64,000 nt of DNA from assembly GCA_022785125.1 (NCBI GenBank), contig JALFRA010000021.1:1-64000 (forward strand), given 5' to 3'. Both the position numbers and the translations under genes were made by a program. Below, in pieces: positions 1 to 64,000 of the stretch (position 1 is the first letter of the stretch; each line of letters begins with the position of its first letter). The stretch comes from Clostridiales bacterium (GTDB taxonomy: Bacteria; Bacillota; Clostridia; Oscillospirales; Oscillospiraceae). Below the pieces are notes generated by a model. The model was not told the origin of the DNA. It worked only from the letters and a program-made list of their open reading frames with translations, and made no database searches.

Positions 1-449
1 TCCTCGGAGTCATGGCTGGTGATCTGGTTGGTCCAGTAGAACTCGTTGAACAGCTCCTCGCCCAGGATCTGCTTCATCTCGGACACGGTGGCACGGGGAT
101 GCAGACCGTTGGAGAACATGAACAGGATGTCCTTCTTCTCCGCGCCGGCGGCGTACAGCTCATCCAGGCAGGCCCGGATGGACACCTTCCGGTGGGAGGT
201 GGGCTGGCAGCCGCCCTTTACGATGTCGGGGATGACAAAGACCACGGTCTTGCCGGGGCCGGCCAGCTCCTTCAGTGCGGGCATACCCATGGGGTTGCGG
301 ATGGACTCCAGGGTGGCGTTGTACAGGCTGTCCCAGTCCTGGGGCAGACACTCAGGATCGGGCACGGTGGTGCCGGGGATGAACACGTCGGTGTTGTCGG
401 GCAGGTTGGCGCTCATCAGGCCGTGGCCGTATTCAAAATCAAGCTTCAT
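1..449 (-). CDS. LarA-family (lactate racemase-like) protein, N-terminal part
   Basis: Runs off the left edge, so only about 149 N-terminal residues are visible. The start is an ATG preceded by AAGGAGATCTTCT. The N-terminus (MKLDFEYGHGLMSANLPDN) has the YGxG...LPD opening of the LarA/DUF2088 family, nickel-pincer-nucleotide racemases and epimerases of 2-hydroxy acids. The visible part also has the nucleotide-binding type segment TVVFVIPD and SNGLHPRATVSEM, which fits LarA's conserved H. It is the last gene seen of the leftward sugar-acid operon, after a GldA-like dehydrogenase. Family members act on lactate, malate or longer sugar acids. Beside UxuA and an Edd-type dehydratase, a sugar-acid C2 epimerase is the more likely role, but that is inference. 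The catalytic lysine region lies outside the window. Confidence 0.75.
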   Translation of the reverse strand, partial: MKLDFEYGHGLMSANLPDNTDVFIPGTTVPDPECLPQDWDSLYNATLESIRNPMGMPALKELAGPGKTVVFVIPDIVKGGCQPTSHRKVSIRACLDELYAAGAEKKDILFMFSNGLHPRATVSEMKQILGEELFNEFYWTNQITSHDSE

Positions 450-483
450 AGAAGATCTCCTTATTGATGCAGATGGGTTTGCG

Positions 484-1578
484 TTATTTCAGGCCGTGGA
501 AGAGCAGGGAGGCCTGGGCCTGCAGCCGCTCCAGTTCCTGCGGTTCGGTGACAGGCATATGTTTCGCCAGGAAGGCAAAGATACTGTCCCGTTCCCCCGG
601 GGAATCGGCCAGCCCCAGCTCCTCCAGACAGGCGGGCAGTTCAAACCGCCGCAGGAACCGGTCCAGCGCCTCCTGCTCCGTCCGGGGGGCGCCGTTGACG
701 GCCAGCTGGTAGACCAGACTGGCCCCCACCAGCTCCCCGTGGAGGAACCGGGAGCGGATCTCCGGGCGGCAGGCGCAGAAGTAGCTGTACAGGCAGTGGC
801 TAATGGCCGCCTGTTTACCGCCGCAGGCCATGGCGGAGATCAGTCCCGTGAGCTGGAGGGCGGCGCAGATGCAGTCCTCCGTCACGGGGTCCACCCGGCC
901 CTGCTTCAGGGCTTCATATACCGCCCCACCGGAGGAAAGCAGCAGGTCATAGGTGCTGTGGGCCAGCAGACGGGCGCTGCGGGAGAAGGCGTTCTGCTCC
1001 CACTGATCGAAGTGGAGGATGTTATAGCTGATCTCGGGGTACTTGGCCATGGCGTCTACAAAGCCGATGATGTTGTATCTGGGCGGGCACTCCCGGACCA
1101 GAATGTCCAGGTCGGCCACCACGGCAAAGGGAGGATGGCGGGGCCAGTAGTTGCCTGCAAAGGCCCCCTGTTCGGTGTACTCCACCGCCAGCCAGGCGGA
1201 GGCGGCGCAGGTGGCCGCCGAGGTGGGTACAGTGATGGTCCGCGCCTCCATCAGGTCGGCAGTGATCTTGGCGGCGTCCAGGGCCCGGCCGCCGCCCACG
1301 CCGATGACGGCGTCCGCGCAAAAAGCCCGACCCACTTCTGCCGCGGCCCGGAAATTGGTGGGACAGCAGATGCCGGAAAAGAGATGGACCTGCCAGACGA
1401 TACCATGCTGGGCCAGACGGTCAGTGACCGCCTGTTCCACCTTGGGCCACACCTGTGGGTCAGCCAGAATCAATACACGGGTGCCAAGCAAAGCAGCGTC
1501 CTCCCCCAGATGAGAGAGGACGCCGCTTCCCTGGTAGTATCTTCCCGCACAGAGCTGGATGAGGGTTCCACTGCGCAC
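484..1578 (-). CDS. Iron-containing alcohol dehydrogenase, glycerol dehydrogenase (GldA)-like
   Basis: 364 residues, the normal length for GldA-type group III metal-dependent dehydrogenases. GTG start chosen because AGGAGG sits seven bases upstream. A dinucleotide-binding segment is near residues 95-105 (GVGGGRALDAAK), followed by the PTSAATCAASA loop that contacts NAD. Three metal ligands are recognisable: the Asp in GFVDAMAKYPE, the His in AISHCLYSYF and the His in FLHGELVG. The substrate pocket cannot be read from sequence, and the usual 'GGGKxxD' is GGGRALD here, so the substrate may not be glycerol. It lies between the tctA transporter gene and the LarA-like gene, which suggests reduction or oxidation of a sugar acid or of the glyceraldehyde made by the aldolase of this operon. 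Confidence 0.8.
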   Translation of the reverse strand: MRSGTLIQLCAGRYYQGSGVLSHLGEDAALLGTRVLILADPQVWPKVEQAVTDRLAQHGIVWQVHLFSGICCPTNFRAAAEVGRAFCADAVIGVGGGRALDAAKITADLMEARTITVPTSAATCAASAWLAVEYTEQGAFAGNYWPRHPPFAVVADLDILVRECPPRYNIIGFVDAMAKYPEISYNILHFDQWEQNAFSRSARLLAHSTYDLLLSSGGAVYEALKQGRVDPVTEDCICAALQLTGLISAMACGGKQAAISHCLYSYFCACRPEIRSRFLHGELVGASLVYQLAVNGAPRTEQEALDRFLRRFELPACLEELGLADSPGERDSIFAFLAKHMPVTEPQELERLQAQASLLFHGLK

Positions 1579-1590
1579 GAGATGACCTCC

Positions 1591-3069
1591 TTATTGCGCC
1601 GCCTTGCGGGCAGCCAGCTTTTTCTTAACGTAGGGGAACAGCAGCATGAATACGGACAGCAGAATGAAGAAGCAGCTGATGGGGGAGGTGAAGAAGGTGC
1701 CCCAGTTGCCCTTGGACACGATGAGAGCGCGGCGCAGGTTGGACTCGCACAGCTTGCCCAGCACCAGGCCGATGACCATGGGGGTCATGGGCATATCCAG
1801 CTTGGTCATAAAGTACCCGAAGATACCCACGCCCACCATGAAGATGGCGTTGAAGGCGGAGTAGTCGATGGCAAAGGCGCCGATGACACACAGGATCACG
1901 AGAATAGGTACCAGGGTGCTGGTGGGGACCCGGGTGATGTTGACAAAGCCCCGGATGAAGGCCCGGCCCTGGAGGTACATGAAGATGTTCACAATGATAA
2001 GGCCCAGCATAATGGTGTAGACCCATTCGCTGTGCTGAGTGAAGAGCTGGGGACCGGCGGCGATGCCCTGCATGGTCAGTGCGCCCAGCAGAACGGCGGT
2101 GTTGGTGTCGCCGGGGATGCCCAGGGTAAGCAGGGGGATGAGGGTAGCGCCGGTGACGGCGTTGTTGGCCGATTCGGAGGCCACCACGGCCTCCTCGGAG
2201 CCGTGGCCGTACTCCTCGGGGTGCTTGGAGGTGCGCTTGGCCTCGTTGTAGGCCAGGAAGGAGGAGATAGCGGCGCCGGTGCCGGGTACAGCTCCGATGA
2301 ATACGCCCAGAATGCTGGACTTGAGCAGTACCATTTTATATTTAAGGACGTCCAGGAAGGAGACCTTTTCTTTTTCGACCTTAACTGCTTTGCCGGTATC
2401 CTTGTTCATGTCACGGGCCTTGGCCATCAGCTCGGTGATGGCGAACAGGCCGATGAGCACGGGGATGGTATCGATTCCGCCTGCCATCCGGTTGATGCCG
2501 AAGGTAAAGCGGCTGACGCCATCCATGGGATCGATGCCGATGCAGGAGATCAGCAGGCCCACAAAGCCCATCAGCAGGCCCTTGATCTGAGATTTGCCGC
2601 CTACGCTGGCAATAATGGTCAGGCCAAAAAGAGCCAGGGCAAAATATTCGGAGGGACCAAAGCGCAGGGCAAAGCTGGCGATGGGGGGCGCTGCGAAAAT
2701 AAGGACCGCGCAACTGAATAGGCCACCTACCGTAGAGGCCGCCAATGCATCATGAAGGGCCTTCAGGCCGTGGCCCTTCTGAGCCATGGGATAGCCGTCC
2801 AGCGAGGTAGCCGCCGACGCGGGGGTACCGGGGGTGTTGATGAGGATGGCGGTAATGGAGCCGCCGTAAATGCTGCCGCAGTACACGCCCAGCAGCAGCA
2901 TGACGCCGGGGATGGAGGCCAGGCCGTAGGTCAGGGGGAGCAGCAGGGCCATGGCCATGGTGCCGGTCAGGCCGGGCAGCGCACCCACCACGATGCCGCC
3001 TGCCAGACCCACGTTGATCCACAGCAGGTTCTCCAGGGTAAACAGACTGCTTAAAACTTCCAAATACAC
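1591..3069 (-). CDS. tctA: Tripartite tricarboxylate transporter, large permease TctA
   Basis: 492 residues with about a dozen hydrophobic segments and the family signature near the N-terminus (GIVVGALPGLTGTMAMALLLP). A second signature is near residue 260 (SSILGVFIGAVPGTGAAISS). This is the large membrane subunit of a TTT (TctABC) uptake system, which imports carboxylates with a periplasmic-type binding protein and an ion gradient. GTG start with AGGAGG 9 bases upstream. It follows tctB after 15 bases and precedes the GldA-like gene after 12, so all are one transcript. The cargo is not visible in the sequence. With UxuA and two sugar-acid enzymes in the operon, a sugar acid (hexonate or hexuronate) is more likely than citrate. 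Confidence 0.93.
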   Translation of the reverse strand: MYLEVLSSLFTLENLLWINVGLAGGIVVGALPGLTGTMAMALLLPLTYGLASIPGVMLLLGVYCGSIYGGSITAILINTPGTPASAATSLDGYPMAQKGHGLKALHDALAASTVGGLFSCAVLIFAAPPIASFALRFGPSEYFALALFGLTIIASVGGKSQIKGLLMGFVGLLISCIGIDPMDGVSRFTFGINRMAGGIDTIPVLIGLFAITELMAKARDMNKDTGKAVKVEKEKVSFLDVLKYKMVLLKSSILGVFIGAVPGTGAAISSFLAYNEAKRTSKHPEEYGHGSEEAVVASESANNAVTGATLIPLLTLGIPGDTNTAVLLGALTMQGIAAGPQLFTQHSEWVYTIMLGLIIVNIFMYLQGRAFIRGFVNITRVPTSTLVPILVILCVIGAFAIDYSAFNAIFMVGVGIFGYFMTKLDMPMTPMVIGLVLGKLCESNLRRALIVSKGNWGTFFTSPISCFFILLSVFMLLFPYVKKKLAARKAAQ

Positions 3070-3084
3070 AGAATCATACCTCCT

Positions 3085-3561
3085 TTATGGCAGCCGGACG
3101 GACAGCAGGAAGGTAAATCCGGCCCAAATGGCCACGGTCACCACATAGACGATGGGGTAAACCCAGATCTTTTTGACCCGGAACAGCAGCAGAATGGCCG
3201 TGGAGGCCAGGAGGGTGGAGGGGAAATAGCCCAGAAACTCAAATACGGCGGAATAAATCAGAATGATGGCTGCCAGAGCAATGGCACGAAGCTCATCCCG
3301 AAGAGCGGTTTTACGCTCCTCATCGGTGGTATAGGTGGTTTTGGTATCGCTTCCCGCAGCCTTGCGGTGTTTGACCAGGGTGATAGCCAGCAGGGCCAGA
3401 CTGAGGAGCACCATGCAGGTTCCGATGAAATAGGGGAATACTCGGGGACCCATAATGGATACGCCGGGATCATCAATGGTCAGTGGGACGGAGATCAGCA
3501 CAAACGCGCCAAAAATCAGAAAAACAAAGGAAGCGATTAGATCTTTCTTGTATTGGCTCAT
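3085..3561 (-). CDS. tctB: Tripartite tricarboxylate transporter, small permease TctB
   Basis: 158 residues with four predicted membrane segments, the size and hydropathy of TctB. The N-terminus is a short cytoplasmic stretch followed by a first hydrophobic helix (IASFVFLIFGAFVLISV) and the family's loop containing GPRVFPYFIG. It is the small, poorly conserved membrane partner of TctA. It lies between tctC and tctA in the usual C-B-A order, 15 bases before tctA. ATG start with a GGAG-type site upstream. Function is assigned by position as much as by similarity. Confidence 0.9.
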   Translation of the reverse strand: MSQYKKDLIASFVFLIFGAFVLISVPLTIDDPGVSIMGPRVFPYFIGTCMVLLSLALLAITLVKHRKAAGSDTKTTYTTDEERKTALRDELRAIALAAIILIYSAVFEFLGYFPSTLLASTAILLLFRVKKIWVYPIVYVVTVAIWAGFTFLLSVRLP

Positions 3562-3590
3562 AGAAGTTCTCCTTTTGCTGGATTCCTTTC

Positions 3591-3619
3591 ATGGGGAGCG
3601 GGTCAGGCCCGCTCCCCAT
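3591..3619 (-). terminator. Strong hairpin after tctC, inside the operon
   Basis: Perfect 12-bp inverted repeat ATGGGGAGCGGG / CCCGCTCCCCAT with a 5-base loop, lying between the tctC stop and the tctB start. There is no good U-run after it on the minus strand. It is therefore more likely a partial terminator or 3' stabiliser that lets the binding protein be made in excess over the permeases, a common arrangement for transporter operons. Confidence 0.55.
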
Positions 3620-3643
3620 AAAAGAGGGGGGAACAAGGGGGAA

Positions 3644-4648
3644 TCAGGATTCACCGGTCAGCAGAGTCTGGTTGACGGCGGCTTCGTCCTTGATCCGCTG
3701 GACCATCTCGTCGGTGGTCATGGTCAGGGGCAGCAGCTGGTTGGCGTCGCAGAATTCCTTGTACTCATCGGTGGCGGTGATGGCATTGAGGGTCTCGGTG
3801 ATCTCGGTCACGATCTCGTCGGGGGTATTGGCGGGCACCATGAGGAACTTCCACACGCTCATGGTCACGTCATAGCCCATCTCCTTGAAGGTGGGAATGT
3901 CCTTCAGGTTGTCGCGGGGATCCCGCTCGTCGTTGAAGATACCCAGAGCCACAGCATCGCCGGACTCCACATACTGCATGACCTCGCCGGGGTGGCCCAC
4001 GCACACGTCAATGTGGCCGCCCAGCAGGGCCGCGATGGTGGGAGAACTGCCGTCATAGGAGATGCCGGTGGCATCCACATCGGTCATGCTGAAGAACTGC
4101 TTCTGAGAGAGCTCCATCAGGCTGCCGCTGCCGGAGAAGCCGTAGGTGACGGCATCCTTGGCCAGCAGGTCCTCGATGCTGGTGATGCCGGAGTTCTTGC
4201 CGGCGATCATGATGATGGGTTCGTTGGACAGGGCGGCCACGGGGATAAAGTCGTCGATGGTGTAGTCCACATCGCGGACGTAGGGCTGCAGGGTGAACAC
4301 GCCGATGGCCTCCTGGCACAGGGTGTAGCCGTCACCGGCGGCGTTCTTGAACTCGGTGGTGGCCACGGTGCCGCCGGCGCCGCCGCTGTTCTGCACCACC
4401 ATGTTCACGCCGAAGTAATCGCTGCCGGCGCCGATCTCAGAGACGATGCGGCACAGACCGTCGGAGGTGCCGCCGGCATCCCAGGGGCAGACAATGGTGA
4501 TGGTGCTGTTGGGGTAGTTGTCAGCGGCTCCGCCGGACTGTCCGCCGGAGCCGGTGTTCTGGGCGCCGCCGCCGGACTGTCCACAGGCGGCCAGAGGGAG
4601 CGCAAGAGCAAGAGAGAGCGCCAATGCAGCGATTTTCCTTTGTTTCAT
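3644..4648 (-). CDS. tctC: Tripartite tricarboxylate transporter, substrate-binding lipoprotein TctC
   Basis: 334 residues from the start chosen here. An upstream extension to 4807 is open but lacks a binding site. ATG 4648 has AGAGG nine bases before it, and starts a clean lipoprotein signal: MKQRKIAALAL..., then LPLAACGQSGG with the lipobox Cys. The mature protein opens with a Gly/Ser-rich linker and the TctC hallmark TITIVCPWDAGGTSDGLCR. Other family marks are VVQNSGGAGGTVATTEF and GGHIDVCVGHPGEV. It captures the carboxylate at the membrane and hands it to TctAB. It is followed by a strong hairpin and then tctB. Confidence 0.93.
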   Translation of the reverse strand: MKQRKIAALALSLALALPLAACGQSGGGAQNTGSGGQSGGAADNYPNSTITIVCPWDAGGTSDGLCRIVSEIGAGSDYFGVNMVVQNSGGAGGTVATTEFKNAAGDGYTLCQEAIGVFTLQPYVRDVDYTIDDFIPVAALSNEPIIMIAGKNSGITSIEDLLAKDAVTYGFSGSGSLMELSQKQFFSMTDVDATGISYDGSSPTIAALLGGHIDVCVGHPGEVMQYVESGDAVALGIFNDERDPRDNLKDIPTFKEMGYDVTMSVWKFLMVPANTPDEIVTEITETLNAITATDEYKEFCDANQLLPLTMTTDEMVQRIKDEAAVNQTLLTGES

Positions 4649-4707
4649 GTTGTTCATCCTCTTTTCTGTGTCATTTAGAATATTATTTTGCCGCATCCGC
4701 GGCAGGA

Positions 4708-5754
4708 TTACAAAAGGTTGCAGGTGGCCTCCCACAATCCGTTCAGGTAGCATACCCCCATGGCCCGGTCGTACAGACCGTAGCCGGGGCGGCCCTGCTC
4801 CCCCCATACCATCCGGCCATGGTCCGGGCGGATAACGCCGTCGAACCCGGTTTCCCGGAGGATGCGGAAGAGGGCGGCCATGTCGATGCGGCCGGAGGCG
4901 CTGATGTGGCCGCTCTCATGGAAGGATTGAGGCCCGTCCAGGGCCACGTTGCGGGCGTGGACGAAGGGGACCCGTCTCTGGCTGCATAGTGCCTGAGCGA
5001 TGGCGCACATGTCGTTTTGGGGACTGCTGCCCAGGGAACCTGTACACAGGGTCACGCCGTTGGCGGGCAGATCCACGATACGGCAGATCTCCAGCAGGTC
5101 CTCCAGGGTGGAGACGATACGGGGCAGGCCAAACACCGGCAGCGGCGGGTCGTCGGGGTGGATGGCCAGCCGAATATCCAGCCGCTGGGCCTCAGGCACC
5201 ACGGCCTGGAGGAAGTAGCGCAGGTTTCGCCACATCCCCTCCCGCCCCAGCTGGCGGTAGCGCTCCAGCAGGTCCCGGAGTTGGCGGGACTGGGTGGAGA
5301 AGTTCCAGCCGGGCAGCTTCAGCGGTTGGGTGGCCGGGTCCATGGCATCCAGCGCTTCCCGGCGGAAGGCCAGGGTGGTGGAGCCGTCCGGCAGGGGGAA
5401 AGCCAGATCGGTGCGGATCCAGCCGAACAGGGGCATGAAGTTGTAGCAGACGGTGCGTACTCCGCACCGGGCAAGCCGGGCCAGATTTTCGGCAAACTGG
5501 TCGATGTACTTGTCCCGGCCGGGCAGGCCCAGCTTGATATCCTCGTGGACCGGCAGACCTTCCACCACCGTGAAGCGCAGGCCGGCCGCCTTAATCTGGC
5601 GGGTCAGCTCCGCCAATTCCTCCTCCGGCCACAGCGCCCCGGCGGGGATGTGGTAGAGGGAGGTCACCACCTCGGTCACCGGCGGGATGGCCCGGATGTG
5701 GTCCAGGGTGATGGTATCCGATGGACCGTACCAGCGAAAGCCGAAGCGGGTCAT
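4708..5754 (-). CDS. uxuA: Mannonate dehydratase UxuA
   Basis: 348 residues, near the family's typical 350-395. It converts D-mannonate to 2-keto-3-deoxy-D-gluconate (KDG), a step in glucuronate and fructuronate breakdown. Family motifs are plain: FRWYGPSDTITLDHIRAIP at the start, VEGLPVHEDIKLGLPGRD near residue 80 and YNFMPLFGWIRTDL near 115. Near the C-terminus come the metal-site His of HARNVALDG and FDGVIRPDHGRMVWGE. The start ATG overlaps the stop of the upstream aldolase gene by four bases (ATGA), so the two are translationally coupled. Together they give a mannonate to KDG to pyruvate plus aldehyde route. Confidence 0.93.
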   Translation of the reverse strand: MTRFGFRWYGPSDTITLDHIRAIPPVTEVVTSLYHIPAGALWPEEELAELTRQIKAAGLRFTVVEGLPVHEDIKLGLPGRDKYIDQFAENLARLARCGVRTVCYNFMPLFGWIRTDLAFPLPDGSTTLAFRREALDAMDPATQPLKLPGWNFSTQSRQLRDLLERYRQLGREGMWRNLRYFLQAVVPEAQRLDIRLAIHPDDPPLPVFGLPRIVSTLEDLLEICRIVDLPANGVTLCTGSLGSSPQNDMCAIAQALCSQRRVPFVHARNVALDGPQSFHESGHISASGRIDMAALFRILRETGFDGVIRPDHGRMVWGEQGRPGYGLYDRAMGVCYLNGLWEATCNLL

Positions 5755-6656
5755 AGGCAGTCGCCCAGAATGGACCGCACGCCGTTTTCCACCACAGCCT
5801 CCTCCTCAGGAGTGAGGGAGCGGAAGGGGAAGCGGGGAGGACCCATGTGGAAGCCCTGCATCTCCAGCATCTTCTTGTGGGACATGATGGGCATAATCTT
5901 GCGGACCAGTCCCCGGAGCTGGAGCAGCTGTTTCTGGACCTGGCGGGCTTGCTCCAGACGGCCGGCCTGATAGTGATCCCAGAGCTGCTGGCACAGGGCG
6001 GGGAATACCGCGGCCATGGCCACGATACCGCCGTCGCCGCCCGACTGCAGGACGGGCAGCACCTGGGCGTCGTTGCCGGTGATCAGCTCAAAGCCCTGGG
6101 GCAGATCCAGACACTGAAATTCCTGGAAGGTGATAAAGTCCATGCTGCTGTCCTTCAGGCCTGCCACATTGGGGCAGGTGTCGCACACCTGCTGCAACAC
6201 CCGGGGGGTGATGGGGTTGTGGGTCATGCCGGGGATGTTGTAGAGATAGAGAGGCAGGGAACCGGACAGCCTGGCGGTCTCCTGGAAGTAGGAGACCAGG
6301 GCCGCCTCATCGTAGGGGTGGTAGTAGGGGGCGGTGACAGAGGCGGCGTGGGCTCCCTCGCTTTTGGCCCAGGCAAACAGGTCGGCCATATCGGCCTTGT
6401 CCATGGCGGTGGTGTTGAAGAGGATAAAGGTATCGTCAGGGGCCCCTTTGATGGCCGCGGTGAGCAGCTTCTTCCGCTCCTCCAGGGTCAGGTTGATGAA
6501 TTCTCCCGAGGTGCCGCAAACGAACACGCCCCCGATACCGGCCTTGGTAATGAATTGGGTGAGTTTGGTGTATTCCTCGTAATTGACGCTGCCGTCCGTG
6601 TGAAATGGGGTGAGCTGTGGGGCCGAGATGCCCCGCAGGCTGGGTGAGTGTGACAC
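5751..6656 (-). CDS. DapA/NanA-family aldolase, likely acting on a 2-keto-3-deoxy sugar acid
   Basis: 301 residues, a single TIM-barrel of the class I dihydrodipicolinate synthase superfamily. GTG start with AGGAGG seven bases upstream; the end overlaps uxuA by four bases. Key residues visible are the GTSGEF phosphate/carboxylate-binding loop (residues about 43-48), the proton-relay Tyr in YLYNIPGMT (about 137) and the Schiff-base Lys in VAGLKDSS (about 166). The family includes DHDPS, N-acetylneuraminate lyase, KDG aldolase and 5-keto-4-deoxyglucarate dehydratase. Coupling to UxuA favours KDG aldolase (pyruvate plus glyceraldehyde). Lysine biosynthesis DHDPS is less likely because no dap gene is near. 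Confidence 0.82.
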   Translation of the reverse strand: MSHSPSLRGISAPQLTPFHTDGSVNYEEYTKLTQFITKAGIGGVFVCGTSGEFINLTLEERKKLLTAAIKGAPDDTFILFNTTAMDKADMADLFAWAKSEGAHAASVTAPYYHPYDEAALVSYFQETARLSGSLPLYLYNIPGMTHNPITPRVLQQVCDTCPNVAGLKDSSMDFITFQEFQCLDLPQGFELITGNDAQVLPVLQSGGDGGIVAMAAVFPALCQQLWDHYQAGRLEQARQVQKQLLQLRGLVRKIMPIMSHKKMLEMQGFHMGPPRFPFRSLTPEEEAVVENGVRSILGDCL

Positions 6657-6697
6657 GGAGACGCCTCCTTTCCTTGATACGGGTGAGAGCCCGGTTG

Positions 6698-8389
6698 TTA
6701 GTCCAGAATGGCGCCTTTGGCGGCAGGCTCCACGTGCTTGGCATAGCGGGACAGATACCCTTCCGTGACCTTGGGCTGGTGGGGGGGAAGGACGGCCAGA
6801 CGGGCGGTCAGCTCGTCGTCGCTGAGACGAACGGAGAGGGTACCGGCGTCGATGTCGATCTCAATGATATCGCCGTCCCGTACCGCCGCGATGGGGCCCC
6901 GGCGGGAGGTCTCGGGAGAGACGTGGCCGATGCAGGGACCGCGGGTGGCGCCGGAGAAGCGTCCGTCGGTGACCAGGGCCACCGATTCAGCAAAGCCCAT
7001 GCCCACCAGCGCGGCGGTGGCGGTGAGCATTTCCCGCATACCCGGGCCGCCCTGGGGACCCTCGTTGCGGATGACGATGACCTCGCCGTGCCGGATGCTG
7101 CCGCCGTAAATGGCCTTGACGGCGTCCTCCTCACACTCGAAGCAGTGGGCCGGGCCGCTGTGCCTGCGCATCTGGGGCGCCACGGCGGACTGCTTGATCA
7201 CAGCGCCGTCGGGGGCCAGGTTGCCCTTGAGGACGGTGATGGAGCCGTGGTCGCTGTAGGCCTGCTCCACGGAATGGATGACCTCCGGGTTGTGCTCCAC
7301 CAGATTCGCCACGTTCTGGCGGTGGGTGCGGCCGTTGACCGTCATCTGGTCCAGATCGATGAGTCCGTCCAGCTCCCGCATCACCGCGCCCACGCCGCCG
7401 GCCTGATCCAGATCCAGCATGGTGTGGGTGCCGGAGGGCTTGATCTTGGCCAGGTAGGGGGTGTCGGCGGACAGGCGGCCCATGTCCTCCAAGGTCATGG
7501 ACAGGCCTGCCTCATGGGCGATGGCGGGCATATGTAAGGTCATGTTGGTGGAACCGCCCACGCTCAGCCCCACCCGCACGGCCAGCTCCAGCATCTTCTG
7601 GGTCACGATGTCCCGGGGGCGGATATTCTCCTCCACCAGACGTACGATGGCCTTGCCGCTGAGTTTGGCCACCCGGTTCTTTTTGCCGCTGACGGCGTGG
7701 GCGCAGGCGCTGCCCGGAAGGGTGAGGCCCAGAGCCTCCGCCACCACCGACATGGTGTTGGCCGTGCCCATCATGGCGCAGGAGCCGGGGGTGGGGGACA
7801 TAAGCCCCTCCATGTACTCATATTCCTGGCGGGAGAGCTCTCCCCGGGTGAGCTTACCGGCCATCTCCTTAAGCTCATAGGTGGCATAGGTGCGTCCCTT
7901 ATAGACGGCGGGCATCATGGGGCCGCCGGTGACGATGACCGTGGGCAGGTTGACCCGCAGGGCCGCCATCAGCATGGCGGGCACGATCTTGTCACAGCCG
8001 CCGATGAGTACCAGGCCGTCCAGCTGGTGGCCGGCGGCGTACACGTCGATGGAGTCGGCGATGATCTCCCGGCTGGGCAGCACGCTGCACATACCCACAT
8101 GGCCCTGGGAGAAGCCGTCGCAGATGGAGATGGTGCTGACCTCGAAGGGAATGCCCCCCGCCTCCAGAACACCGTCCCGCACCAGCTTGCCCAGCCGGTC
8201 CAGATGAACGTGGCCGGGGTGCATCTCGTTGTAGGTGTTGATGACGCCGATGAAGGGCTTGGACAGGTCCTCGTTGTCCAGACCCATACCCCGCAGATGG
8301 GCCCGGGGGCCTGCCATGCTCAGGCCGTTTACCACCTTGGAGCTGGGATACTTGGGATCCTTATAAGTGAGATCCAGGGTCTCTTCCAT
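6698..8389 (-). CDS. IlvD/Edd-family dehydratase (sugar-acid dehydratase or dihydroxy-acid dehydratase)
   Basis: 563 residues, the full length of IlvD. Iron-sulfur ligands are recognisable: the Cys in [13 protein letters not shown], the Cys in [14 protein letters not shown] and the Cys in [16 protein letters not shown]. The C-terminal substrate region ends in [21 protein letters not shown]. It dehydrates 2,3-dihydroxy acids: dihydroxyisovalerate in branched-chain amino acid synthesis, or gluconate, galactonate, xylonate and similar in sugar-acid breakdown. It sits second in the operon after iclR and before the aldolase and UxuA, with no ilv gene nearby, so the sugar-acid role is favoured. ATG start with AAGGAGG upstream. 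Confidence 0.82.
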
Positions 8390-8407
8390 GGAAGGTGCCT
8401 CCTTGTA

Positions 8408-9217
8408 TCAGGATGATTTGGAAAGCTGGATGGGATAGTTGCAGCCCAGCTTTTCGGTGATGCGAGCCGCGCACTGGAGCAGTTCCCTGCCGTAGGAGAG
8501 GGCCTTCTCCAGCGAGAAGCGGTAGTCTGGCGCGGCGATGCTGATGGCGGCCAGCGCCTGGTTGTCCACATCGAAAATGGGCGCGGCAATGCAGACCACG
8601 TCAGTGTGGTGTTCGTGGTTGTCCAGCGCATAGCCCTGGATACGGATGACCTCCAGCTCCCGCAGGAGGCTCTCCGGATCGGCCAGCGTCTGAGCGGTAT
8701 ACCGGGTCAGTTCGGTGTGCTCCAGGTAGTTTTTCAGCCAGCTCTCCGACTTCCAGGCCAGCAGGGCCTTGCCGCCGCTGGTGCAGTGGAGGGGGATGCG
8801 CTTGCCCACAGCGGAGTGGAGGCCCACCGAGTTCTTTGCGCCCAGCTTGGCCAGGTAGACGGCCTCCCGGTCCTCCTCGCCGATGAGGTGGATGGTCTCC
8901 AGGCTCAAATCGTTCAGATAGGTCATCTCTGCCTTGGCTGCCTCATAGAGGAAATTGGTCTTTTGCAGCTGGAGGGCCAGCAGGCGGGCCTCAAAGCCCA
9001 CACGGTAACATTTCCGGGCGTCATCCTTTATCACAAAGCCGCAGTGCTGCATCTCCTGAAGAATGCGGTGGGTGGAGCTGGGGGGGATGCCGGTCATGGC
9101 GGACAGCTTGGCCAGAGGAACTTCTTCCTCGCTTTCAGCCAGTGCCACCAGCAGCTGCAGCGCTTTCATGGAGCTGTACATCCGCATCATTTCATGCAGT
9201 TCCTTGCCCCAATGCAT
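8408..9217 (-). CDS. IclR-family transcriptional regulator of the sugar-acid operon
   Basis: 269 residues. An N-terminal winged helix (residues about 15-75) contains LAKLSAMTGIPPSSTHRILQEM. It is followed by the IclR effector domain with TSGGKALLAW (about 150) and the C-terminal motif VVCIAAPIFDVDNQALAAISIAAP. ATG start with AAGGAGG seven bases upstream. It is the first gene of the leftward operon (18 bases before the dehydratase), so it very likely regulates itself and the whole set, with a sugar-acid intermediate such as KDG as ligand (KdgR-like; inference). Repeated palindromes in the 450 bases upstream are candidate operators. Confidence 0.9.
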   Translation of the reverse strand: MHWGKELHEMMRMYSSMKALQLLVALAESEEEVPLAKLSAMTGIPPSSTHRILQEMQHCGFVIKDDARKCYRVGFEARLLALQLQKTNFLYEAAKAEMTYLNDLSLETIHLIGEEDREAVYLAKLGAKNSVGLHSAVGKRIPLHCTSGGKALLAWKSESWLKNYLEHTELTRYTAQTLADPESLLRELEVIRIQGYALDNHEHHTDVVCIAAPIFDVDNQALAAISIAAPDYRFSLEKALSYGRELLQCAARITEKLGCNYPIQLSKSS

Positions 9218-9249
9218 ACAGCAACCTCCTTCATAAAATTCTATATATG

Positions 9250-9443
9250 GAAAACTGGATTTATATCTGGTTTTCTAATTGCATGGTACACTCTCCAGAA
9301 TTTGATTTCAAGTGAGAAAAGATTCCATATAATTCAATAATATGGATACCGCAAGCCGGATTTTAAATATAGAAATGGGACCAAATGAAAAGGGAGGATT
9401 TTCTTTGGCGTATATTCTAAATACAGAAATTTGGTTCCAAATT
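9250..9443. promoter_or_regulatory. Upstream region of iclR with palindromic, repeated candidate operators
   Basis: The 9218-9686 gap has no gene but is structured and unusually AT-rich. It holds a perfect inverted repeat AATTTGG-TT-CCAAATT at 9428-9443. A second, related copy precedes it in direct orientation (TAAATATAGAAATGGGACC at 9364 and TAAATACAGAAATTTGGTT at 9418). GAAAAC/GTTTTC arms at 9250-9255 and 9270-9275 flank a TATA-rich centre just upstream of the iclR binding site. IclR-family operators are typically such AT-rich palindromes. I could not fix a single -35/-10 pair. Confidence 0.5.
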
Positions 9444-9686
9444 GCACAAAAAGACAGGGAATATTTTGTAGCGGCATATCAGTAAACTTCCACAAAAGGA
9501 AGAGGTTGGTCATTCTGGTAATTATCCAGTATCTCCAACAGATTTTAAAAAGCGCCTTGGCCCCGGTTTTCGCGGAAAAGGGAGCCTCAGGCGTTTGCGG
9601 GGGCCGGGGAGAGGGCGGCGATTGCCTCTTCTGAACCGGAAGATCTTGTCATAGTCTGTACCAATCAAATGGTAGGAGGTATAGGG

Positions 9687-10460
9687 ATGAAGATCATTCT
9701 GCTGCGGCGAAAGCTGCTGGCGGTGCTGGCCTGTGTGTTGGCGGCCGCCGCCATGTTCTACATCGTCAATTATCCGGAGGTGGTAAGCGCGGCGGCTGCC
9801 AAACGGCAGCTGCCCATCTACTGCGTCCAGCGGGACCAGAAGATGGTGGCCATCTCCTTTGACGCGGCCTGGGGAAATGAGGATACTCAGCAGCTCATTG
9901 ACATTCTGGGCCAGTACCAGATCAAGGCCACCTTTTTTGTGGTGGGGGACTGGGTGGACAAATACCCGGAGTCGGTGAAGGCACTCCACGAGGCCGGCCA
10001 TGAGATCATGAACCACTCCAACACCCACGCCCACTACAACAGCCTGTCCACCGAGGAGATCATTGCAGACGTGTCGGCCTGCAACGACAAGATCGAGGCC
10101 ATCACCGGCGTGCGGCCCACCCTGATCCGCTGCCCCTACGGGGAGTATGACAACCATGTGATTGCCGCCATCCGCTCCATGGGTATGGAGCCCATCCAGT
10201 GGGATGTGGACAGCCTGGACTGGAAGGAGATCCCGGCGAATGAGATCACCCAGCGGGTCGTGAGCCGGGTGTGCCCCGGCTCCATCGTGCTCTTCCACAA
10301 CGCCGCCATCCACACGCCGGAGGCCCTGCCGGGAATCATCCAGTGCCTGCTTCAGGAGGGGTATACCTTTGTGCCCATTTCCCAGATCATCCTGCCGGGG
10401 GACTGCGGTACCGACTACACCATTGACCACGCCGGCCGGCAGCAGCCCTGCCAGAGCTGA
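9687..10460 (+). CDS. Polysaccharide deacetylase, PdaB/sporulation type
   Basis: 257 residues from the ATG at 9687, which has AGGAGG seven bases upstream; an in-frame upstream ATG at 9669 lacks a site. One N-terminal membrane helix (LLAVLACVLAAAAMFYIV) anchors or exports the protein. A complete NodB domain follows: motif 1 is SFDAAWG, motif 2 HSNTHAH (metal His pair), motif 3 RCPYGEYD, motif 4 near DVDSLDW and motif 5 IVLFHN. It removes acetyl groups from peptidoglycan or a related glycan outside the membrane. The DAAWG variant of motif 1 is typical of the PdaB-like spore branch. Single-gene transcript ending in a strong terminator. Confidence 0.88.
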   Translation: MKIILLRRKLLAVLACVLAAAAMFYIVNYPEVVSAAAAKRQLPIYCVQRDQKMVAISFDAAWGNEDTQQLIDILGQYQIKATFFVVGDWVDKYPESVKALHEAGHEIMNHSNTHAHYNSLSTEEIIADVSACNDKIEAITGVRPTLIRCPYGEYDNHVIAAIRSMGMEPIQWDVDSLDWKEIPANEITQRVVSRVCPGSIVLFHNAAIHTPEALPGIIQCLLQEGYTFVPISQIILPGDCGTDYTIDHAGRQQPCQS

Positions 10461-10465
10461 GTGCA

Positions 10466-10501
10466 AAAAGGGCCTGCTGCATTTTTGCAGCAGGCCCTTT
10501 T
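10466..10501 (+). terminator. Rho-independent terminator of the deacetylase gene
   Basis: 15-bp perfect stem AAAAGGGCCTGCTGC / GCAGCAGGCCCTTTT with a 6-base loop, starting six bases after the stop codon. Symmetric A and T runs allow it to work in both directions. Confidence 0.85.
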
Positions 10502-10639
10502 GAAGCGATTATGGCCCGGTACAGAAGTGACGATCTGTCCAGCGGAACATATGATATCGGGACTGGATCTGGTGGCACTTTGGGCAGAACTCCATTGTGC
10601 GCCGAGGAAGCACCGGAAGCGATCTTTTTTACGCCAGTT

Positions 10640-12979
10640 TTATTTTGCCGCACCCTGCATCATGGACAGCAATTCACGCTTACATTCCTCCACGCTGTTG
10701 GGATTACCCGGATTGGAAACACTCCCGAGCGGTTCAATCACCTCGTAGCGGGCGCAGTTGGCATCATAGATGGCATAAAGTCGGTCACATTCTTCCTGAT
10801 TGGTCTCCCCTCCCGGATCGATGCCCAGGGAAAAGGTATCTGTCCGGTCAGTAAAGGTATAGGTATGAGTTTGCGGTCCCTGATACTCAAGCAGCAGTAC
10901 CGCATAGTCTCCGCTGCTCTTTTCCCGCACCAGAGTTACTTCGGCATCCAAGCCTAGTCCACTCCATTTGACGATGGTTTTCCCGCCAGACCACTGGACC
11001 AGGAAGGCATTGACATACGATGTATCGTTGTTGGAGACCAGGATCAGTTCCTTGATGCCGTCGCCATTCATGTCCAGCAGTCTGGCGTCATCCAGCGTAA
11101 GGCCCCAGAGTTCGGAAGACTCTGGTATGCCGGAGATCGTACCCGTCAACTCTATCTCACGCATGATATTATACATATCCTTTGCCATGCGCGCCTCGTT
11201 GTTGGGTTCTTTGACCTGTATATTCTGAGAGGTGTCACCACCGTTGAGAGCCGCGGCATACCGGTTTAGAAAATTGACCATCTCCCGAGGAGAGCAGGCG
11301 TCGGCTTCCACCTCATCAAAGGGGCGGTACGGAAGCGTACGGGGAGGCTTCTCCTTTGGAACAGATGCTTCTGAAAGCAGCTGTTCCCATTCTTCGTCTG
11401 TGTAGTAAGTCTCCACGCCGTTTTCCACGACCCGCATCATTTGCTTCTCGTCGTCGTATTCCTCCAGCCAGGTCTCGCTCTCCTCCACCCCGCCTTGGCG
11501 GAAGGTGAACACACTGCCGCCGTGACGGGCAGCGCCGGAGGCTCCGCTCCGGTCCATCTGCACCGTTCCCTCGTCTGTTTCGAAGAGATCGCTGCTCTCT
11601 CGGCCGTGGTAAGCTTCGTCACCGATGATCCGTATGGGCTGGCCGCGTTCGTTCCATCCATAGATCTCAAAGGAACTATCCACCAGACTGCTGAAGCAAT
11701 AGAGATAGGGCATACCATCTCCAGCGAAGTCGCCAAGCATCATGAGGGAGCGGTCGGTCTCATATGGCCCATCATATCCCTGCACCGTATAAGGTTCGTC
11801 CCAGAACACGACCTGATCCACTGGCTGACTATAGCCGCTGAACGGCGTGATACCATCCTCGATTCCCCGGGCGATCAGATCTGCCAGCAGCAAAGCCTGC
11901 TCCGCTGTCATCTGGCACTTGCTGATATCGCCGTAATAGGGCATGGTATCCAACACGCCTTCAGCAGCCTGCCGGTCAAGGTCAGCTTCCGGGGTATTCT
12001 GAGGAGTCGTTTCCGGGGTATTTTGCGGAACCGTGCTGAAGGTAGGGTTGGGTTCCTGCTGGGTCCTGTCTGTACCGCCAATCAACAAGCCACCCACAGT
12101 TACTCCTCCGCCGACCAGCAGCACACCCGCTGCCACACCGGCAGCCAGCTTGAGCTTGAAGGCCCCCGATGCGGCCGCTTTGACAGCGGTTCCCACCGCG
12201 GCCTTCCTGCCCGCCGCCGAAGCGGCTGTCGCTGTATTTCCGGTGGCCTGGGTCCCCGCTGACGCGGCAGCAGAGGTTCCTGCGGCGCCAGCCTTCCCCA
12301 ATCCCGCGCTGATATTCTCCCAGACCCGGGAAAAGACGGCGGAGTCGGGCAGTTCGCTGGTAAGGCACTGGAACAGAACGCCCACAGGGATCATGGTATG
12401 GAGCCGGATACCGTCCCGCTCCTCCAACGCCAGCACGTCCTCTCTCAGCTTTTTTCGGGCGTAGTTGAGACGGCTTTTCACCGTCCCCGGGGCGCACTCC
12501 TGGATCTCCGCGATCTGCTCCACCGAGCAGTGGGAGAAGTAGTACAGAATGACGCACTCCCGCTGGACCTCGGGGAGCCGCTCCACCAGACGCATTACCA
12601 GACGGCGGGTCTCCACGTTGTCGGCCACAGATTCAGGCAGGATACCCTCATCCGGGTCGGGGATGGCTTCCAAAAATCCCCCGTCCTCGTCCTCTTCCTT
12701 GGAAGCCTGAACAAACCGGCCCTGCTGCTTATGCAGGCGGTGGCAGCGGTTTGCGGCGATCTGAAATATCCAGCTTATAAAGGCCTCCGGATTCCGCAGG
12801 CTGTCCAGGTGCTGCAGGGCGGAGAGATAGGTCTCCTGCACCACGTCCATGGCCAGCTCCGGATCATTGGTTAGCCGCAGAGCCAGGGCATACACCCGCT
12901 GGCTGGTCTGTTCATACAGCTGTCCCATGGCCTCCTGATCACCGGCCTGGGCTTGACGCACCAGCTTGGTCAGATCCAT
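10640..12979 (-). CDS. ECF-type sigma factor fused to a membrane segment and a large extracellular domain
   Basis: 779 residues. Residues 1-190 are a complete ECF sigma factor. Region 2 has NDPELAMDVVQETYLSAL and FISWIFQIAANRC. Region 4 has LPEVQRECVILYYF, then the helix-turn-helix CSVEQIAEIQECAPGTVKSR. An Ala/Gly-rich linker (about 228-272) leads to one membrane helix (FKLKLAAGVAAGVLLVGGG). A Pro/Thr-rich stalk follows, then about 440 outside residues with a Ca-binding-like repeat (LDMNGDGIKELILV, near 665). The sigma part would thus stay tethered to the inner membrane face. The first 290 residues are nearly identical to the next gene and the rest is unrelated. Both share the 5' leader CCCTCGTTTCTTCGTATTTC (top strand) over the start. 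Target genes and release mechanism are unknown; proteolysis is one possibility. Confidence 0.85.
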   Translation of the reverse strand: MDLTKLVRQAQAGDQEAMGQLYEQTSQRVYALALRLTNDPELAMDVVQETYLSALQHLDSLRNPEAFISWIFQIAANRCHRLHKQQGRFVQASKEEDEDGGFLEAIPDPDEGILPESVADNVETRRLVMRLVERLPEVQRECVILYYFSHCSVEQIAEIQECAPGTVKSRLNYARKKLREDVLALEERDGIRLHTMIPVGVLFQCLTSELPDSAVFSRVWENISAGLGKAGAAGTSAAASAGTQATGNTATAASAAGRKAAVGTAVKAAASGAFKLKLAAGVAAGVLLVGGGVTVGGLLIGGTDRTQQEPNPTFSTVPQNTPETTPQNTPEADLDRQAAEGVLDTMPYYGDISKCQMTAEQALLLADLIARGIEDGITPFSGYSQPVDQVVFWDEPYTVQGYDGPYETDRSLMMLGDFAGDGMPYLYCFSSLVDSSFEIYGWNERGQPIRIIGDEAYHGRESSDLFETDEGTVQMDRSGASGAARHGGSVFTFRQGGVEESETWLEEYDDEKQMMRVVENGVETYYTDEEWEQLLSEASVPKEKPPRTLPYRPFDEVEADACSPREMVNFLNRYAAALNGGDTSQNIQVKEPNNEARMAKDMYNIMREIELTGTISGIPESSELWGLTLDDARLLDMNGDGIKELILVSNNDTSYVNAFLVQWSGGKTIVKWSGLGLDAEVTLVREKSSGDYAVLLLEYQGPQTHTYTFTDRTDTFSLGIDPGGETNQEECDRLYAIYDANCARYEVIEPLGSVSNPGNPNSVEECKRELLSMMQGAAK

Positions 12980-13191
12980 ACAATCCCCTCGTTTCTTCGT
13001 ATTTCGTTAGGTTTCTTTTTTGTTGGTGCAGCTGGCCGGCAGCGGACACAAAAGCCGTTTCAGCACTTTGTGATCCCCTTTGAATGGTCCGGTACACGAT
13101 CCAGCTCATATTGGTTACGTCAGTAAGATACCGCGCCCCTTCCCCCGGTTTTAAATGGGGAGAAAAAATTTTTAGGGGGGAGGGCGAAACC

Positions 13192-15021
13192 TTATCCCAT
13201 CCAGTTGTGTCCGGTCCAGCTTTTCCGCACCTGATTCATCAATTCATAATAAACCTCCCAGCTGCGGTCATAGCTGCCCCACTCCACCGGCAGCTGGGGC
13301 GGGATCACGTTTCCTTCCGCGGCATTGTACGCGCTGCATACTTCCAGACTGGGGCAATCCAGCAGCGGGGTCAGATCCACCGGGTATGTATAGGAGTACA
13401 AATGAACTGCCCGAAGTTTCTCTAATTGAGAGAGGGGAGTCAGGTCCATATCATATCCGCCGTCCAACCCAACATACTCCAGGGACGGCATATACGCGAC
13501 CACATCGAGAGAAGTACCCCATGCGTACAGTCCCTTCAGATCCAGTATTACAAGGTTGGGCAGCATTTCTGACGCGGTCAGCTGGGTGCAGGTGTCAGGC
13601 TCGGCAGTTACCTCTAAGAAACCAAGTTGTGTCAGCTGGGAGAGATCCAGAGAGGACCCGGATAGGCCTACATACAATTCCACCAAAGACGAGGCCTCTT
13701 CCAGCGGCGTCAGATCTGCTTCCTCAGCCACGGAAATCATGAGTGCCTTCAGCTCCCCCAGGTTTTCCAAAAAGCCAAGGTCATTGATTGCCTGACCCTC
13801 GTCCCTTGTAAGCGGCATGAGGAGGGAGTGCAGATCGTCATCCCGGATGGTCTGGAGCAGCGCGCCGGAATCTCTCACGTCATAATGGATATCCGTCAGA
13901 TGGGGCAGCAGGGCAGCATCCTCCAGGCTGTTGACAGGTACGTTTCCCTTTAACATCTGGGAAGTCTCCCCGTGGTCCATCCAGATCTCCGTCGATAATG
14001 TGCCGTCTTCCTCAATGGAAAGCATATCGATCAGCTCCACATCGCTGGGGTGGATGGGGCCCTGGGGTTTATCGATGATTGTGCGGATATTCTGCTCAAA
14101 GGCGGGGTCGCTGAAGGAGAGGGTGGGCTCATGGAGGGCCAGTCCTACGCCGCCCACTAGTAGGCCGCCCGCCGCCAGCCCGGCAACCAGTTTGAGCTTG
14201 AAGGCCCCGGACGCAGCCGACTTGACAGCGGCCCCCGCCGCAGCCTTCCCGCCCGCTGCCGAGGCGGCCGCCGTTGTGCCTCCGGCGGTCTGAGTCCCGG
14301 CTGCCGCGGCGGCGGTAGCGCCTGCCGCCCCAGCGGTCCCCAGCCCGGCGGTGACCGCCTGCCAAGTATGGGAAAAGACAGCGGGGTCGGGCAGTTCCCC
14401 GGCAAGGCAGGGGAAGAGAAGTCCAATGGGAACCAAGGTGTGCAGCCGGATGCCGTCCCGCTCCTCCAGTGCCAGCACGTCCTCCTTCAGTTTCTTTCGG
14501 GCGTAGTTGAGACGGCTTTTCACCGTCCCCGGGGCGCACCCCTGGATCTCCGCGATCTGCTCCACCGAGCAGTGGGAGAAGTAGTACAGAATGACGCACT
14601 CCCGCTGGACCTCAGGCAGCTGGTCCACCAGCTCCATCACCAGACGGCGGGTCTCCACGTTGTCGGCCACAGATTCAGGCAGGATACCCTCGTCCGGGTC
14701 GGGGATGGCTTCCAAAAATCCCCCGTCCTCGTCCTCCTCCGGGGAAGCCTGAACAAAGCGGCCCTGCTGCTTATGCAGGCGGTGACATCGGTTTGCTGCG
14801 ATCTGGAACATCCAGCTCACAAAGGCCTCCGGATTCCGCAGGCCGTCCAGGTGCTGCAAGGCCGAGAGGTAGGTCTCCTGCACCACGTCCATGGCCAGTT
14901 CCGGATCGTTGGTCAGCCGCAGCGCCAGGGCATATACCCGCTGGCTGGTCTGCTCATACAGACGTCCCATGGCTTCCTGATCGCCGGCCTGGGCCTGGCG
15001 CACCAGCTCGGTCAGATCCAT
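13192..15021 (-). CDS. ECF-type sigma factor fused to a membrane segment and leucine-rich repeats
   Basis: 609 residues, paralogue of the downstream gene. Residues 1-190 are the sigma factor with the same region 2 (DPELAMDVVQETYLSALQHL) and region 4 (CSVEQIAEIQGCAPGTVKSR). Residues about 228-272 are an Ala/Gly/Thr linker, then one membrane helix (FKLKLVAGLAAGGLLVGGVG). The outside part has leucine-rich, internalin-like repeats, for example NLGELKALMISV, ASSLVELYVGL, LTQLGFLEVT, LPNLVILDLKGLY and LEKLRAVHLYSY. LRR domains bind proteins or glycans, so this may sense a surface ligand or an envelope state (inference). It lies 140 bases after the RCC1-CAP-SLH gene and 212 before its paralogue. ATG start with GAGGGG upstream. 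Confidence 0.85.
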   Translation of the reverse strand: MDLTELVRQAQAGDQEAMGRLYEQTSQRVYALALRLTNDPELAMDVVQETYLSALQHLDGLRNPEAFVSWMFQIAANRCHRLHKQQGRFVQASPEEDEDGGFLEAIPDPDEGILPESVADNVETRRLVMELVDQLPEVQRECVILYYFSHCSVEQIAEIQGCAPGTVKSRLNYARKKLKEDVLALEERDGIRLHTLVPIGLLFPCLAGELPDPAVFSHTWQAVTAGLGTAGAAGATAAAAAGTQTAGGTTAAASAAGGKAAAGAAVKSAASGAFKLKLVAGLAAGGLLVGGVGLALHEPTLSFSDPAFEQNIRTIIDKPQGPIHPSDVELIDMLSIEEDGTLSTEIWMDHGETSQMLKGNVPVNSLEDAALLPHLTDIHYDVRDSGALLQTIRDDDLHSLLMPLTRDEGQAINDLGFLENLGELKALMISVAEEADLTPLEEASSLVELYVGLSGSSLDLSQLTQLGFLEVTAEPDTCTQLTASEMLPNLVILDLKGLYAWGTSLDVVAYMPSLEYVGLDGGYDMDLTPLSQLEKLRAVHLYSYTYPVDLTPLLDCPSLEVCSAYNAAEGNVIPPQLPVEWGSYDRSWEVYYELMNQVRKSWTGHNWMG

Positions 15022-15114
15022 ACAATCCCCTCGTTTCTTCGTATTTCGTAGTGTTACAACAGTTTACCAGATGATTGGACGATTTTCCAGAGGAAACCAA
15101 AGAGTTGCAGCAGA

Positions 15115-15148
15115 AGCAGGGAGCGGCGCCACGGCGCCGCTCCCTGCT
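15115..15148 (-). terminator. Very strong hairpin after the RCC1-CAP-SLH gene
   Basis: 16-bp perfect stem AGCAGGGAGCGGCGCC / GGCGCCGCTCCCTGCT with a 2-base spacer, 13 bases beyond the stop of the gene ending at 15162. There is no U-run on either strand, so it may act as an mRNA end stabiliser or a weak terminator rather than a classical one. Confidence 0.55.
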
Positions 15149-15161
15149 GTCAGGTTGTTGG

Positions 15162-17933
15162 TTATTGGGAAATATAATGGTACAGACGCATTAGAGTGGT
15201 GATGCACTGCTCCCGGCTGTAGGACAGGGAGGGGGCAAACCGTCCGCCGCCCACGCCGTTCATAATGCCGCACCCCTGAATGGTTCCAGTGGCCTCCAGC
15301 GCCCAGGGGGAGATCTCTGCCCGGTCGGTGAAGTTTGCCTCCGCCGGCGGCAGGTATTTGGACATCCGCAGTGCCAGGCGGGTAAGCATGACCGCCGCCT
15401 GTTCCCGGGTCAGCGGGTCATTGGGGTGGAAGCTGCCGTCGCCCACGCCGTTTACAATGCCCAGGTAGGCGGCCTTCTCCACGTCCTCATCCTTGGTGTC
15501 GGAGAAGGAGACACGGCCCTGCACCGGGCTGCCGGTCACCGCCTCATAGAAACGGACCACCAGGGCGCAGATCTCCTGACGGGTGGCGGTCTGGGTGTAG
15601 CCGCTCTGGAGCGCGACAGGCACAAGGTTCATCTGGATAGCCTCCTGAACGGAGGCTGCCGCCCAGTCGGAGGGTTTGGAAGCATTGGGGTCGGGCTGGG
15701 AGAAAAAGTCCACCTGGTAGGTGAAGTCCACAGCCTTGCCGGAGCGGTCCTTCAGGCCGTCGATGGTGACCTGGTAAACACCCTCATACTTGGACACTCC
15801 GTCAGGCCGGAAGATGATGCAGTTGCCCACGCCGGAGGTCTCCACATTGAGGTAGCGGCCGGAGGCGGCGGGGGTATAACTGGCCTTGCCGTCCAGGGTC
15901 CAGGTCTTGCCGTCGCTCTGGCGTACCAGAATGACCACAAGGCCGGACTGAGTGGGCACCTGATAATCGTCGGGGTTGAGCACCACGCTCCAGGCGGTGT
16001 TGGCGTCAAAGCTATCCAGATAGTTGGGGAAGCTGCCCGAGGCGGGCCAGCCGATAAAGTCATAGTCGCAGCCGCTGCCGCTGGTATCGGTGACCTTCTC
16101 GGTTACAAAGTCGCGGTAGATGCTGTCCGGGTTCTGGGCGTAGCCGAAGCCCACCCGGCCCAGCTCGGGGTTGAGCTGCCAGCGGCGGTGTCCCACCCGC
16201 TCCACGTTGCGGGCGTCGCTGTCCTGCATAAACATATCCACTGATTCCAGCAGGTCCATGCCCGCTGCAATGTTGCTGGTGGAGGTGGCCTCATAGGCCT
16301 TTTGATAGAAGCTGTTGTCCATATCCGAAGGCTTGGCGGGGGTATGGTTCAGACTGCCCAGGTGAGCCAGCAGCACCGCGCCGTACTGGGCGTTCTCGCT
16401 CAGACGGTCGTCCAGCTGAACCTGAGGCACACCGGCCAGCCGCCGCAGCACATTCAGACGCTGGGCGGCGGCCTCCAGGGCCTGGTGATCCACCGCGCCG
16501 GTGGCATAGGGGGCCTGGATGGAGGGTTCCTTTGTCAGAACGGGGTTGGGAAAGGTGCTGGAGGCCTGATTCAGCAGCTGGACGATCTCTTCCTTGCTCA
16601 GTTTTTCCAGCGTGGTGGAGCCGCTGTGCCGCAGTTCAGTCTGCTCCGGTTCCTCGGTGGGCTGAGAGACTGTTCCGTCAGGCAGCAGGACCTTTACCCC
16701 TTCCAGCCGGACCGGGGCCCACGCTTGATTGGCATAGTCTATGTCCAGGTTGGTTTCGCCCCATACCCAGAGGGAGCCGTCCTTGGTGACGGCCATGGAG
16801 CCGTTGTATCCCACGCTGACCTCTGCCACGTTATCCATGATCTTGACCGGCGTCAGCGCCACGTCGGAGCGCTTTCCGGTACCGATGCGGCCGTTGCCGT
16901 CGCCGCCGCAGGTCCAGAGGGAGCCGTCGGTACACACAATGGCGGTGAGGGGATTGGAGGTGGAGATGGCCGCGCCGTTGTCCATGATCTTGGTCCATAC
17001 ACTCTGGACGGGGCCGCCCACCACATTTTTGTCGTTGCCGGTACCGCCGTTGCCCAGCTGGCCGTAGTTGTTGTCGCCGCATACCCAAACGCTGCCGTCG
17101 GTTTTCAGCGCCACCGTATACTCCCAGCCGCAGCTGACTGCCTGTACGTTGTCCATAACCTTGACCGGCACGTCCTGCCAGACATAGCGGTCCATTTTGG
17201 TCCGGTTGCCCTGCTTGCCGTTGCCCAGTGCGCCGCTGTCGTTGCGGCCCCACATCCACAGGGAGCCATCCTCCTTGATGGCCGCCGTATGGGCCGTGCC
17301 GCAGCTGACTGCCTTGACATTCTCCATGACCTTGACCGGGACGGTCTGCATAGGTTTGTCCTGGTTTCCACCGAAGTAGGTGTCGTTTCCTTTTCCGCCG
17401 TTACCCAGTTGGCCCCACTCATTGTTGCCGCACATCCACAGGGTTCCGTCAGTTTTGACGATGCCGGTGTGTCCGTAGCCGCAGCTCACCGATGCCACAT
17501 CGTCCATGATCTTGCCCGGCCTGGTCTGAAAGACCCCCAGGGTATTGGAGCCGTCTCCCTGCAGGCCGTTGCCCAACTGGCCCGTCCAGTTGTCGCCCCA
17601 GGTCCAGAGGGAGCCGTCCGACTGAATAGCGGCGCCGTTGTTGTTGAGACCGCTGCTGACAAATACCACGTTGTCCAGGATTTTTTCCGGAGTGCCGGTG
17701 GTGGAAGAGGTGGTGCCGTTGCCAACACCTCCGGTCAGGCTATCCCCCCAGGACCACAGGCCGCCCTGGGCGTCGATGTAGGTAAAGACACCTGCGTTGG
17801 TGGCAATACTCTGCCGCTGGATGGGGACTTGCTGGGTACGTTCCGCTGCCAGCGCCCCGGGCATGGCCCCAACCAGGAGGGCCGCCGCGCAGAGGGCGGA
17901 GAGCAGCTTTTTGGGTAACTGGATCCGTTTCAT
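15162..17933 (-). CDS. Secreted RCC1-repeat / CAP (SCP) / SLH-domain surface protein
   Basis: 923 residues from ATG 17933 (GAGG seven bases upstream); the open frame extends further upstream without a site. Signal peptide MKRIQLPKKLLSALCAAALL... ending near ALAAE. Residues about 35-430 hold RCC1-type beta-propeller repeats of the pattern 'DGSLWTWGDNxxGQLGNG' (at least six). Residues about 490-640 are a CAP/SCP domain with NVLRRLAGVPQVQLDDRL, HLGSLNHT and VGHRRWQLNPELGRVGFG. The last 170 residues are three SLH motifs that bind cell-wall polymer. It is therefore wall-attached and may bind or process an outside ligand. It sits 25 bases after another SLH gene and upstream of the fused sigma factors. 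Confidence 0.88.
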   Translation of the reverse strand: MKRIQLPKKLLSALCAAALLVGAMPGALAAERTQQVPIQRQSIATNAGVFTYIDAQGGLWSWGDSLTGGVGNGTTSSTTGTPEKILDNVVFVSSGLNNNGAAIQSDGSLWTWGDNWTGQLGNGLQGDGSNTLGVFQTRPGKIMDDVASVSCGYGHTGIVKTDGTLWMCGNNEWGQLGNGGKGNDTYFGGNQDKPMQTVPVKVMENVKAVSCGTAHTAAIKEDGSLWMWGRNDSGALGNGKQGNRTKMDRYVWQDVPVKVMDNVQAVSCGWEYTVALKTDGSVWVCGDNNYGQLGNGGTGNDKNVVGGPVQSVWTKIMDNGAAISTSNPLTAIVCTDGSLWTCGGDGNGRIGTGKRSDVALTPVKIMDNVAEVSVGYNGSMAVTKDGSLWVWGETNLDIDYANQAWAPVRLEGVKVLLPDGTVSQPTEEPEQTELRHSGSTTLEKLSKEEIVQLLNQASSTFPNPVLTKEPSIQAPYATGAVDHQALEAAAQRLNVLRRLAGVPQVQLDDRLSENAQYGAVLLAHLGSLNHTPAKPSDMDNSFYQKAYEATSTSNIAAGMDLLESVDMFMQDSDARNVERVGHRRWQLNPELGRVGFGYAQNPDSIYRDFVTEKVTDTSGSGCDYDFIGWPASGSFPNYLDSFDANTAWSVVLNPDDYQVPTQSGLVVILVRQSDGKTWTLDGKASYTPAASGRYLNVETSGVGNCIIFRPDGVSKYEGVYQVTIDGLKDRSGKAVDFTYQVDFFSQPDPNASKPSDWAAASVQEAIQMNLVPVALQSGYTQTATRQEICALVVRFYEAVTGSPVQGRVSFSDTKDEDVEKAAYLGIVNGVGDGSFHPNDPLTREQAAVMLTRLALRMSKYLPPAEANFTDRAEISPWALEATGTIQGCGIMNGVGGGRFAPSLSYSREQCITTLMRLYHYISQ

Positions 17934-17958
17934 CAAAATTCCTCTCTTTCTTTGTGAT

Positions 17959-19188
17959 TTAAGTGGCGCTGCGGTACAGGAAAGTGACGATCTGCCCACG
18001 GCTGCAAATCAGGTCGGGGCTGAACGTGGTGGCGCTGGTGCCGCTGGTGATGCCCTCTTTCACGGCCCAGGCCACAGCCTGGGCATATGGGGCCTGACCG
18101 GATACATCCGTAAAGGAGGCGCTGCCGCCGGCGGGGCGGCCAGCCAGCTTCCACAGATAGGTGACGGCGGAGGCACGGGTGCAGGGTGTGTCGCCGCCAA
18201 AGCGGGAGCCGGATACCAGACCCTTTTCATAGGCCCACACAGCCGCCTTGGTGTAGTAGGCGTCGCCCGGCACGTCGGTAAAGGGATTGGAGATCGCAGG
18301 CTCCGGCGAGCCGTTGGCCCGCCACAGGAAGGTGAGGATCTGGGCGGTACTGCAGGTAGTGTCGGGGCTGAATGTGGTAGTGCTGGTGCCGCTGGTAATC
18401 TTCTTCTCCACAGCCCAGCGGACAGGCACGTTGTAGTAAGCGTCGGCGGATACGTCCACAAAGGGGGCTTTGTTTGCCTGAGCGGCCAGAGCGGTTTGCA
18501 ACTGATTCACGGTGGCGGCGGTGGCCGGGTTATAGAGGGTGATGATATACCCGTAATCGCTGCCAACCGCAAGGGTCTCTTTCTGCTTCCAGCCAGAGGC
18601 CTGCCAGGCCTTCCACTGGCTGTGGTCGGTCTGATCGGAAGAATCACTGTACTGCTGAACGGTGCCGTCCATATTAAGCAGGGCCACGTCTTGGTAAGTG
18701 GTGACCAGAACCTCATTTGCCGCTTCATCAATGCCGGTGGCAACATTGGCGGAGATATAGGAGCAAAGGCGGGTTTCATTGCCTCGCTCCACCAGGTAGA
18801 GATAGCCTTCTTCTGTACCCTGGTATGCGGTATTCATTTCACAGTTGGCGGTGCGTACCGCCTTTCCGCCGCTCATGGTCCAGATCTCAGCGGTGACAAA
18901 GCCGGATGCAGGATACTCCACCCGCAGTGTCACCAGCTCGGGCCGCTGGTCGCCGTTAAAATCGGTCAGCCCGGCGTAGATAAGCCCCTCGCCGAAGTAG
19001 GATATGCCGGAATACTCCAGCTTTTCCTCCTGGGCAATGGAATAGGTTTGGATCTGTTGCCGCAGAACGTTGTTGTAAGCTCCGGCGGTCTGTGGGTCCA
19101 GAGTGGATGGGGAGAGCGCACCTGCCGGGAGACTCAGCATTCCGCCGAGCAAACCTGCTGCCAATGTACCGCTGATCCATCGTTTCAT
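17959..19188 (-). CDS. Secreted SLH-domain protein
   Basis: 409 residues. Signal peptide MKRWISGTLAAGLLGGMLSL...AGALS. Residues about 30-220 are an unrecognised domain with a Ca-binding-like loop (GLTDFNGDQRPELVTL), similar in style to one in the outside part of the 779-residue sigma fusion. The C-terminal half has three SLH motifs: PFVDVSADAYYNVPVRWA, PFTDVPGDAYYTKAAVWA and SFTDVSGQAPYAQAVAWA. They anchor the protein to the wall. First gene of the leftward group, 25 bases before the RCC1-CAP-SLH gene. A sigma-A type promoter lies about 245 bases upstream, giving a long leader. Confidence 0.87.
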   Translation of the reverse strand: MKRWISGTLAAGLLGGMLSLPAGALSPSTLDPQTAGAYNNVLRQQIQTYSIAQEEKLEYSGISYFGEGLIYAGLTDFNGDQRPELVTLRVEYPASGFVTAEIWTMSGGKAVRTANCEMNTAYQGTEEGYLYLVERGNETRLCSYISANVATGIDEAANEVLVTTYQDVALLNMDGTVQQYSDSSDQTDHSQWKAWQASGWKQKETLAVGSDYGYIITLYNPATAATVNQLQTALAAQANKAPFVDVSADAYYNVPVRWAVEKKITSGTSTTTFSPDTTCSTAQILTFLWRANGSPEPAISNPFTDVPGDAYYTKAAVWAYEKGLVSGSRFGGDTPCTRASAVTYLWKLAGRPAGGSASFTDVSGQAPYAQAVAWAVKEGITSGTSATTFSPDLICSRGQIVTFLYRSAT

Positions 19189-19433
19189 ATCATAATTCCT
19201 CCTGTTTCTCTCCCGGCAAAAGGCCGGTGGTTATTTGATGGTGGGGCTGCTGCCAGCGGCGGAGGGCAAGACAGTCGGTTTGTTTGAATCCCCTGCCGGT
19301 CCGGCAAGCGGATCCCGTGGAAAGGAAGCGCCCGCGCCTCCGCCGCTTCAGCCTGTGCGAGCATTGCCGCTCACGACAGTAAGAGCATTGGGGGAGGGGT
19401 GCGGTTTTATTTTTGGGGAAAATTTTTAAAAAT

Positions 19434-19462
19434 ATTTTAACAGCCTTTCCTAAAATATACAA
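19434..19462 (-). promoter_or_regulatory. Sigma-A promoter for the SLH gene pair
   Basis: On the minus strand TTGTAT, a 17-base spacer and TAAAAT, in an AT-rich patch. Transcription would start near 19427, leaving about 240 untranslated bases before the ATG at 19188. In the rest of the 19190-19539 gap I see no gene and no clear riboswitch. Confidence 0.5.
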
Positions 19463-19539
19463 GCATGTTTTGTGAGGCATTAGCTAACATACATTTGCGG
19501 TGTATCTGGGTAGAATGCTGTTAGGTGGTGGCGCATAGT

Positions 19540-19788
19540 ATGAAGCGGACGCAAAAGCTGATTTTCGATGACGATATTTATAATACGATACGCCGCAATA
19601 TTCGGAAATACCGCAAGGAAAAGGGATTGACTTCCGCACAGCTTGCGGAGATGGTGGACCTTTCCCATGATTTTATACGGCAGATCCAATCGGAAAAAGC
19701 GGCTTACAATTTCTCTGTGGAGACCTTTTATAAGATATCCGTGGCCCTGGGAGTCGGTATGGATAAGCTGAGTAAAAAGCAGGAATAA
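19540..19788 (+). CDS. Small XRE-family DNA-binding regulator
   Basis: 82 residues from the ATG at 19540; AGGTGG lies about ten bases upstream, and the GTGs at 19525/19528 overlap that site. Nearly the whole protein is one helix-turn-helix domain: NIRKYRKEKGLTSAQLAEMV, then DLSHDFIRQIQSEKAAYNFS and the C-terminal FYKISVALGVGMDKLSK. No effector domain is present, so it is a stand-alone Cro/CI-type repressor or a phage-derived remnant. Single-gene transcript with its own terminator; divergent from the SLH genes, which it could regulate (inference). Confidence 0.85.
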   Translation: MKRTQKLIFDDDIYNTIRRNIRKYRKEKGLTSAQLAEMVDLSHDFIRQIQSEKAAYNFSVETFYKISVALGVGMDKLSKKQE

Positions 19789-19825
19789 CACCCCATTTCC
19801 TCTCAGAGGAAACGGGGTGTTTTTT
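19787..19825 (+). terminator. Terminator of the XRE regulator gene
   Basis: Stem ACACCCC.TTTCCTCT / AGGAAA.GGGGTGT with a 3-base loop and one mismatch, followed by TTTTTT. It starts on the stop codon itself. Confidence 0.88.
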
Positions 19826-19872
19826 GAACAGCCATCTCCGTTACGGCGATGGCTCAGGGGGAATGGATCAAG

Positions 19873-19904
19873 AAAAACGGCCTGCGCCTTTGAGGCGCAG
19901 GCCG
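19873..19904 (-). terminator. Terminator of galU
   Basis: 11-bp stem CGGCCTGCGCC / GGCGCAGGCCG with a 5-base loop; on the minus strand it is followed by a T-run. It lies 35 bases beyond the galU stop. Confidence 0.85.
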
Positions 19905-19939
19905 AAAAATTTGAGCACAGGAGCGCGGCAATCCACACC

Positions 19940-20812
19940 TTACCGCAGGCTCTCTGCCTTTTCTTTAATAAAGTGGCTCAGCCAGGAGGCCGTGGCCTTG
20001 TTTTCCAGAGCAAAGTCAATGGTGGCCTCCAGGAAGCCGCACAGGTTGCCGGTATCGTACCGGCGGCCCTCAAAGTCCACCGCCACCATCCGGCTCTTGC
20101 GGCAGAGCTCCCGCAGACCGTCGGTGAGCTGGATCTCCCCGCCGTAGCCCGGCTTCAGGTTCTCCAGAATGTCAAAGATCTGGGGGGTGAGCACATACCG
20201 GCCCAGGATGGCATAATTGGAGAACATCTCCTGAGGCGTGGGCTTCTCATTCATGTCGGAAACATCGAAGATCCGGTCCTCCAGAGAGGCGATCTTCACG
20301 GAAGAGTAGCGGGAAATGGCCTCGGTGGATACCTTCTGGACGCCCACGGCGGAAGCACCGTACTTCTCGGCGCCCTCAATCAGCTGGAGGGTCACCGGCT
20401 TTTTGGCCCGCATGATGTCGTCGCCCAGCAGCACGGCGAAGGGCTCGTCTCCCACAAAGCGCTTGGCCCGGTAGATGGCATGGCCCAGGCCCTTGGTCTC
20501 CTTCTGGCGGACATAGAAGATGTTGGCCAGATCGGCTGCCCGGCGGACCTCCACCAGCTCCCGCTCCTTGCCGGCCTGGAGCAGGCGGGTCTCCAGTTCG
20601 GGGTAGTAGTCAAAGTAGTCGTCCATGGCGGACTTGGCCCGGTTGGTGACGATGAGGATATCCTCAATGCCGGAGGCCACAGCCTCCTCAATGATATACT
20701 GGATCACAGGCTTGTCCACCATAGGGAGCATTTCCTTGGGGACGGTCTTGGTGGCGGGGAGCATCCTTGTCCCCAGACCAGCGGCGGGGATGACAGCCTT
20801 GCGGACTTTCAT
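19940..20812 (-). CDS. galU: UTP-glucose-1-phosphate uridylyltransferase GalU
   Basis: 290 residues, standard length. It makes UDP-glucose from UTP and glucose-1-phosphate for cell-wall glycans and exopolysaccharide. The nucleotide-binding start is canonical (VIPAAGLGTRMLPATK, residues 7-22) with KEMLPMVDKPVIQYI next. Also clear are GLGHAIYRAK (about 108), the metal Asp in VLLGDDIM, and ENLKPGYGGEIQLTDGL (about 225). ATG start with a GGAGG-type site. It is followed by a terminator and preceded by queT with a 43-base gap. Confidence 0.96.
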   Translation of the reverse strand: MKVRKAVIPAAGLGTRMLPATKTVPKEMLPMVDKPVIQYIIEEAVASGIEDILIVTNRAKSAMDDYFDYYPELETRLLQAGKERELVEVRRAADLANIFYVRQKETKGLGHAIYRAKRFVGDEPFAVLLGDDIMRAKKPVTLQLIEGAEKYGASAVGVQKVSTEAISRYSSVKIASLEDRIFDVSDMNEKPTPQEMFSNYAILGRYVLTPQIFDILENLKPGYGGEIQLTDGLRELCRKSRMVAVDFEGRRYDTGNLCGFLEATIDFALENKATASWLSHFIKEKAESLR

Positions 20813-20855
20813 GAGGGAATCCTCCTTGTTTGTTATAAAACTGAGGGACGTCGCC

Positions 20856-21383
20856 TCAGCGGACGGCCAGGCGGCGTTCCGGGATCATAGTGCGGAAATA
20901 GCGGATCTTGGGCAGGCCCAGCAGCAGCACGGAGCCCAGCACATAGCAGGCCAGGGCCTCGCCCGCCACAAAGGTCCACATATTAAACCCGTAAGCAGCC
21001 CAAAAAGCACCGTTGATGGCTCCTGCCTGGGCCCAGGCCCACATGGGGGGCAGCAGCAGGGCGTTCAGTACAATGGGGGGCAGAGCGGCCAGATACCAGC
21101 GGGGCATCCTGGCGCTCAGGAACGCGGCGATGGCGGTGGCCAGAGTGCCCACCACCATGTCAATAGGGCCGTAGGGAGAGAGAATATTGGTCAGCAGGCA
21201 GCCCAGCGCCAGGCCCGGCGCGGTGGCAGGAAACAGGAAGGGAAGCACGGTGAGGGCCTCTCCCAGACGGACCTGGACAGGTCCAAAGGTGAGCTGAAAG
21301 ATGTTGCCGAAATAGCACAGGACAAAGTAGACGGCGGCCACCATGGCGGCCAGGGTGAGATCACGGGTGTTGCATTTGTGCAT
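20856..21383 (-). CDS. queT: QueT-family queuosine-precursor ECF transporter S component
   Basis: 175 residues, five to six membrane segments. The family mark is GNIFQLTFGPVQVRLGEALTVLPFLFP near residue 26, followed by the GLALGC..TNILSPYGPIDMV segment. QueT is the substrate-binding membrane subunit of an energy-coupling-factor transporter for queuosine precursors (preQ1/preQ0); the shared EcfAA'T module would be elsewhere. A structured leader just upstream supports this, since queT genes are often under preQ1 riboswitches. It runs leftward, 43 bases before galU, and may be read through into it. Confidence 0.88.
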   Translation of the reverse strand: MHKCNTRDLTLAAMVAAVYFVLCYFGNIFQLTFGPVQVRLGEALTVLPFLFPATAPGLALGCLLTNILSPYGPIDMVVGTLATAIAAFLSARMPRWYLAALPPIVLNALLLPPMWAWAQAGAINGAFWAAYGFNMWTFVAGEALACYVLGSVLLLGLPKIRYFRTMIPERRLAVR

Positions 21384-21480
21384 GGTTGATTTGGAACCTC
21401 CATTTTCGTATTTAGAGAACGACGGTGAGTCCCGCCGAACGAACGCGGCGCTGCCGCGCTTGGACCGGGTGTGGAAACCA
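21384..21480 (-). promoter_or_regulatory. Structured leader of queT, candidate preQ1 riboswitch
   Basis: Minus strand, in transcript order: stem CGCGGC-AGC-GCCGCG, then GGCGG-GACTCA-CCGTC (one G-U), an A-rich stretch, and TGGAGG in the binding-site region before the ATG. Two compact helices followed by an A-rich tract overlapping the ribosome site is how small preQ1 riboswitches are built. The downstream gene is the expected one. I cannot assign a class by eye. Confidence 0.4.
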
Positions 21481-21542
21481 GTCGGTCACATTTTAGCACA
21501 ATCCCTGTGGAAAGGCAAGGGAGAGGGCTTTTCCGGCGCTGA

Positions 21543-21571
21543 TTTACAGGGTCGGAAGAACCTGCTATACT
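21543..21571 (+). promoter_or_regulatory. Sigma-A promoter of niaR
   Basis: TTTACA, 17-base spacer, TATACT. The predicted start is about 20 bases before the AAAGGAGG site of niaR. Confidence 0.65.
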
Positions 21572-21597
21572 GGTCAAAAAACAAAGGAGGAAGCAGG

Positions 21598-22119
21598 ATG
21601 GAACGATCCGCCGCACAGGACCGCCGGAAGGCGGTGGAGCAGATGCTGGAGGAGGCCGGGGGGCCGGTAAGCGCCACGGCGCTGGCCAGGCGGTTCTTGG
21701 TAAGCCGCCAGATCATTGTGGGGGACGTGGCCCTGCTGCGGGCGGCCGGGGCGGACATCGTGGCCACCCCCCGGGGCTATGTGCTGGGCCGCCGCCCCGC
21801 CGGGGTGGAGCGGACGGTAGCCTGTGTCCACGCCCCGGAGGAGATGGAAGCGGAGCTCAACGCCATTGTGGACGCCGGGGGCGAGGTGGCCGATGTGATC
21901 GTGGAGCATCCGGTCTACGGTCAGCTCACAGGTATATTGGGGGTACGTTCCCGATATGATGTACAGGAGTTTCTTCAGAGGGTACGGGCTGACAGGGCCC
22001 GTCCCCTCTCTGAACTGACGGGGGGTATCCATCTTCATACAATTCGGTGTAAAGATGAGAAAACGTTCCAAAGGATACAGAATTCTCTGGAAAAAGCGGG
22101 ATTTTTGCTGGATATGTGA
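21598..22119 (+). CDS. niaR: NiaR-type transcriptional repressor of niacin uptake/NAD genes
   Basis: 173 residues from ATG 21598, which has AAAGGAGG eight bases before it; the open frame extends upstream through the promoter and is not real there. N-terminal HTH_11 winged helix (VSATALARRFLVSRQIIVGD, about 20-40), then the 3H domain named for three conserved His. These are visible as IVEHPVYGQL, GGIHLHTIRC and the VHAPEEM strand. The family binds nicotinate with a metal ion and represses niacin transport and salvage genes. Monocistronic; it neighbours another vitamin-like transporter (queT) but is divergent from it. Confidence 0.88.
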   Translation: MERSAAQDRRKAVEQMLEEAGGPVSATALARRFLVSRQIIVGDVALLRAAGADIVATPRGYVLGRRPAGVERTVACVHAPEEMEAELNAIVDAGGEVADVIVEHPVYGQLTGILGVRSRYDVQEFLQRVRADRARPLSELTGGIHLHTIRCKDEKTFQRIQNSLEKAGFLLDM

Positions 22120-22169
22120 ATATGAAATGGATGAAAGACGAAACTTATGTTAAATGTGCCGAAAAAGTA

Positions 22170-22198
22170 TTGCCAAATTGTGAATAATGGTGTATCAT
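22170..22198 (+). promoter_or_regulatory. Sigma-A promoter of the first nhaC gene
   Basis: TTGCCA, 17-base spacer, TATCAT. The predicted transcription start (about 22205) falls on the first base of the conserved leader hairpin. Confidence 0.7.
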
Positions 22199-22204
22199 AA
22201 AAAA

Positions 22205-22238
22205 CGAATCCTAGGGTTGGGGAGGCTTATAGGATTCA
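22205..22238 (+). promoter_or_regulatory. Conserved leader hairpin before nhaC copy 1
   Basis: Stem GAATCC (22206-22211) / GGATTC (22232-22237) enclosing a purine-rich loop that contains GGGTTGGGGAG and CTT. The same arms and loop precede the second nhaC gene, again at the predicted start of the RNA, and little else in the two leaders is alike. Conservation of a TSS-proximal structure before Na+/H+ antiporters suggests an ion-sensing riboswitch such as the DUF1646 (Na+) or nhaA-I (Li+) classes. The class is inferred, not recognised. Confidence 0.5.
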
Positions 22239-22259
22239 AAATTATAAGGGAGGGTTATT

Positions 22260-23918
22260 ATGAACTCACCACGAATGCAACGGTTCGGAAGAATCCTGTT
22301 GGTTGTCTTTGCCCTGGCATGTGTCCTGATGACGGTCGCCTTTGCTGAAGGCGATGCCCCTAGCAGCGCGGTATATGGCACGATCGCGTCCCTGCTGCCC
22401 CCTGTGGTGGCTATCGGTCTGGCTCTGATCACCAAGGAAGTGTATTCTTCCCTGTTCCTCGGTATTTTGGTCGGCTGCTTCCTGCAGGTGAACGGCAGCC
22501 CTCTGGATGCGTTCCAGTTCTTTGTCAGCCACCTGTGCTCCAACGCCGGCGGCAATATGGGTATCCTGATGTTCCTGGTCATCCTGGGCACCATGGTGGC
22601 CCTGATGATCCGGGCCGGCGGCTCCAAGGCCTACGGCGACTGGGCCGTGTCCCACATCAAGACCAAGTCCGGCGCTCTGTGGTCCACCTTTATCCTGGCT
22701 CTGGTGCTGGGCGTGGACGACTACTTCAACAACCTGACCACCGGTAACGTGATGCGTCCCGTGGCCGACGGCCACCACATCTCCCGCGCCAAACTGTCCT
22801 ATATGTGCGACGCTACCGCCGCTCCCGTTTGTATCATGATGCCTGTGTCCTCCTGGGCCGCCGCCGTCACCGGCGTTATCGGCAACGAGGAGGTGGGTTT
22901 CCAGATCTTCCTGCGGGCCATCCCCTACAACTACTATGCCATTCTGACCCTGGTCTTCATCATGGTCATGACCTGCCTGAACATCGACTACGGTCCCATG
23001 CGCAAGCATGAGGACAACGCCGCCAAGGGCGACCTGTACACCACCCCCGAGCGTCCCTTCGCCGACGCCAAGGAGATGAAGTTCAACCCCGACGGCAAGG
23101 TCATCGACCTGGTCATTCCTGTTATTATTCTGATCATCGGCTGCGTGTCTGCCATGGTCTATGTCGGTTATCAGAACGGCGGCCATGACCTCATCACCGC
23201 CTTCGCCAACACCTCCGCTTTTGACGCGCTGCCCTTCGGTTCTCTGATCGCCCTGATCGTCAACATGATCTACTTCATGATCCGTCGTTCCATGAAGTTC
23301 ACCGAGCTGATGGATTGCCTGCCTGAGGGCTTCAAGCAGATGGTGCCCGCCATCCTGATTCTGTGCCTGGCCTGGACCATCGGCGACGTGACCAAGGGCC
23401 TGGGTGCTCCTCAGTTCGTGGCTGGCCTCGTGGCAGATCTGAGCGGTAAGCTGTTTGCTCTGCTGCCCGCCGTGGTGTTCATCATCGCCGCCTTCCTGGG
23501 CTTCGCCACCGGTACTTCCTGGGGTACCTTCTCCATCCTGCTGCCCATCGTGATCCCCGTTTTCTCCGGCGGTACCCCCGCTGTTGACCTGACGGTGAGC
23601 GACCTGAACAACAACCTGCTGATGATCTCCATTGCTGCCACCCTGGGCGGCGCGGTTATGGGCGACCACTGCTCCCCCATTTCCGATACCACCATTATGG
23701 CTTCCTCCGGCGCTCAGTGCTACCACCTGAACCATGTGGCCACTCAGCTGCCCTATGCCCTGACCGTGGCGGTCGTGGCTTTCTTCAACTACATCATCAC
23801 CGCTTTCATCAAGAACCCCATTATCTGTCTGCCCATTGCCATCATTTCCATGGTCGCTGTCCTGCTGGTTATCGGCAAGGTCAACCACTCCATGAACCGT
23901 CACTCTCAGCGCGACTGA
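22260..23918 (+). CDS. nhaC: NhaC-family Na+/H+ antiporter, copy 1
   Basis: 552 residues, about 12 membrane helices. ATG start with AAGGGAGGG upstream. Typical family segments are ALITKEVYSSLFLGILVGCF, the acidic membrane motif LVLGVDDYFNNLTTGNVMRP (about 155-175) and SYMCDATAAPVCIMMPVSSW. In the C-terminal half are FATGTSWGTFSILLPIVIP and MGDHCSPISDTTIMASSGA. NhaC proteins exchange H+ for Na+ and some relatives take up amino acids or dicarboxylates. The N-terminus reads like a signal peptide (LACVLMTVAFAEGD), shared with copy 2. Strong, uniform codon use points to high expression. Own promoter and terminator. Confidence 0.9.
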   Translation: MNSPRMQRFGRILLVVFALACVLMTVAFAEGDAPSSAVYGTIASLLPPVVAIGLALITKEVYSSLFLGILVGCFLQVNGSPLDAFQFFVSHLCSNAGGNMGILMFLVILGTMVALMIRAGGSKAYGDWAVSHIKTKSGALWSTFILALVLGVDDYFNNLTTGNVMRPVADGHHISRAKLSYMCDATAAPVCIMMPVSSWAAAVTGVIGNEEVGFQIFLRAIPYNYYAILTLVFIMVMTCLNIDYGPMRKHEDNAAKGDLYTTPERPFADAKEMKFNPDGKVIDLVIPVIILIIGCVSAMVYVGYQNGGHDLITAFANTSAFDALPFGSLIALIVNMIYFMIRRSMKFTELMDCLPEGFKQMVPAILILCLAWTIGDVTKGLGAPQFVAGLVADLSGKLFALLPAVVFIIAAFLGFATGTSWGTFSILLPIVIPVFSGGTPAVDLTVSDLNNNLLMISIAATLGGAVMGDHCSPISDTTIMASSGAQCYHLNHVATQLPYALTVAVVAFFNYIITAFIKNPIICLPIAIISMVAVLLVIGKVNHSMNRHSQRD

Positions 23919-23945
23919 GCGTGACCCCGGCAAACTGCATATGAT

Positions 23946-23989
23946 GAAAATCGCCCCCGCCGTGCAAAACACGGTGGGGGCGATTTTTT
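23946..23989 (+). terminator. Terminator of nhaC copy 1
   Basis: Stem CGCCCCCGCCGTG / CACGGTGGGGGCG with a 4-5 base loop, followed by ATTTTTT; 27 bases after the stop. Confidence 0.92.
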
Positions 23990-24127
23990 GCCTGAAGCAC
24001 ACAGATCTGCAGAATGGTGAACAGGACTGGATTGGAAGGATATTGAAAAGTATATAGATTAATTAACCAAAAAAGAGGGTGCTATTCTGTGAGGCTCTAC
24101 AAAAATAGACAAACGGATAAAAAAACA

Positions 24128-24157
24128 TTGTCAAATTAATCACAATTTTGTTATGAT
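24128..24157 (+). promoter_or_regulatory. Sigma-A promoter of the second nhaC gene
   Basis: TTGTCA, 18-base spacer, TATGAT, placed relative to the leader hairpin exactly as in copy 1. The 24000-24127 stretch before it shows nothing else. Confidence 0.68.
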
Positions 24158-24164
24158 ACCTCTC

Positions 24165-24194
24165 GAATCCTTGGGTTGGGGAGCTTTGGGATTC
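24165..24194 (+). promoter_or_regulatory. Conserved leader hairpin before nhaC copy 2
   Basis: Arms GAATCC (24165-24170) / GGATTC (24189-24194) around TTGGGTTGGGGAGCTTTG. The loop core GGGTTGGGGAG and a following CTT match copy 1, while a few loop bases differ, so the conserved positions are the core rather than the whole region. It starts at the predicted first bases of the transcript, about 50 bases before the ATG. Confidence 0.5.
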
Positions 24195-24217
24195 ACCATC
24201 TCAATAGGAGGGCTGAT

Positions 24218-25882
24218 ATGAATTCACCGCGTATCAAACGATCTGGCAAGATCCTTCTTGTCCTGTTTACACTCGCTTGTATGCTGGCGACCGTAGTTTT
24301 TGCTGAAGGAGATGTGGAGCACACCAGTAAACTCTGGGGCACCGCATTCTCACTGCTCCCGCCCGTGGTGGCGATTATTCTCGCACTGATCACCAAAGAA
24401 GTGTACTCCTCTCTGTTCCTCGGCATCCTGGTGGGATGTATGTTGAACACCAATGGCGATGTCGTAGGTGCGTTTCAGGATTTCGTGTCCCGGCTGACGA
24501 GCAACGCCGGCGGCAATATGGGTATCCTGATGTTCCTGGTCATCCTGGGCACCATGGTGGCTCTGATGATCCGGGCCGGCGGTTCCAAGGCCTATGGCGA
24601 TTGGGCCGTATCTCATATCAAGACCAAATCCGGCGCCTTGTGGTCCACCTTCATCCTGGCCATTGTGCTGGGGGTGGACGACTACTTCAACAATCTGACC
24701 ACAGGTAACGTGATGCGTCCCGTCACCGACGGCCACCACATCTCCCGGGCCAAGCTGTCCTATATGTGTGACGCCACCGCCGCTCCCGTGTGTATCATGA
24801 TGCCCGTGTCCTCCTGGGCCGCAGCCGTTACCGGCATTATCGGCAACGATGAGCTGGGCTTCCAGATTTTTCTGAAGGCCATTCCTTACAACTACTACGC
24901 CATTTTGACTCTGGTCTTCATCGTGGTCATGACCTGCCTGAACATTGACTATGGCCCCATGAAGAAGCACGAGGACAACGCCGCCAAGGGAGATTTGTAT
25001 ACCACCCCTGAGCGTCCCTTCGCCGGTGTGGAGGAGATGAAGTTTAACCCCAACGGCAAGGTCATCGATCTGGTGATCCCAGTAATTGCACTGGTGGCCT
25101 GCTGCGTGGGCGCCATGATCCTGGTGGGCTATCAGAACGGCGGTACTGATATCATCACCGCTTTTGCCAACACTTCCGCCTTTGATGCGCTGCCTTTGGG
25201 CTCTCTGATCGCTCTGATCTTCACCATGATCTTCTTTACCGTGCGCCGTTCCATGAAGTTTACCGAGCTGATGGATTGTCTGCCCGGCGGTTTCAAGCAG
25301 ATGGTGCCTGCCATCCTGATCCTCTGCCTGGCCTGGACCATCGGCGATGTGACCAAGACCCTGGGCGCCCCCGAGTTTGTGGCCGACATTGTGTCCGGCT
25401 TTGGCGAGAGCCTCCACAACTTCCTGCCCGCCGTGGTGTTTATCATCGCCGCATTCCTGGGCTTCGCCACCGGTACTTCCTGGGGCACCTTTACCATCCT
25501 GCTGCCCATCGTGATCCCGGTGTTCTCCGGCGGCGTGGCCGCGGCTGATCTGACTGCTGATTTGATCAACGGCAACGATATGCTGATGATCGCCATTGCC
25601 GCCACTCTGGGCGGCGCGGTGATGGGCGACCACTGCTCTCCCATCTCTGATACCACTATCATGGCCTCCTCCGGCGCTCAGTGCTACCACCTGAACCATG
25701 TGGCCACTCAGCTGCCTTACGCGGTCACCGTGGCGGCGGTCTGCTTCGTCAACTACATCCTGGCTGCCCTGATTCAGAGCATGGTTCTGAACCTGCTCAT
25801 CGCTGTGGTTTCCATGGTAGTGGTCCTGTTCATCATTGGCAAGGTCAATCACTCCATGAATGTCCACTCCCAGCGAGACTGA
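24218..25882 (+). CDS. nhaC: NhaC-family Na+/H+ antiporter, copy 2
   Basis: 554 residues from ATG 24218 (TAGGAGGG upstream; the open frame begins earlier inside the leader). Close paralogue of copy 1 along its whole length, with the same motifs: IVLGVDDYFNNLTTGNVMRP, CDATAAPVCIMMPVSSW, FATGTSWGTFTILLP and MGDHCSPISDTTIMASSG. The divergent parts are the N-terminal 80 residues, the cytoplasmic loop near 285-300 and a segment near 395-410 (DIVSGFGESLHNF against LVADLSGKLFAL). A tandem duplication that kept its promoter and leader suggests two tuned versions under one signal. Confidence 0.9.
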   Translation: MNSPRIKRSGKILLVLFTLACMLATVVFAEGDVEHTSKLWGTAFSLLPPVVAIILALITKEVYSSLFLGILVGCMLNTNGDVVGAFQDFVSRLTSNAGGNMGILMFLVILGTMVALMIRAGGSKAYGDWAVSHIKTKSGALWSTFILAIVLGVDDYFNNLTTGNVMRPVTDGHHISRAKLSYMCDATAAPVCIMMPVSSWAAAVTGIIGNDELGFQIFLKAIPYNYYAILTLVFIVVMTCLNIDYGPMKKHEDNAAKGDLYTTPERPFAGVEEMKFNPNGKVIDLVIPVIALVACCVGAMILVGYQNGGTDIITAFANTSAFDALPLGSLIALIFTMIFFTVRRSMKFTELMDCLPGGFKQMVPAILILCLAWTIGDVTKTLGAPEFVADIVSGFGESLHNFLPAVVFIIAAFLGFATGTSWGTFTILLPIVIPVFSGGVAAADLTADLINGNDMLMIAIAATLGGAVMGDHCSPISDTTIMASSGAQCYHLNHVATQLPYAVTVAAVCFVNYILAALIQSMVLNLLIAVVSMVVVLFIIGKVNHSMNVHSQRD

Positions 25883-25890
25883 TTTCGCCA

Positions 25891-25922
25891 AAAAAGTCCG
25901 GCCCTTGTGGGCCGGACTTTTT
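25891..25922. terminator. Bidirectional terminator between nhaC and the DHHW gene
   Basis: Stem AAAAGTCCGGCCC / GGGCCGGACTTTTT with a 4-base loop. The A- and T-runs on both sides serve the rightward nhaC and the leftward DHHW/MBOAT transcript, both of which end here. Confidence 0.9.
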
Positions 25923-25928
25923 GCTTGT

Positions 25929-27065
25929 TCAGCGGGTGATCCAGAACAGATTGGAATCGGTGACAAAGTTGGGAACGCTGTAGAGGACCAGAGCCTGATC
26001 GATGCCGTTCTGCTGGATGTAGTCGGCAATGGACAGCTTGTAGTAGCGCAGGTCGATCAGGTGAATCTCGGAGAAGTGGGGGGTGAGGAAGGGCACCAGA
26101 GAGTCGGCGTAGGAGTCCCGAATGACCAGCAGCTTGGGCTTTTCGGCATTGGGGGTCTTGACTACGCCCAGAGACTGGTTGCCGCCCAGGAACATGGAGT
26201 ACTTGTCTTTCACGGAGAGGAAGGAGGTGTCGTACAGAGCGCGGGGCACTTCCACCTGGTTGCCGGTGTTGTCATAGGTGTAGCTGGTGACGGTAATGCC
26301 GGTGTCAGGCACATAAGTGGAGATGGTGTCGGGGCTTACCCAGCGTACGCCGGAGGAGGAGAACACCGTGCCGTAGAACTCGGTGGAACGGATGGTCTCG
26401 GTATAGGCATCCAGAGGTACGGGTGTGTAGCCCAAGGCTTCTGCCAGCGCAGTGTAGCCGTAGTAGGCGCCCAGGCTGGTCCAGTGGTGGTCGGTGCGGT
26501 AGAAGATGCTCTCGTCCTTGTGCGCCCACAGGGGGCTGTACAGATCCGCCCAGGTAGCGCCGGGTACCGCCGCCTTGGCCTGGTCCAGCAGAGCGGTCTG
26601 GCTGGCGTTGGGGGCCCCGTCGGGCAGCCGGTCCGCCCAGATGCAGGCCTGGGTGGGAATGAGGGAGAAGGTCACCGGGATATGCACACTTTCCACAAAA
26701 GTGTTCACATGATTCAGGTTTTCCGTCACCTTGGCGGCATCGGGCTGGTCAAACCGGGTAATAAGGGTGTCCTCATCGCAGAAGTAGACATTGTTGTTCT
26801 CCTGTTTGCCCAGGGTCCGCTCCGTGGAGGATTTAAGGGCCACCCACAGGTCCCGGCCCACAAACTGGTCGGTGGTGTAGGTCTCAAACTTCCGCATAAA
26901 CTGGCCGCTCAGCAGGCTGTCCGCAGAGACTTTGGGCATCTGCTCCAGCTTGCGGTTCTCCATTTCGGAGAACTCCCGGTCGGGCGCGGCGGCGTTGGCC
27001 ACCAGAAACAGGCCGATAAAGGCGCAGAACAGGGTCGTAATGAAGATACAGTACTTTTTCGACAT
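25929..27065 (-). CDS. DHHW-motif surface protein, AlgX/DltD-like partner of MBOAT
   Basis: 378 residues from ATG 27065 (GGAGG upstream). One N-terminal membrane segment (YCIFITTLFCAFIGLFLVA), rest outside. Signature FYRTDHHWTSLGAYYGY (about residues 190-205) defines the DHHW family, related to the SGNH/AlgX esterase-like acyltransferases; LLVIRDSYADSLVPFL near residue 310 matches the block with the nucleophile region. It probably completes O-acylation of a surface polymer that the MBOAT protein feeds with acyl groups. It is 16 bases after the MBOAT gene and shares its transcript. The target polymer is unknown. Confidence 0.83.
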   Translation of the reverse strand: MSKKYCIFITTLFCAFIGLFLVANAAAPDREFSEMENRKLEQMPKVSADSLLSGQFMRKFETYTTDQFVGRDLWVALKSSTERTLGKQENNNVYFCDEDTLITRFDQPDAAKVTENLNHVNTFVESVHIPVTFSLIPTQACIWADRLPDGAPNASQTALLDQAKAAVPGATWADLYSPLWAHKDESIFYRTDHHWTSLGAYYGYTALAEALGYTPVPLDAYTETIRSTEFYGTVFSSSGVRWVSPDTISTYVPDTGITVTSYTYDNTGNQVEVPRALYDTSFLSVKDKYSMFLGGNQSLGVVKTPNAEKPKLLVIRDSYADSLVPFLTPHFSEIHLIDLRYYKLSIADYIQQNGIDQALVLYSVPNFVTDSNLFWITR

Positions 27066-27081
27066 AATACAGTGCCTCCAA

Positions 27082-28482
27082 TCAGAAGTTCCAGTAGAGG
27101 AAGGGGTTATAAGTGCCGTCAACCAGGTAGGCGGTGGAAAGGATCAGTCCGGCCAGCAGCAGCACCGGCAGCACCACCTTCATAGGCTTTTCCGGCAGCT
27201 TTTTCCACAGCTTGGCCCCCAGCGGAGTGGCGGCCACAGCGCCGATGACCAGCATAGGCAGGAAGGAGGAGAAGTAGTAGCCCACGCTGGCACTGACAAG
27301 CCCACCATGGGCGTTACCGAACATGGCGGCCAGATAGGCACCCATGTGGTTGAAATCCTCCACGGCGAAGATGGCCCAGCTTACCAGCACCAGGAACAGG
27401 GTGTAGATGTGCTGCACCACAGCGGGACACTTCTCCAGCAGCTTGCCCAGGAAGGCCTTTTCCAGAATAATGAGGGCGGCGAAGTAAAGGCCCCAGATCA
27501 GGAAGTTCCAGCTGGCGCCGTGCCAGATGCCGGTGGCGGCCCACACCACAAACAGGTTGAAGAACAGCCGGGGCTTTTTCACCCGGTTACCGCCCAGAGG
27601 AATATACAGATACTCCCGGAACCAGGAGCCCAGGGAGATGTGCCACCGGCGCCAGAACTCGGTGACTGACTTGGAGATATAGGGGTAGTTGAAGTTCCGC
27701 AAAAACTCGAAGCCCAGCATCCGGCCCAGGCCCACGGCCATATCGGAGTAGCCGGAGAAGTCAAAGTACAGCTGGAGGGAGAAGGCCGCCACGCCCAGCC
27801 AAGCGCCGGAGACGGTGAGCTGGTCGGTGGGCAGGGCCAGATAGACGTCCCACAGCTTGCCGATGTTATTGGCCAGCAGTACCTTCTTGGCCAGGCCTAC
27901 CGTAAATACCTGCACGCCGGAGGCAAACTGCTCCGGGGAGTGGGTGCGGTAGGTCATCTGGTCGGCCAGCTCCTTGTACTTGATGATGGGGCCGGCAATG
28001 AGCTGGGGGAAAAGGGTCACGAAGGTACCGAAGCTGATGATGTTCTTCTGCACCTGCGCGTCTCCACGGTAGATATCCACGGGGTAGGTCATGGTCTGGA
28101 AGGTGTAGAAGGAGATGCCGATGGGCAGGGTCAGGTTGAGCACCGGCATACCCACGCCAAAGTGCTGGAAGGTCTTGGCCACCAGATCCCAGTATTTAAA
28201 GAAGAACAGGATAGCCAGATTGAGGACCAACGCCACCGCCACAGCGATCCGGGCGCCCTTGTCGTCGCCTTGTAATTTCCGCCGGGCCACGATCAGACCG
28301 CAGAAGTAATCCAGCACAATGGTGAAAATCATCAGCAGGATATACTTGGGTTCGCCCCAGCCATAAAAGACCAGGTTGACCACCAGCAGCCACAGGTTGC
28401 GCCATTTCAAAGGGGTAATGTAGTAAATTAGTAATACGATGGGTAGATATAGAAATAAAAAATACAAACTGGAAAAGACCAA
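27082..28482 (-). CDS. MBOAT-family O-acyltransferase (AlgI/PatA-like)
   Basis: 466 residues with 10-12 membrane segments. It has the MBOAT opening (YITPLKWRNLWLLVVNLVFY, about residues 22-41), the segment WRRWHISLGSWFREYLYIPLGG near 280, and the catalytic His in GIWHGASWNFLIWGLYF (about 330). Proteins of this kind move an acyl group (usually acetyl) across the membrane to a surface polysaccharide or wall polymer. The DHHW protein downstream is the usual outside partner. Own promoter at 28552-28580; ribosome site GAAGGTGAG. Confidence 0.92.
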   Translation of the reverse strand: MVFSSLYFLFLYLPIVLLIYYITPLKWRNLWLLVVNLVFYGWGEPKYILLMIFTIVLDYFCGLIVARRKLQGDDKGARIAVAVALVLNLAILFFFKYWDLVAKTFQHFGVGMPVLNLTLPIGISFYTFQTMTYPVDIYRGDAQVQKNIISFGTFVTLFPQLIAGPIIKYKELADQMTYRTHSPEQFASGVQVFTVGLAKKVLLANNIGKLWDVYLALPTDQLTVSGAWLGVAAFSLQLYFDFSGYSDMAVGLGRMLGFEFLRNFNYPYISKSVTEFWRRWHISLGSWFREYLYIPLGGNRVKKPRLFFNLFVVWAATGIWHGASWNFLIWGLYFAALIILEKAFLGKLLEKCPAVVQHIYTLFLVLVSWAIFAVEDFNHMGAYLAAMFGNAHGGLVSASVGYYFSSFLPMLVIGAVAATPLGAKLWKKLPEKPMKVVLPVLLLAGLILSTAYLVDGTYNPFLYWNF

Positions 28483-28515
28483 CTGCTCACCTTCTCTATA
28501 CAGATCTCAGGAAAG

Positions 28516-28580
28516 ACGCCCGGCAGGCCTGCCCTGCCGGGCGCTGACATGATTATAATGGGTACGGCACCAGAGTGCAA
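28516..28580 (-). promoter_or_regulatory. Promoter and TSS-proximal hairpin before the MBOAT-DHHW genes
   Basis: Minus strand: TTGCAC (28580-28575), 17-base spacer, TATAAT (28557-28552). Just after the predicted start comes an 11-bp stem CGCCCGGCAGG / CCTGCCGGGCG (28516-28542) followed by TCTTT. It may be an attenuator or only a terminator of the DUF4358 gene upstream. Confidence 0.6.
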
Positions 28581-28605
28581 CTTCTATTCTACCCAAAAAT
28601 AGAGA

Positions 28606-29349
28606 TTATTTTGTGTAACTGTTAAAAATGGTGACTGCGTCGCCGGCGTACTCGCTGACGGCAAAGAATACATAATTGCCGTTGGTGACCAGCTGGTAGT
28701 TCTTCACCAACTCATGCTGATCAGGCAGATACTGGGACCACTGGGCGTCCAGATCAGCCTGGCGCTTGGCAATGCCGGCCTTCACGGTGTCCATCTTGCC
28801 GTCCTTCACCTCGGCGATGAAAAATTCGGTGGCATGGACACCCATGAGGGGCATCATGCACACATACTCCTCCAAATCGGAGGCACTGATGCCGTAGAGG
28901 GCGGAGAGAGTGGCGTCATCCATGGCGGTCAGATTGGGCAGGTCCAGCTTGGCAATGTCGTTCCAGGTAGACTGGACGGCGCTGGTCTGAGGTGTGCTCT
29001 CCGGCGTGGGGGTGGGAGCGGGGGTAGGCTTGACGGTGGGCTTGGGGGTAGCCGGAGCGGTGGGCTTGGGGGTGGAGGTGGGCTTTGCGGAGGGCTTGGA
29101 GGAGGGGGTAGCAGTAGGTTCGCTGGAGGGAGCCTCGCTCTCCTCTACAGGAGCGGAGCTCTCAGGCAGAGCGTCGGGACTCTCGGTGACGGGAGCGGAG
29201 TTCTCGGGAGAGGGGGTGACGCTCTCGGCCACGGGGGGAGTAGTGACGGTGTTGGGAGTCTCGGCAATGCCGTCGCCGCTGCCGCAGGCAGTCAGCATAC
29301 CAAGGGTCAGCGTCCCGGCCAGAGCCAGAGCGAGAAAACGATGATTCAT
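28606..29349 (-). CDS. DUF4358 lipoprotein with Pro/Thr-rich stalk
   Basis: 247 residues. Lipoprotein signal (LALAGTLTLGMLTACGSGDG, Cys about residue 22). Residues 30-130 are a low-complexity Pro/Thr/Ser/Glu stalk with KPT/PKPT repeats. Residues about 135-247 form the DUF4358 domain: HATEFFIAEVKDGKMDTVKA, AGIAKRQADLDAQWSQYLPD and the end FFAVSEYAGDAVTIFNSYT. The domain's function is unknown, but it is found again and again next to MBOAT and DHHW genes, as here. It may be part of the acylation machinery or read the state of the modified polymer (inference). Confidence 0.85.
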   Translation of the reverse strand: MNHRFLALALAGTLTLGMLTACGSGDGIAETPNTVTTPPVAESVTPSPENSAPVTESPDALPESSAPVEESEAPSSEPTATPSSKPSAKPTSTPKPTAPATPKPTVKPTPAPTPTPESTPQTSAVQSTWNDIAKLDLPNLTAMDDATLSALYGISASDLEEYVCMMPLMGVHATEFFIAEVKDGKMDTVKAGIAKRQADLDAQWSQYLPDQHELVKNYQLVTNGNYVFFAVSEYAGDAVTIFNSYTK

Positions 29350-29424
29350 ATCAGGACTCTCCTTTTCTGTTTTGTGATCGCTCTATTGGACGGCGGCCGC
29401 TGACAAAAAGTTCCCGGGTTTCTG

Positions 29425-29454
29425 TAAAAAACGCTCCCGCCGGAACGGGAGCGC
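29425..29454 (-). terminator. Terminator of the two-component operon
   Basis: Minus strand stem CGCTCCCG / CGGGAGCG with a 6-base loop followed by TTTTTT, 13 bases beyond the kinase stop. Confidence 0.9.
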
Positions 29455-29466
29455 TTGAGGTTCACT

Positions 29467-30933
29467 TCAGGCCGGAGCGACGGGGTCCTCCATGGAATCC
29501 AGGGGCAGCACCAGTGTAAAGCGGGTACCCACCCCTGGCCAGGACACCACCTCAAACCAGCCCCCGTGGCGGTCGGCGATCCACTTGGCAATGGACAGGC
29601 CCAGACCGGCGCCGCCGGTCTGCCGGGCCCGGCTCTCGTCGGTGCGGTAGAAGCGGTCAAAGATGTGGGGCAGGCTTTGGGCGTCGATGCCCTGCCCTTG
29701 GTCGGCCACCGTCAGCCGGGCCAGACCGTCCTTCCCCTGGACTGACAGGGTGATGCAGCCCCGGGCGGGGGTGTATTTCAGGGCGTTGTCCACCAAAATG
29801 CGCAGGGCCTGCTTAATGAGCCCCTCGTCGGCCACCACCGGCACGGCGCACAGCCATTTCCCCTCCAGATGGTGGGTGTGGTCCAGCATCTGGGTCTCCC
29901 GCAGCACCTCGGCGGCCAGTTCGGTCAGATCGCACAGCTGAGGATGGAAGGGGACGGAGGCGTTGTCCCCCCGGGCCAGAAAGAGCAGCTGTTCCACCAG
30001 CTGTTTCATGGAGTCGGCCTCCTGGCGGATGGCGTCGATGGCCTCCTGCCGGGTGGCGGGGTCGTCCTTGCCCCATCGGTCCAGCAGGCTGGCGTAACCC
30101 TGGATCACAGCGATGGGGGTGCGCAGCTCATGGCTGGCGTCAGAGACAAAGCGGGTTTGGGAGCGGTAGGCCTCGTTGATCCGGTCCAGCATGGCGTTGA
30201 TAGCCTGGGCCAGTGCCTTCAGCTCCTTTTGGGTGCCGGTCACCGGGATGCGCCGGTCCAGGTGGCTGGCGTTGATCTCGTCCAGCTCTCCGGCCAGAGC
30301 CTGGAGCTCCTCCGGCGACATGGAGCCACCCAGCCGGGTGGCGGCGGCGGCCAGGTCCTGGATGGGCCGCAGGGTGCGGCGGATGGTGCCTGCGTTTTTA
30401 AACAGGTTGAGCACCAGACTGACCAGCTGGCAGATCAGCACTACCCGCCCGGCAAAGACGAAGAGGACGGCGGGACGGGACAGATCCAGGGTGATGGCCA
30501 ATTCCTGTCCCTGGTTTTGGGTCACCAGGGTGTAGCTGGTGGGGCCGCCGGTGGAAAAGGCCATGAGAGGGATGAGATGTACCGTCCCCGGATCAAACCA
30601 GCGCTGGTCCCCCTCCAGCGCCTCCTGGGGGGAGGGAAGCCAGTGGGGGAGCAGGATACCGTTGGGGTCCCCCTCCGCTTCTGTTACGGAATAGCTGCCG
30701 GCGGACATCCATGCCGCGGCCTCCTCGGAGGGGGCGCCCTGTTTTTCCGCCAGGGCTTTCAGTCCCGCTGCCTGCCGGTCGGACCAGACGATGAGGCCGC
30801 CCCAGAACAGCAGGATGAGCAGGATGTCCAGCAGCAGGTAAATCCCCAGCAGCCGGAAAAAGAGCCGGGCGTTGAGCCGGGCCACAATGGAGGACTTGAT
30901 GCGGCCCTTTGGCCGGGTGGTCTTGGCAGACAT
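29467..30933 (-). CDS. Sensor histidine kinase
   Basis: 488 residues. Two membrane helices (FRLLGIYLLLDILLILLFWG near 27-46, and VLFVFAGRVVLICQLVSLVL near 155-175) bracket an outside sensor of about 110 residues. A HAMP-like linker follows, then HisKA with phospho-acceptor His in FVSDASHELRTPIAVIQGY (about 270). The ATPase domain has the N box (LRILVDNALKYTP), G1 (VADQGQGID) and G2 (GGAGLGLSIAKWI). It phosphorylates the OmpR-type regulator encoded upstream. The signal is unknown. Last gene of the operon, only four bases after the flavodoxin-like gene. Confidence 0.95.
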   Translation of the reverse strand: MSAKTTRPKGRIKSSIVARLNARLFFRLLGIYLLLDILLILLFWGGLIVWSDRQAAGLKALAEKQGAPSEEAAAWMSAGSYSVTEAEGDPNGILLPHWLPSPQEALEGDQRWFDPGTVHLIPLMAFSTGGPTSYTLVTQNQGQELAITLDLSRPAVLFVFAGRVVLICQLVSLVLNLFKNAGTIRRTLRPIQDLAAAATRLGGSMSPEELQALAGELDEINASHLDRRIPVTGTQKELKALAQAINAMLDRINEAYRSQTRFVSDASHELRTPIAVIQGYASLLDRWGKDDPATRQEAIDAIRQEADSMKQLVEQLLFLARGDNASVPFHPQLCDLTELAAEVLRETQMLDHTHHLEGKWLCAVPVVADEGLIKQALRILVDNALKYTPARGCITLSVQGKDGLARLTVADQGQGIDAQSLPHIFDRFYRTDESRARQTGGAGLGLSIAKWIADRHGGWFEVVSWPGVGTRFTLVLPLDSMEDPVAPA

Positions 30934-30937
30934 GGGC

Positions 30938-31219
30938 CTATCCCCAGAGCCAGTTCAGCACCGGCTCCAGCTGGGGGGCGCTCACCCAGTCGGCGCCCCG
31001 TTCCATAGCCTCCAGGGCCTCACGGGACTGAGAGTCGGTCTTTTTGGAGAGAATGGCCTTCATCATAGCCATCATCATTTTATATTTTCCCCGGACCCGG
31101 GCGGGGGAATAGCCGCCCCGCAGATAGAAAAGGGGCAGGCCGGTCTGGTGGGAGAGCAGAGTGGCGTACTGGGCGGTAAAGCCGGTGTTGCTGGAGTAAA
31201 CGATGGCGGAAACCTTCAT
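30938..31219 (-). CDS. Shortened flavodoxin-domain protein inside a two-component operon
   Basis: 93 residues. The N-terminus is the flavodoxin beta1/phosphate-loop (IVYSSNTGFTAQYATLLSHQ). The C-terminal half (YKMMMAMMKAILSKK...) matches the tail of flavodoxin-domain proteins of about 160 residues. The middle, which normally carries the isoalloxazine-contacting loops, is missing, with the reading frame intact, as if about 70 residues were removed. The ATG overlaps the response-regulator stop by four bases and its stop lies four bases from the kinase ATG, so it is tightly coupled to both. It may no longer bind FMN. A protein-protein role in signalling is possible (inference). Confidence 0.7.
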   Translation of the reverse strand: MKVSAIVYSSNTGFTAQYATLLSHQTGLPLFYLRGGYSPARVRGKYKMMMAMMKAILSKKTDSQSREALEAMERGADWVSAPQLEPVLNWLWG

Positions 31220-31902
31220 TCCGATCCCTCCCGAATCACATAGCCCACACCCCGGATGGTGTGGATCAGCTTGATGTGGAACGCCTCGTCCAGTTTGGTC
31301 CGCAGAAAGCGGATGTATACGTCCACGGTATTGGTCTCACCTATAAAGTCGAAGCCCCATACCTGTTCCAGCAGTTCCTCCCGGGACAGGACCTTTTCCT
31401 TGTGCTCCAGCAGACAGCGCAGCAGGTCAAATTCCCGGCGGGTGAGGGCCACGTTCTGGCCGTCCACCGCCACCAGATGCCGGTCCAGATCCATGACCAG
31501 GGGCCCAATGGACAGCCTGTTGTCCGGCTCGGTCCGAGCGGGCCGCTTCCGCAGGGCGGCCCGGATGCGGGCCAGCAGCTCCTCGGTGGCAAAGGGCTTG
31601 GTCACATAGTCGTCCGCCCCCATGTCCAGGCCGGACACCTTGTCCACCACCGTGTCCCGGGCGGTAAGCATGATGACGGGTACCTGGCTCTCCCGCCGCA
31701 GGCGGCGGAGCACCTCCATGCCGGAGAGGGCAGGCAGCATGATGTCCAGCAGGATCAGGTCGAACCGCCCGGACAGAGCCAGATCCAGTCCCGCCCGGCC
31801 GTCAAAGGCCTTTTCCACCTGGTAGCCCTCGTAATTCAGCTCCAGTTCCACCATGCGGGCCAGCTTTTCCTCATCCTCCACCAGCAGGATACGCTCCTCC
31901 AT
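31216..31902 (-). CDS. OmpR/PhoB-family response regulator
   Basis: 228 residues. Receiver domain 1-115 with the acidic pair (ILLVEDEEKL), the phosphorylated Asp in FDLILLDIMLP (about 52), and the Thr/Lys positions VIMLTARD and DYVTKPF. C-terminal winged helix (about 130-225) with LTRREFDLLRCLLEHKEKVL and VDVYIRFLRTKLDE, ending HTIRGVGYVIRE. Partner of the kinase encoded two genes downstream. It lies 11 bases after the DUF4342 gene. Targets are unknown. Confidence 0.96.
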   Translation of the reverse strand: MEERILLVEDEEKLARMVELELNYEGYQVEKAFDGRAGLDLALSGRFDLILLDIMLPALSGMEVLRRLRRESQVPVIMLTARDTVVDKVSGLDMGADDYVTKPFATEELLARIRAALRKRPARTEPDNRLSIGPLVMDLDRHLVAVDGQNVALTRREFDLLRCLLEHKEKVLSREELLEQVWGFDFIGETNTVDVYIRFLRTKLDEAFHIKLIHTIRGVGYVIREGSE

Positions 31903-31913
31903 GGCACATCACC

Positions 31914-32477
31914 TCATTGCTTGGATTGGTTCTTGTGGGCGGCCTGCTCGGCCTGAGCCCTGGCCCGCCCCACCGCGTCGCTGACGGTGTCGGCGGCGTG
32001 GTTGACCGCCTGACTTACCTCGTTGCCGTCCAGGTCGGGGCCGGCGAAGCGGTACCGGCAGCCCATGATCAGCCCCACAATGAGCAGGGGCACCGAGATC
32101 CAGAAGGCCAGCAGCACCAGCAGAATAAAAATCAGCAGCGGAATGGAGACAATGGGTTCCCCCCACCGCCATACCTCAAAACGGTTGGTGACGCAGCGGC
32201 GCAGAAAGCCGGTAAAGCTGTCCCGTCCGCTCTGACCGGCGGCGTTCTCAGGCCGGGCGGAAGCCCCGTTGGGCGGGGGCGTGGTCTGTTCGCTGCCGGG
32301 CCGGGTGGAGTATCGGGCGCTCTGTCCGCCGTCCGAACGGATCTTGCCCCGCTGCTCCAGCAGGATCAGGGCGGCCAGCAGATCGCCGTCCGCCTCTTCC
32401 AGCACGGCTCTGGCCTCCTCATAGGATATATGGGCTCGTTTCCGCAGCTGTTCCACCAATTCCAATGTGATATCCAT
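31914..32477 (-). CDS. DUF4342/UBA-like membrane protein
   Basis: 187 residues from ATG 32477 (AAAGGA upstream). An alternative TTG at 32495 would put that site inside the gene. Residues 1-45 are a ubiquitin-associated-like three-helix domain (ELVEQLRKRAHISYEEARAV, then LEEADGDLLAALILLEQRGK). A Pro/Ser/Gly linker and one strongly hydrophobic segment follow (IPLLIFILLVLLAFWISVPLLIVGLI). The tail is acidic then basic. DUF4342 proteins have no settled function. It is first in the operon with the two-component system and may be its membrane accessory or target (inference). Confidence 0.7.
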   Translation of the reverse strand: MDITLELVEQLRKRAHISYEEARAVLEEADGDLLAALILLEQRGKIRSDGGQSARYSTRPGSEQTTPPPNGASARPENAAGQSGRDSFTGFLRRCVTNRFEVWRWGEPIVSIPLLIFILLVLLAFWISVPLLIVGLIMGCRYRFAGPDLDGNEVSQAVNHAADTVSDAVGRARAQAEQAAHKNQSKQ

Positions 32478-32604
32478 GGGAACACATCCTTTCAACAGTA
32501 CCAGTATACCCCAGGGCCGGTAAAGAAGGCATTTAGGCTGTCTTAAAATCCCATTAAAACCGGCAACATTATACCAGCCCCATCCTTTCGGCGCAAGCGG
32601 CGGC

Positions 32605-32633
32605 TTTACCGGGGGGAGAAACCATGGTATAAT
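32605..32633 (+). promoter_or_regulatory. Sigma-A promoter of the copper-amine-oxidase-like/deacetylase-like gene
   Basis: TTTACC, 17-base spacer, TATAAT. CCATGGTAT occurs here and again in direct orientation about 45 bases on. On the opposite strand AGTATA (32503-32508) is a possible -10 for the two-component operon, with a poor -35. Confidence 0.55.
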
Positions 32634-32712
32634 AACCGCAAGTCAAGCAGCCGGAGCGGCTTGCAGCCATGGTATCATGCCAGCAGAAACAGGAAGAAAG
32701 GAGGGGACGGAC

Positions 32713-33888
32713 ATGAGTTGGAAAAAACGGTTGCTCACTCTGCTGTGCGCGGCGGTACTGGTGCTGGGACCGGGCCTGGTGAGCACCGCAAGGGCGGACA
32801 CGGTGGAGATCTACCTGATGGCGGAGAACGACCAGATGCTTACCCTGCCGCTGGAGGCCATGCCTACCTGGATCGGCGGTTCTCTGTACGTCCCCTATAC
32901 GGCCTTTGACTGGACGGTGACCGGGGTAAACCTGGGGGTGTCCTACGGACAGATCCAGGGGGACGCGGGAAACAGCTTTATGCTGTACAGCCTCAACGGC
33001 ACCCTCACCTTTGATCTGAACGCCGGTACCTGTGTGGACCGGTCCGGCCAGCTGATGGAGATGCGGGCGGTGTCCCGCAACGGCTGGATCTTTGTGCCGC
33101 TGGCGTCGGTATGTTCCTATTTTGGTCTGCGTTACAGCTATACGCCCACCAACTACGGTACCCTGATCCGCATCACCAACGGGCAGGAGCGGCTGGGCAG
33201 TGAGTTCATCCAGTACGCCCAGGACGCCATGCGCAGCCGGTACAATACCTATATGAAGCAGCTCTACCCGGATCACACGCCCCAGCCCTCCATCCAGACC
33301 ACCCCCGTGCCCACCCCGACCCCCAGTCCGGGGGAGGAGCCGGGGCGGGCGGAGCTGACGGTGTATCTTTCTTTCCAGTGTACCGGAGGGGGCGGCGTGT
33401 CCCAGATCCTGGACCAGTTGGATGGGGCGGGTGTGAAAGCACTTTTCCTGTTCCGGCCGGAGGAGCTGGAGGCCAATGAGGAAAACCTCCGCCGCATCGT
33501 GGGTTCCGGTCATGCCGTGGGCCTGAGTGTGGAGGGGACCGCCCTGACTCAGGTAGAGGAGGAGCTGGCCCAGGGCGAGGCCATGCTGGACCGGCTGGTG
33601 CGGCTCAAGACCCACACCGTCTATCTGGAACGGGCGGGGCGGGATGTCTCTACTGCGCTGTCCGCGCAGGGGTGGGCCTGCTGGTCCCCCCAGCTGGACC
33701 AGACCGGGGATACCCGTTCGGCGGCCACCCGCAGCAGCGCCCTGATGAATCACTTTGACAGCCGTACCGGCTCTGTCCGGGTCATGCTGGACGACCGGCC
33801 CGGTACCGCCGATCTGCTGGGCCGGCTGCTGCCCCGGATGGAGCGCGAGGACTATCGGACCCGGCTGGCTCTGGAGACCTGGTTTTGA
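32713..33888 (+). CDS. Exported protein with copper-amine-oxidase-N-like domain and a degenerate deacetylase domain
   Basis: 391 residues from ATG 32713 (GGAGGGG upstream). Signal peptide MSWKKRLLTLLCAAVLVLG...STARA. Residues about 30-190 resemble the stalk/wall-binding 'copper amine oxidase N' domain (TWIGGSLYVPYTAFDWTV, NGWIFVPLASVCSYFG). After a Pro/Thr linker, residues about 225-390 align with NodB polysaccharide deacetylases: LSFQ..., ILDQLDGAGVKALFLFRPEE and RRIVGSGHAVGLSVEGT. The catalytic residues are replaced: motif 1 'FDDG' is FQCTG and motif 2 'HSxxH' is LSVEG. It is probably a non-catalytic glycan-binding protein. Single gene with a hairpin after it. Confidence 0.72.
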   Translation: MSWKKRLLTLLCAAVLVLGPGLVSTARADTVEIYLMAENDQMLTLPLEAMPTWIGGSLYVPYTAFDWTVTGVNLGVSYGQIQGDAGNSFMLYSLNGTLTFDLNAGTCVDRSGQLMEMRAVSRNGWIFVPLASVCSYFGLRYSYTPTNYGTLIRITNGQERLGSEFIQYAQDAMRSRYNTYMKQLYPDHTPQPSIQTTPVPTPTPSPGEEPGRAELTVYLSFQCTGGGGVSQILDQLDGAGVKALFLFRPEELEANEENLRRIVGSGHAVGLSVEGTALTQVEEELAQGEAMLDRLVRLKTHTVYLERAGRDVSTALSAQGWACWSPQLDQTGDTRSAATRSSALMNHFDSRTGSVRVMLDDRPGTADLLGRLLPRMEREDYRTRLALETWF

Positions 33889-33892
33889 ACCA

Positions 33893-33917
33893 AGGGGGCG
33901 GGCAGATGCCCGCCCCT
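33893..33917 (+). terminator. GC hairpin after the degenerate deacetylase gene
   Basis: Stem GGGGCGGGCA / TGCCCGCCCC with a 2-base loop, followed by a weak TTACCTTATAT stretch. A partial terminator at best. Confidence 0.5.
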
Positions 33918-33957
33918 TACCTTATATATAATAGTGTAGAGACAGGAGGAAACTGCC

Positions 33958-35109
33958 ATGCGCAGCGTCTATCTGGATAACGGCGCCACATCCTACCCCA
34001 AGGCTCCCGGTGTGGGGGAGGCTATGTGCGATTTTATCACCAACATCGGCTGCAACATTGCCCGGGGGGGCTATCAGCAGGCCTATGACGCTGCCGGCCG
34101 GGTGCTGGAGGTGCGGGAGAAGCTCAATGCCCTGGTAAACGGCCCCGGCCCCCGCAACGTGGCCTTTACCTCCGGGGCCACCGCAGGACTCAATCTGCTG
34201 CTCAAGGGACTGCTCCGACCGGGAGATAAGGTGCTCACCTCCCCCATGGAGCACAATGCGGTGCTTCGTCCGCTGGAGCAGCTGAAACAGCGGGGAATTG
34301 TGGTGGAGTATCTGCCCTGTACCAACCGGGGCGAGCTGATCCTGGAAGGACTGGCGGACAAGCTGACCTCCGACGTCCGGGCCGTCATGCTTTGCCACGG
34401 CTCCAACGTCTCCGGAACCCTGTTCCCCATTCAGCAGGTAGGCCGTCTCTGCCGGGAGCGGGGGATCTTCTTCCTGGTGGATGCAGCCCAGACCCTGGGG
34501 GCCATCCCAGTGGACATGACCGCCATGTGCATCGACGGCCTGGCCTTCCCCGGCCACAAGGGCCTGCTGGGGCCCCAGGGCATTGGCGGGGTGGTGGTGA
34601 CCGATGCTCTGGCGGCGGAGCTGGACCCGCTGCTCTCCGGCGGCACCGGCAGCAGGTCGGAATCTCTGGAGATGCCTGCGTTCCTGCCCGATCGTTTTGA
34701 GGCGGGTACCCTCAATCTGCCCGGCATCTTCGGCCTGGGTGCGGCCCTGGACTATCTGGAGGGGGAGGGGGAGGCCCTCCGCATCCGGGAGCATAAGCTG
34801 GCGGGGCACCTGTGGGCCCGGCTCATGGAGCTGGAGGAGGACGGCATCCGGGTGCTGGGTACGAACGACCCCGCCAACCGCACCGGGGTGGTGTCCATCG
34901 ACTTTCTGAAGGCGGATAACGGGGAGATGGCCTTCCGGCTGGAGCAGGAGTACGGCATCCAGACCCGCTGCGGCCTCCACTGCGCCCCGGAGGCCCACCG
35001 GACGCTGGGTACCTTCCCCCAGGGGGCGGTGCGGTTCTCCGCAGGCCCCTTCACTACCTTTGAGGACATCGACTACGTCCAGGGGGCGGTGTACGAGCTG
35101 CTGCTGTAG
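33958..35109 (+). CDS. Cysteine desulfurase-like class V aminotransferase
   Basis: 383 residues. PLP-dependent fold of NifS/SufS type: N-terminal [19 protein letters not shown], the [15 protein letters not shown] loop, [25 protein letters not shown] with the cofactor Asp, and the PLP Lys in [12 protein letters not shown] (about 201). The C-terminal motif [18 protein letters not shown] (about 340) carries the candidate sulfur-carrying Cys. It most resembles the EF2568-type branch often linked with selenium or sulfur transfer to tRNA or cofactors, more than housekeeping IscS. No iscU or sufU is adjacent. ATG start with GGAGG upstream; it seems to be on its own. Confidence 0.85.
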
Positions 35110-35209
35110 GGGGGCGGCGTCCCCGACGCCCCGCCCGTCTCCGTTCCTTTCCTCTGCCGGTACAGCCTGGCCGGAAGATTACGCTTATGTTACAAAAGCG
35201 CCGGAGGTG

Positions 35210-35238
35210 TTGACGGAACGGATTTGATGGATTATCAT
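35210..35238 (+). promoter_or_regulatory. Sigma-A promoter of the S-layer gene
   Basis: TTGACG, 17-base spacer, TATCAT. It leaves a leader of about 58 bases ending in AAGGAGGAATT before the ATG, as expected for a very strongly expressed gene. Confidence 0.72.
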
Positions 35239-35302
35239 TATGCCAGACTCATGGAGAGGATGTTCCCTCCTCATGGTCAAATCAAATAAGGAGGAATTCC
35301 AA

Positions 35303-37972
35303 ATGAGAAACCTCAAGAGGGCTCTCAGCCTGGCTCTGGCCGGTGTCATGCTCATGGGCATGATGGTGATCGGCGCTGGCGCTGCGAGCAAGGATTTCAC
35401 TGATGCCAGTGATATCAAGAATGTTGAGGCTGTCGACGTTATGGTCGCTCTGGGCGTGCTCGAGGGCGGCGATAAGGGCGACTTCCAGCCCAACTCCATC
35501 CTGACCCGTGAGCAGGCTGCCAAGATCATCTGCTACCTGCTGCTGGGCACCGAGTCTGCTGAGAAGCTGACCACCAACTCCGCCGTGTTCAGCGACGTGG
35601 CGGCCAACCGTTGGTCCGCTCCCTACATCAGCTACTGCGTGAACCTGGGCATTCTGGCCGGCGACGGTCAGGGCCACTTCTTCCCCGAGGGCAAGCTGAC
35701 CGGCGCTGCTTTCGCCAAGATGCTGCTGGTTGCCCTGGGCTACGATGCTTCCATCGAGAAGTACGTGGGCAGCGACTGGATGATCAACGTCTCCTCTGAC
35801 GCCATTGCCGCCGGTATCGTTCCCTCCGGCCTGGTCCTGGCCAACGAGCTGTCCCGTCAGGACGCCGCTCAGATGGCTTTTGAGACCCTGAAGGCCGACA
35901 TGGTGAAGTACGATGGCAAGGGCAGCGTTACTGTGGGTGACATCACCATCAACCAGAACGCCAGCGCTGAGAAGATCCCCGCTTCCACCAAGTCCGGCTA
36001 CAAGACTTCCGGCAACGACGAGTATCAGCAGTTCTGTGAGAAGTACTTCACCGATCTGAAGCTGAACGAGAACTCCAGCGACGCCTTTGGCGCTCCCGCC
36101 GGCAAGTGGACCTACAAGAACAAGGTCGTGGGCACCTATGCTCAGGCTGCCGACGCTACCTACAGCGAGGCTGTTAAGTCCAAGGACCTGTACTCCGACC
36201 TGGGCCTGGACGCCACCGTGAAGGCCGACGTCATGAAGGACGGCAAGGCTGATACCGCCTTCACCATCCAGAAGGGCAACACCACTGAGATCGGCGGCAA
36301 GGGCGTTGTGGTCAAGGCTTACGCTGACGACAAGAACAACGTGACCCTGGTCGTGATCAACACCTACGTGGGTGAGGTCTCCAAGGTTACCGCCGCCAAG
36401 GGCGACGAGAAGGCCTATGTCACCGTGGACGGCATGAAGTATGAGACCGAGGCCTTTGCCAAGGACGACGTGGTCCTCTACACCAAGGCTGACAACGCTA
36501 TCCAGAGCATGGCTCTGGCCGAGAAGGTCGAGGGCGTCGAGGTGACCCGCGTCAACGGTACCACCAGCTTTGTGGCTGACGGCACCACCTACAAGTTCAA
36601 CAGCAACGTGACCTTCTCTGACGACGTGAAGGTGAACAGCGTTCTGGACCTGTATCTGGACACCTACGGCTACGTCATGAAGGTGAACGTGTCCAAGGCC
36701 TCCAGCGACTACGCCTATGTCGTCGACACCGGCGCCAGCAAGGGTGTCTACAGCAATGAGGACAACTACTATGCCAAGCTGGTCCTGGCCGACGGCACTC
36801 AGACCGAGGTTACCGTGGACGGCGACAAGCTGAGCGGCAGCAGCTTTACTGACAAGAAGGCTACTCTGGATGCCCTGAAGGGCGACATCGTGGAGTACAC
36901 CAAGGACTCCAAGGACCTCTACACCCTGACCAGCAAGCAGGACAGCGCCACTGGCAAGGTTGAGATCAAGAAGGGCGAGTCCGCCATGACCTTCGGCGGC
37001 GATACCAAGTACGCCAACAGCAAGACCATCTTCATCGTGCAGTCCGGCACCGGCAGCAAGGCCACCTACGCCACCTACACCGGCTATGCCAACGTGCCCA
37101 GCATGAACAGCAGCAACGGCACCTACACCGTGTTCTGCAAGAGCGGCGATGTTGCCACTATCGTGTTTGTCTCCGGTGTTGCCACCAGCTCCAAGGACAT
37201 CGTCTACGTCCTGGCCTCCAAGGCCGGCGTTAAGGTGAACGATACCGATGCCGGCACCTACTGGGAGTACAAGGCCGTTGTCAACGGTGAGATCACCACT
37301 GTTAAGATGAACAAGGAGATCACCGGCAACGATGGTAAGGACGTGCTGTACAGCAGCATCTCCTACGCCGACAAGGACAATGAGATCCTGGATAAGGATG
37401 CCTGCGTGACCTACACCACCGATAAGGGCGACAACTATGCTCTGAAGGATAAGAAGGTCACCGCTGAGGCCAAGGACGGCATCATCGGCATTGGCGGCAC
37501 CAACTATGCTCTGTCCTCCGAGGTGGAGCTGTACGCCGTGACCACCAAGAGCAAGATCGAGACCGGCGCTCTGGCTGACGTGGCCAAGGACGCTACCGTG
37601 ACCGCCATCGTGAAGAACGGCGAGATCGTCGCCATCTTCTACGGCGTGACCGACGAGGGCCCCATCGGCCCCGGCGTGGGCGACACCTACAGCGTGTCCC
37701 TGGCCAAGGATCAGGCTACCTCTTCCACTCTGAAGCTGACTGTGAAGAGCACCAATGAGTCCGATACCGCCAAGTTCACCTACAAGGTGTTTGCTTATGG
37801 CATCACTGCCGGTAAGGACACCGCCGTTCAGGTGAACGAGGGCACTGGCACCCTGGCTGCCGGTACCGCTACTGAGACCGTTCTCACCGGCACCAACAAC
37901 ACCCTGGTGTACTACGTTGTTGTGACCGTGGGCGGCGAGACTCTGACCACTTCTACCGTCATCGGCGGCTAA
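35303..37972 (+). CDS. Major S-layer-type surface protein with SLH domains
   Basis: 889 residues from ATG 35303 (AAGGAGG nine bases before). Signal peptide MRNLKRALSLALAGVMLMGM...GAGAA. Two clear SLH motifs: residues about 30-85 (DVMVALGVLEGGDKGDFQPN, then ILTREQAAKIICYLLLG) and about 95-150 (VFSDVAANRWSAPYISYCVN). A third, weaker one follows (about 160-205). The remaining 680 residues are Lys/Asp/Thr/Val-rich beta-type repeats with the hallmark of S-layer proteins, few Cys and much Tyr/Thr. Codon choice is strikingly restricted (AAG, GGC, AAC, CTG dominate), unlike most neighbours, which indicates very high expression. Anchored to pyruvylated wall polymer through SLH. Confidence 0.9.
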   Translation: MRNLKRALSLALAGVMLMGMMVIGAGAASKDFTDASDIKNVEAVDVMVALGVLEGGDKGDFQPNSILTREQAAKIICYLLLGTESAEKLTTNSAVFSDVAANRWSAPYISYCVNLGILAGDGQGHFFPEGKLTGAAFAKMLLVALGYDASIEKYVGSDWMINVSSDAIAAGIVPSGLVLANELSRQDAAQMAFETLKADMVKYDGKGSVTVGDITINQNASAEKIPASTKSGYKTSGNDEYQQFCEKYFTDLKLNENSSDAFGAPAGKWTYKNKVVGTYAQAADATYSEAVKSKDLYSDLGLDATVKADVMKDGKADTAFTIQKGNTTEIGGKGVVVKAYADDKNNVTLVVINTYVGEVSKVTAAKGDEKAYVTVDGMKYETEAFAKDDVVLYTKADNAIQSMALAEKVEGVEVTRVNGTTSFVADGTTYKFNSNVTFSDDVKVNSVLDLYLDTYGYVMKVNVSKASSDYAYVVDTGASKGVYSNEDNYYAKLVLADGTQTEVTVDGDKLSGSSFTDKKATLDALKGDIVEYTKDSKDLYTLTSKQDSATGKVEIKKGESAMTFGGDTKYANSKTIFIVQSGTGSKATYATYTGYANVPSMNSSNGTYTVFCKSGDVATIVFVSGVATSSKDIVYVLASKAGVKVNDTDAGTYWEYKAVVNGEITTVKMNKEITGNDGKDVLYSSISYADKDNEILDKDACVTYTTDKGDNYALKDKKVTAEAKDGIIGIGGTNYALSSEVELYAVTTKSKIETGALADVAKDATVTAIVKNGEIVAIFYGVTDEGPIGPGVGDTYSVSLAKDQATSSTLKLTVKSTNESDTAKFTYKVFAYGITAGKDTAVQVNEGTGTLAAGTATETVLTGTNNTLVYYVVVTVGGETLTTSTVIGG

Positions 37973-38008
37973 AAAGCGGTCCCGTCAGAACAACTGACAC
38001 TTTATAGC

Positions 38009-38044
38009 AGCGGCCCCGCTCCTCTGGAGCGGGGCCGCTCTTTT
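38009..38044 (+). terminator. Terminator of the S-layer gene
   Basis: Stem AGCGGCCCCGCTCC / GGAGCGGGGCCGCT with a 3-base loop, followed by CTTTT. It reaches the stop of the convergent gene at 38044. Confidence 0.9.
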
Positions 38045-38490
38045 CAGCGAAAGGCGACGTAGCGATAGGTGACCCCCGCGGTATTAAAGCCCCCTCCCGG
38101 TGCGAACGCGTCGCCGTTGATTTGAAACCCCGAGGGGGTCATATAGAAGATCCCATCCCGGACCCAGGTACTGCCGGTGTTATCAAACGCACACTGGATC
38201 TCCCCGGTACCCAGGGCAAATCTATAGATGTCATGGTCGTCTGTGGGATCACAGTTGAACAGATACAGCAGCGACGGCTGAAAGGCAAGGGGGATATCCT
38301 GAACTCCCGTGCCGCCGTCCCCGATATAACTGCCCAGGACAAAGACCTTTTTGTCCTCGCCGTATTTTTGGGAAGCCAGCTGAAAAAGGGCCTCATCCAC
38401 CTTGCCAAAATCCTGGTTGAAGTCTGTCCGCAGGAAGGGGTCCGACGGGTCCCACTGGTGCAGCTGATAATGTTCCGTATAGTTTGCCAT
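38044..38490 (-). CDS. Hypothetical protein, phage-tail-like N-terminus
   Basis: 148 residues from ATG 38490 (AGGAGG seven bases upstream; an ATG two codons earlier sits too near the site). The N-terminus (ANYTEHYQLHQWDPSDPFLR, then TDFNQDFGKVDEAL) matches a pattern common at the start of phage or tailocin fibre-type proteins. The rest (VFVLGSYIGDGGTGVQDIPL and LAFQPSLLYLFNCD) looks like a small beta-sandwich. No signal peptide. It stands alone with no other phage genes around, so it may be a domesticated remnant. Function unknown. Confidence 0.55.
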   Translation of the reverse strand: MANYTEHYQLHQWDPSDPFLRTDFNQDFGKVDEALFQLASQKYGEDKKVFVLGSYIGDGGTGVQDIPLAFQPSLLYLFNCDPTDDHDIYRFALGTGEIQCAFDNTGSTWVRDGIFYMTPSGFQINGDAFAPGGGFNTAGVTYRYVAFR

Positions 38491-38761
38491 ATACATTCCT
38501 CCTTGTTTTCTCTTTGGCGGCTTTTTGCCCCATGATCATCACCGAACCGCGATCCTGTTGCACAGACAGAAAAGCTGAGCCGGGGAGCGGAGGACTGCTG
38601 CGGGGGACCGGACTATTGGCACAGGCTGCAAAATATGATATGATAAAGTGCAAAACGATCCCGGGATCAAGATCAAACATGGAGTGGTATGACAAGGCAG
38701 AGAGACCCTGCTCCAGGGAAGGAAGGGGAGGTCTCCTCTGGCCGGGAGAAAGGTGTGAACC

Positions 38762-39787
38762 ATGGCAGACTGGACGAGAGAACCTTTCGGCGTCACCGCC
38801 GGGGGCAAGGAAGTGGAACAGTGGACCGCCCAGGCAGGCAGCTATACGGCCAAGATCCTCACCTATGGCGGCATCCTCCGCAGCTTTCTGGTGGAGGACA
38901 GAGACGTGGTGCTGGGGTGCGACACCCTGGCCGACTATGAGAAGCAGGACAAATACTTCGGGGCCCTGGTGGGCCGGGTGGCCAACCGCATCGGCGGCGC
39001 TTCCTTTGATTTGAACGGGGTCCATTACCCCCTGGCCGCCAACAACGGTCCCAACTGCCTTCATGGCGGCGTCCACGGCTTTCATGAGGCCGTGTGGGAG
39101 GCGGCGGTCCGGGAAGGCAAGCTGGTGCTCTTCCACATAAGCCCCGACGGGGAGGAGGGCTTCCCCGGCACCCTGGAGGTGCGGGTGAGCTACGATCTCA
39201 CCGCCGACGGCGTGCTCTCCCTGGACTACTGGGCCAGGAGTGACAAGGATACCCTGTGTAACCTGACCAACCACAGCTACTTCAATCTGATGGGCCACGC
39301 GTACGGCTCTCTGGAGGGCCAGCGGGTCCAGGTCTACGCCAGCACTATTACGGAAAATGACGCCAACAGCACCCCCACCGGGGCTCTGATGGCGGTGGAG
39401 GGTACCCCCTTTGACCTCCGTTTCCCCCGGGAGTTCCTCCAGGGTCTGTCCATGGAACATCCCCAGCTGACCCTGGGCAACGGCTACGACCACAACTTTG
39501 TTCTGCGGACCCAGCCAGACGCCCCCCTGGGGCTGGCGGCCCGGGTGATGGGCGGCGGGCTGTGCCTGGAGTGCTACACCACCCAGTGCGGCCTCCAGCT
39601 CTATACCGCCAACTATCTGGACGGCGTGCCCGGCAAGGACGGGGCGGTGTATGGCCCCCGGTCGGCCTTCTGCCTGGAGACCCAGGGCTGGCCCGACGCC
39701 ATCCACCACCAGGGCTTCCCCAGCCCCATCCTGCGGGCGGGGGAGGAGTACCGCCACACCACCACCTACCGGCTGGCTACCATATAA
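38762..39787 (+). CDS. galM: Aldose 1-epimerase GalM (mutarotase)
   Basis: 341 residues. Interconverts alpha and beta anomers of hexoses. Family residues are visible: LTYGGILRSFLVEDRDVVLG at the start, VGRVANRIGGASFDLNG (about 72), NCLHGGVHGFHEAVWEA with the first His (about 102), NHSYFNLMGHA with the catalytic His (about 172) and the catalytic Glu in GGGLCLECYTTQCGLQLYTA (about 265-285). ATG start, with an AGG-rich upstream. Single gene with a clear terminator. The 38491-38761 gap before it shows no gene. Confidence 0.94.
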   Translation: MADWTREPFGVTAGGKEVEQWTAQAGSYTAKILTYGGILRSFLVEDRDVVLGCDTLADYEKQDKYFGALVGRVANRIGGASFDLNGVHYPLAANNGPNCLHGGVHGFHEAVWEAAVREGKLVLFHISPDGEEGFPGTLEVRVSYDLTADGVLSLDYWARSDKDTLCNLTNHSYFNLMGHAYGSLEGQRVQVYASTITENDANSTPTGALMAVEGTPFDLRFPREFLQGLSMEHPQLTLGNGYDHNFVLRTQPDAPLGLAARVMGGGLCLECYTTQCGLQLYTANYLDGVPGKDGAVYGPRSAFCLETQGWPDAIHHQGFPSPILRAGEEYRHTTTYRLATI

Positions 39788-39804
39788 GCCAAGAGATCGC
39801 AATC

Positions 39805-39845
39805 AAAAGAACCGGCCTGCCAATGGAGCAGACCGGTTCTTTTTG
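39805..39845. terminator. Terminator after galM, usable in both directions
   Basis: Stem AGAACCGG.CTGC / AGCAG.CCGGTTCT with a 6-base loop flanked by AAAA and TTTTT. The leftward coiled-coil gene also ends at 39849. Confidence 0.85.
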
Positions 39846-39848
39846 TGG

Positions 39849-40805
39849 TTAAAGTGAGACGGAATCCAGCAGTGCCTCCCGTTCACGCTCCAGAGCAGCC
39901 TGCTGGTCGTTCAGGTCCTGGGAGGCGGCGGTCAGGGTGCGGAGGGCGGCGGTCAGCTTCATGTGGACCTCCGATACCCCCTCCTGGGCCGTTTTGATGC
40001 TGGACTGGACATACCAGTCGGAGAAGATGCCGTCAAAAAAGTAATCGGCAAAGGTGGCAAACTCCCCGATCTGGATGTTGGGCACATGAAGCTGGCTCAC
40101 ATCGGCCAGCTCGGTGCGGAAGTCGCTCAGGGCCCGCTGAGCCGCCTGGATGCTGGACTGGGCGCTGTCCAGCCGGTCATGCTTGGCCATGGTGGCGATG
40201 AGTCCGCCCCCCAGCATATCCCAGGTGCCCCAGCTGCGGGCGCTGTCCAGATCGTTCTGGATCTGGTCCAGCAGCCGCTTGGCGTTCTCGCCAGCGGAGA
40301 GAGCCTCCTGTACTTCTTTATGCTGGTGGGTCACGCCGACCAGTTGGCGGTCCAGCTCCACCAGCCGGGCGCCTGCCTGGCCGCCCATGGCCTTCACCAG
40401 ATCGGCCTTCTCCGCCCACAGCGCCTCCAGCTGCTCCGGGGTGTCCCGCAGTCCGTCCCGCTCCCGGGTCAGACTGTGGAGCTTGTTCTCCAGGTATTCC
40501 AGGTCCGATTTGGCCTGGTCGTACTGGAGCTTGGCGGCCAGAGCCTCCCGGCGCTCCTTGTCCAGCCGCTCCTCCTTGTGGCCGGTCAGTGTGAGGAGAA
40601 AGGCGTGTACGCCGCCCAACTCCAGCTTGTCCACATCGTCCTGCTCCTTGCGGAAGCGTTGAGCGGTTTCGTCCACTTTGGCCTGCCGCTCCCCCCGCTG
40701 GCGGTACAGCTCGTCAATCTGGGCGTCCAGCTGCTTGCGGCGGGCCTGGGCCTGTTTTAGTTGATCCAATTCCTTATTTAACTTCGTCAGATGTTCCATC
40801 ATCAC
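39849..40805 (-). CDS. Coiled-coil protein of unknown function
   Basis: 318 residues, no signal and no membrane segment. Residues 1-190 are heptad-rich with long runs of Lys/Glu/Gln/Arg (for example QAQARRKQLDAQIDELYRQR and KERREALAAKLQYDQAKSDL), a long coiled coil. A conserved-looking break (RSWGTWDMLGGGLIATMAKH, near 195) is followed by a shorter helical domain and a second coiled coil at the end. I do not recognise a family. The start overlaps the end of the P-loop kinase gene by up to 32 bases, so the two are probably co-translated. The first three codons are ATG ATG ATG; any may be used. Confidence 0.7.
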   Translation of the reverse strand: MMMEHLTKLNKELDQLKQAQARRKQLDAQIDELYRQRGERQAKVDETAQRFRKEQDDVDKLELGGVHAFLLTLTGHKEERLDKERREALAAKLQYDQAKSDLEYLENKLHSLTRERDGLRDTPEQLEALWAEKADLVKAMGGQAGARLVELDRQLVGVTHQHKEVQEALSAGENAKRLLDQIQNDLDSARSWGTWDMLGGGLIATMAKHDRLDSAQSSIQAAQRALSDFRTELADVSQLHVPNIQIGEFATFADYFFDGIFSDWYVQSSIKTAQEGVSEVHMKLTAALRTLTAASQDLNDQQAALEREREALLDSVSL

Positions 40806-41307
40806 TTCTGCTCACCTCAATTATGTATGCTGCGGTCTCTGCCGGGGTCAGACGGGAGGTATCGATTTTCTGGCCGTCCAATTTTTGATAGAGCGGAAGA
40901 TAGGCCAGGCTGCGAGGGATGATATCTGGGTTCCGCCGCCCGGCGGCCACGTCGGTTTCCAGACGGGTACGCAGGACTTCTGGACGGCATAGCAGAGAGA
41001 TCTGATGGACCTGACAGCACTCTGTATCCACCCGGCACAGTAAATCGTCTACGATCTCCTGCCGGTGCATGACCCAGCTTAAAATAATATGCTGACAGAG
41101 GGAGCAATGAAGAAACCGGTTGAGTAAAAAAGAAATATTTTCTATCACCATAGAGCAGGTCTCTTCTGTAACCTGGAAGGGGTGCATATCCCAGCACCAG
41201 TCTCCGTCCAGATATACGCTGCCGGACAGAGCGGTTTTAAGATGGGAGCACACGGTGCTCTTTCCGACCCCCATGGGCCCCCCGATCAGGTAGAGCTTTT
41301 TTCTCAT
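40774..41307 (-). CDS. Small P-loop nucleotide/shikimate-type kinase
   Basis: 177 residues from ATG 41307 (GGGAGG ten bases upstream); a GTG six codons earlier overlaps that site. N-terminal Walker A loop KKLYLIGGPMGVGKSTVCSH (residues 3-20), then VYLDGDWCWDMHPF. A LID-like arginine region follows (CRPEVLRTRLETDVAAGRRN, about 120-140). The size and layout fit the AAA_33/uridine-kinase-like group of P-loop phosphotransferases that act on small molecules, but the substrate is unknown. Cys-rich for its size. Overlaps the coiled-coil gene. Confidence 0.72.
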   Translation of the reverse strand: MRKKLYLIGGPMGVGKSTVCSHLKTALSGSVYLDGDWCWDMHPFQVTEETCSMVIENISFLLNRFLHCSLCQHIILSWVMHRQEIVDDLLCRVDTECCQVHQISLLCRPEVLRTRLETDVAAGRRNPDIIPRSLAYLPLYQKLDGQKIDTSRLTPAETAAYIIEVSRSDDGTSDEVK

Positions 41308-41444
41308 GCGGTGCGCACCTCCCACGCTGCTTCTTTCTCAATCATTCTACGCCGCTGAAACAAAAAGGACAAGGAAAATCGCTGGACTTGACGGACAAAA
41401 ATGGGTAAAATATTGGTTACAAGCCCGCTGCAAAGGAGAACACT

Positions 41445-43616
41445 ATGGATACCATCATTCAGATCCTGGCCAGGGAACTGGGCCAGAAGGAGACATACAT
41501 TCAGAACGTGGTGGACCTCATCGACGAGGGCAACACCATTCCTTTTATCGCCCGCTACCGCAAGGAGCTCCATGGCGCCATGGACGACACCACCCTGCGT
41601 ACCCTGGCCGACCGGCTGCAATACCTGCGGAACCTGGACAAGCGGCGGGAGGAGGTCAAGGGGGCCATTGAGGCCCAGGGCAAGCTGACGGAGGAACTCT
41701 CCGCCGCCATCGACTCCGCCGCCACCCTGGCGGAGGTGGAGGACCTGTACCGCCCCTACAAGCAGAAGCGGCGCACCCGGGCCACCATAGCAAAGGAGAA
41801 GGGGCTGGAGCCCCTGGCCGATCTGCTTTTCGCTCAGGCCATGGACGGCCCTGCGCCGGAGGCGGCTGCGGCAGAGTATATCGACCCGGAGAAGGGCGTG
41901 GAGACGGCGGAGGAGGCCCTCCAGGGCGCCAATGACATCATTGCCGAGCGCATCTCCGACGACGCTGACATCCGCAAGCTGCTGCGGGAGCTGGTATGGA
42001 AGAAGGGCTATCTGGTATCCGCCGCCGCGGCCAAGGACCCGGAGGACACGGTATACCGGCTGTACTACGACTTCCGGTCTCCCATCAACCGCCTCCAGGG
42101 CCACCAGATCCTGGCCATCAACCGGGGCGAGCGGGAGGAACTCCTGAAAGTGAGCGTGGAGATGGACCGGGAGGCCGCCCTCATCCCTGTCCGGCGGCAG
42201 GTGCTCAACCCCGGCGCCCCTGCCATGGCCTTTGTGCGCGCCGCCGCCGAGGACGCCTACGACCGGCTCATCTTCCCCTCGGTGGAGCGGGAGATGCGCA
42301 ACCTGCTCACCGAGCAGGCTGACGAGGGGGCCATCAAGATGTTCGGCCTCAACCTAAAACCCCTGCTGATGCAGCCGCCGGTGAAGGGCTTTGTCACCAT
42401 GGGCCTGGACCCGGGCTATCGCAACGGCTGCAAGGTGGCGGTGGTGGACGCCACCGGCAAGGTGCTGGACACGGCGGTGGTCTATCCCACCTTCAATGAA
42501 AAGAAAAAGCAGGAGGCCATCGACATCCTGTCCAAGCTCATCCGCAAGCACAACGTGGCCCACATCGCCATTGGCAACGGCACCGCCAGCCGGGAGACCG
42601 AGCAGATGGCGGTGGAGATGATCCGCAAGCTGGGGGGCGGGGTGAGCTATATGATCGTCAACGAGGCGGGTGCCAGTGTGTACTCCGCCTCCAAGCTGGC
42701 GGCGGAGGAGTTCCCCGACTACGACGTGAATCTGCGCTCCGCCGTGTCCATCGCCCGGCGGCTCCAGGACCCCCTGGCCGAGCTGGTGAAGATCGACCCC
42801 AAGTCCATCGGCGTGGGCCAGTATCAGCATGATATGCCCCAGGCCCGGCTGGACGAGACTCTGGGCGGCGTGGTGGAGGACTGCGTCAACGCGGTGGGGG
42901 TGGACCTGAACACCGCCTCCGCCCCTCTGCTGGCCTATGTGGCGGGCCTCAATAACACCACCGCCAAGAACATCGTCAAGTACCGGGAGGAGAACGGAGC
43001 CTTTACCACCCGGAAGGGGGTGCTCAAAGTACCCAAGCTGGGTCCCAAGGCCTTCGAGCAGTGCGCCGGCTTCCTGCGGGTACCGGAGAGCAAGAACGTG
43101 CTAGACCATACTGGCGTCCACCCGGAGAGCTATGAGGCGGCCCAGAAGCTGCTGGAGCTGTGCGGCTACACCCTGAAGGACGTGGCAGCCGGAAACATAG
43201 CCGATCTGGACCAGCGGCTGCAGGCCTATGACCGGGAGAAGGCGGCCCAGGCCTGCGGCGTGGGCCTGCCCACCCTGTATGACATCGTGAAGGAGCTGCT
43301 CAAGCCGGGCCGGGACCCCCGTGACGAGCTGCCCCGCCCCATTCTGCGCACCGACGTGATGGAGATGAAGGACCTGCGCCCGGGGATGGAGCTCACCGGC
43401 ACGGTGCGCAACGTCATTGACTTCGGCGTGTTTGTGGACATCGGCGTCCACCAGGACGGACTGGTCCACATCTCCCAGCTGGCGGGCCGCCGGGTGCGCC
43501 ACCCCAGCGAAGTGTGCGCCGTGGGGGACATCGTCACCGTCTGGGTGCTGGAGGTGGACGAGAAAAAGAAGCGTATCTCCCTCACCATGAAAAAGCCCAA
43601 GGAGGGAACGGTATGA
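41445..43616 (+). CDS. tex: Tex-family RNA-binding transcription accessory protein
   Basis: 723 residues, full length. Order: N-terminal helical Tex domain (LVDLIDEGNTIPFIARYRKE at 24-43), a YqgF/RNase-H-like domain with FVTMGLDPGYRNGCKVAVVD (about 313), and helix-hairpin-helix repeats (VGVDLNTASAPLLAYVAGLN). The C-terminal S1 RNA-binding domain has LTGTVRNVIDFGVFVDIGVH, then QDGLVHISQL, ending in KKKRISLTMKKP. It binds nucleic acid and affects transcription and RNA turnover. ATG start with AAGGAG upstream. Its stop overlaps the ATG of the next gene (ATGA). Confidence 0.96.
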   Translation: MDTIIQILARELGQKETYIQNVVDLIDEGNTIPFIARYRKELHGAMDDTTLRTLADRLQYLRNLDKRREEVKGAIEAQGKLTEELSAAIDSAATLAEVEDLYRPYKQKRRTRATIAKEKGLEPLADLLFAQAMDGPAPEAAAAEYIDPEKGVETAEEALQGANDIIAERISDDADIRKLLRELVWKKGYLVSAAAAKDPEDTVYRLYYDFRSPINRLQGHQILAINRGEREELLKVSVEMDREAALIPVRRQVLNPGAPAMAFVRAAAEDAYDRLIFPSVEREMRNLLTEQADEGAIKMFGLNLKPLLMQPPVKGFVTMGLDPGYRNGCKVAVVDATGKVLDTAVVYPTFNEKKKQEAIDILSKLIRKHNVAHIAIGNGTASRETEQMAVEMIRKLGGGVSYMIVNEAGASVYSASKLAAEEFPDYDVNLRSAVSIARRLQDPLAELVKIDPKSIGVGQYQHDMPQARLDETLGGVVEDCVNAVGVDLNTASAPLLAYVAGLNNTTAKNIVKYREENGAFTTRKGVLKVPKLGPKAFEQCAGFLRVPESKNVLDHTGVHPESYEAAQKLLELCGYTLKDVAAGNIADLDQRLQAYDREKAAQACGVGLPTLYDIVKELLKPGRDPRDELPRPILRTDVMEMKDLRPGMELTGTVRNVIDFGVFVDIGVHQDGLVHISQLAGRRVRHPSEVCAVGDIVTVWVLEVDEKKKRISLTMKKPKEGTV

Positions 43617-43981
43617 TCCTCAGCTTTGACCAGGCGGGGGACCTGCTGGACGAAATGGCAGAGGAGTTTCCAGAGGCGTTCTATCAGGACCTGAACGGCG
43701 GTATCTCCCTGCTGCCTGAGGCGGCGGAGGACCCGGCAGGGGAGGACCTCTACATCATGGGGGAGTACTGCAACGATATGATGGGGAAGTACATCAACCT
43801 CTACTACGGCTCCTTTGCTGCCCTGGCGGAGCGGGAGAACTGGACGGAGGAGGACTGGGAGGACGAGCTGTATACCACCTTGTCCCACGAGTTTACCCAC
43901 CATGTGGAGGGCCTGGCCGGTGAGCGGGGCCTGGAGATTCGGGACCAGCTGGAGCTGGAGGAGTACCGGCGGGAGCAATAA
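43613..43981 (+). CDS. Small HExxH metallopeptidase-like protein
   Basis: 122 residues. The ATG at 43613 overlaps the tex stop by four bases and has GGAGGG eight bases upstream. The metal site is plain: LSHEFTHHVEGLAGERGLE (about 95-113), HExxH with a downstream Glu, as in the small zincin family. The N-terminal half is acidic (LLDEMAEEFPEAFYQDLNGG, LYIMGEYCNDMMGKYINLYY). No signal, so it works in the cytoplasm, coupled to Tex. The substrate is unknown; whether it cleaves peptides at all is not shown. Confidence 0.82.
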   Translation: MILSFDQAGDLLDEMAEEFPEAFYQDLNGGISLLPEAAEDPAGEDLYIMGEYCNDMMGKYINLYYGSFAALAERENWTEEDWEDELYTTLSHEFTHHVEGLAGERGLEIRDQLELEEYRREQ

Positions 43982-44018
43982 GAAAGTGGCGGACGCATGG
44001 CGTCCGCCGCTTTTTTAT

Positions 44019-44351
44019 TCAGTTGTGCTGAGGTACCACGGCAAAAAAGACCAGGTCGGCCCCGCCGTCGTTCATGAGGGTATGGGCGTGGCCCTCCGGG
44101 CAGTAGTGGCAGTCGCCGGGGCCCAGCCGCTCCTCCACGCCGTCACAGATGGCCTTTCCGGTGCCGGAGAGGACATATAGGATCTCACTGCTGCCGGTGT
44201 GGGTATGCAGGCCGATGGAGGCGCCGCTCTCCAGCCGGGTCTGAAAGATCCGGTTGAGGCCGTCATCCATGACCCTGCTGTAGGTGGTCTTTTTGCCCCC
44301 TTTGAACTGAGGCATGGGGGTCTCGGCAATTTGGGGCAGGCAAATCTTCAT
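44019..44351 (-). CDS. Small cupin-domain protein
   Basis: 110 residues from ATG 44351 (AAGGAGG ten bases upstream). One beta-barrel with cupin motif 1 GLHTHTGSSEILYVLSGTG (metal His pair and Glu, about 48-66) and motif 2 GDCHYCPEGHAHTLMN (about 82-97). Metal-binding single-domain cupins of this size are isomerases, dioxygenases or sensors, and the sequence does not say which. Leftward, 16 bases after the DUF6483-like gene, convergent with tex. Confidence 0.85.
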   Translation of the reverse strand: MKICLPQIAETPMPQFKGGKKTTYSRVMDDGLNRIFQTRLESGASIGLHTHTGSSEILYVLSGTGKAICDGVEERLGPGDCHYCPEGHAHTLMNDGGADLVFFAVVPQHN

Positions 44352-44367
44352 CAATAGGTCCTCCTTG

Positions 44368-44727
44368 TTATAAAATCACGCCGTAACGGGCAGCCAGTTC
44401 CTGCAGGCCTTCCTGCAGCTCCTGCCGGTCAAAGCCGGCCTGTTCCAGTTGGCCGTCGGTGAGGGTGTTGGCGCGGGTATAAAAGTCCACCGCCACCTCC
44501 AGGTAGCGCAGGTCGTCCCAGTCGCCCTCCTGAAAGAGCAGATCCTCTCCGCCGCCCACGTCACCGGCCGCCAACCGCTCCACCAGACGGAGATGGAGGG
44601 CGTCCAGCGCCGCGTCCTCCTCCGCACCGGTGGGCAGATAGTCGGCAGAGTCCTTTTTCAAAACCAGCTTGGCCAGGGAACGGGCCAGCCCGTCCACCTG
44701 CCGCAGCATCCAATCATCCGTCAGCAT
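44368..44727 (-). CDS. DUF6483-like protein
   Basis: 119 residues, mostly helical and acidic, no signal or membrane segment. The start (WMLRQVDGLARSLAKLVLKK, residues 6-25) resembles the DUF6483 family; the rest is predicted as paired helices of TPR-like type (ALDALHLRLVERLAAGDVGG, YLEVAVDFYTRANTLTDGQL). Function unknown. ATG with AAAAGGAG upstream, lying between the S24 repressor gene (15 bases) and the cupin gene (16 bases), probably one transcript. Confidence 0.65.
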   Translation of the reverse strand: MLTDDWMLRQVDGLARSLAKLVLKKDSADYLPTGAEEDAALDALHLRLVERLAAGDVGGGEDLLFQEGDWDDLRYLEVAVDFYTRANTLTDGQLEQAGFDRQELQEGLQELAARYGVIL

Positions 44728-44741
44728 GGTATCGCTCCTTT

Positions 44742-45371
44742 TTATAATTCCCGCACCAGCTTGACGGCTACGCCGACGATGCGGGCCAGACCCTGCTCAA
44801 AGTCCCGCAGGGGAATGATCTTTGGCTCATAGTAGGGATTTTCCGGCTGAAGGATCACCATGCCCTTCTGGCAGCGGAAGCGCTTCAGCGTGGCATCCTC
44901 GCCATCTACCAGACAGGCCACAATCTGGCCGTTTTCCGCTGTGGACTGCCGTCGGATCAGCACCAGGTCCCCGTCCCGGATACCGGCGTTGATCATGCTG
45001 TCGCCAGCCACCCGAAGATAGAAGTGCTCCTCCGGGTCAGATATGTCGGCGGCGGCATAGCCTTCGATCTGCTGGCTGGCCAGAATGGGAAAACCTGCCC
45101 GGATCACCCCAAGAATGGGGACTACCGGCTCCCGGTGAGCGGGGCAGGGGGGCTGACGGGGGACATTGAACCCCTGCAGCCAAAGCAGATCGACCCCCAG
45201 GGAGCGGGCAATGGCGGCGGCGGTGCCGATTTTGGGCTCACGCTGGCCCAGCACATAACGGTTCAGCGTCTGGGGATTCATATTCAGCCGGTCCCCCAAC
45301 TGTTCGTAACTGAGGCCGGACTCCTCCATCAGGGTGCGCAGACGGGCGCCGAAGGTGCTCTCCTGCTCCAT
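44742..45371 (-). CDS. XRE-S24 self-cleaving repressor (LexA/CI-like)
   Basis: 209 residues from ATG 45371 (GGAGGG upstream). Residues 5-65 are a Cro/CI-type helix-turn-helix (LRTLMEESGLSYEQLGDRLN, MNPQTLNRYVLG). Residues about 90-205 are an S24 peptidase/LexA domain. The cleavage dipeptide is Ala-Gly in GVIRAGFP (about 95), the Ser nucleophile in LRVAGDSMINAGI (about 130) and the Lys in CLVDGEDATLKRF (about 168). Such repressors cut themselves when RecA filaments form, releasing SOS or prophage genes. Its promoter and a divergent one share operator-like repeats (45404-45506). It is not the LexA proper, whose HTH is of a different type. Confidence 0.88.
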   Translation of the reverse strand: MEQESTFGARLRTLMEESGLSYEQLGDRLNMNPQTLNRYVLGQREPKIGTAAAIARSLGVDLLWLQGFNVPRQPPCPAHREPVVPILGVIRAGFPILASQQIEGYAAADISDPEEHFYLRVAGDSMINAGIRDGDLVLIRRQSTAENGQIVACLVDGEDATLKRFRCQKGMVILQPENPYYEPKIIPLRDFEQGLARIVGVAVKLVREL

Positions 45372-45403
45372 ACCGTTTTCCCTCCTGTCCAATTTGTGGG
45401 CCT

Positions 45404-45506
45404 ATTCTATCACATTTTATCACCAAACGCAATGTGCTTCGACAAAAAATGATTGACTTTTATCTCCGTTTGGTGCTATTATGGCTGTGCAATGGAACGA
45501 AAGTTC
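45404..45506. promoter_or_regulatory. Divergent promoters with shared operator repeats and a LexA-like box
   Basis: Leftward promoter for the S24 gene: TTGCGT (45432-45427), 17-base spacer, TAGAAT (45409-45404). Rightward promoter: TTGACT (45453-45458), 18-base spacer, TATTAT (45477-45482). CGTTTGGTG occurs once in each, in inverted orientation (45421-45429 and 45467-45475), overlapping the leftward -35 and lying in the rightward spacer. GAACGAAAGTTC at 45495-45506 fits the GAAC-N4-GTTC SOS box. No convincing gene follows rightward. Confidence 0.55.
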
Positions 45507-45841
45507 CAAATCTGGATAAGTTCATCACCAATCGGAGATTTATTTCGGAGAGGGGAGAATTACAGGGGAAGAAAAGAGCCTCGCCGTCCGGCGAGGCATC
45601 CGATTGGGGAGGAAAATAAAAAACGCCCCGCCTGTCACCAAATCGAAGCCCAGCAAAGCGGGTTCGATTTGGAAAGGAGAAGCAGCAAAATGAATGCGCT
45701 CTGACGTGACTACAGCAGAGCAAATGATATGGCGCTTGCTCCGACGCGGTGGAGGAGGGTGGATCGGCTTTTCTGCGGAAAAGCCACGGCGGAGGAAACA
45801 CGCCACTGGCGCGTTTTCAAGAGCCGCCTTTCGAATCCGAA
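45484..45841. other. Non-coding region with hairpins between the S24 promoter and the tRNAs
   Basis: No ORF here has a ribosome site. I see a perfect hairpin GCCTCGCCG-TC-CGGCGAGGC (45578-45597). There are arms CCAAATCGAA / TTCGATTTGG around a G/C centre (45640-45674). A third hairpin is GGCTTTTC-TGCG-GAAAAGCC (45767-45786). AAAAAACGCCCCGCC near 45617 echoes the A-run and stem of the tRNA terminator. It looks like accumulated terminator and repeat debris next to tRNA genes. Confidence 0.45.
45748..45764. repeat. 17-base copy of the tRNA-Tyr 3' end
   Basis: GGTGGAGGAGGGTGGAT is identical to 45876-45892, the 3' end (acceptor and part of the T arm) of tRNA-Tyr, in the same orientation and 128 bases away. 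Duplicated tRNA ends are typical traces of integrated elements (att sites). Confidence 0.6.
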
Positions 45842-45871
45842 TAAAAAATGCCCCGCCGCTTGGCGAGACAT
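45842..45871 (-). terminator. Terminator of the tRNA pair
   Basis: Minus strand stem ATGTCTCGCC / GGCGGGGCAT (two G-U pairs) with loop AAGC, then TTTTTTAT; it begins three bases after the encoded CCA of tRNA-Tyr. Confidence 0.85.
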
Positions 45872-45874
45872 TTT

Positions 45875-45959
45875 TGGTGGAGGAGGGTGGATTCGAACCA
45901 CCGAAGCGAATCGCAACAGATTTACAGTCTGCCCCCTTTGGCCACTCGGGAACTCCTCC
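45875..45959 (-). tRNA. tRNA-Tyr (GTA)
   Basis: 85 bases including an encoded CCA. Acceptor stem GGAGGAG / CTCCTCC with discriminator A. The anticodon loop CTGTAAA sits between CAGA and TCTG, giving anticodon GTA. The long variable arm is typical of bacterial tRNA-Tyr. T arm GGTGGTTCGAATCCACC. Confidence 0.95.
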
Positions 45960-45971
45960 ATATGAACTTGT

Positions 45972-46047
45972 TGGAGCTGGTGGACGGACTCGAACCCCCG
46001 ACCGGTTGATTACAAATCAACTGCTCTACCAACTGAGCTACACCAGC
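45972..46047 (-). tRNA. tRNA-Thr (TGT)
   Basis: 76 bases including an encoded CCA. Acceptor GCTGGTG / CACCAGC. D arm GCTCAGTTGGTAGAGC, anticodon stem GTTGA / TCAAC with loop TTTGTAA (anticodon TGT), T arm CGGGGGTTCGAGTCCGTC. Twelve bases upstream of tRNA-Tyr; both end at one terminator. Confidence 0.95.
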
Positions 46048-46142
46048 AGACCAGCTCGTCCACAGCGAATGTTATTTTATCAGGGAGAAGGGGATTTGTC
46101 AAGGGAAAAGAAAGAATTTTTCAAAAAATTTTTGGAGGAGGA

Positions 46143-46412
46143 ATGGGTATCCAGCCACGGGTGTGGACAGACCCGCTGCGGGATGTGCAGCGGATACCGC
46201 CGGCAGGTCGGTGCAGCCTTTGCGGCGCGGAGCTGTATGGCCGGGAACGGGAGGTGTGCCCGCTCTGCAGGGCGGAGCTTACAGAAAGAGAGAAGGGGAC
46301 GAGGTATGACACTACAGGAGTTATCAGTGCAATATCGGACAGGCGCGGAGATCCTGCGGCAGAGGGTGCAGCTGTTGGAGCGCCGCAGGAGTGCCGAAGA
46401 GGACGAACGTGA
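46143..46412 (+). CDS. Possible small zinc-ribbon protein
   Basis: 89 residues, ATG with GGAGGAGG close upstream. The centre carries two CxxC pairs (RCSLCGAELYGREREVCPLC, residues 24-43), a zinc ribbon. The last 36 residues overlap the next gene in another frame and are low in sequence character, so the true functional part is probably residues 1-55. It begins a set of three overlapping small genes leading to a sigma-like protein. It may be phage-derived. Function unknown. Confidence 0.5.
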   Translation: MGIQPRVWTDPLRDVQRIPPAGRCSLCGAELYGREREVCPLCRAELTEREKGTRYDTTGVISAISDRRGDPAAEGAAVGAPQECRRGRT

Positions 46413-46539
46413 CCAGCGGCTGCTGGAGCAGCGTATTCGCCATCTGGAGGCAATGCGGCGGGAGGCCAGGGATCTGGCGGTCCTGTGTGAGCGCTATTAC
46501 GACAGGGGGTATCACTGCAATGTCCGGTACACGATATAG
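46306..46539 (+). CDS. Small helical protein of the sigma-like operon
   Basis: 77 residues; ATG with AAGGGGACGAGG upstream. Predicted coiled coil, basic and Arg/Glu-rich (LRQRVQLLERRRSAEEDERD, LLEQRIRHLEAMRREARDLA), ending CERYYDRGYHCNVRYTI. Such short helical ORFs commonly precede phage late-control and small sigma-like genes. The stop overlaps the start of the next gene by 20 bases. Function unknown. Confidence 0.62.
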   Translation: MTLQELSVQYRTGAEILRQRVQLLERRRSAEEDERDQRLLEQRIRHLEAMRREARDLAVLCERYYDRGYHCNVRYTI

Positions 46540-46837
46540 AAGAGGAAAAACCTTTGCCGCTGACATGGCGGTCTATACCCAAGTGATGGCGGAGGATAAC
46601 TCCGAGCAGATGGGACGGCTGCGCCGCAATGTGATGCTGGCGCTCCAGGAGGATGTGACCCCCCGGCAGCGGGAATGTATGCTGCTCTATTATGAAAAGG
46701 GACTCAATATGCGGCAGATCGCCGAACTGACCGGTGTGGACAAGTCCACCGTGTCCCGCAACATCAAGCGGGGAGAATCCCGGCTGCGCCGCTGCCTGCG
46801 CTACGGAGCAGAACAGCTGCTGGCGCCTCGGGATTGA
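46520..46837 (+). CDS. Small sigma-70 region-4-like protein
   Basis: 105 residues from ATG 46520 (AGGGGG upstream, overlapping the previous stop); the ATG at 46565 is an alternative. The C-terminal 60 residues form a sigma region 4/HTH: LQEDVTPRQRECMLLYYEKG, LNMRQIAELTGVDKSTVSRN, IKRGESRLRRCLRYGAEQLL. No region 2 is present, so it cannot open a promoter by itself. Similar short proteins regulate late genes in phages or act as accessory factors. It lies about 100 bases before rpoN but has no shared frame or promoter with it. Confidence 0.7.
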   Translation: MSGTRYRRGKTFAADMAVYTQVMAEDNSEQMGRLRRNVMLALQEDVTPRQRECMLLYYEKGLNMRQIAELTGVDKSTVSRNIKRGESRLRRCLRYGAEQLLAPRD

Positions 46838-46861
46838 CGCATTTTTCTATTGGGTGGGATG

Positions 46862-46891
46862 TTGAAATGTGAGGGGATTCCATGATATACT
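46862..46891 (+). promoter_or_regulatory. Sigma-A promoter of rpoN
   Basis: TTGAAA, 18-base spacer, TATACT. The -10 overlaps the in-frame ATG at 46882, which shows that translation begins downstream at the TTG 46936. Confidence 0.62.
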
Positions 46892-46935
46892 TTCTTTCGA
46901 GAAACCGCGAAAATGGGCGAAGGGAGGAAGTTACC

Positions 46936-48297
46936 TTGGAATTGAACCTGACACAGAAGCAGACGCAGACCCTCTCTCCCCAAATGATGCAGTCCATGGA
47001 GATCCTTCAGATGGGGTCTCAGGAGCTGCTGGAATACATTGAGGAGGCCGTGCAGGAAAATCCGGTACTGGAGCCGGAGGAGCGCTACGACAGGGCGGAT
47101 GAGAGCGATCAGCTCCGCCGCAAGCTGGAGTGGCTGGAGTCCACCGATCCTCAGAATCGCTATTACCATCAACAGGATACCGAGGAGGATGACCGGCTGG
47201 GCAATTACGGCACTATGGAGGACCGGGAGGACAACCTCTACTATTATGTGCTCTCCCAACTTAAAGTGCTGGACCTGCCGCCAGAGGTGATGGAGGCCGC
47301 CACCGTTTTGGTGGAGAGTCTCAATCAGAGCGGCTGGCTGGATGAGCCTCTGGATGCCCTGGCCGCCGATTGCGGCTGTGCCGTGGAGTTGCTGGAACGA
47401 GCCCTGGCGGCCGTCCAGTCTTTGGAACCTGCCGGTGTGGGTGCACGGGATCTGTCCGAATGTCTGCGCCTCCAGTTGGTGCGCCGTACCCCGGTGGATC
47501 AGCTGGCGGTGCGTATCGTGGAGAGTCAGCTGGACGCCCTGTCCAAGAGCCGCTACGGCCTCATTGCCCGGGAGCTGAAGGCCACCCCGGAGGAGGTGCG
47601 GGCCTCCTGTGAGCGTATCCGCACCTTGCATCCCAGGCCGGGCACCGGCTTTGCTGCCCGGGAGAATCTGACCTATATCAATCCCGATATCATCGTAGTC
47701 AGCTTCCCCGATCACTTCGAACTGCTGACCAACGACTACTATTTTCCCAACCTGGGAATCAGCGGGTATTACACCCGACTGCTGAAGGAGAGTGAAGATC
47801 AGCAGGTAAAGGACTACCTGACCGGCAAGGTAAAGCAGGCCAAATGGATGGTCCATGCCATTGAGCAGCGCCGCTCCACGCTCATGTCCTGCGCCGGATG
47901 CATTCTGGAACTGCAAGAGGCCTTCTTCCGGCAGGGGCCGGGCCATCTGGTGCCCATGTCCCTGGCCGATGTGGCCGGGCGTATCGGGGTCCACGAGTCC
48001 ACGGTGAGCCGGGCGGTAAAGGACAAATACATCCAGTGCTCCATGGGGGTGTATCCTCTGAGCTACTTCTTCTCCCGCAGCTTGGGAACGGGCAGCGAGG
48101 AAGCTGCGTCCCCTGACGCGGCCAAGGCCCTGCTGAAAAAGCTCATCGCCGGGGAGGACAAGAAGAAGCCGCTGTCTGATCAGAAGCTGTGCCAGCTGAT
48201 GACGGCCCAGGGCTGCCCTCTCTCCCGGCGTACCGTGGCCAAGTACCGGGATGAACTGCACATTCCAAGCACCACAGGCCGCAAGCAATACGAATGA
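46936..48297 (+). CDS. rpoN: RNA polymerase sigma-54 factor RpoN
   Basis: 453 residues from TTG 46936, preceded by GGGAGG eight bases away. From here the protein opens LELNLTQKQTQTLSPQMMQS, the normal N-terminus of RpoN. Region I (residues 1-50, Gln/Leu-rich) is followed by an acidic region II, the core-binding domain, the HTH with LADVAGRIGVHESTVSRAVK (about 355) and the RpoN box SRRTVAKYRDELHIPS near the C-terminus. It directs RNA polymerase to -24/-12 promoters and needs enhancer-binding ATPases, none of which is in this window. Its stop overlaps an ATG of the next frame; the HAD gene follows 14 bases on. Confidence 0.95.
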   Translation: MELNLTQKQTQTLSPQMMQSMEILQMGSQELLEYIEEAVQENPVLEPEERYDRADESDQLRRKLEWLESTDPQNRYYHQQDTEEDDRLGNYGTMEDREDNLYYYVLSQLKVLDLPPEVMEAATVLVESLNQSGWLDEPLDALAADCGCAVELLERALAAVQSLEPAGVGARDLSECLRLQLVRRTPVDQLAVRIVESQLDALSKSRYGLIARELKATPEEVRASCERIRTLHPRPGTGFAARENLTYINPDIIVVSFPDHFELLTNDYYFPNLGISGYYTRLLKESEDQQVKDYLTGKVKQAKWMVHAIEQRRSTLMSCAGCILELQEAFFRQGPGHLVPMSLADVAGRIGVHESTVSRAVKDKYIQCSMGVYPLSYFFSRSLGTGSEEAASPDAAKALLKKLIAGEDKKKPLSDQKLCQLMTAQGCPLSRRTVAKYRDELHIPSTTGRKQYE

Positions 48298-48311
48298 ATT
48301 TGGGAGGAACC

Positions 48312-48968
48312 ATGGGTTTTCAAGGGGTATTTTTTGATTTTGACTATACACTGGGGGACGCTACCGAGGCCATTGTGGCCGGTTTCCGGTATGGCTTTAC
48401 ACAGATGGGACTGCCGGAGCCGGAGCGGGAGGCGGTACGCCACACCATTGGGATGACCCTGGAGGACGGCTACACCACCCTCACCGGGGATAACCGGCCG
48501 GAGCAGCGGGCCCTGTTCCGACAGCTGTATACGGAGAAGGCCGCGCCCCTCCAAGTGCAGGTGACCAAACTCTTCCCCGGCGCGGCAGAGCTGCTCTCCG
48601 CCCTGAAGGAAGCCAGCATCCCGGCGGGAGTGGTGAGCACCAAGCGCACCGACACACTGACGGCAGTGCTGGAGGCCAGAGGAGTACGGCAGTACCTGGT
48701 GTCCCTTACCGGCGGCGACAAGGTGGACCGGCCCAAGCCGGACCCCCAGGGGCTGCTTTCAGCTCTGGCAGAGCTGGGCCTGAAGCCGGAAAATGTGCTC
48801 TACTGCGGAGATACCCTTATTGATGCCGAGACGGCTCACCGGGCCGGGACCCACTTCTGTGCCGTCCTCAACGGCACCACTACCCGCCAGAACTTCGAAT
48901 CCAGCGGTCTGCCTATGGACCATGTGGCGGCGGACCTTGGGGATCTGAAGGCCTGGCTGGGGCTGTAA
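48312..48968 (+). CDS. HAD-superfamily phosphatase (Gph/PpaX-like)
   Basis: 218 residues from ATG 48312, with GGGAGG four bases upstream. HAD motif I is FFDFDYTLGDATEA (nucleophile and acid Asp at about 8 and 10), motif II VVSTKR (about 110), motif III the Lys in GDKVDRPKPDP (about 145) and motif IV VLYCGDTLIDAETA (about 165). A helical cap lies between motifs I and II. Substrates of this type include phosphoglycolate, pyrophosphate and sugar phosphates; the sequence alone does not decide. In one transcript with rpoN and ended by a terminator. Confidence 0.88.
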   Translation: MGFQGVFFDFDYTLGDATEAIVAGFRYGFTQMGLPEPEREAVRHTIGMTLEDGYTTLTGDNRPEQRALFRQLYTEKAAPLQVQVTKLFPGAAELLSALKEASIPAGVVSTKRTDTLTAVLEARGVRQYLVSLTGGDKVDRPKPDPQGLLSALAELGLKPENVLYCGDTLIDAETAHRAGTHFCAVLNGTTTRQNFESSGLPMDHVAADLGDLKAWLGL

Positions 48969-48993
48969 ATTCTATTATATGTAAGAAGGTAGT

Positions 48994-49026
48994 AAAAACG
49001 CCGGGGCAATCGCCCCGGCGTTTTTT
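48994..49026. terminator. Bidirectional terminator between the HAD gene and kamE
   Basis: Stem CGCCGGGGC / GCCCCGGCG with a 4-base loop, flanked by AAAAA and TTTTTT, so it can end both the rightward HAD transcript and the leftward lysine operon. A second perfect palindrome, GGACAACGGGG / CCCCGTTGTCC at 49036-49057, lies between it and the kamE stop. Confidence 0.9.
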
Positions 49027-49109
49027 GCGCAGAATGGACAACGGGGCCCCGTTGTCCTACAGAGAAAAAGAGGGGAAAAAGAGGAAAAATCGAAAAATCC
49101 CAATTTTGA

Positions 49110-49898
49110 CTATTTGCCCAGGCGGCGAACCATTTCCTTGGCGCAGAAGGTAGCCACGTCGTCGGCATAGGTGCCGGCACCGAAGCCGGCGTCATAGCCC
49201 AGCTCCTTGGCCAGAGCGTGGGTCACACGGGCGCCGCCGCAGCAGAAGATGTACTTCTCACGGACACCCTCGGCCTCGGCCAGCTCGATGAGCTCTGTGA
49301 GGTTGTGGATGTGTACGTCCTTCTGGGTCACAGTCTGGGACACCAGCAGCACGTCGGCATTGACCTCGGCGGCCTTCTTGAGGAACTCCTCGTTGGGCAC
49401 CTGGGAACCCAGGTTATAGGCCTCGACCATCTCATAGCGCTCCAGGCCGTAGTGGCCGGCAAAGCCTTTGCGGTTCATGATGGCGTCGATGCCCACGGTG
49501 TGAGCGTCGGTGCCGGTGGAGGCGCCCACCACCACCAGCTTGCGGCCCAGGCGCTCCTTCAGGAACTCGTCGGTCTCGTGCATATCCATGGCCTCGTCAG
49601 CCACGGTCTGTACCACGATCTCATTGTAGTTGATGGAGTGAGTCAGAGAGCCGTACACCACATAGAAGGTGAAGGACTCGTCCAGCTTCTGGCGGAGAGC
49701 CACGTTTGGGTCGGCCAGGCCCATCTTCTGAGCCATGAGCACGGCGGCCGCGGCGCCCTTGTCGTCGTCCTTAACGGGCAGGGTGAAGGAGAGCTGCACC
49801 TTGCCGTCGTTCATGGTGTCGCCATAGGGTTTCAGCCGGGTCAGGTCCAGCGTGGTGTCAAGGTCCTTATCGCGAATCTGATACAGTCCGGAACTCAT
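49110..49898 (-). CDS. kamE: Lysine 5,6-aminomutase, beta (B12-binding) subunit KamE
   Basis: 262 residues. With KamD it moves the terminal amino group of beta-lysine to C5, giving 3,5-diaminohexanoate, using adenosylcobalamin and PLP. The B12-binding Rossmann domain (about 125-262) starts RKLVVVGASTGTDAHTVGID and contains the D-x-H-x-x-G cobalamin loop with the lower-ligand His in DAHTVGID; the PLP-binding Lys of this subunit lies in the same RKLVV stretch. The N-terminal part dimerises with KamD. The ATG overlaps the kamD stop by four bases (ATGA), as expected for a 1:1 complex. Last gene of the lysine operon. Confidence 0.95.
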   Translation of the reverse strand: MSSGLYQIRDKDLDTTLDLTRLKPYGDTMNDGKVQLSFTLPVKDDDKGAAAAVLMAQKMGLADPNVALRQKLDESFTFYVVYGSLTHSINYNEIVVQTVADEAMDMHETDEFLKERLGRKLVVVGASTGTDAHTVGIDAIMNRKGFAGHYGLERYEMVEAYNLGSQVPNEEFLKKAAEVNADVLLVSQTVTQKDVHIHNLTELIELAEAEGVREKYIFCCGGARVTHALAKELGYDAGFGAGTYADDVATFCAKEMVRRLGK

Positions 49899-51463
49899 TT
49901 GCCGGCACCCCCTTTCATCATGGGCTCAAGGAAGGGGTTGAAGTACCCGGCTGCCTTGGTCACAACGCCGTCCAGGCCCTTGCCGCCGTCGCGAGGACGC
50001 TTGATGTCGGCAAAGATGCCCCGCTCCAGGGTCTCGAAAATACCCAGCTGCTCGATCTGGCCCAGCAGGTCGGTAGCCTTGTGCAGCACGTCGGCAGCAC
50101 GGTTCTGCATGATGCCGCCGTCCTTGAAGACGATCTCGCTGCCCAGGTCCTGCATGGTGCGGAAGATGTACTGAGCATTCTGGATGGCCAGGAAACGGTC
50201 GGACAGGAAGGGAGTGTGGATAGCCTCGGTCATCATACCCAGCAGGTGGATCTTCTGCTGAGTCAGGATGGTCACCATGTTGAACAGGGCGTCCTGAACG
50301 TGGCCGCGGAAGATGTTGCCGGTCATGAACTTGGTGGGAGGCATATACTTCAGAGGAGCGTTGGGGAAGATCTCCCGGGCCATCTCGGCCTGGGCCAACT
50401 CATACAGGAAGCCGTTCTCCACGTCGGGGTCGATCTCGAAGGCGTGACCCAGACCCATCTGCTCCTCGGGCAGGCCGGCCCGCAGGGCGAAAGCCTCGTT
50501 GAGGAACTGGGAGGCCAGCACGGTGTGAGCCTCTTCCACGGCGTCGGCGGTAGTCAGGTAGTTGTCCTCACCGGTGTTGATGACCACGCCGGCATAGGCG
50601 TTGATGGCTCGGGAGAAGGACTGGTCCACCAGGGTACGCTGCATATTGATGTCGCGGAACAGAATGCCGTACAGAGCGTCGTTCAGCATCACGTCCAGAC
50701 CCTCGAAGGCGCCCATGGCGGCGATCTCGGGCATACACAGGCCGGAGCAGTAGTTACACACACGGATGTAACGGCCCAGCTCCTCGCCCACCTTATCCAT
50801 AGCCTCGCGCATCAGGCGGAAGTTCTCCTGGGTGGCGTAGGTGCCGCCGAAGCCCTCGGTGGTGGCGCCGTAAGGCACATAGTCCAGCAGGGACTGGCCG
50901 GTGGTACGGATCACGGCGATGACGTCGGCGCCCTGGCGGGCGGCGGCGGTAGCCTGCACAACGTCCTCATAGATGTTGCCGGTGGCCACGATCAGGTAGA
51001 TCCAGGGACCCTGCTTCTCGCCGCCGTGGGTGGCGATGAAGTCCTCGCGGCGCTTGCGGCGGGCGCGGATCTTGGCCAAGCTGGCCTCCACGATGGGGTC
51101 CAGAGCGGCGTGGATCTCGGTCTCGCTGTGAGTGGGCAGAGCGGTCAGCTCCAGCTCGTCCTTGGCAACAGCCTCGGCGATGGCCTGGGGGTCCTTGCCG
51201 GTCTCCACCATGGCGTTGCCGATCCAAAAGGCCACGCCCTGGGGCAGAGCGCCCTTATCCATCAGATGGTCCACCACCACGTTGGGCAGGGGCACGTCAG
51301 CGGCGTCCACACCGTCGATGCCCAGCAGGCGGCAGATGGTACGCTCCACGGCCACGGTGGTGCAGCCGTCGATGAAACGCTGGGTGTCGTCCGCAACCCG
51401 GGAAGCGTGGGCACGGGCCTGTTCCACCAGCTTAAAATCAAGATTCAGCTTGGATTCCAACAT
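49895..51463 (-). CDS. kamD: Lysine 5,6-aminomutase, alpha subunit KamD
   Basis: 522 residues, the size of the large (TIM-barrel) subunit. It carries the catalytic barrel that binds substrate and the reactive end of PLP and adenosylcobalamin. Characteristic segments: YLIVATGNIYEDVVQATAAA (about 175), RTTGQSLLDYVPYGATTEGF (about 208), VCNYCSGLCMPEIAAMGAFE (about 256) and PPTKFMTGNIFRGHVQDALF (about 378). Overlaps kamE by four bases; 83 bases after kamA, with a strong hairpin between. The ribosome site (GGAAGTG) is weaker than others in the operon. Confidence 0.95.
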   Translation of the reverse strand: MLESKLNLDFKLVEQARAHASRVADDTQRFIDGCTTVAVERTICRLLGIDGVDAADVPLPNVVVDHLMDKGALPQGVAFWIGNAMVETGKDPQAIAEAVAKDELELTALPTHSETEIHAALDPIVEASLAKIRARRKRREDFIATHGGEKQGPWIYLIVATGNIYEDVVQATAAARQGADVIAVIRTTGQSLLDYVPYGATTEGFGGTYATQENFRLMREAMDKVGEELGRYIRVCNYCSGLCMPEIAAMGAFEGLDVMLNDALYGILFRDINMQRTLVDQSFSRAINAYAGVVINTGEDNYLTTADAVEEAHTVLASQFLNEAFALRAGLPEEQMGLGHAFEIDPDVENGFLYELAQAEMAREIFPNAPLKYMPPTKFMTGNIFRGHVQDALFNMVTILTQQKIHLLGMMTEAIHTPFLSDRFLAIQNAQYIFRTMQDLGSEIVFKDGGIMQNRAADVLHKATDLLGQIEQLGIFETLERGIFADIKRPRDGGKGLDGVVTKAAGYFNPFLEPMMKGGAGK

Positions 51464-51502
51464 CGATCACTTCCATTCTTTGTCAGTTCAAAAACGGGGG
51501 GA

Positions 51503-51533
51503 AGCGGATCGCCGCCGTGGGCGGCGATCCGCT
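51503..51533 (-). terminator. Strong hairpin between kamA and kamD
   Basis: 14-bp perfect stem AGCGGATCGCCGCC / GGCGGCGATCCGCT with a 3-base loop. On the minus strand it is followed by TCCCCCCGTTTTT, a late and interrupted U-run, so it should terminate only in part or protect the kamA message. Its position inside the operon would set a higher level of KamA than of KamDE. Confidence 0.6.
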
Positions 51534-51546
51534 GTCTCCTTTTGGA

Positions 51547-52800
51547 TTACTCCTCGTGATGAGAACGCTTGTGGCGCTCCAGGCCGGCGGGCTCCATGGA
51601 CAGAGCCTGGCCGCGCTCCAGACCGGCCACACCCATGAGCTCCTTCTTCTTCTTGCCGGTGCAGTAGTCGCACTGACAATCGGTGTAGTGCTCGGGCTCG
51701 GTGTAAGTGGTGATAACACCCTCGTAGTTGCGCAGGATGACCTTCTTGGGGGTCTGGGAGATGACGTACTGAGGCATGACGGGAGTCTTGCCGCCGCCGC
51801 CGGGGGCGTCCACCACGAAGGTGGGCACGCAGTAGCCGGAGGTGTGGCCGCGCAGGCCCTCGATGATCTCGATGCCCTTGCTGACGGGAGTACGGAAGTG
51901 CTCCAGGCCCATGGACAGGTCGCACTGATAGATGTAGTAGGGACGCACGCGGATCTTGACCAGCTCGTTGACCAGCTTCTTCATGGTGTAGACGCAGTCA
52001 TTGATGCCGGCCAGCAGCACGCTCTGGTTACCCAGGGGGATACCGGCGTCGGCCAGACGGGCACAGGCGGCGGCAGCCTCGGGGGTGATCTCGTTGGGAT
52101 GGTTGAAGTGGGTGTTCAGCCAGATGGGGTGATACTTCTTCAGCATATTGCACAGCTCGGGGGTGATACGCTGAGGCAGCACCACGGGAGTACGGGAGCC
52201 GATGCGGACGATCTCCACGTGGGGGATCTCGCGCAGCTTGGCAATGATGTACTCCAGACGCTCGTCGCTCACCAGCAGGGCGTCGCCGCCGGACAGCAGC
52301 ACGTCGCGGATCTGGGGAGTGTTGCGGATGTACTCGATGGCCTGATCCACCTGATCCACGGGCAGGCCGGCGTCGTTCTGACCGGCAAAGCGACGGCGGG
52401 TGCAGTGACGGCAGTACATGGAGCACTGGTCGGTGATCAGCAGCAGGCAGCGGTCAGGATAGCGGTGAGTCAGACCGGGAGCGGGGGAGTCCTCATCCTC
52501 GTGCAGGGGGTCCAACAGATCGGCGGCGGACTGATGCAGCTCCTTGCCGGTGGGAACAGCCTGCAGACGGACGGGATCGTTGGGATCGCCGGGCTGGATC
52601 AGGGACAGATAATAAGGAGTGATGGCCATGCGGAGGGTACCCAGGCAGGCTTTCACGCCTTCCTCTTCTTCGGGGGTCAGATCCACATACTTCTTCAGGT
52701 CCTCCAGAGTCTCGATGCGGTTCTTGACTTGCCAGTGCCAGTCGTTCCACTGCTCATCAGTCACATCGGGAAACAGGATCTTACGGCGGGACTCTACCAT
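51547..52800 (-). CDS. kamA: Lysine 2,3-aminomutase KamA
   Basis: 417 residues. Radical-SAM, PLP-dependent enzyme that converts L-lysine to L-beta-lysine, the first step of lysine fermentation. The Fe-S/SAM site is the Cys triad in DQCSMYCRHCTRRRFAG (about 125-141). LSGGDALLVSDERLEYI is the SAM-binding strand (about 170), and the PLP Lys is in VDAPGGGGKTPVMPQY (about 335). C-terminal CQCDYCTG is the zinc-binding pair typical of KamA. Ribosome site AAAGGATG upstream of the ATG. It is separated from kdd by about 430 bases that contain a duplication and a hairpin element. Confidence 0.96.
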   Translation of the reverse strand: MVESRRKILFPDVTDEQWNDWHWQVKNRIETLEDLKKYVDLTPEEEEGVKACLGTLRMAITPYYLSLIQPGDPNDPVRLQAVPTGKELHQSAADLLDPLHEDEDSPAPGLTHRYPDRCLLLITDQCSMYCRHCTRRRFAGQNDAGLPVDQVDQAIEYIRNTPQIRDVLLSGGDALLVSDERLEYIIAKLREIPHVEIVRIGSRTPVVLPQRITPELCNMLKKYHPIWLNTHFNHPNEITPEAAAACARLADAGIPLGNQSVLLAGINDCVYTMKKLVNELVKIRVRPYYIYQCDLSMGLEHFRTPVSKGIEIIEGLRGHTSGYCVPTFVVDAPGGGGKTPVMPQYVISQTPKKVILRNYEGVITTYTEPEHYTDCQCDYCTGKKKKELMGVAGLERGQALSMEPAGLERHKRSHHEE

Positions 52801-53024
52801 AACAAGGTCATCCTTTCTAAATCGGTGTAGGGATGCGCCATCCGCAGGCGTCAGGGACCGGAAACCGGAACGGGGAGAAAGGGTTGGGGAGGAGTGTTTC
52901 TCCGTCGGGACCGGGGCCCGGAATGAGCGGCCGCGGAACGATCACATCAATCAGCTCATCTGTCAACGGGACAGGTAAGACACAGGGTAAACAGGGTATG
53001 ATCTGGAGATCGGTCAAACAGAGG
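52801..53024. other. Spacer between kamA and the duplicated kdd tail
   Basis: No gene. GC-rich with several short palindromes, and GTTGACAGATGAGC on the minus strand is a lone possible -35. I cannot support a promoter here, so kamA would depend on read-through from kce-kdd or on an unseen promoter. Confidence 0.4.
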
Positions 53025-53077
53025 CTTACAGATACTTCTTCTCGAAATAAGCCTTCAGCTGAGGATTCTCACGCAGC
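53025..53077 (-). repeat. 53-base duplication of the 3' end of kdd
   Basis: Identical to 53229-53281, which encodes the last 17 residues of Kdd and its stop (ending ENPQLKAYFEKKYL). The copies are 204 bases apart in direct orientation. The outer copy is a relic downstream of the intact gene, so the duplication did not break kdd. Confidence 0.92.
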
Positions 53078-53110
53078 GCCCCACGCAATGTTCCATTGCG
53101 CGGGGACCCC

Positions 53111-53228
53111 GTGATTTGACATCCTAGGGGCAAATGAATTGCCCCTGCGGGAATGCTGCGCGTTCTGCGCGCCAAAAGGCGCGGCCGGCTGTGCCGGCGT
53201 CCGAGCTGCACAGACAGCTCAGAATCAC
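53111..53228. repeat. Small hairpin-rich element between the two kdd tails
   Basis: Between the copies lies a compact set of hairpins: AGGGGCAA / TTGCCCCT, CGCGCC-AAAA-GGCGCG, GCCGGC-TGT-GCCGGC and GAGCTG / CAGCTC. The ends show an imperfect inverted repeat, GTGATTTGAC against GTGATTCTGAGC. It has the build of a MITE or REP-type non-coding element; no transposase is present. Confidence 0.5.
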
Positions 53229-53229
53229 C

Positions 53230-54270
53230 TTACAGATACTTCTTCTCGAAATAAGCCTTCAGCTGAGGATTCTCACGCAGCTCGGACAGGGTAATCTCGG
53301 CGTGGTCCTTGGTGTAGCCGTTGCCCACGATCATGGTGACGTCCTTGCCGCAGCCCTCGGCGCCCAGGGCAGCCTTGGCAAAATCGGTAGCCATGGAGAA
53401 GAAGTACACCACGCCGTTGTCATGGACGGGCAGGATGGCGGCCATCTCGCAGGCGGGCACGTTCACGATCAGGATGGAGACGTCGTACTCCTTGCCGTTG
53501 TTGACAGCCAGGGACTTCTCCAGAACCTCGGTGGGGTTGGTAGCGGAGCCCACGATAGCGTGGTGGCAGAGGTTCATGCTCTTCAGCAGGTCGGCATCCT
53601 CCTGGCAGATGACCAGGGCAACCACGTTGCCGGTGGGGCCAACGCGCTTCATGGCCTCGTAGCAGCACATCATGCCGCCCTTACCGGCGCCGCCCAGGAT
53701 GAGCACGGAGTCACCGGGCTTCACCAGCTTGGCGGTCTGGGCAGGAGCACCAGCCACGTCCAGAGCAGCCAGGGCCAGCTCCTCGCTCATGTCGTCGGGC
53801 AGCTTGGCATACAGGCCGGACTCAAACAGGATAGCCTGAGCCTCCACGTCCACACGGTCGATTTCGGGGTGGATGGCCTTGATCTTGTTGATCTTCAGGG
53901 GGGTCAGGGACAGGGACACCAGGGAAGCAATCTTGTCGCCCACCTTCAGATCGATCTTGCCCTGCAGGTCCTCACCGATCTCACGGACGGTGCCGATGAA
54001 CATACCGCCGGAACCGGTGACGGGGTTCTGCATCTTGCCGCGCTCGCCCACGATGTCCAGGATCATCTGCTCAGTGCGGGCCAGGTCCTTCTCACAGGCC
54101 TCATAGATCTGAGTGAAGGAAGCGGAGTCGATGTTCAGAGCGGTCACGTCGCACAGGATCTCATTGGACCAGCACTCCATGGTGTTGTCAATCTTCTTGG
54201 CGGCCTGGGTCAGCAGTCCCTGGGGCTCGATGACGCGATGAGTGCCGTACTTGTTGCCTTTCTTCTGCAT
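53230..54270 (-). CDS. kdd: L-erythro-3,5-diaminohexanoate dehydrogenase Kdd
   Basis: 346 residues from ATG 54270, which has CAGGAGG upstream; a longer start at 54291 has none. It deaminates and oxidises 3,5-diaminohexanoate to 5-amino-3-oxohexanoate with NAD(P)+. The MDR-type fold shows the nucleotide loop VLILGGAGKGGMMCCYEAMK (about 165-185). There is also GTHRVIEPQGLLTQAAKKID near the N-terminus and the family segment NEILCDVTALNIDSASFTQI (about 40). Second gene of the riboswitch-led operon, 79 bases after kce. Its last 17 codons are duplicated downstream. Confidence 0.93.
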   Translation of the reverse strand: MQKKGNKYGTHRVIEPQGLLTQAAKKIDNTMECWSNEILCDVTALNIDSASFTQIYEACEKDLARTEQMILDIVGERGKMQNPVTGSGGMFIGTVREIGEDLQGKIDLKVGDKIASLVSLSLTPLKINKIKAIHPEIDRVDVEAQAILFESGLYAKLPDDMSEELALAALDVAGAPAQTAKLVKPGDSVLILGGAGKGGMMCCYEAMKRVGPTGNVVALVICQEDADLLKSMNLCHHAIVGSATNPTEVLEKSLAVNNGKEYDVSILIVNVPACEMAAILPVHDNGVVYFFSMATDFAKAALGAEGCGKDVTMIVGNGYTKDHAEITLSELRENPQLKAYFEKKYL

Positions 54271-54349
54271 AGAAAGTTCCTCCTGTTTCATTTAGTGTTG
54301 GTTTGGGGAGATATATGGTTGGGGAGATAAGTAAAACAAAGGAATGGGA

Positions 54350-55168
54350 TCAGGCCAGAGACAGAATCTTCCGGGCCTCATCGGGGGTGGCGATCTCGCG
54401 GCCCAGCTCCTTGGCCAGACGGACCACCTTGGCCACCAGCTCGCCGTTGGAAGCGGCCTTGTGGCCCTTTTCCAGGTAGATGTTGTCCTCAAAGCCAACG
54501 CGGACGTTGCCGCCCATCACGATACCGGTGGCAACCATGGGCCAGGCGCCCCGGCCGATGCCGGTGACGGTCCAGGTGGAGCCGGCGGGGATCTGCTTCA
54601 CCAGGTAGTCCAGGTTGCCCACAGTGGCGGGGGTGCAGCCGGACACGCCCAGCACGAAGTTGAACTGCATGGGAGCGCCGGGGACCAGACCCTTGTTGGC
54701 CATATTCACGATGGTGTCCAGGTGGCCGATCTCAAAGCACTCGTACTCGGGCTTGATGTTGTTTTCCAGCATCCGCTTGCCGAAAGCCCGCATGGTGGGC
54801 ATATCATTGACGAAGATGTCGTCACCGAAGTTGCAGGTGCCGCAGTCCAGCGTGGCCATCTCGGGGCACAGCTCGGTGGGCTGAAGCCGCTCCTCGGGGG
54901 TCATGCCGGTGGCACCGCCGGTGGAGGGGATCAGGATCACGCCGGGGCAGGCCTCCTTGATGGCGTCCAGAATCACACGGAACCGCTCCCGGTCCTGAGT
55001 GGGGGTGCCGTCATCCTCACGAACGTGGACGTGGATAACGGCGGCGCCCGCGTCAAAGGCGCTCTTGGCCTCACGGACCATTTCCTCCACGGTGTAGGGA
55101 ACAGCGGGGTTATGCTCCTTGGTGACCTCTGCGCCGCAGATGGCCGCGGTGATGATAAGCTTTTCCAT
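54350..55168 (-). CDS. kce: 3-keto-5-aminohexanoate cleavage enzyme Kce
   Basis: 272 residues from ATG 55168, with GAGGAGG close behind the terminator U-run of the leader. It condenses 5-amino-3-oxohexanoate with acetyl-CoA to give acetoacetate and 3-aminobutyryl-CoA. BKACE-family TIM-barrel: metal-binding pair in AAVIHVHVREDDG (about 45-53), PSTGGATGMTPEERL (about 80) and the CoA-end residues TGIGRGAWPMVATGIVMGGN (about 205), where a Glu/Arg network follows (VRVGFEDNIYLEKG). The activity is specific to lysine fermentation when found with kdd. First gene after the riboswitch. Confidence 0.95.
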   Translation of the reverse strand: MEKLIITAAICGAEVTKEHNPAVPYTVEEMVREAKSAFDAGAAVIHVHVREDDGTPTQDRERFRVILDAIKEACPGVILIPSTGGATGMTPEERLQPTELCPEMATLDCGTCNFGDDIFVNDMPTMRAFGKRMLENNIKPEYECFEIGHLDTIVNMANKGLVPGAPMQFNFVLGVSGCTPATVGNLDYLVKQIPAGSTWTVTGIGRGAWPMVATGIVMGGNVRVGFEDNIYLEKGHKAASNGELVAKVVRLAKELGREIATPDEARKILSLA

Positions 55169-55181
55169 GACACGCCTCCTC

Positions 55182-55233
55182 AAAAAATAAAGCTACCCCG
55201 CCGGTAGGAGATGTTGTCCTCCGGCGAGATAGC
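55182..55233 (-). terminator. Leader terminator before kce, containing the second P1-strand copy
   Basis: Minus strand 13-bp stem GCTATCTCGCCGG (55233-55221) / CCGGCGGGGTAGC (55204-55192), two G-U pairs, with an inner AGGA/TCCT helix, then TTTATTTTTT. The 5' arm starts with GCTAT, part of the second copy of CATGAAGCGCTAT (55241-55229). The U-run abuts the GAGGAGG of kce. A U7 run at 55251-55245 has no stem directly before it. Confidence 0.85.
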
Positions 55234-55290
55234 GCTTCATGAACAAAAAAACACTACTCATGTCCGCGGGAGGGGAAACTCTCGTTCAGA

Positions 55291-55464
55291 CACAAATAGC
55301 GCTTCATGTGACTCATGACAATCCGTGAGCACTGGGCCCACGGCTCAGGGGGAGGGCTGTGCGATTCACATCCCCCTTCGGCGGAGCGGACATTCACAGA
55401 ACACATTGGGCTCGCCTGCCCTTATCATTGCTCTGCTACCTTGCACTCCGCGCCTCTATCCATG
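55291..55464 (-). promoter_or_regulatory. Lysine riboswitch (L box) leading the lysine fermentation operon
   Basis: 174 bases, the size of the lysine aptamer. Reading the minus strand: P1 5' strand CATGGATAG, then the conserved AGAGGCGCGG, then AAGGTAGCAG (cf. the conserved AGUAG-type segment). The junction CTCCGCCGAAGGGGG holds GCCGAAG, the family hallmark. CCTGAGCCGTGGGCC and CACGGATTGTCATGAG follow, and the closing GAAGCGCTATTTGTG pairs CTATTTGTG with CATGGATAG. Order and spacing agree with known L boxes. It sits about 20 bases after the predicted transcription start. Because the genes degrade lysine, lysine would be expected to turn them on, unlike the common off-switch. Confidence 0.85.
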
Positions 55465-55489
55465 CGTATTATTCACTTTTGACAAAAAC

Positions 55490-55518
55490 ACTATAACCCA
55501 GTCAATTTGGTTTGTCAA
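55490..55518 (-). promoter_or_regulatory. Consensus sigma-A promoter of the kce-kdd-kamADE operon
   Basis: Minus strand TTGACA (55518-55513), 17-base spacer, TATAGT (55495-55490). Predicted start near 55483, giving a leader of about 315 bases. A perfect palindrome TTACCA-AA-TGGTAA at 55594-55607, upstream, could be an operator. Confidence 0.8.
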
Positions 55519-55623
55519 CTATTTTTTGTGAAATTAGGCTTACAAAATTTTTCTTTGTTACATAGACTTTTGTGCGCTACAGCGGGACAGCAATTACCAA
55601 ATGGTAACCAGAACTGGAAGGGC

Positions 55624-55660
55624 GAAAACTCCGGCAGGCGGCATAAACCGCCTGCCGGAG
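55624..55660 (-). terminator. Terminator of the kamB-kamC transcript
   Basis: 13-bp stem CTCCGGCAGGCGG / CCGCCTGCCGGAG with a 6-base loop, followed by TTTT on the minus strand, a few bases after the kamC stop. Confidence 0.82.
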
Positions 55661-55670
55661 CAGGAAAACA

Positions 55671-57167
55671 TTACAGGTCGGCCTGGAAGAGTTCCATGAG
55701 CGTATCGTCCAGCTTGAGCAGCCGGCATACCCGCAGGGCGTCCCGGGGACAGGGGGCGCCGGGAGGGGCGGGAAGGAGCCGGTAATCCATCCGGCGGGCG
55801 ATCCGCTTGCGGGGATCGTCCCCCTCGTCGCCCTGGATGTCCCGTACCAGACCAGCCACCTGATAGTGGGCGGCGGCCACGTCGGACACCCCGTCGTAGT
55901 GGGTGGTCATGAGTGCCACGCAGTCCAGGCTGCTCAGATGGCGCACCAGAGCCCGGGCCAGGGCTGCACCCTCCTGGGGGTTGGTGCCGCGGGCGAATTC
56001 GTCCAGAGCCACAAAGAAGAACTGGCCGTGGGTTTCCCGCAGAAGCTTGTCCAGCAGGTGGACCTCCTTGCCGAAGGAGGACAGGCCGCCGGCGCCCGGG
56101 CCGCTGTCGGCCAGGATCAGCTCCACCCGGTGGAACAGTGGCAGGGAAGCGGACTGGGCAAAGACAAAGAAGCCGCACTGGCACAGAAGCAGGGAGAGCA
56201 CAGTGGAGCGAAGAGACACAGTCTTGCCGCCCATGTTGGCGCCGGTGATGACGGTGCACCCCGGCTTCAGGTCCAGATCCAGCAGGGTGAACTGCTCGCC
56301 CCGCTCAGCCAGATCCTCCTCTACCTGGGGATGACGTACCCCCCGGAGGGTGATGGATTTGTCGGTGCTGAGGGCGGGCCGCACGCAGTTGTACCGCAGA
56401 GCCAGCTTGGCCTTGGCCACAATGAGATCCAGCCGGCCCAGAGTCTCCATGTTGTCCAGGAAGGCCTGCTTGTAAACCATCAGCTTGCCGGTGAGCATCC
56501 GGCGGACCTCCAGCTCCAGCTTGTCCTCCTCCACCGCAAGGACGCGGCGTTTCTCCATCAGGGGGCCCCGTTTGTCCTCCATGGTCATGCGGATGGCCTT
56601 CTCCAGCTTGGCCTTTTCCGCCCGCAGGGGTGCCAGGTCGTTGTGGTAGGAATTGACAACGGAGAAGGTGGGCAGGCGGCGTCCCTCCGGGTCCATCAGC
56701 CCCAAAGCGTCGGCCAGGGAGGGGAAGGACAGCCCGGCCATGGGGGGCAGGGCGGCGTAGGCCTGGATCAGCTGCTCCAGGGTGACCAGGAAGTGCTTGA
56801 TCTCAAAGAGCTCCACCAGATCGAAGGGGGCGCCGGGGTCCCGGTCGAAGGAGCCGCGGATGTCGTGAAACAGGGGCAGGCAGCGGGTCACACCCCGCAG
56901 GGCAGCGGCGGCGTCCTTGCGCTCGGCTTCGGTCAGCCGTACCGGGCCGCAGCCGCAGCGCTCTGTCTGGGGGGCGGTGGTGCCGGCGTTCCACAGCTCC
57001 ATGGCCAGGGCCACGTTGTCCAGCTCCTCCTCCAGGGCGGCCTCCTCTCCCGGGCCGTACCACCGCAGGGAGCGGGCGGCCGCCTTGCCGAACGGCGACA
57101 TGGGACTCAGCCGGTTCAGTACCCACTGAAACCCTGCGTTTTCCCGCAGTTCATGCGTCAGTTCCAT
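55671..57167 (-). CDS. kamC: MutS-like ATPase KamC, presumed lysine 5,6-aminomutase reactivation subunit
   Basis: 498 residues. The C-terminal third is a MutS-type ABC ATPase: Walker A CTVITGANMGGKTVSLRST (about 315), signature SSFGKEVHLLDKLL (about 370), Walker B FFFVALDEFARGTNPQEGAA (about 390) and a MutS-like ALMTTHYDG switch His. The N-terminal part is helical, with a clamp-like coiled coil (ALRAEKAKLEKAIRMTMEDK), but no mismatch-binding domain. KamB and KamC proteins occur next to kamDE in lysine fermenters and are described as a reactivase for this B12 enzyme. DNA repair is unlikely. It overlaps kamB by 17 bases. Confidence 0.87.
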   Translation of the reverse strand: MELTHELRENAGFQWVLNRLSPMSPFGKAAARSLRWYGPGEEAALEEELDNVALAMELWNAGTTAPQTERCGCGPVRLTEAERKDAAAALRGVTRCLPLFHDIRGSFDRDPGAPFDLVELFEIKHFLVTLEQLIQAYAALPPMAGLSFPSLADALGLMDPEGRRLPTFSVVNSYHNDLAPLRAEKAKLEKAIRMTMEDKRGPLMEKRRVLAVEEDKLELEVRRMLTGKLMVYKQAFLDNMETLGRLDLIVAKAKLALRYNCVRPALSTDKSITLRGVRHPQVEEDLAERGEQFTLLDLDLKPGCTVITGANMGGKTVSLRSTVLSLLLCQCGFFVFAQSASLPLFHRVELILADSGPGAGGLSSFGKEVHLLDKLLRETHGQFFFVALDEFARGTNPQEGAALARALVRHLSSLDCVALMTTHYDGVSDVAAAHYQVAGLVRDIQGDEGDDPRKRIARRMDYRLLPAPPGAPCPRDALRVCRLLKLDDTLMELFQADL

Positions 57168-58167
57168 CTTGTTCCTCCTTCACGTTGACCACCGGCAGGC
57201 GGATGGCCTGCCGCAGGGCGGAGATAAATTGATCTGGTTCAAAGTGCCAGCCGTAGGCCGACCAGGGGTTGGCCGCCACGGCGGCGATGGTCAGCTCCCG
57301 GCGGACAGCCAGCTGGCCGCCATTGCGCTGGAACAGCTCCAGAGCGGCACGGCCTGCCAGCAGATGGGTGGCGTCCTGGGTGACCAGGGTGGTGGGAGCT
57401 CCCCGGCGGGCCAGGGTTTTGAGCAGGGGATCGGTAACGCCTCCCGCCGCCCACACCACCAGAGGACGGCGGGGCAGCTTGTTCCACTTGGGGCTGCCGC
57501 CCTCGTCCAGAGGTAGCTCCAGATGGGTGCCGTCCAGCTCGAACAGAGCAAAGCGGTCCTCCACGCCCTCCAGAGCGGAACGAAGGCCGGCGTGCTCCGG
57601 CACTTTCCGGTCAAAGAGCCAGCAGGTGTGGGCGGTCTCCGATACCACCAGGTCCATATCCCGGTCCAGAGACGCTCCGGTACACAGCAGGGCCACGCCC
57701 TCCACACCGGCGCCAGCCAGAGACTTCCGTCCGGCAGCCCCATCGATGAGGACCCGCTGGGCCCCCAATTCCATAAAACGGGCGGTGAGGGGCCTCAGCT
57801 GTCCGGCGGCGGAGGGACCGGCCAGCTGGACATAGCCGTCAGACAGGGTGCGGAAAATAGCCACCGGTCCCAGCGGGGTCATTACGTCGGTGAGATCCAC
57901 CACCTCCAGAGTGGCGTCGCACAGCGTGATCATGCCCCGGGCGGTGGCAAACAGATCGCCGGCTTTCAAATACAGATCGGGTTTTTCCGTCCCGGTGACC
58001 AGGTCGGTGCGTTCTCCGTCCCGGCCCACCGAGGTGAGGGCCAGCCGTTCCTCCCCCAACTCGGCCATCAGGCGGCGCATGGCGGTGGTCTTGCCCGCGT
58101 TCTTGCACAGGCCGATCACGGTCACGGGGGAGGCATCCCCCACCAGCGGCGCTAACAGATGTTCCAA
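57151..58167 (-). CDS. kamB: KamB, partner of KamC in aminomutase reactivation
   Basis: 338 residues from TTG 58167, seven bases after GGGAGG; the upstream in-frame ATG (58236) lies inside the promoter, so it cannot be used. A P-loop opens the protein (PVTVIGLCKNAGKTTAMRRL, about 15-34). Further segments are ALTSVGRDGERTDLVTGTEK (about 45), FRTLSDGYVQLAGPSAAGQL (about 106) and RVLIDGAAGRKSLAGAGVEG (about 140). These match the KamB family found beside KamC. It probably binds nucleotide and helps swap damaged cobalamin out of KamDE (known for reactivases generally; inferred here). First gene of its own two-gene transcript. Confidence 0.83.
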   Translation of the reverse strand: MEHLLAPLVGDASPVTVIGLCKNAGKTTAMRRLMAELGEERLALTSVGRDGERTDLVTGTEKPDLYLKAGDLFATARGMITLCDATLEVVDLTDVMTPLGPVAIFRTLSDGYVQLAGPSAAGQLRPLTARFMELGAQRVLIDGAAGRKSLAGAGVEGVALLCTGASLDRDMDLVVSETAHTCWLFDRKVPEHAGLRSALEGVEDRFALFELDGTHLELPLDEGGSPKWNKLPRRPLVVWAAGGVTDPLLKTLARRGAPTTLVTQDATHLLAGRAALELFQRNGGQLAVRRELTIAAVAANPWSAYGWHFEPDQFISALRQAIRLPVVNVKEEQDGTDA

Positions 58168-58221
58168 AATAGGGCCTCCCTTCCACAGGAAAATTGGGTC
58201 ATTTTTGGTTTCGTCGAGGCC

Positions 58222-58251
58222 ATTATAAGAGGCCTCCATCGGTTCTGTCAA
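58222..58251 (-). promoter_or_regulatory. Consensus sigma-A promoter of kamB-kamC
   Basis: Minus strand TTGACA (58251-58246), 18-base spacer, TATAAT (58227-58222): full consensus boxes. Predicted start near 58215, about 48 bases before the TTG of kamB. No riboswitch fits in so short a leader. Confidence 0.82.
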
Positions 58252-58305
58252 TGGGGAGAAGCAGAATTCCAACCGCTGGACATTGGATATGAGGAGAATC
58301 AAAAA

Positions 58306-58479
58306 ATGAATGGATTATATGAAGAATATGCAAAATGGGGTAACGCTATAGAGATGACAAGTAGAATGGCAACAAGAAAGATGATTACAAATAGGAATAT
58401 AAAAAACAAAATATACAAAAAAGCGAAAAGGGAAAAGGGGGAACAGATTGGCTATAAACAAAGGAACCTTTACGCATGA
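58306..58479 (+). CDS. Small AT-rich basic ORF of unknown function
   Basis: 57 residues, ATG with GAGGAG nine bases upstream. Very basic and Asn/Lys/Ile-rich (for example MTSRMATRKMITNRNIKNKI), with AT-rich codons (AAA, ATA, AAT, AGA) unlike every neighbour. No domain recognised. It is isolated, between the kamB promoter and the rubredoxin terminator, and has no clear promoter of its own. Base composition suggests recent transfer or a remnant. It may not be translated. Confidence 0.45.
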   Translation: MNGLYEEYAKWGNAIEMTSRMATRKMITNRNIKNKIYKKAKREKGEQIGYKQRNLYA

Positions 58480-58500
58480 AATTTTGGAATGAACTTCATG

Positions 58501-58551
58501 CAAAAAAGAAATTCCGCCTGTCTGACGGAAGACCCGTCAGACAGGCGGAAT
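58501..58551 (-). terminator. Terminator of the rubredoxin gene
   Basis: Stem ATTCCGCCTGTCTGACGG / CCGTCAGACAGGCGGAAT (18 bp, perfect) with a 5-base loop, followed on the minus strand by TTCTTTTTT. Confidence 0.92.
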
Positions 58552-58566
58552 GCGGGGAGGAAACAC

Positions 58567-58725
58567 TTACTGTTTGGAGAACTGATCCTTGCCCACGCCG
58601 CACAGGGGGCACACCCAGTCGGCGGGGACCTGCTCCCAGGCAGTGCCGGGGGCCACGCCGTTGTCGGGATCGCCCTCAGCGGGATCATAAATATAGCCGC
58701 AGAGATCGCAGACGTACTTATCCAT
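58567..58725 (-). CDS. Rubredoxin
   Basis: 52 residues, a standard single-iron rubredoxin, too small to be noticed in a routine ORF search. Iron ligands are in the two canonical pairs: [12 protein letters not shown] (residues 4-15) and [13 protein letters not shown] (about 37-49). The conserved aromatic core (YIYDP, W) is present. It carries single electrons in the cytoplasm, for example to superoxide or peroxide reductases in anaerobes. ATG with AAGGAG upstream; own terminator. It is divergent from dusB. Confidence 0.95.
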
Positions 58726-58852
58726 ATTGGAACACTCCTTATTTTAAAATCAAACGTCAGATACCGGGCAAGGGAAACGAACTTGCCGGATTCCTTGTCC
58801 TGTGGTATGATACGCTTGTTACGCTACTATTTATAACACATCGGGGGACACT

Positions 58853-59839
58853 GTGAAAATTGGCAATATCACGATAAATTCAGCCCTGGCGCTGGCGCCT
58901 ATGGCGGGAGTGACCGATCTGGCCTTCCGGACCATTTGCCGGGAGTTGGGGGCGGGCTATACCATTACGGAAATGGTAAGCGCCAAGGCCCTGTGCTATC
59001 AGGACAAGAAGTCCGTTCCGCTTCTCCAGCTGGGGGAGGGAGAGCACCCGGCGGCGGTGCAGATCTTCGGCAGCGACCCGGCCTGTATGGAGCAGGCGGC
59101 GGGTATGGCCGCGGAGCGGTCCGGCGCCGATATCATTGACATCAATATGGGCTGCCCAGTGCCTAAAGTGGCCAATTCCGGGGACGGCTCCGGCCTGATG
59201 AAGCACCCTGAACTGGCGGTCAAAGTGGCAGAGGCGGTGATCCGGGGCGCCGGCGGCAGGCCGGTGACGGTGAAATTCCGCCTGGGCTGGGACAAGGGCT
59301 CCATCAACTGTGTGGAGTTTGCCAAAGCCATGGAGGGGGCCGGAGTGGCCGCCGTGGCGGTCCACGGCCGCACCCGGACCCAGATGTACTCCGGCACCGC
59401 CAACTGGGACTACATCCGGGCGGTGAAGGAGGCGGTGTCCATCCCGGTCATCGCCAACGGCGACGTGTTTGAGCCAAAGGACGCGGTACGCATCCTCAAG
59501 TATACCGGGGCGGATATGGCCATGATCGGCCGTGGCTGCTTCGGCAATCCATGGCTGTTCCAGCGGGCCCAGGCGGCTCTGGCGGGGGAGGAGATCCCGC
59601 CCCTGCCCCCGCTGGCCGTGCGGTGTGACACGGCGGTGCGGCAGTTTGAACTGTCGGCGGCCCAGAAGGGGGAGCACATTGCCTGCCTGGAGGCCCGGAA
59701 GCACTACGCCTGGTATCTGAAGGGAGTGCCCCACGCCGGGTACTATAAGGAACAGATCAGCCATGTGTCCACCCTGGAGGATATCTACAAGGTGACGGCA
59801 GGCATCAAGCGGGATTTGAAAGACGAGCCGGACCGGTAA
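58853..59839 (+). CDS. dusB: tRNA-dihydrouridine synthase DusB
   Basis: 328 residues, GTG start with GGGGGA upstream. FMN-dependent reduction of uridines in the tRNA D loop. Visible marks: LAPMAGVTDLAFRTICRELG (about 14-33), FMN-site IFGSDPACMEQAAGM, catalytic Cys in IDINMGCPVPKVANSGDGSG (about 96-115), VKFRLGWDKGSINCVEFAKA, AVHGRTRTQMYSGTANWDYI (about 163) and IGRGCFGNPWLF (about 225). It is first of a rightward run with the sigma factor 39 bases on. Confidence 0.95.
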   Translation: MKIGNITINSALALAPMAGVTDLAFRTICRELGAGYTITEMVSAKALCYQDKKSVPLLQLGEGEHPAAVQIFGSDPACMEQAAGMAAERSGADIIDINMGCPVPKVANSGDGSGLMKHPELAVKVAEAVIRGAGGRPVTVKFRLGWDKGSINCVEFAKAMEGAGVAAVAVHGRTRTQMYSGTANWDYIRAVKEAVSIPVIANGDVFEPKDAVRILKYTGADMAMIGRGCFGNPWLFQRAQAALAGEEIPPLPPLAVRCDTAVRQFELSAAQKGEHIACLEARKHYAWYLKGVPHAGYYKEQISHVSTLEDIYKVTAGIKRDLKDEPDR

Positions 59840-59878
59840 CGGCGGCGGGTACAAGATAGAGAAAGGGGTGAGGAAGGC

Positions 59879-60475
59879 ATGAAAGCGGAATGGGAGCTGG
59901 TCCAGCGGGCCAGGCAGGGGGACGAGGAGTCCTTTGCTGCCCTGGTGGAACAGAATCAGGGACGGATCTACAATCTGGCCCTGCGGATGACGGGCAACCC
60001 GGACGACGCCCTGGAGCTGAGTCAGGAAGCCTTTCTCAACGCCTGGAAGGGGCTGGGCAAGTTCCAGGGGGACAGCTCCTTTGCCACCTGGCTGTACCGG
60101 CTGACCAGCAATGTGTGCATTGATTTTCTCCGCCGGGAGAAGCGGCGCAGCGCTCTGTCCATGACCATCTCCCTGGACGATGAGGAGGAGGCCAGGCAGG
60201 CCGAGCTGCCCGACGAACGGTTCTCGCCCCATGTGGAAGCCGAGCGCCGGGAGCGGCGGGAGACTTTGCGGGCGGGCCTTGCCACCCTGTCGGCGGAGCA
60301 CCGGCGGGTGCTCATCCTCCGGGAGCTGGAGGGGCTGTCCTACGGCGAGATCGCTCAGGTACTGGGCCTGGAGGAGGGTACGGTGAAATCCCGCATTGCC
60401 CGTGCCCGGTTGGCTCTGCGAAACTATTTGAAAAAACAGGGGAACTTTTTTGATTCGTCCACGTCTATACCATGA
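59879..60475 (+). CDS. ECF sigma factor (SigW/RpoE-like)
   Basis: 198 residues, a normal stand-alone ECF sigma. Region 2: QRARQGDEESFAALVEQNQG and NPDDALELSQEAFLNAWKGL, then SFATWLYRLTSNVCIDFLRR. Region 4: LATLSAEHRRVLILRELEGL, then the helix-turn-helix YGEIAQVLGLEEGTVKSRIA. ATG with AAGGGGTGAGG upstream. The partner anti-sigma factor begins 42 bases after its stop. Responsible for an envelope-stress type response, judged from the pairing; its targets are not visible. Confidence 0.93.
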   Translation: MKAEWELVQRARQGDEESFAALVEQNQGRIYNLALRMTGNPDDALELSQEAFLNAWKGLGKFQGDSSFATWLYRLTSNVCIDFLRREKRRSALSMTISLDDEEEARQAELPDERFSPHVEAERRERRETLRAGLATLSAEHRRVLILRELEGLSYGEIAQVLGLEEGTVKSRIARARLALRNYLKKQGNFFDSSTSIP

Positions 60476-60516
60476 ACAAGGGGGAATTTCCCCCAAAACG
60501 GAGAGGAGGGAACGAT

Positions 60517-61476
60517 ATGCTGAGCTGTGACGAGGCGCTGGAGCTGATCAGCGCCCGGTTGGATGGACCTCTGACCCAGGAGGAGACTGCCCGGCTGGAG
60601 GAGCATCTGTCGGTGTGCCCGGCGTGCCGGACCCTTGCGGACGATCTGGAGGAGCTCCATGAGGAATTGCCTCAGCTGACCGCTCAGCCTCCCGCAGGGC
60701 TGAAGGAAGGGGTCATGGACAAGATCCATACCTCCAAAGTCACTCCCTTCCAGAGCAAGAAACGCCAGTGGCGCTGGCGGAGCCTGGCCTCCCTGGCGGC
60801 GGTGGCCGCCCTTGTGCTGGTGGGCGCGGGGGTTATGGACCAGTGGCGGACCAGTGGTTTCCGAGGGAGCGAAGAGAACCCCGGCACTGTTTCCGTGATG
60901 ACGGAGACCAATCTGCCGTCCGGAGGTGGTGAGGAGGGTCCGGTGACCCGGGAGATCGTGCCTCAGCCTACCGAGGCTCCGGCGGAGAGCAACAGCCCGG
61001 AGGACAAGGTTGTCAGCGGCAGTTCCGGGCAGGGAACGAACAGCGAGCCGGACAGCCGGAACCATTCCGGGGCGGGCAGTACGCAGACCCAGGAGCCTGT
61101 CGTCGTATCCCAGACCCCTGCCGGAAATGGGGCTGAGCCCTACAGCGTGACCCCAGATAAACAGAATGCTCAAACGACCCAGGCCACGGTCAATCCATTT
61201 GTTGCGGAAAGCGGTCTGACTCAGTCTGAGGCTCTGCACAAACTGGCCGCCTGGCTGGGCTGGAACAGCGACGAACTGACAGTGGAGGAGGATGGCGCCA
61301 TCATCGGTCCCACCACTCAGGATGGCACTACCACCAAGCTGATGTGCGCCGGACTGAACCAGGAGGGCACCGGCTGGCTGTGCCAGCTGGAGCAGGTCAC
61401 CCCCGGGCCCGACGGTACCGCCAGCTGCACCACCTACACCGTGCCGCTGGACGGCAGCGAAATCGTGCAACCGTAA
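60517..61476 (+). CDS. Membrane anti-sigma factor with zinc-finger (zf-HC2) domain
   Basis: 319 residues from ATG 60517, with GAGGAGGG upstream. The N-terminal zinc-binding anti-sigma domain has the H-x3-C-x2-C motif HLSVCPACRTLADDL (about 29-43). A membrane helix follows (LASLAAVAALVLVGAGVM, near 90-107), and an outside domain rich in Ser/Thr/Pro/Asn. The last 90 residues look like a small folded domain (LTQSEALHKLAAWLGWNSDE). It should hold the ECF factor upstream inactive and release it on a signal at the outside. Own terminator. Confidence 0.85.
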   Translation: MLSCDEALELISARLDGPLTQEETARLEEHLSVCPACRTLADDLEELHEELPQLTAQPPAGLKEGVMDKIHTSKVTPFQSKKRQWRWRSLASLAAVAALVLVGAGVMDQWRTSGFRGSEENPGTVSVMTETNLPSGGGEEGPVTREIVPQPTEAPAESNSPEDKVVSGSSGQGTNSEPDSRNHSGAGSTQTQEPVVVSQTPAGNGAEPYSVTPDKQNAQTTQATVNPFVAESGLTQSEALHKLAAWLGWNSDELTVEEDGAIIGPTTQDGTTTKLMCAGLNQEGTGWLCQLEQVTPGPDGTASCTTYTVPLDGSEIVQP

Positions 61477-61485
61477 TAACTTTGA

Positions 61486-61514
61486 AAAAGCGCAGGCCGC
61501 GGGCCTGCGCTTTT
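61486..61514 (+). terminator. Terminator of the sigma/anti-sigma pair
   Basis: Stem AAAAGCGCAGGCC / GGCCTGCGCTTTT with a 3-base loop, ten bases after the stop. Confidence 0.9.
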
Positions 61515-61595
61515 CTATTTTGATGTGACGAAACAGAGGGTTGGCGCGTAGTTCAAGTGAAAGGCCTTTTCAAACACCTGGAGAGGAGGGATCAT

Positions 61596-62174
61596 GTGAA
61601 GGATGATGTCAGTGGGTTCAACGCCTGGGCGGAGGAGCTGCTGGAGCGGTACGCCGGGCTGGTCTACCGACTGGCCTTTGCCCGCACCCGCAGTAAGGAG
61701 GGGGCGGAGGACGTGTTTCAGGAGGTGTTTCTCCGACTGGTCAGCAAGCGCCCCAGCCTGGAAAGTGAGGAGCATGAAAAAGCCTGGTTCTGCCGGGTGA
61801 CCATCAACTGCGCCAACTCCTATTGGCGCAATCCCTTCCGCCGCCGGACCCAGCCTCTGGAGGAGATGGGGGAGCTGACCGCTCCGCCGCCGGAGGCGGG
61901 GAGTGAGCTGGACGCCTGCCTGGACAGGCTGTCTCCCGACCTGCGGGTGGTGGTCCATCTCTACTATTACGAGGGGTATTCCACCCCTGAGATCGCCGGG
62001 CTGCTGAAAAAAAGCGAGTCCGCCGTGCGGATGCGCCTTATGCGGGCCCGGCGGCAGCTGCGGGATGTTTTGGAAGAAGGAGGGAATTCCCTGTGTTTGA
62101 GCACGATTATCGCGCCAAATTTGACGAGATTGCCCCGAACCGGGCGCTGGTGGAGGGCACCCGGGAGCGGATGA
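61596..62174 (+). CDS. ECF sigma factor, second pair
   Basis: 192 residues from GTG 61596 (GGAGGG five bases upstream); an earlier start has no site. Region 2: LLERYAGLVYRLAFARTRSK, then DVFQEVFLRLVSKRPSLE and FCRVTINCANSYWRNPFRRR. Region 4: LSPDLRVVVHLYYYEGYSTP and EIAGLLKKSESAVRMRLMRA. A tail of about 30 residues beyond the normal end overlaps the next gene in another frame, which suggests that the two are translationally coupled. Similar small ECF factors are found with DUF4179 anti-sigma proteins. Confidence 0.9.
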   Translation: MKDDVSGFNAWAEELLERYAGLVYRLAFARTRSKEGAEDVFQEVFLRLVSKRPSLESEEHEKAWFCRVTINCANSYWRNPFRRRTQPLEEMGELTAPPPEAGSELDACLDRLSPDLRVVVHLYYYEGYSTPEIAGLLKKSESAVRMRLMRARRQLRDVLEEGGNSLCLSTIIAPNLTRLPRTGRWWRAPGSG

Positions 62175-63478
62175 GAAAAGCGTTGTCCGGGGAAAAGACC
62201 CGGCCCCGCCGCCTCACCCGGCGGGGGCTTGTAGCCGCAGCCGCTGCCGCCGCCCTTACCGTTACCGCCCTGGCGGCGGGGCCCACCATCTGGCACGCCA
62301 TCCAGAACGACCTGGGCAGCCGGGCCCCCTATGCCACAGAGGTGGAGAGCGCCTGTGAGGATCAGGGGATCCGGATCGAAGCAGTCCAGGCCCTGGCTGA
62401 CACCAGAGTCACCCGACTGTACTTCACCCTGCAGGATCTGACGGGAACCACTCTGGATGAGGATACCGTCAGCGATCTGATCCTCTCCCAGGAAACGGAT
62501 GGACAGTTTGACTGGGGCAACGGAGGTAAGGGACTGGAAGTGCTGGACTATGACCCGGAGCAGCATCTGGCCACCCTGGTATACAGCCGCGGCACCGCTG
62601 ACCTGGCGGACGCTCCCCCCACCTGGGTCCGCCTGGAGGCCAGCTATTTTATTCCCGGTCATTGGCAGGCTCGGCTGGCCCTGAACCGAGAGGAACTTCC
62701 TGACGCGGACCTGGAAAGCACCATAGCCGATGCTGGTGCCACTGTTCTTCTGCCGGACCAGAACCCTATAGCGCTGGATAAAGACGGAGCTGTCTCTGTC
62801 TCCTCCATGGGCTTTGCCGCCGATGGGTGCTACCATGTGCGCTTTGTTCAGGAAGAGAATATCGTTTCACTGATGGACAATGGACGCTCCTGCTATGTGG
62901 AGTATTACCTGTATGACCCGGAGGACCCGGACCGCTGGCCTCAGCAGAGTATGGGAGACGTGACCTGCACCGCAGTGGAGGGCGGCTGGGACTTTTGCCT
63001 GCCCGGTCTGACACCGGATACCCTAAAATACCTGAATCTGGTCCACTTGAGTACGGAATATTCCACAGCGGGTGGGCGCATTGAAGGTCATTGGGAGATC
63101 ACCGTTCCGGTGGAGGTGATGGACCTGCGTACCGCCACCCCCACGGAGCCTATCATGTTCCCCTATACCCGCGACGGGAAAATGCCCTTTGGCCGCACTT
63201 GGGATGCCCAGTTAAAACAGATCGCGGTCTCTCCCCTCAGCGTCTGTGCCAACTTCGGCACCCCGGAGGGGCAGGAATACCCCTGCCAGCTCACCGGCAC
63301 AGAGCTGTCCCTCTCCGTCACCCTGGCCGACGGCGCCGTCCTTACCCCAGCTTACTATGACGAGGTGTGGAGCCAGCGGGCAGGCTGGGTGATGTGGGAG
63401 TTTGAGGAGCCCATCGACCCGGAGCAGGTGGTTTCCATTACCCTCAACGGCCAGACCATCCCCGTGGACCAAAGCTGA
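62093..63478 (+). CDS. DUF4179-type membrane anti-sigma protein
   Basis: 461 residues, GTG start with GGAGGG upstream, overlapping the sigma gene by 82 bases. Residues 1-45 face the cytoplasm and should contact the sigma factor. The membrane helix is RGLVAAAAAAALTVTALAAG (about 45-64). The outside part begins with a DUF4179-like stretch (ACEDQGIRIEAVQALADTRV, LYFTLQDLTG) and continues as a beta-rich domain (WPQQSMGDVTCTAVEGGWDF, then IEGHWEITVPVEVMDL). No zinc finger is seen. It probably restrains the sigma factor before it. Signal unknown. Confidence 0.75.
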   Translation: MFEHDYRAKFDEIAPNRALVEGTRERMRKALSGEKTRPRRLTRRGLVAAAAAAALTVTALAAGPTIWHAIQNDLGSRAPYATEVESACEDQGIRIEAVQALADTRVTRLYFTLQDLTGTTLDEDTVSDLILSQETDGQFDWGNGGKGLEVLDYDPEQHLATLVYSRGTADLADAPPTWVRLEASYFIPGHWQARLALNREELPDADLESTIADAGATVLLPDQNPIALDKDGAVSVSSMGFAADGCYHVRFVQEENIVSLMDNGRSCYVEYYLYDPEDPDRWPQQSMGDVTCTAVEGGWDFCLPGLTPDTLKYLNLVHLSTEYSTAGGRIEGHWEITVPVEVMDLRTATPTEPIMFPYTRDGKMPFGRTWDAQLKQIAVSPLSVCANFGTPEGQEYPCQLTGTELSLSVTLADGAVLTPAYYDEVWSQRAGWVMWEFEEPIDPEQVVSITLNGQTIPVDQS

Positions 63479-63486
63479 ACTGTCCC

Positions 63487-63516
63487 AAGGCCCCGCCGCT
63501 TCTGCGGTGGGGCCTT
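63487..63516 (+). terminator. Hairpin after the DUF4179 gene
   Basis: Stem AAGGCCCCGCCGC / GCGGTGGGGCCTT (one G-U) with a 4-base loop. No U-run follows, so termination is uncertain. Confidence 0.55.
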
Positions 63517-63561
63517 CCTCTATCCGGTCGGAGTGTTTGCGCGATTTTTCTAAAGTTTTTA

Positions 63562-63590
63562 TTGTAAGTGCTGCCGCTTTCGTGTATAAT
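63562..63590 (+). promoter_or_regulatory. Sigma-A promoter of the EF-G-like gene
   Basis: TTGTAA, 17-base spacer, TATAAT. About 55 bases lie between the predicted start and the ATG. Confidence 0.75.
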
Positions 63591-63651
63591 GGACAACAGC
63601 AGTACTCGTGCTGCTGTTCGCGATTCCAAATGTAAGGAGAGGAAACAAGTT

Positions 63652-64000
63652 ATGAGCTATTCCGTACAAAACATCCGTAACGTATGTCTGCTGGGACACG
63701 GTGGCAACGGAAAGACCTCCCTGGCGGAAAGTATGCTGTATTTGACCGGTGGCACTCCCCGGCTGGGCAATCCTGCCGACGGAAACACCGTTTGTGATTA
63801 CGATCCCGAAGAGACCCGCCGTCAGATTTCCATCTCCACCGCGGTGGCGCCCATCGAGTACAACGGCTGTAAGATCAACGTGCTGGACACCCCCGGTTAT
63901 TTTGATTTCTCCGGCGAGGTCATGGAGGCCCTCCATGTGTCCGACGCCGCCATCATCGTCTGCTCCGCCAAGGGCGGCATGAGCGTGGGCGCCGAGAAGG
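63652..64000 (+). CDS. EF-G-like translational GTPase, N-terminal part
   Basis: Runs off the right edge; about 116 residues are visible. ATG with AAGGAGAGG upstream. The GTPase domain begins with the P-loop NVCLLGHGGNGKTSLAESML (residues 11-30). The switch I region includes DYDPEETRRQISISTAVAPI, and G3 is LDTPGYFDFSGEVMEAL. The Gly at switch II (DTPGYFDF rather than DTPGHVDF) and the loop sequence point to the FusA2/EF-G-like branch, not the main elongation factor. Its job may be ribosome recycling or translation under stress; not shown. Confidence 0.85.
   Translation, partial: MSYSVQNIRNVCLLGHGGNGKTSLAESMLYLTGGTPRLGNPADGNTVCDYDPEETRRQISISTAVAPIEYNGCKINVLDTPGYFDFSGEVMEALHVSDAAIIVCSAKGGMSVGAEK

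Follow-up and report, generated by a model that had tools for sequence, protein, structure and literature searches.

One lysine riboswitch aptamer with two closing strands: a putative serially read ON switch ahead of a lysine fermentation operon

Introduction

How would a lysine riboswitch (L box) control genes whose products degrade lysine? The leader studied here raises this question, as an aptamer of the RF00168 family stands in it upstream of the lysine-degradation genes kce-kdd-kamA-kamD-kamE. The preliminary description of this DNA saw something close to a paradox in the arrangement and reasoned that lysine should switch the operon on. It also supposed that L boxes near catabolic genes might have a precedent. 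An article by Rodionov from 2003 (NAR) is said to be the source of the claim that lysine riboswitches can act as ON switches. The precedent is in print: the accessible text of PMC5584792 gives lysine riboswitches on kal and kce as positively regulated in Clostridium sticklandii, Fusobacterium nucleatum and Thermoanaerobacter, and that of PMC2258182 mentions ON-logic lysine riboswitches, so the paradox is not a new one. What appears to be new, as far as the searched literature shows, is the presence of two closing-strand copies and two terminator-like hairpins on a single aptamer.

Results

The leader contains an L box, a promoter and a terminator-like hairpin ahead of lysine fermentation genes

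The window, i.e., the whole analysed stretch of 64,000 nucleotides, matched RF00168 on the minus strand at 55289-55466, over model positions 1-182, with 67.3 bits (gathering score, 30; E, 2e-15). This was the single match to the family in the leader, and the rest of the Rfam matches in the window were two tRNAs only. In the alignment to RF00168, the five-helix junction and the core motifs AGAGG, GCCGAAG, UGUCA and RAGNGCUA were all found, with U in place of the consensus C at the position preceding UGUCA. By its covariance match and core motifs, the element is a lysine riboswitch.

Upstream of the aptamer, there is a sigma-70-type promoter, TTGACA-17-TATAGT (55518-55490, minus strand; 11/12 match), from which transcription would start near 55483. 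It was the sole promoter found in a scan of positions 49000-57500. As shuffled sequences gave 1.8 matches on average, the match by itself proves little; both the -35 and -10 hexamers were retained in all 18 Flavonifractor leaders described below. The 10-mer TAGTGTTTTT occurs twice on the minus strand, in the -10/start region of this promoter (55484-55493) and at the U tract of the first hairpin described below (55247-55256).

At the other end of the leader, a 13-pair stem (55233-55221 with 55204-55192; hairpin 55233-55192), found as an inverted repeat and in folds, is followed by the U tract TTTATTTTTT (55191-55182), the likely ribosome-binding site GAGGAGG (55181-55175) and the ATG of kce at 55168. 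We refer to this hairpin as terminator 2. The genes that follow on the minus strand were all named by NCBIfam equivalog models above cut-off: kce, encoding the 3-keto-5-aminohexanoate cleavage enzyme (54350-55168; NF052387, 418.8 bits); kdd, 3,5-diaminohexanoate dehydrogenase (53230-54291; NF052381, 270.2 bits); kamA, lysine 2,3-aminomutase (51547-52800; TIGR03820, 623.3 bits); and kamD and kamE, the alpha and beta subunits of lysine 5,6-aminomutase (49895-51463; NF052384, 918.1 bits, and 49110-49898; NF052385, 391 bits). Thus, the promoter, the L box, the terminator-like hairpin and the gene order reported in the preliminary description were all recovered, the L box as a full-length covariance match.

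The KamC and KamB reactivase genes lie immediately upstream, on the strand of the operon, and a strong terminator-like hairpin (CTCCGGCAGGCGG...CCGCCTGCCGGAG TTTT; 55625-55660, minus strand) after kamC divides kamB-kamC from the kce promoter. A perfect 14-pair hairpin is located between kamA and kamD (51503-51533); since the terminator scan called it only on the plus strand, opposite to the operon, it is perhaps an mRNA processing or stability element. The kal gene is absent from the operon in the window and was found on another contig of the same genome (L315, G000:C11:41082-41438). This genome has two L boxes, neither of them at the kal locus; the second precedes an asd-like gene, named by reading its translation.

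The closing strand of the aptamer is repeated downstream

The preliminary description called this architecture complete and readable. A direct-repeat search revealed a feature that it had missed. The 13-mer CATGAAGCGCTAT, which comprises the 3' strand of P5 (P5', CATG), the joining segment J5/1 (AAGCG) and the start of the 3' strand of P1 (P1', CTAT...), occurs once within the aptamer (copy 1, 55308-55296) and once downstream of it (copy 2, 55241-55229; both on the minus strand), with 13/13 identical positions. The 5' strand of P1 (CGCATGGATAG; 55466-55456) is common to both copies by pairing, and the CATG of the P5 5' strand (55317-55314) is able to pair with the CATG of either.

The folds placed the P1' strand inside a terminator stem in both cases. 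That of copy 1 doubles as the 5' arm of an extended hairpin spanning 55305-55248 (MFE -26.1 kcal/mol), also overlooked previously, which ends in a U7 tract (55251-55245) whose first bases additionally pair at the foot of the hairpin; we call it terminator 1. The P1' strand of copy 2 forms the start of the 5' arm of terminator 2. The leader therefore has two serial hairpins with U tracts, i.e., two putative expression platforms. Since the P1' strand is the 5' arm of the hairpin, two roles are open to each closing strand, closure of the aptamer and formation of its own terminator-like hairpin, and these would be mutually exclusive. The ON logic proposed in the preliminary description fits this predicted overlap, even though the architecture that it described was not complete.

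We consider it probable that the leader acts as a transcriptional ON riboswitch with serial readout, a single aptamer body being used for both readings. When the polymerase is at the first U tract, the lysine-bound aptamer closed by copy 1 (aptamer 1) would hold P1' in P1 and so block terminator 1; without lysine, terminator 1 would form and transcription would stop. After the polymerase has passed, the stable hairpin of terminator 1 would pull copy 1 away and come to extend P5, whereupon copy 2 would reclose the same aptamer body, the P5 5' strand pairing with CATG and the P1 5' strand with CTATC. Lysine would then have to hold this second form (aptamer 2) to block terminator 2. Termination at both hairpins, its block by lysine at each of them, and the handover to copy 2 are what we infer from the modelled structures. 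As lysine would be required twice in succession for read-through, the OFF state is expected to be deep and the response steeper, and the lysine fermentation genes would be made only when lysine is plentiful.

Both copies are conserved in Flavonifractor

The genus of the source organism was judged from kdd relatives (98% identity) to be Flavonifractor. An L box of the type seen in the window was present in 18 of 20 genus genomes (its own and 19 others); G016 and G019 had one L box match each, of the other type. We aligned the leader in the window with those of 17 congeners, excluding L049-L051, which belong to other genera. All 18 leaders could be aligned over copy 1, copy 2, the U tract and terminator 2. 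The 13-mer of copy 2 was identical in 18/18, and that of copy 1 in 17/18, L048 having CATGGAG... at this place, while the linker and the terminator loops varied. If the leader were an ordinary single-gate ON L box and copy 2 a relic of a local duplication, such exact retention of copy 2 between variable flanks would not be expected. That single-gate ON L boxes precede kal in a number of relatives speaks for this explanation, which we nevertheless regard as highly improbable.

Terminator 1 paired the P1' strand at 8/8 positions and had a T run of 6-8 in 18/18 genus leaders. In its stem, 286/288 cells paired, as opposed to 69-177 in slid registers; the stem registers were picked by best pairing, which favours structure, and the slides serve as a control for terminator 1 only. 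Its arms comprised 8 distinct 3' arms versus 2 distinct 5' arms, and the changes in it were 28 one-sided pair-keeping, 0 two-sided and 2 breaks. The 5' arm is hardly free to vary, because the same strand is also part of the aptamer. In terminator 2, 208/216 cells paired in the best-pairing register; pairing was kept in 9 two-sided and 21 one-sided changes and broken in 8 cases.

The U tract of terminator 1 bears on the possibility that terminator 2 alone terminates transcription. Copy 1 would then capture the aptamer early, and the hairpin would later free it to copy 2, so that the hairpin would work as a timer, with a single, late reading of lysine and a delayed ON response. The G-U-rich stem of terminator 1 in the window would suit a hairpin of this kind, as would the hairpin of leader L090 from another lineage, which has no real U tract. 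Against it, T runs of 6-8 are retained throughout the genus, runs of at least 4 end the corresponding hairpin in 8/9 other lineages, with L138 represented by its copies 2 and 3, and in L088, L111 and L133 the first hairpin resembles a usual intrinsic terminator. A timer is thus unlikely.

Ligand-free folds favour termination at both gates

Energies were calculated with a nearest-neighbour model, which includes neither the ligand nor tertiary contacts. At the first gate of the leader in the window, aptamer 1 had -82.1 and terminator 1 -93.9 kcal/mol. At the second gate, the state with both terminators had -130.5, terminator 1 with aptamer 2 -125.5, and aptamer 1 with terminator 2 -117.5 kcal/mol. 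We extended the calculation to 26 leaders, dropping L138 and setting the terminator-2 windows of L045 and L133 by hand. In 26/26, the lowest ligand-free state was the terminator at both gates, so the default should be OFF. The margin in favour of the terminator was 3.6-16.5 kcal/mol at the first gate, relative to aptamer 1, and 5.6-18.8 kcal/mol at the second, relative to aptamer 2; because of these differences, lysine binding must either overcome a large gap or act kinetically.

The combination of aptamer 1 with terminator 2 was less stable than that of terminator 1 with aptamer 2 in 17/26 leaders and more stable in 9/26, so the handover to copy 2 is not favoured everywhere. This compatibility of aptamer 1 with terminator 2, together with the ability of the P1 5' strand to pair with either copy, could also mean that copy 2 is only an anti-terminator strand. 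In such a case, the P1 5' strand, free without lysine, would pair with copy 2 and open terminator 2; with lysine, aptamer 1 would retain this strand and terminator 2 would form, turning the operon OFF, which would be paradoxical. The folds argue against this, since terminator 2 belongs to the lowest ligand-free state in 26/26 leaders and the genes would be off in both states. Moreover, an anti-terminator would need only CTATC, yet P5' and most of J5/1 of copy 2 are kept in 18/18 genus leaders, although they lie outside the 13-pair stem of terminator 2 in the window; P5' of copy 2 follows the P5 5' strand in L122, as described below; and the U tract of terminator 1 would be left without a role. 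We therefore find an anti-terminator function of copy 2 quite improbable.

The succession of forms expected for serial readout was also seen in folds of lengthening RNA. For the leader in the window, the MFE structure passed from aptamer 1 to terminator 1, then to terminator 1 with aptamer 2, and finally to both terminators. Among the same 26 leaders, aptamer 1 was the lowest structure at some stage in 25 (never in L111), an aptamer-2 stage appeared in 22 (missing in L048, L086, L122 and L133), and the end state with both terminators was reached in 23. Aptamer 2 would thus arise naturally in the course of folding, as an intermediate that lysine might stabilise.

Repeated closing strands occur in other lineages

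We sampled more widely by a kdd alignment search, retaining the top 80 of its 580 relatives, and by further kdd searches in 299, 200 and 391 genomes with the neighbourhoods around kdd. More L boxes were found ahead of kal, kce or kdd, and the closing strand was repeated in some form in nine lineages besides Flavonifractor. In L088, L090, L111, L122, L133 and L222, copy 2 was identical to copy 1 at 11/14 or more positions (shuffle P at most 0.02), and the second copies in L087 and L086 were not significant by plain identity (P of 0.085 and 0.265). L138, with its aptamer placed by Rfam, also had extra closing-strand copies. RF00168 scored above cut-off in 7 of the 8 double-copy loci scanned and below it in L133; the record of L086 also had an RF00168 match. 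According to NCBIfam, the first gene is kal in L087, L088, L111, L122, L133 and L138, and kce in L090; that of L086 reads as kce from its sequence, outside the NCBIfam scan.

A second copy with at least 11/14 identities occurred in 6/21 catabolic L boxes outside Flavonifractor, the 21 being those with Rfam coordinates (Flavonifractor, L086 and L133 were left out, and the others were judged by the shuffle test). It occurred in 0/69 L boxes not from kdd neighbourhoods, among which the highest value was 10, in three; these controls were taken irrespective of the gene downstream of each, and L009 was dropped as too short. A blind search of 391 genomes of the class with an IUPAC pattern of the double copy matched 17 genomes, and the reversed-pattern control matched more; the pattern was therefore set aside as evidence. 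When mapped onto a kdd tree with 55 rows, the double form required a minimum of 5 to 6 gains or losses, which all fell within one 36-row clade, with the reservation that the label "none" in this tree is unreliable owing to an incomplete L box regular expression: Rfam found L boxes in 4 of 9 tested "none" loci (13 were so labelled), and L097 was missed by the expression as well.

To compare pairing, one row per lineage was taken for 10 lineages, the row of L138 comparing its copies 2 and 3. Between copy 2 and the P1 5' strand, 56/60 positions paired, as opposed to 16-28 in slid registers. When copies were dealt among lineages, the mean was 50.1 paired cells and 56 was reached with a P of 0.0007, a value that is not strict, as the lineages are related. 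The pairs of P1 5' strand and copy 2 differ in sequence between lineages, e.g., GGATAG-CTATCC in L090, CAATAG-CTATTG in L088 and L111, and GAATAG-CTGTTC in L087. Such pair-keeping differences are a further argument against copy 2 being a mere duplication relic. P5' of copy 2 paired with the P5 5' strand at 4/4 positions in 8/10 lineages and at 3/4 in L111, P5 being undefined in L138. In L122, both copies have GACG, matching CGTC, while the other leaders with a defined P5 have CATG as the P5 5' strand. J5/1 of copy 2 fitted RAGNGC in 7/10 lineages and departed from it in L086, L222 and L138; first copies with ATG, GTG or TTG at the site of departure exist as well (L094, L101, L107 and L112). 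In several lineages other than Flavonifractor, J5/1 of copy 2 also makes up the base of the stem of terminator 2, so that its conservation there is not independent evidence.

One leader apparently has three gates

The L138 leader (Lachnospiraceae), which precedes kal, has its aptamer at 6290-6465 according to Rfam. Within L138:6290-6640, three hairpins with U tracts follow one another. Each of them begins with CTATTG, preceded by a segment similar to J5/1, and CAATAG forms the P1 5' strand. Apparently, this leader contains three closing-strand copies and three gates.

It seems an even question to us whether the repeated-closing-strand form recurs on lysine fermentation operons of Oscillospiraceae, Lachnospiraceae and other Clostridia and, jointly with this, constitutes a class in which successive closing-strand copies of about 13 nt, each serving a separate terminator as its 5' arm, are swapped in so that a single aptamer body is queried two or three times in series.

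Discussion

The arrangement described here resembles several known systems without coinciding with any of them. The kal and kce switches of PMC5584792 likewise have an RF00168 aptamer before lysine fermentation genes, with positive control stated there; the accessible part of that article describes no repeated closing strand or second terminator. In ON riboswitches in which the aptamer overlaps the terminator, such as the adenine pbuE type (PMC2258182 and PMC9756952, as far as their text was available), the ligand similarly keeps an aptamer strand from a terminator stem; these have one closing strand and one terminator, whereas here there are two of each on one aptamer body.

The pseudo-cooperative tandem riboswitches covered in the accessible text of PMC9481103 include 14 double lysine riboswitches, in which two serial terminators respond to the same ligand, as would be the case here. 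Those tandems consist of two complete riboswitches. In contrast, the leader in the window has two serial expression platforms by folding and a single RF00168 match rather than two complete aptamers for the same ligand, and the repeat covers no more than about 13 nt of the aptamer. Among the architectures listed in the available part of PMC9481103, none combines a single aptamer body with two closing strands. In the c-di-GMP riboswitch Bc1 of Bacillus thuringiensis (PMC11218506), one aptamer is likewise followed by two terminators, T1 and T2; there, the ligand unfolds T1 and leaves T2 almost intact, and the text that we had access to makes no mention of a repeated closing strand. The design was also undescribed in the accessible portions of the other literature searched, including PMC11477304, PMC3766115, PMC7160235, PMC9337991, PMC2965389, PMC12452182 and PMC9756952; as most subscription journals lay outside this search, the negative is no proof of absence.

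If serial readout of one aptamer is correct, the leakage in the OFF state would be the product of two leaks, and the response would be steeper than that of a single gate. Serial, pseudo-cooperative control would then be possible without a second aptamer, a repeat of a short closing strand and a terminator being enough. In a class of such leaders, the repeated checking of the ligand would be similar to kinetic proofreading, achieved by repeating about 13 nt rather than a whole aptamer. This would be an economical route to very tight ON switches, usable also in synthetic RNA devices, and it is relevant to the conditions under which gut bacteria turn to lysine fermentation.

Other designs were found around the same genes. 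Single-gate leaders of kal are many (e.g., L100, L104, L109, L121 and L128), and one, L224, precedes kdd. A further L box that looks single-gated, with P1' in a terminator-like hairpin with U5, was found on a contig other than that of kdd in the L088 genome (L299, G914:C61:11236-11411, minus strand). In leaders of the Clostridium type (L091, L092, L095 in part, L235 and L266), and also in L135:4929-5260, the strand opposite P1' could, as judged by eye, pair with a separate downstream terminator arm. Such leaders, which precede kal in L091, L092, L135, L235 and L266, seem to rely on a relay anti-terminator and would thus represent another ON design; a U tract is also present on the first hairpin of L135.

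Lysine 5,6-aminomutase requires B12. A cobalamin riboswitch was detected at L109:16869-17006 (43.5 bits), within the 17-kb lysine fermentation locus of an Anaerolineaceae genome.
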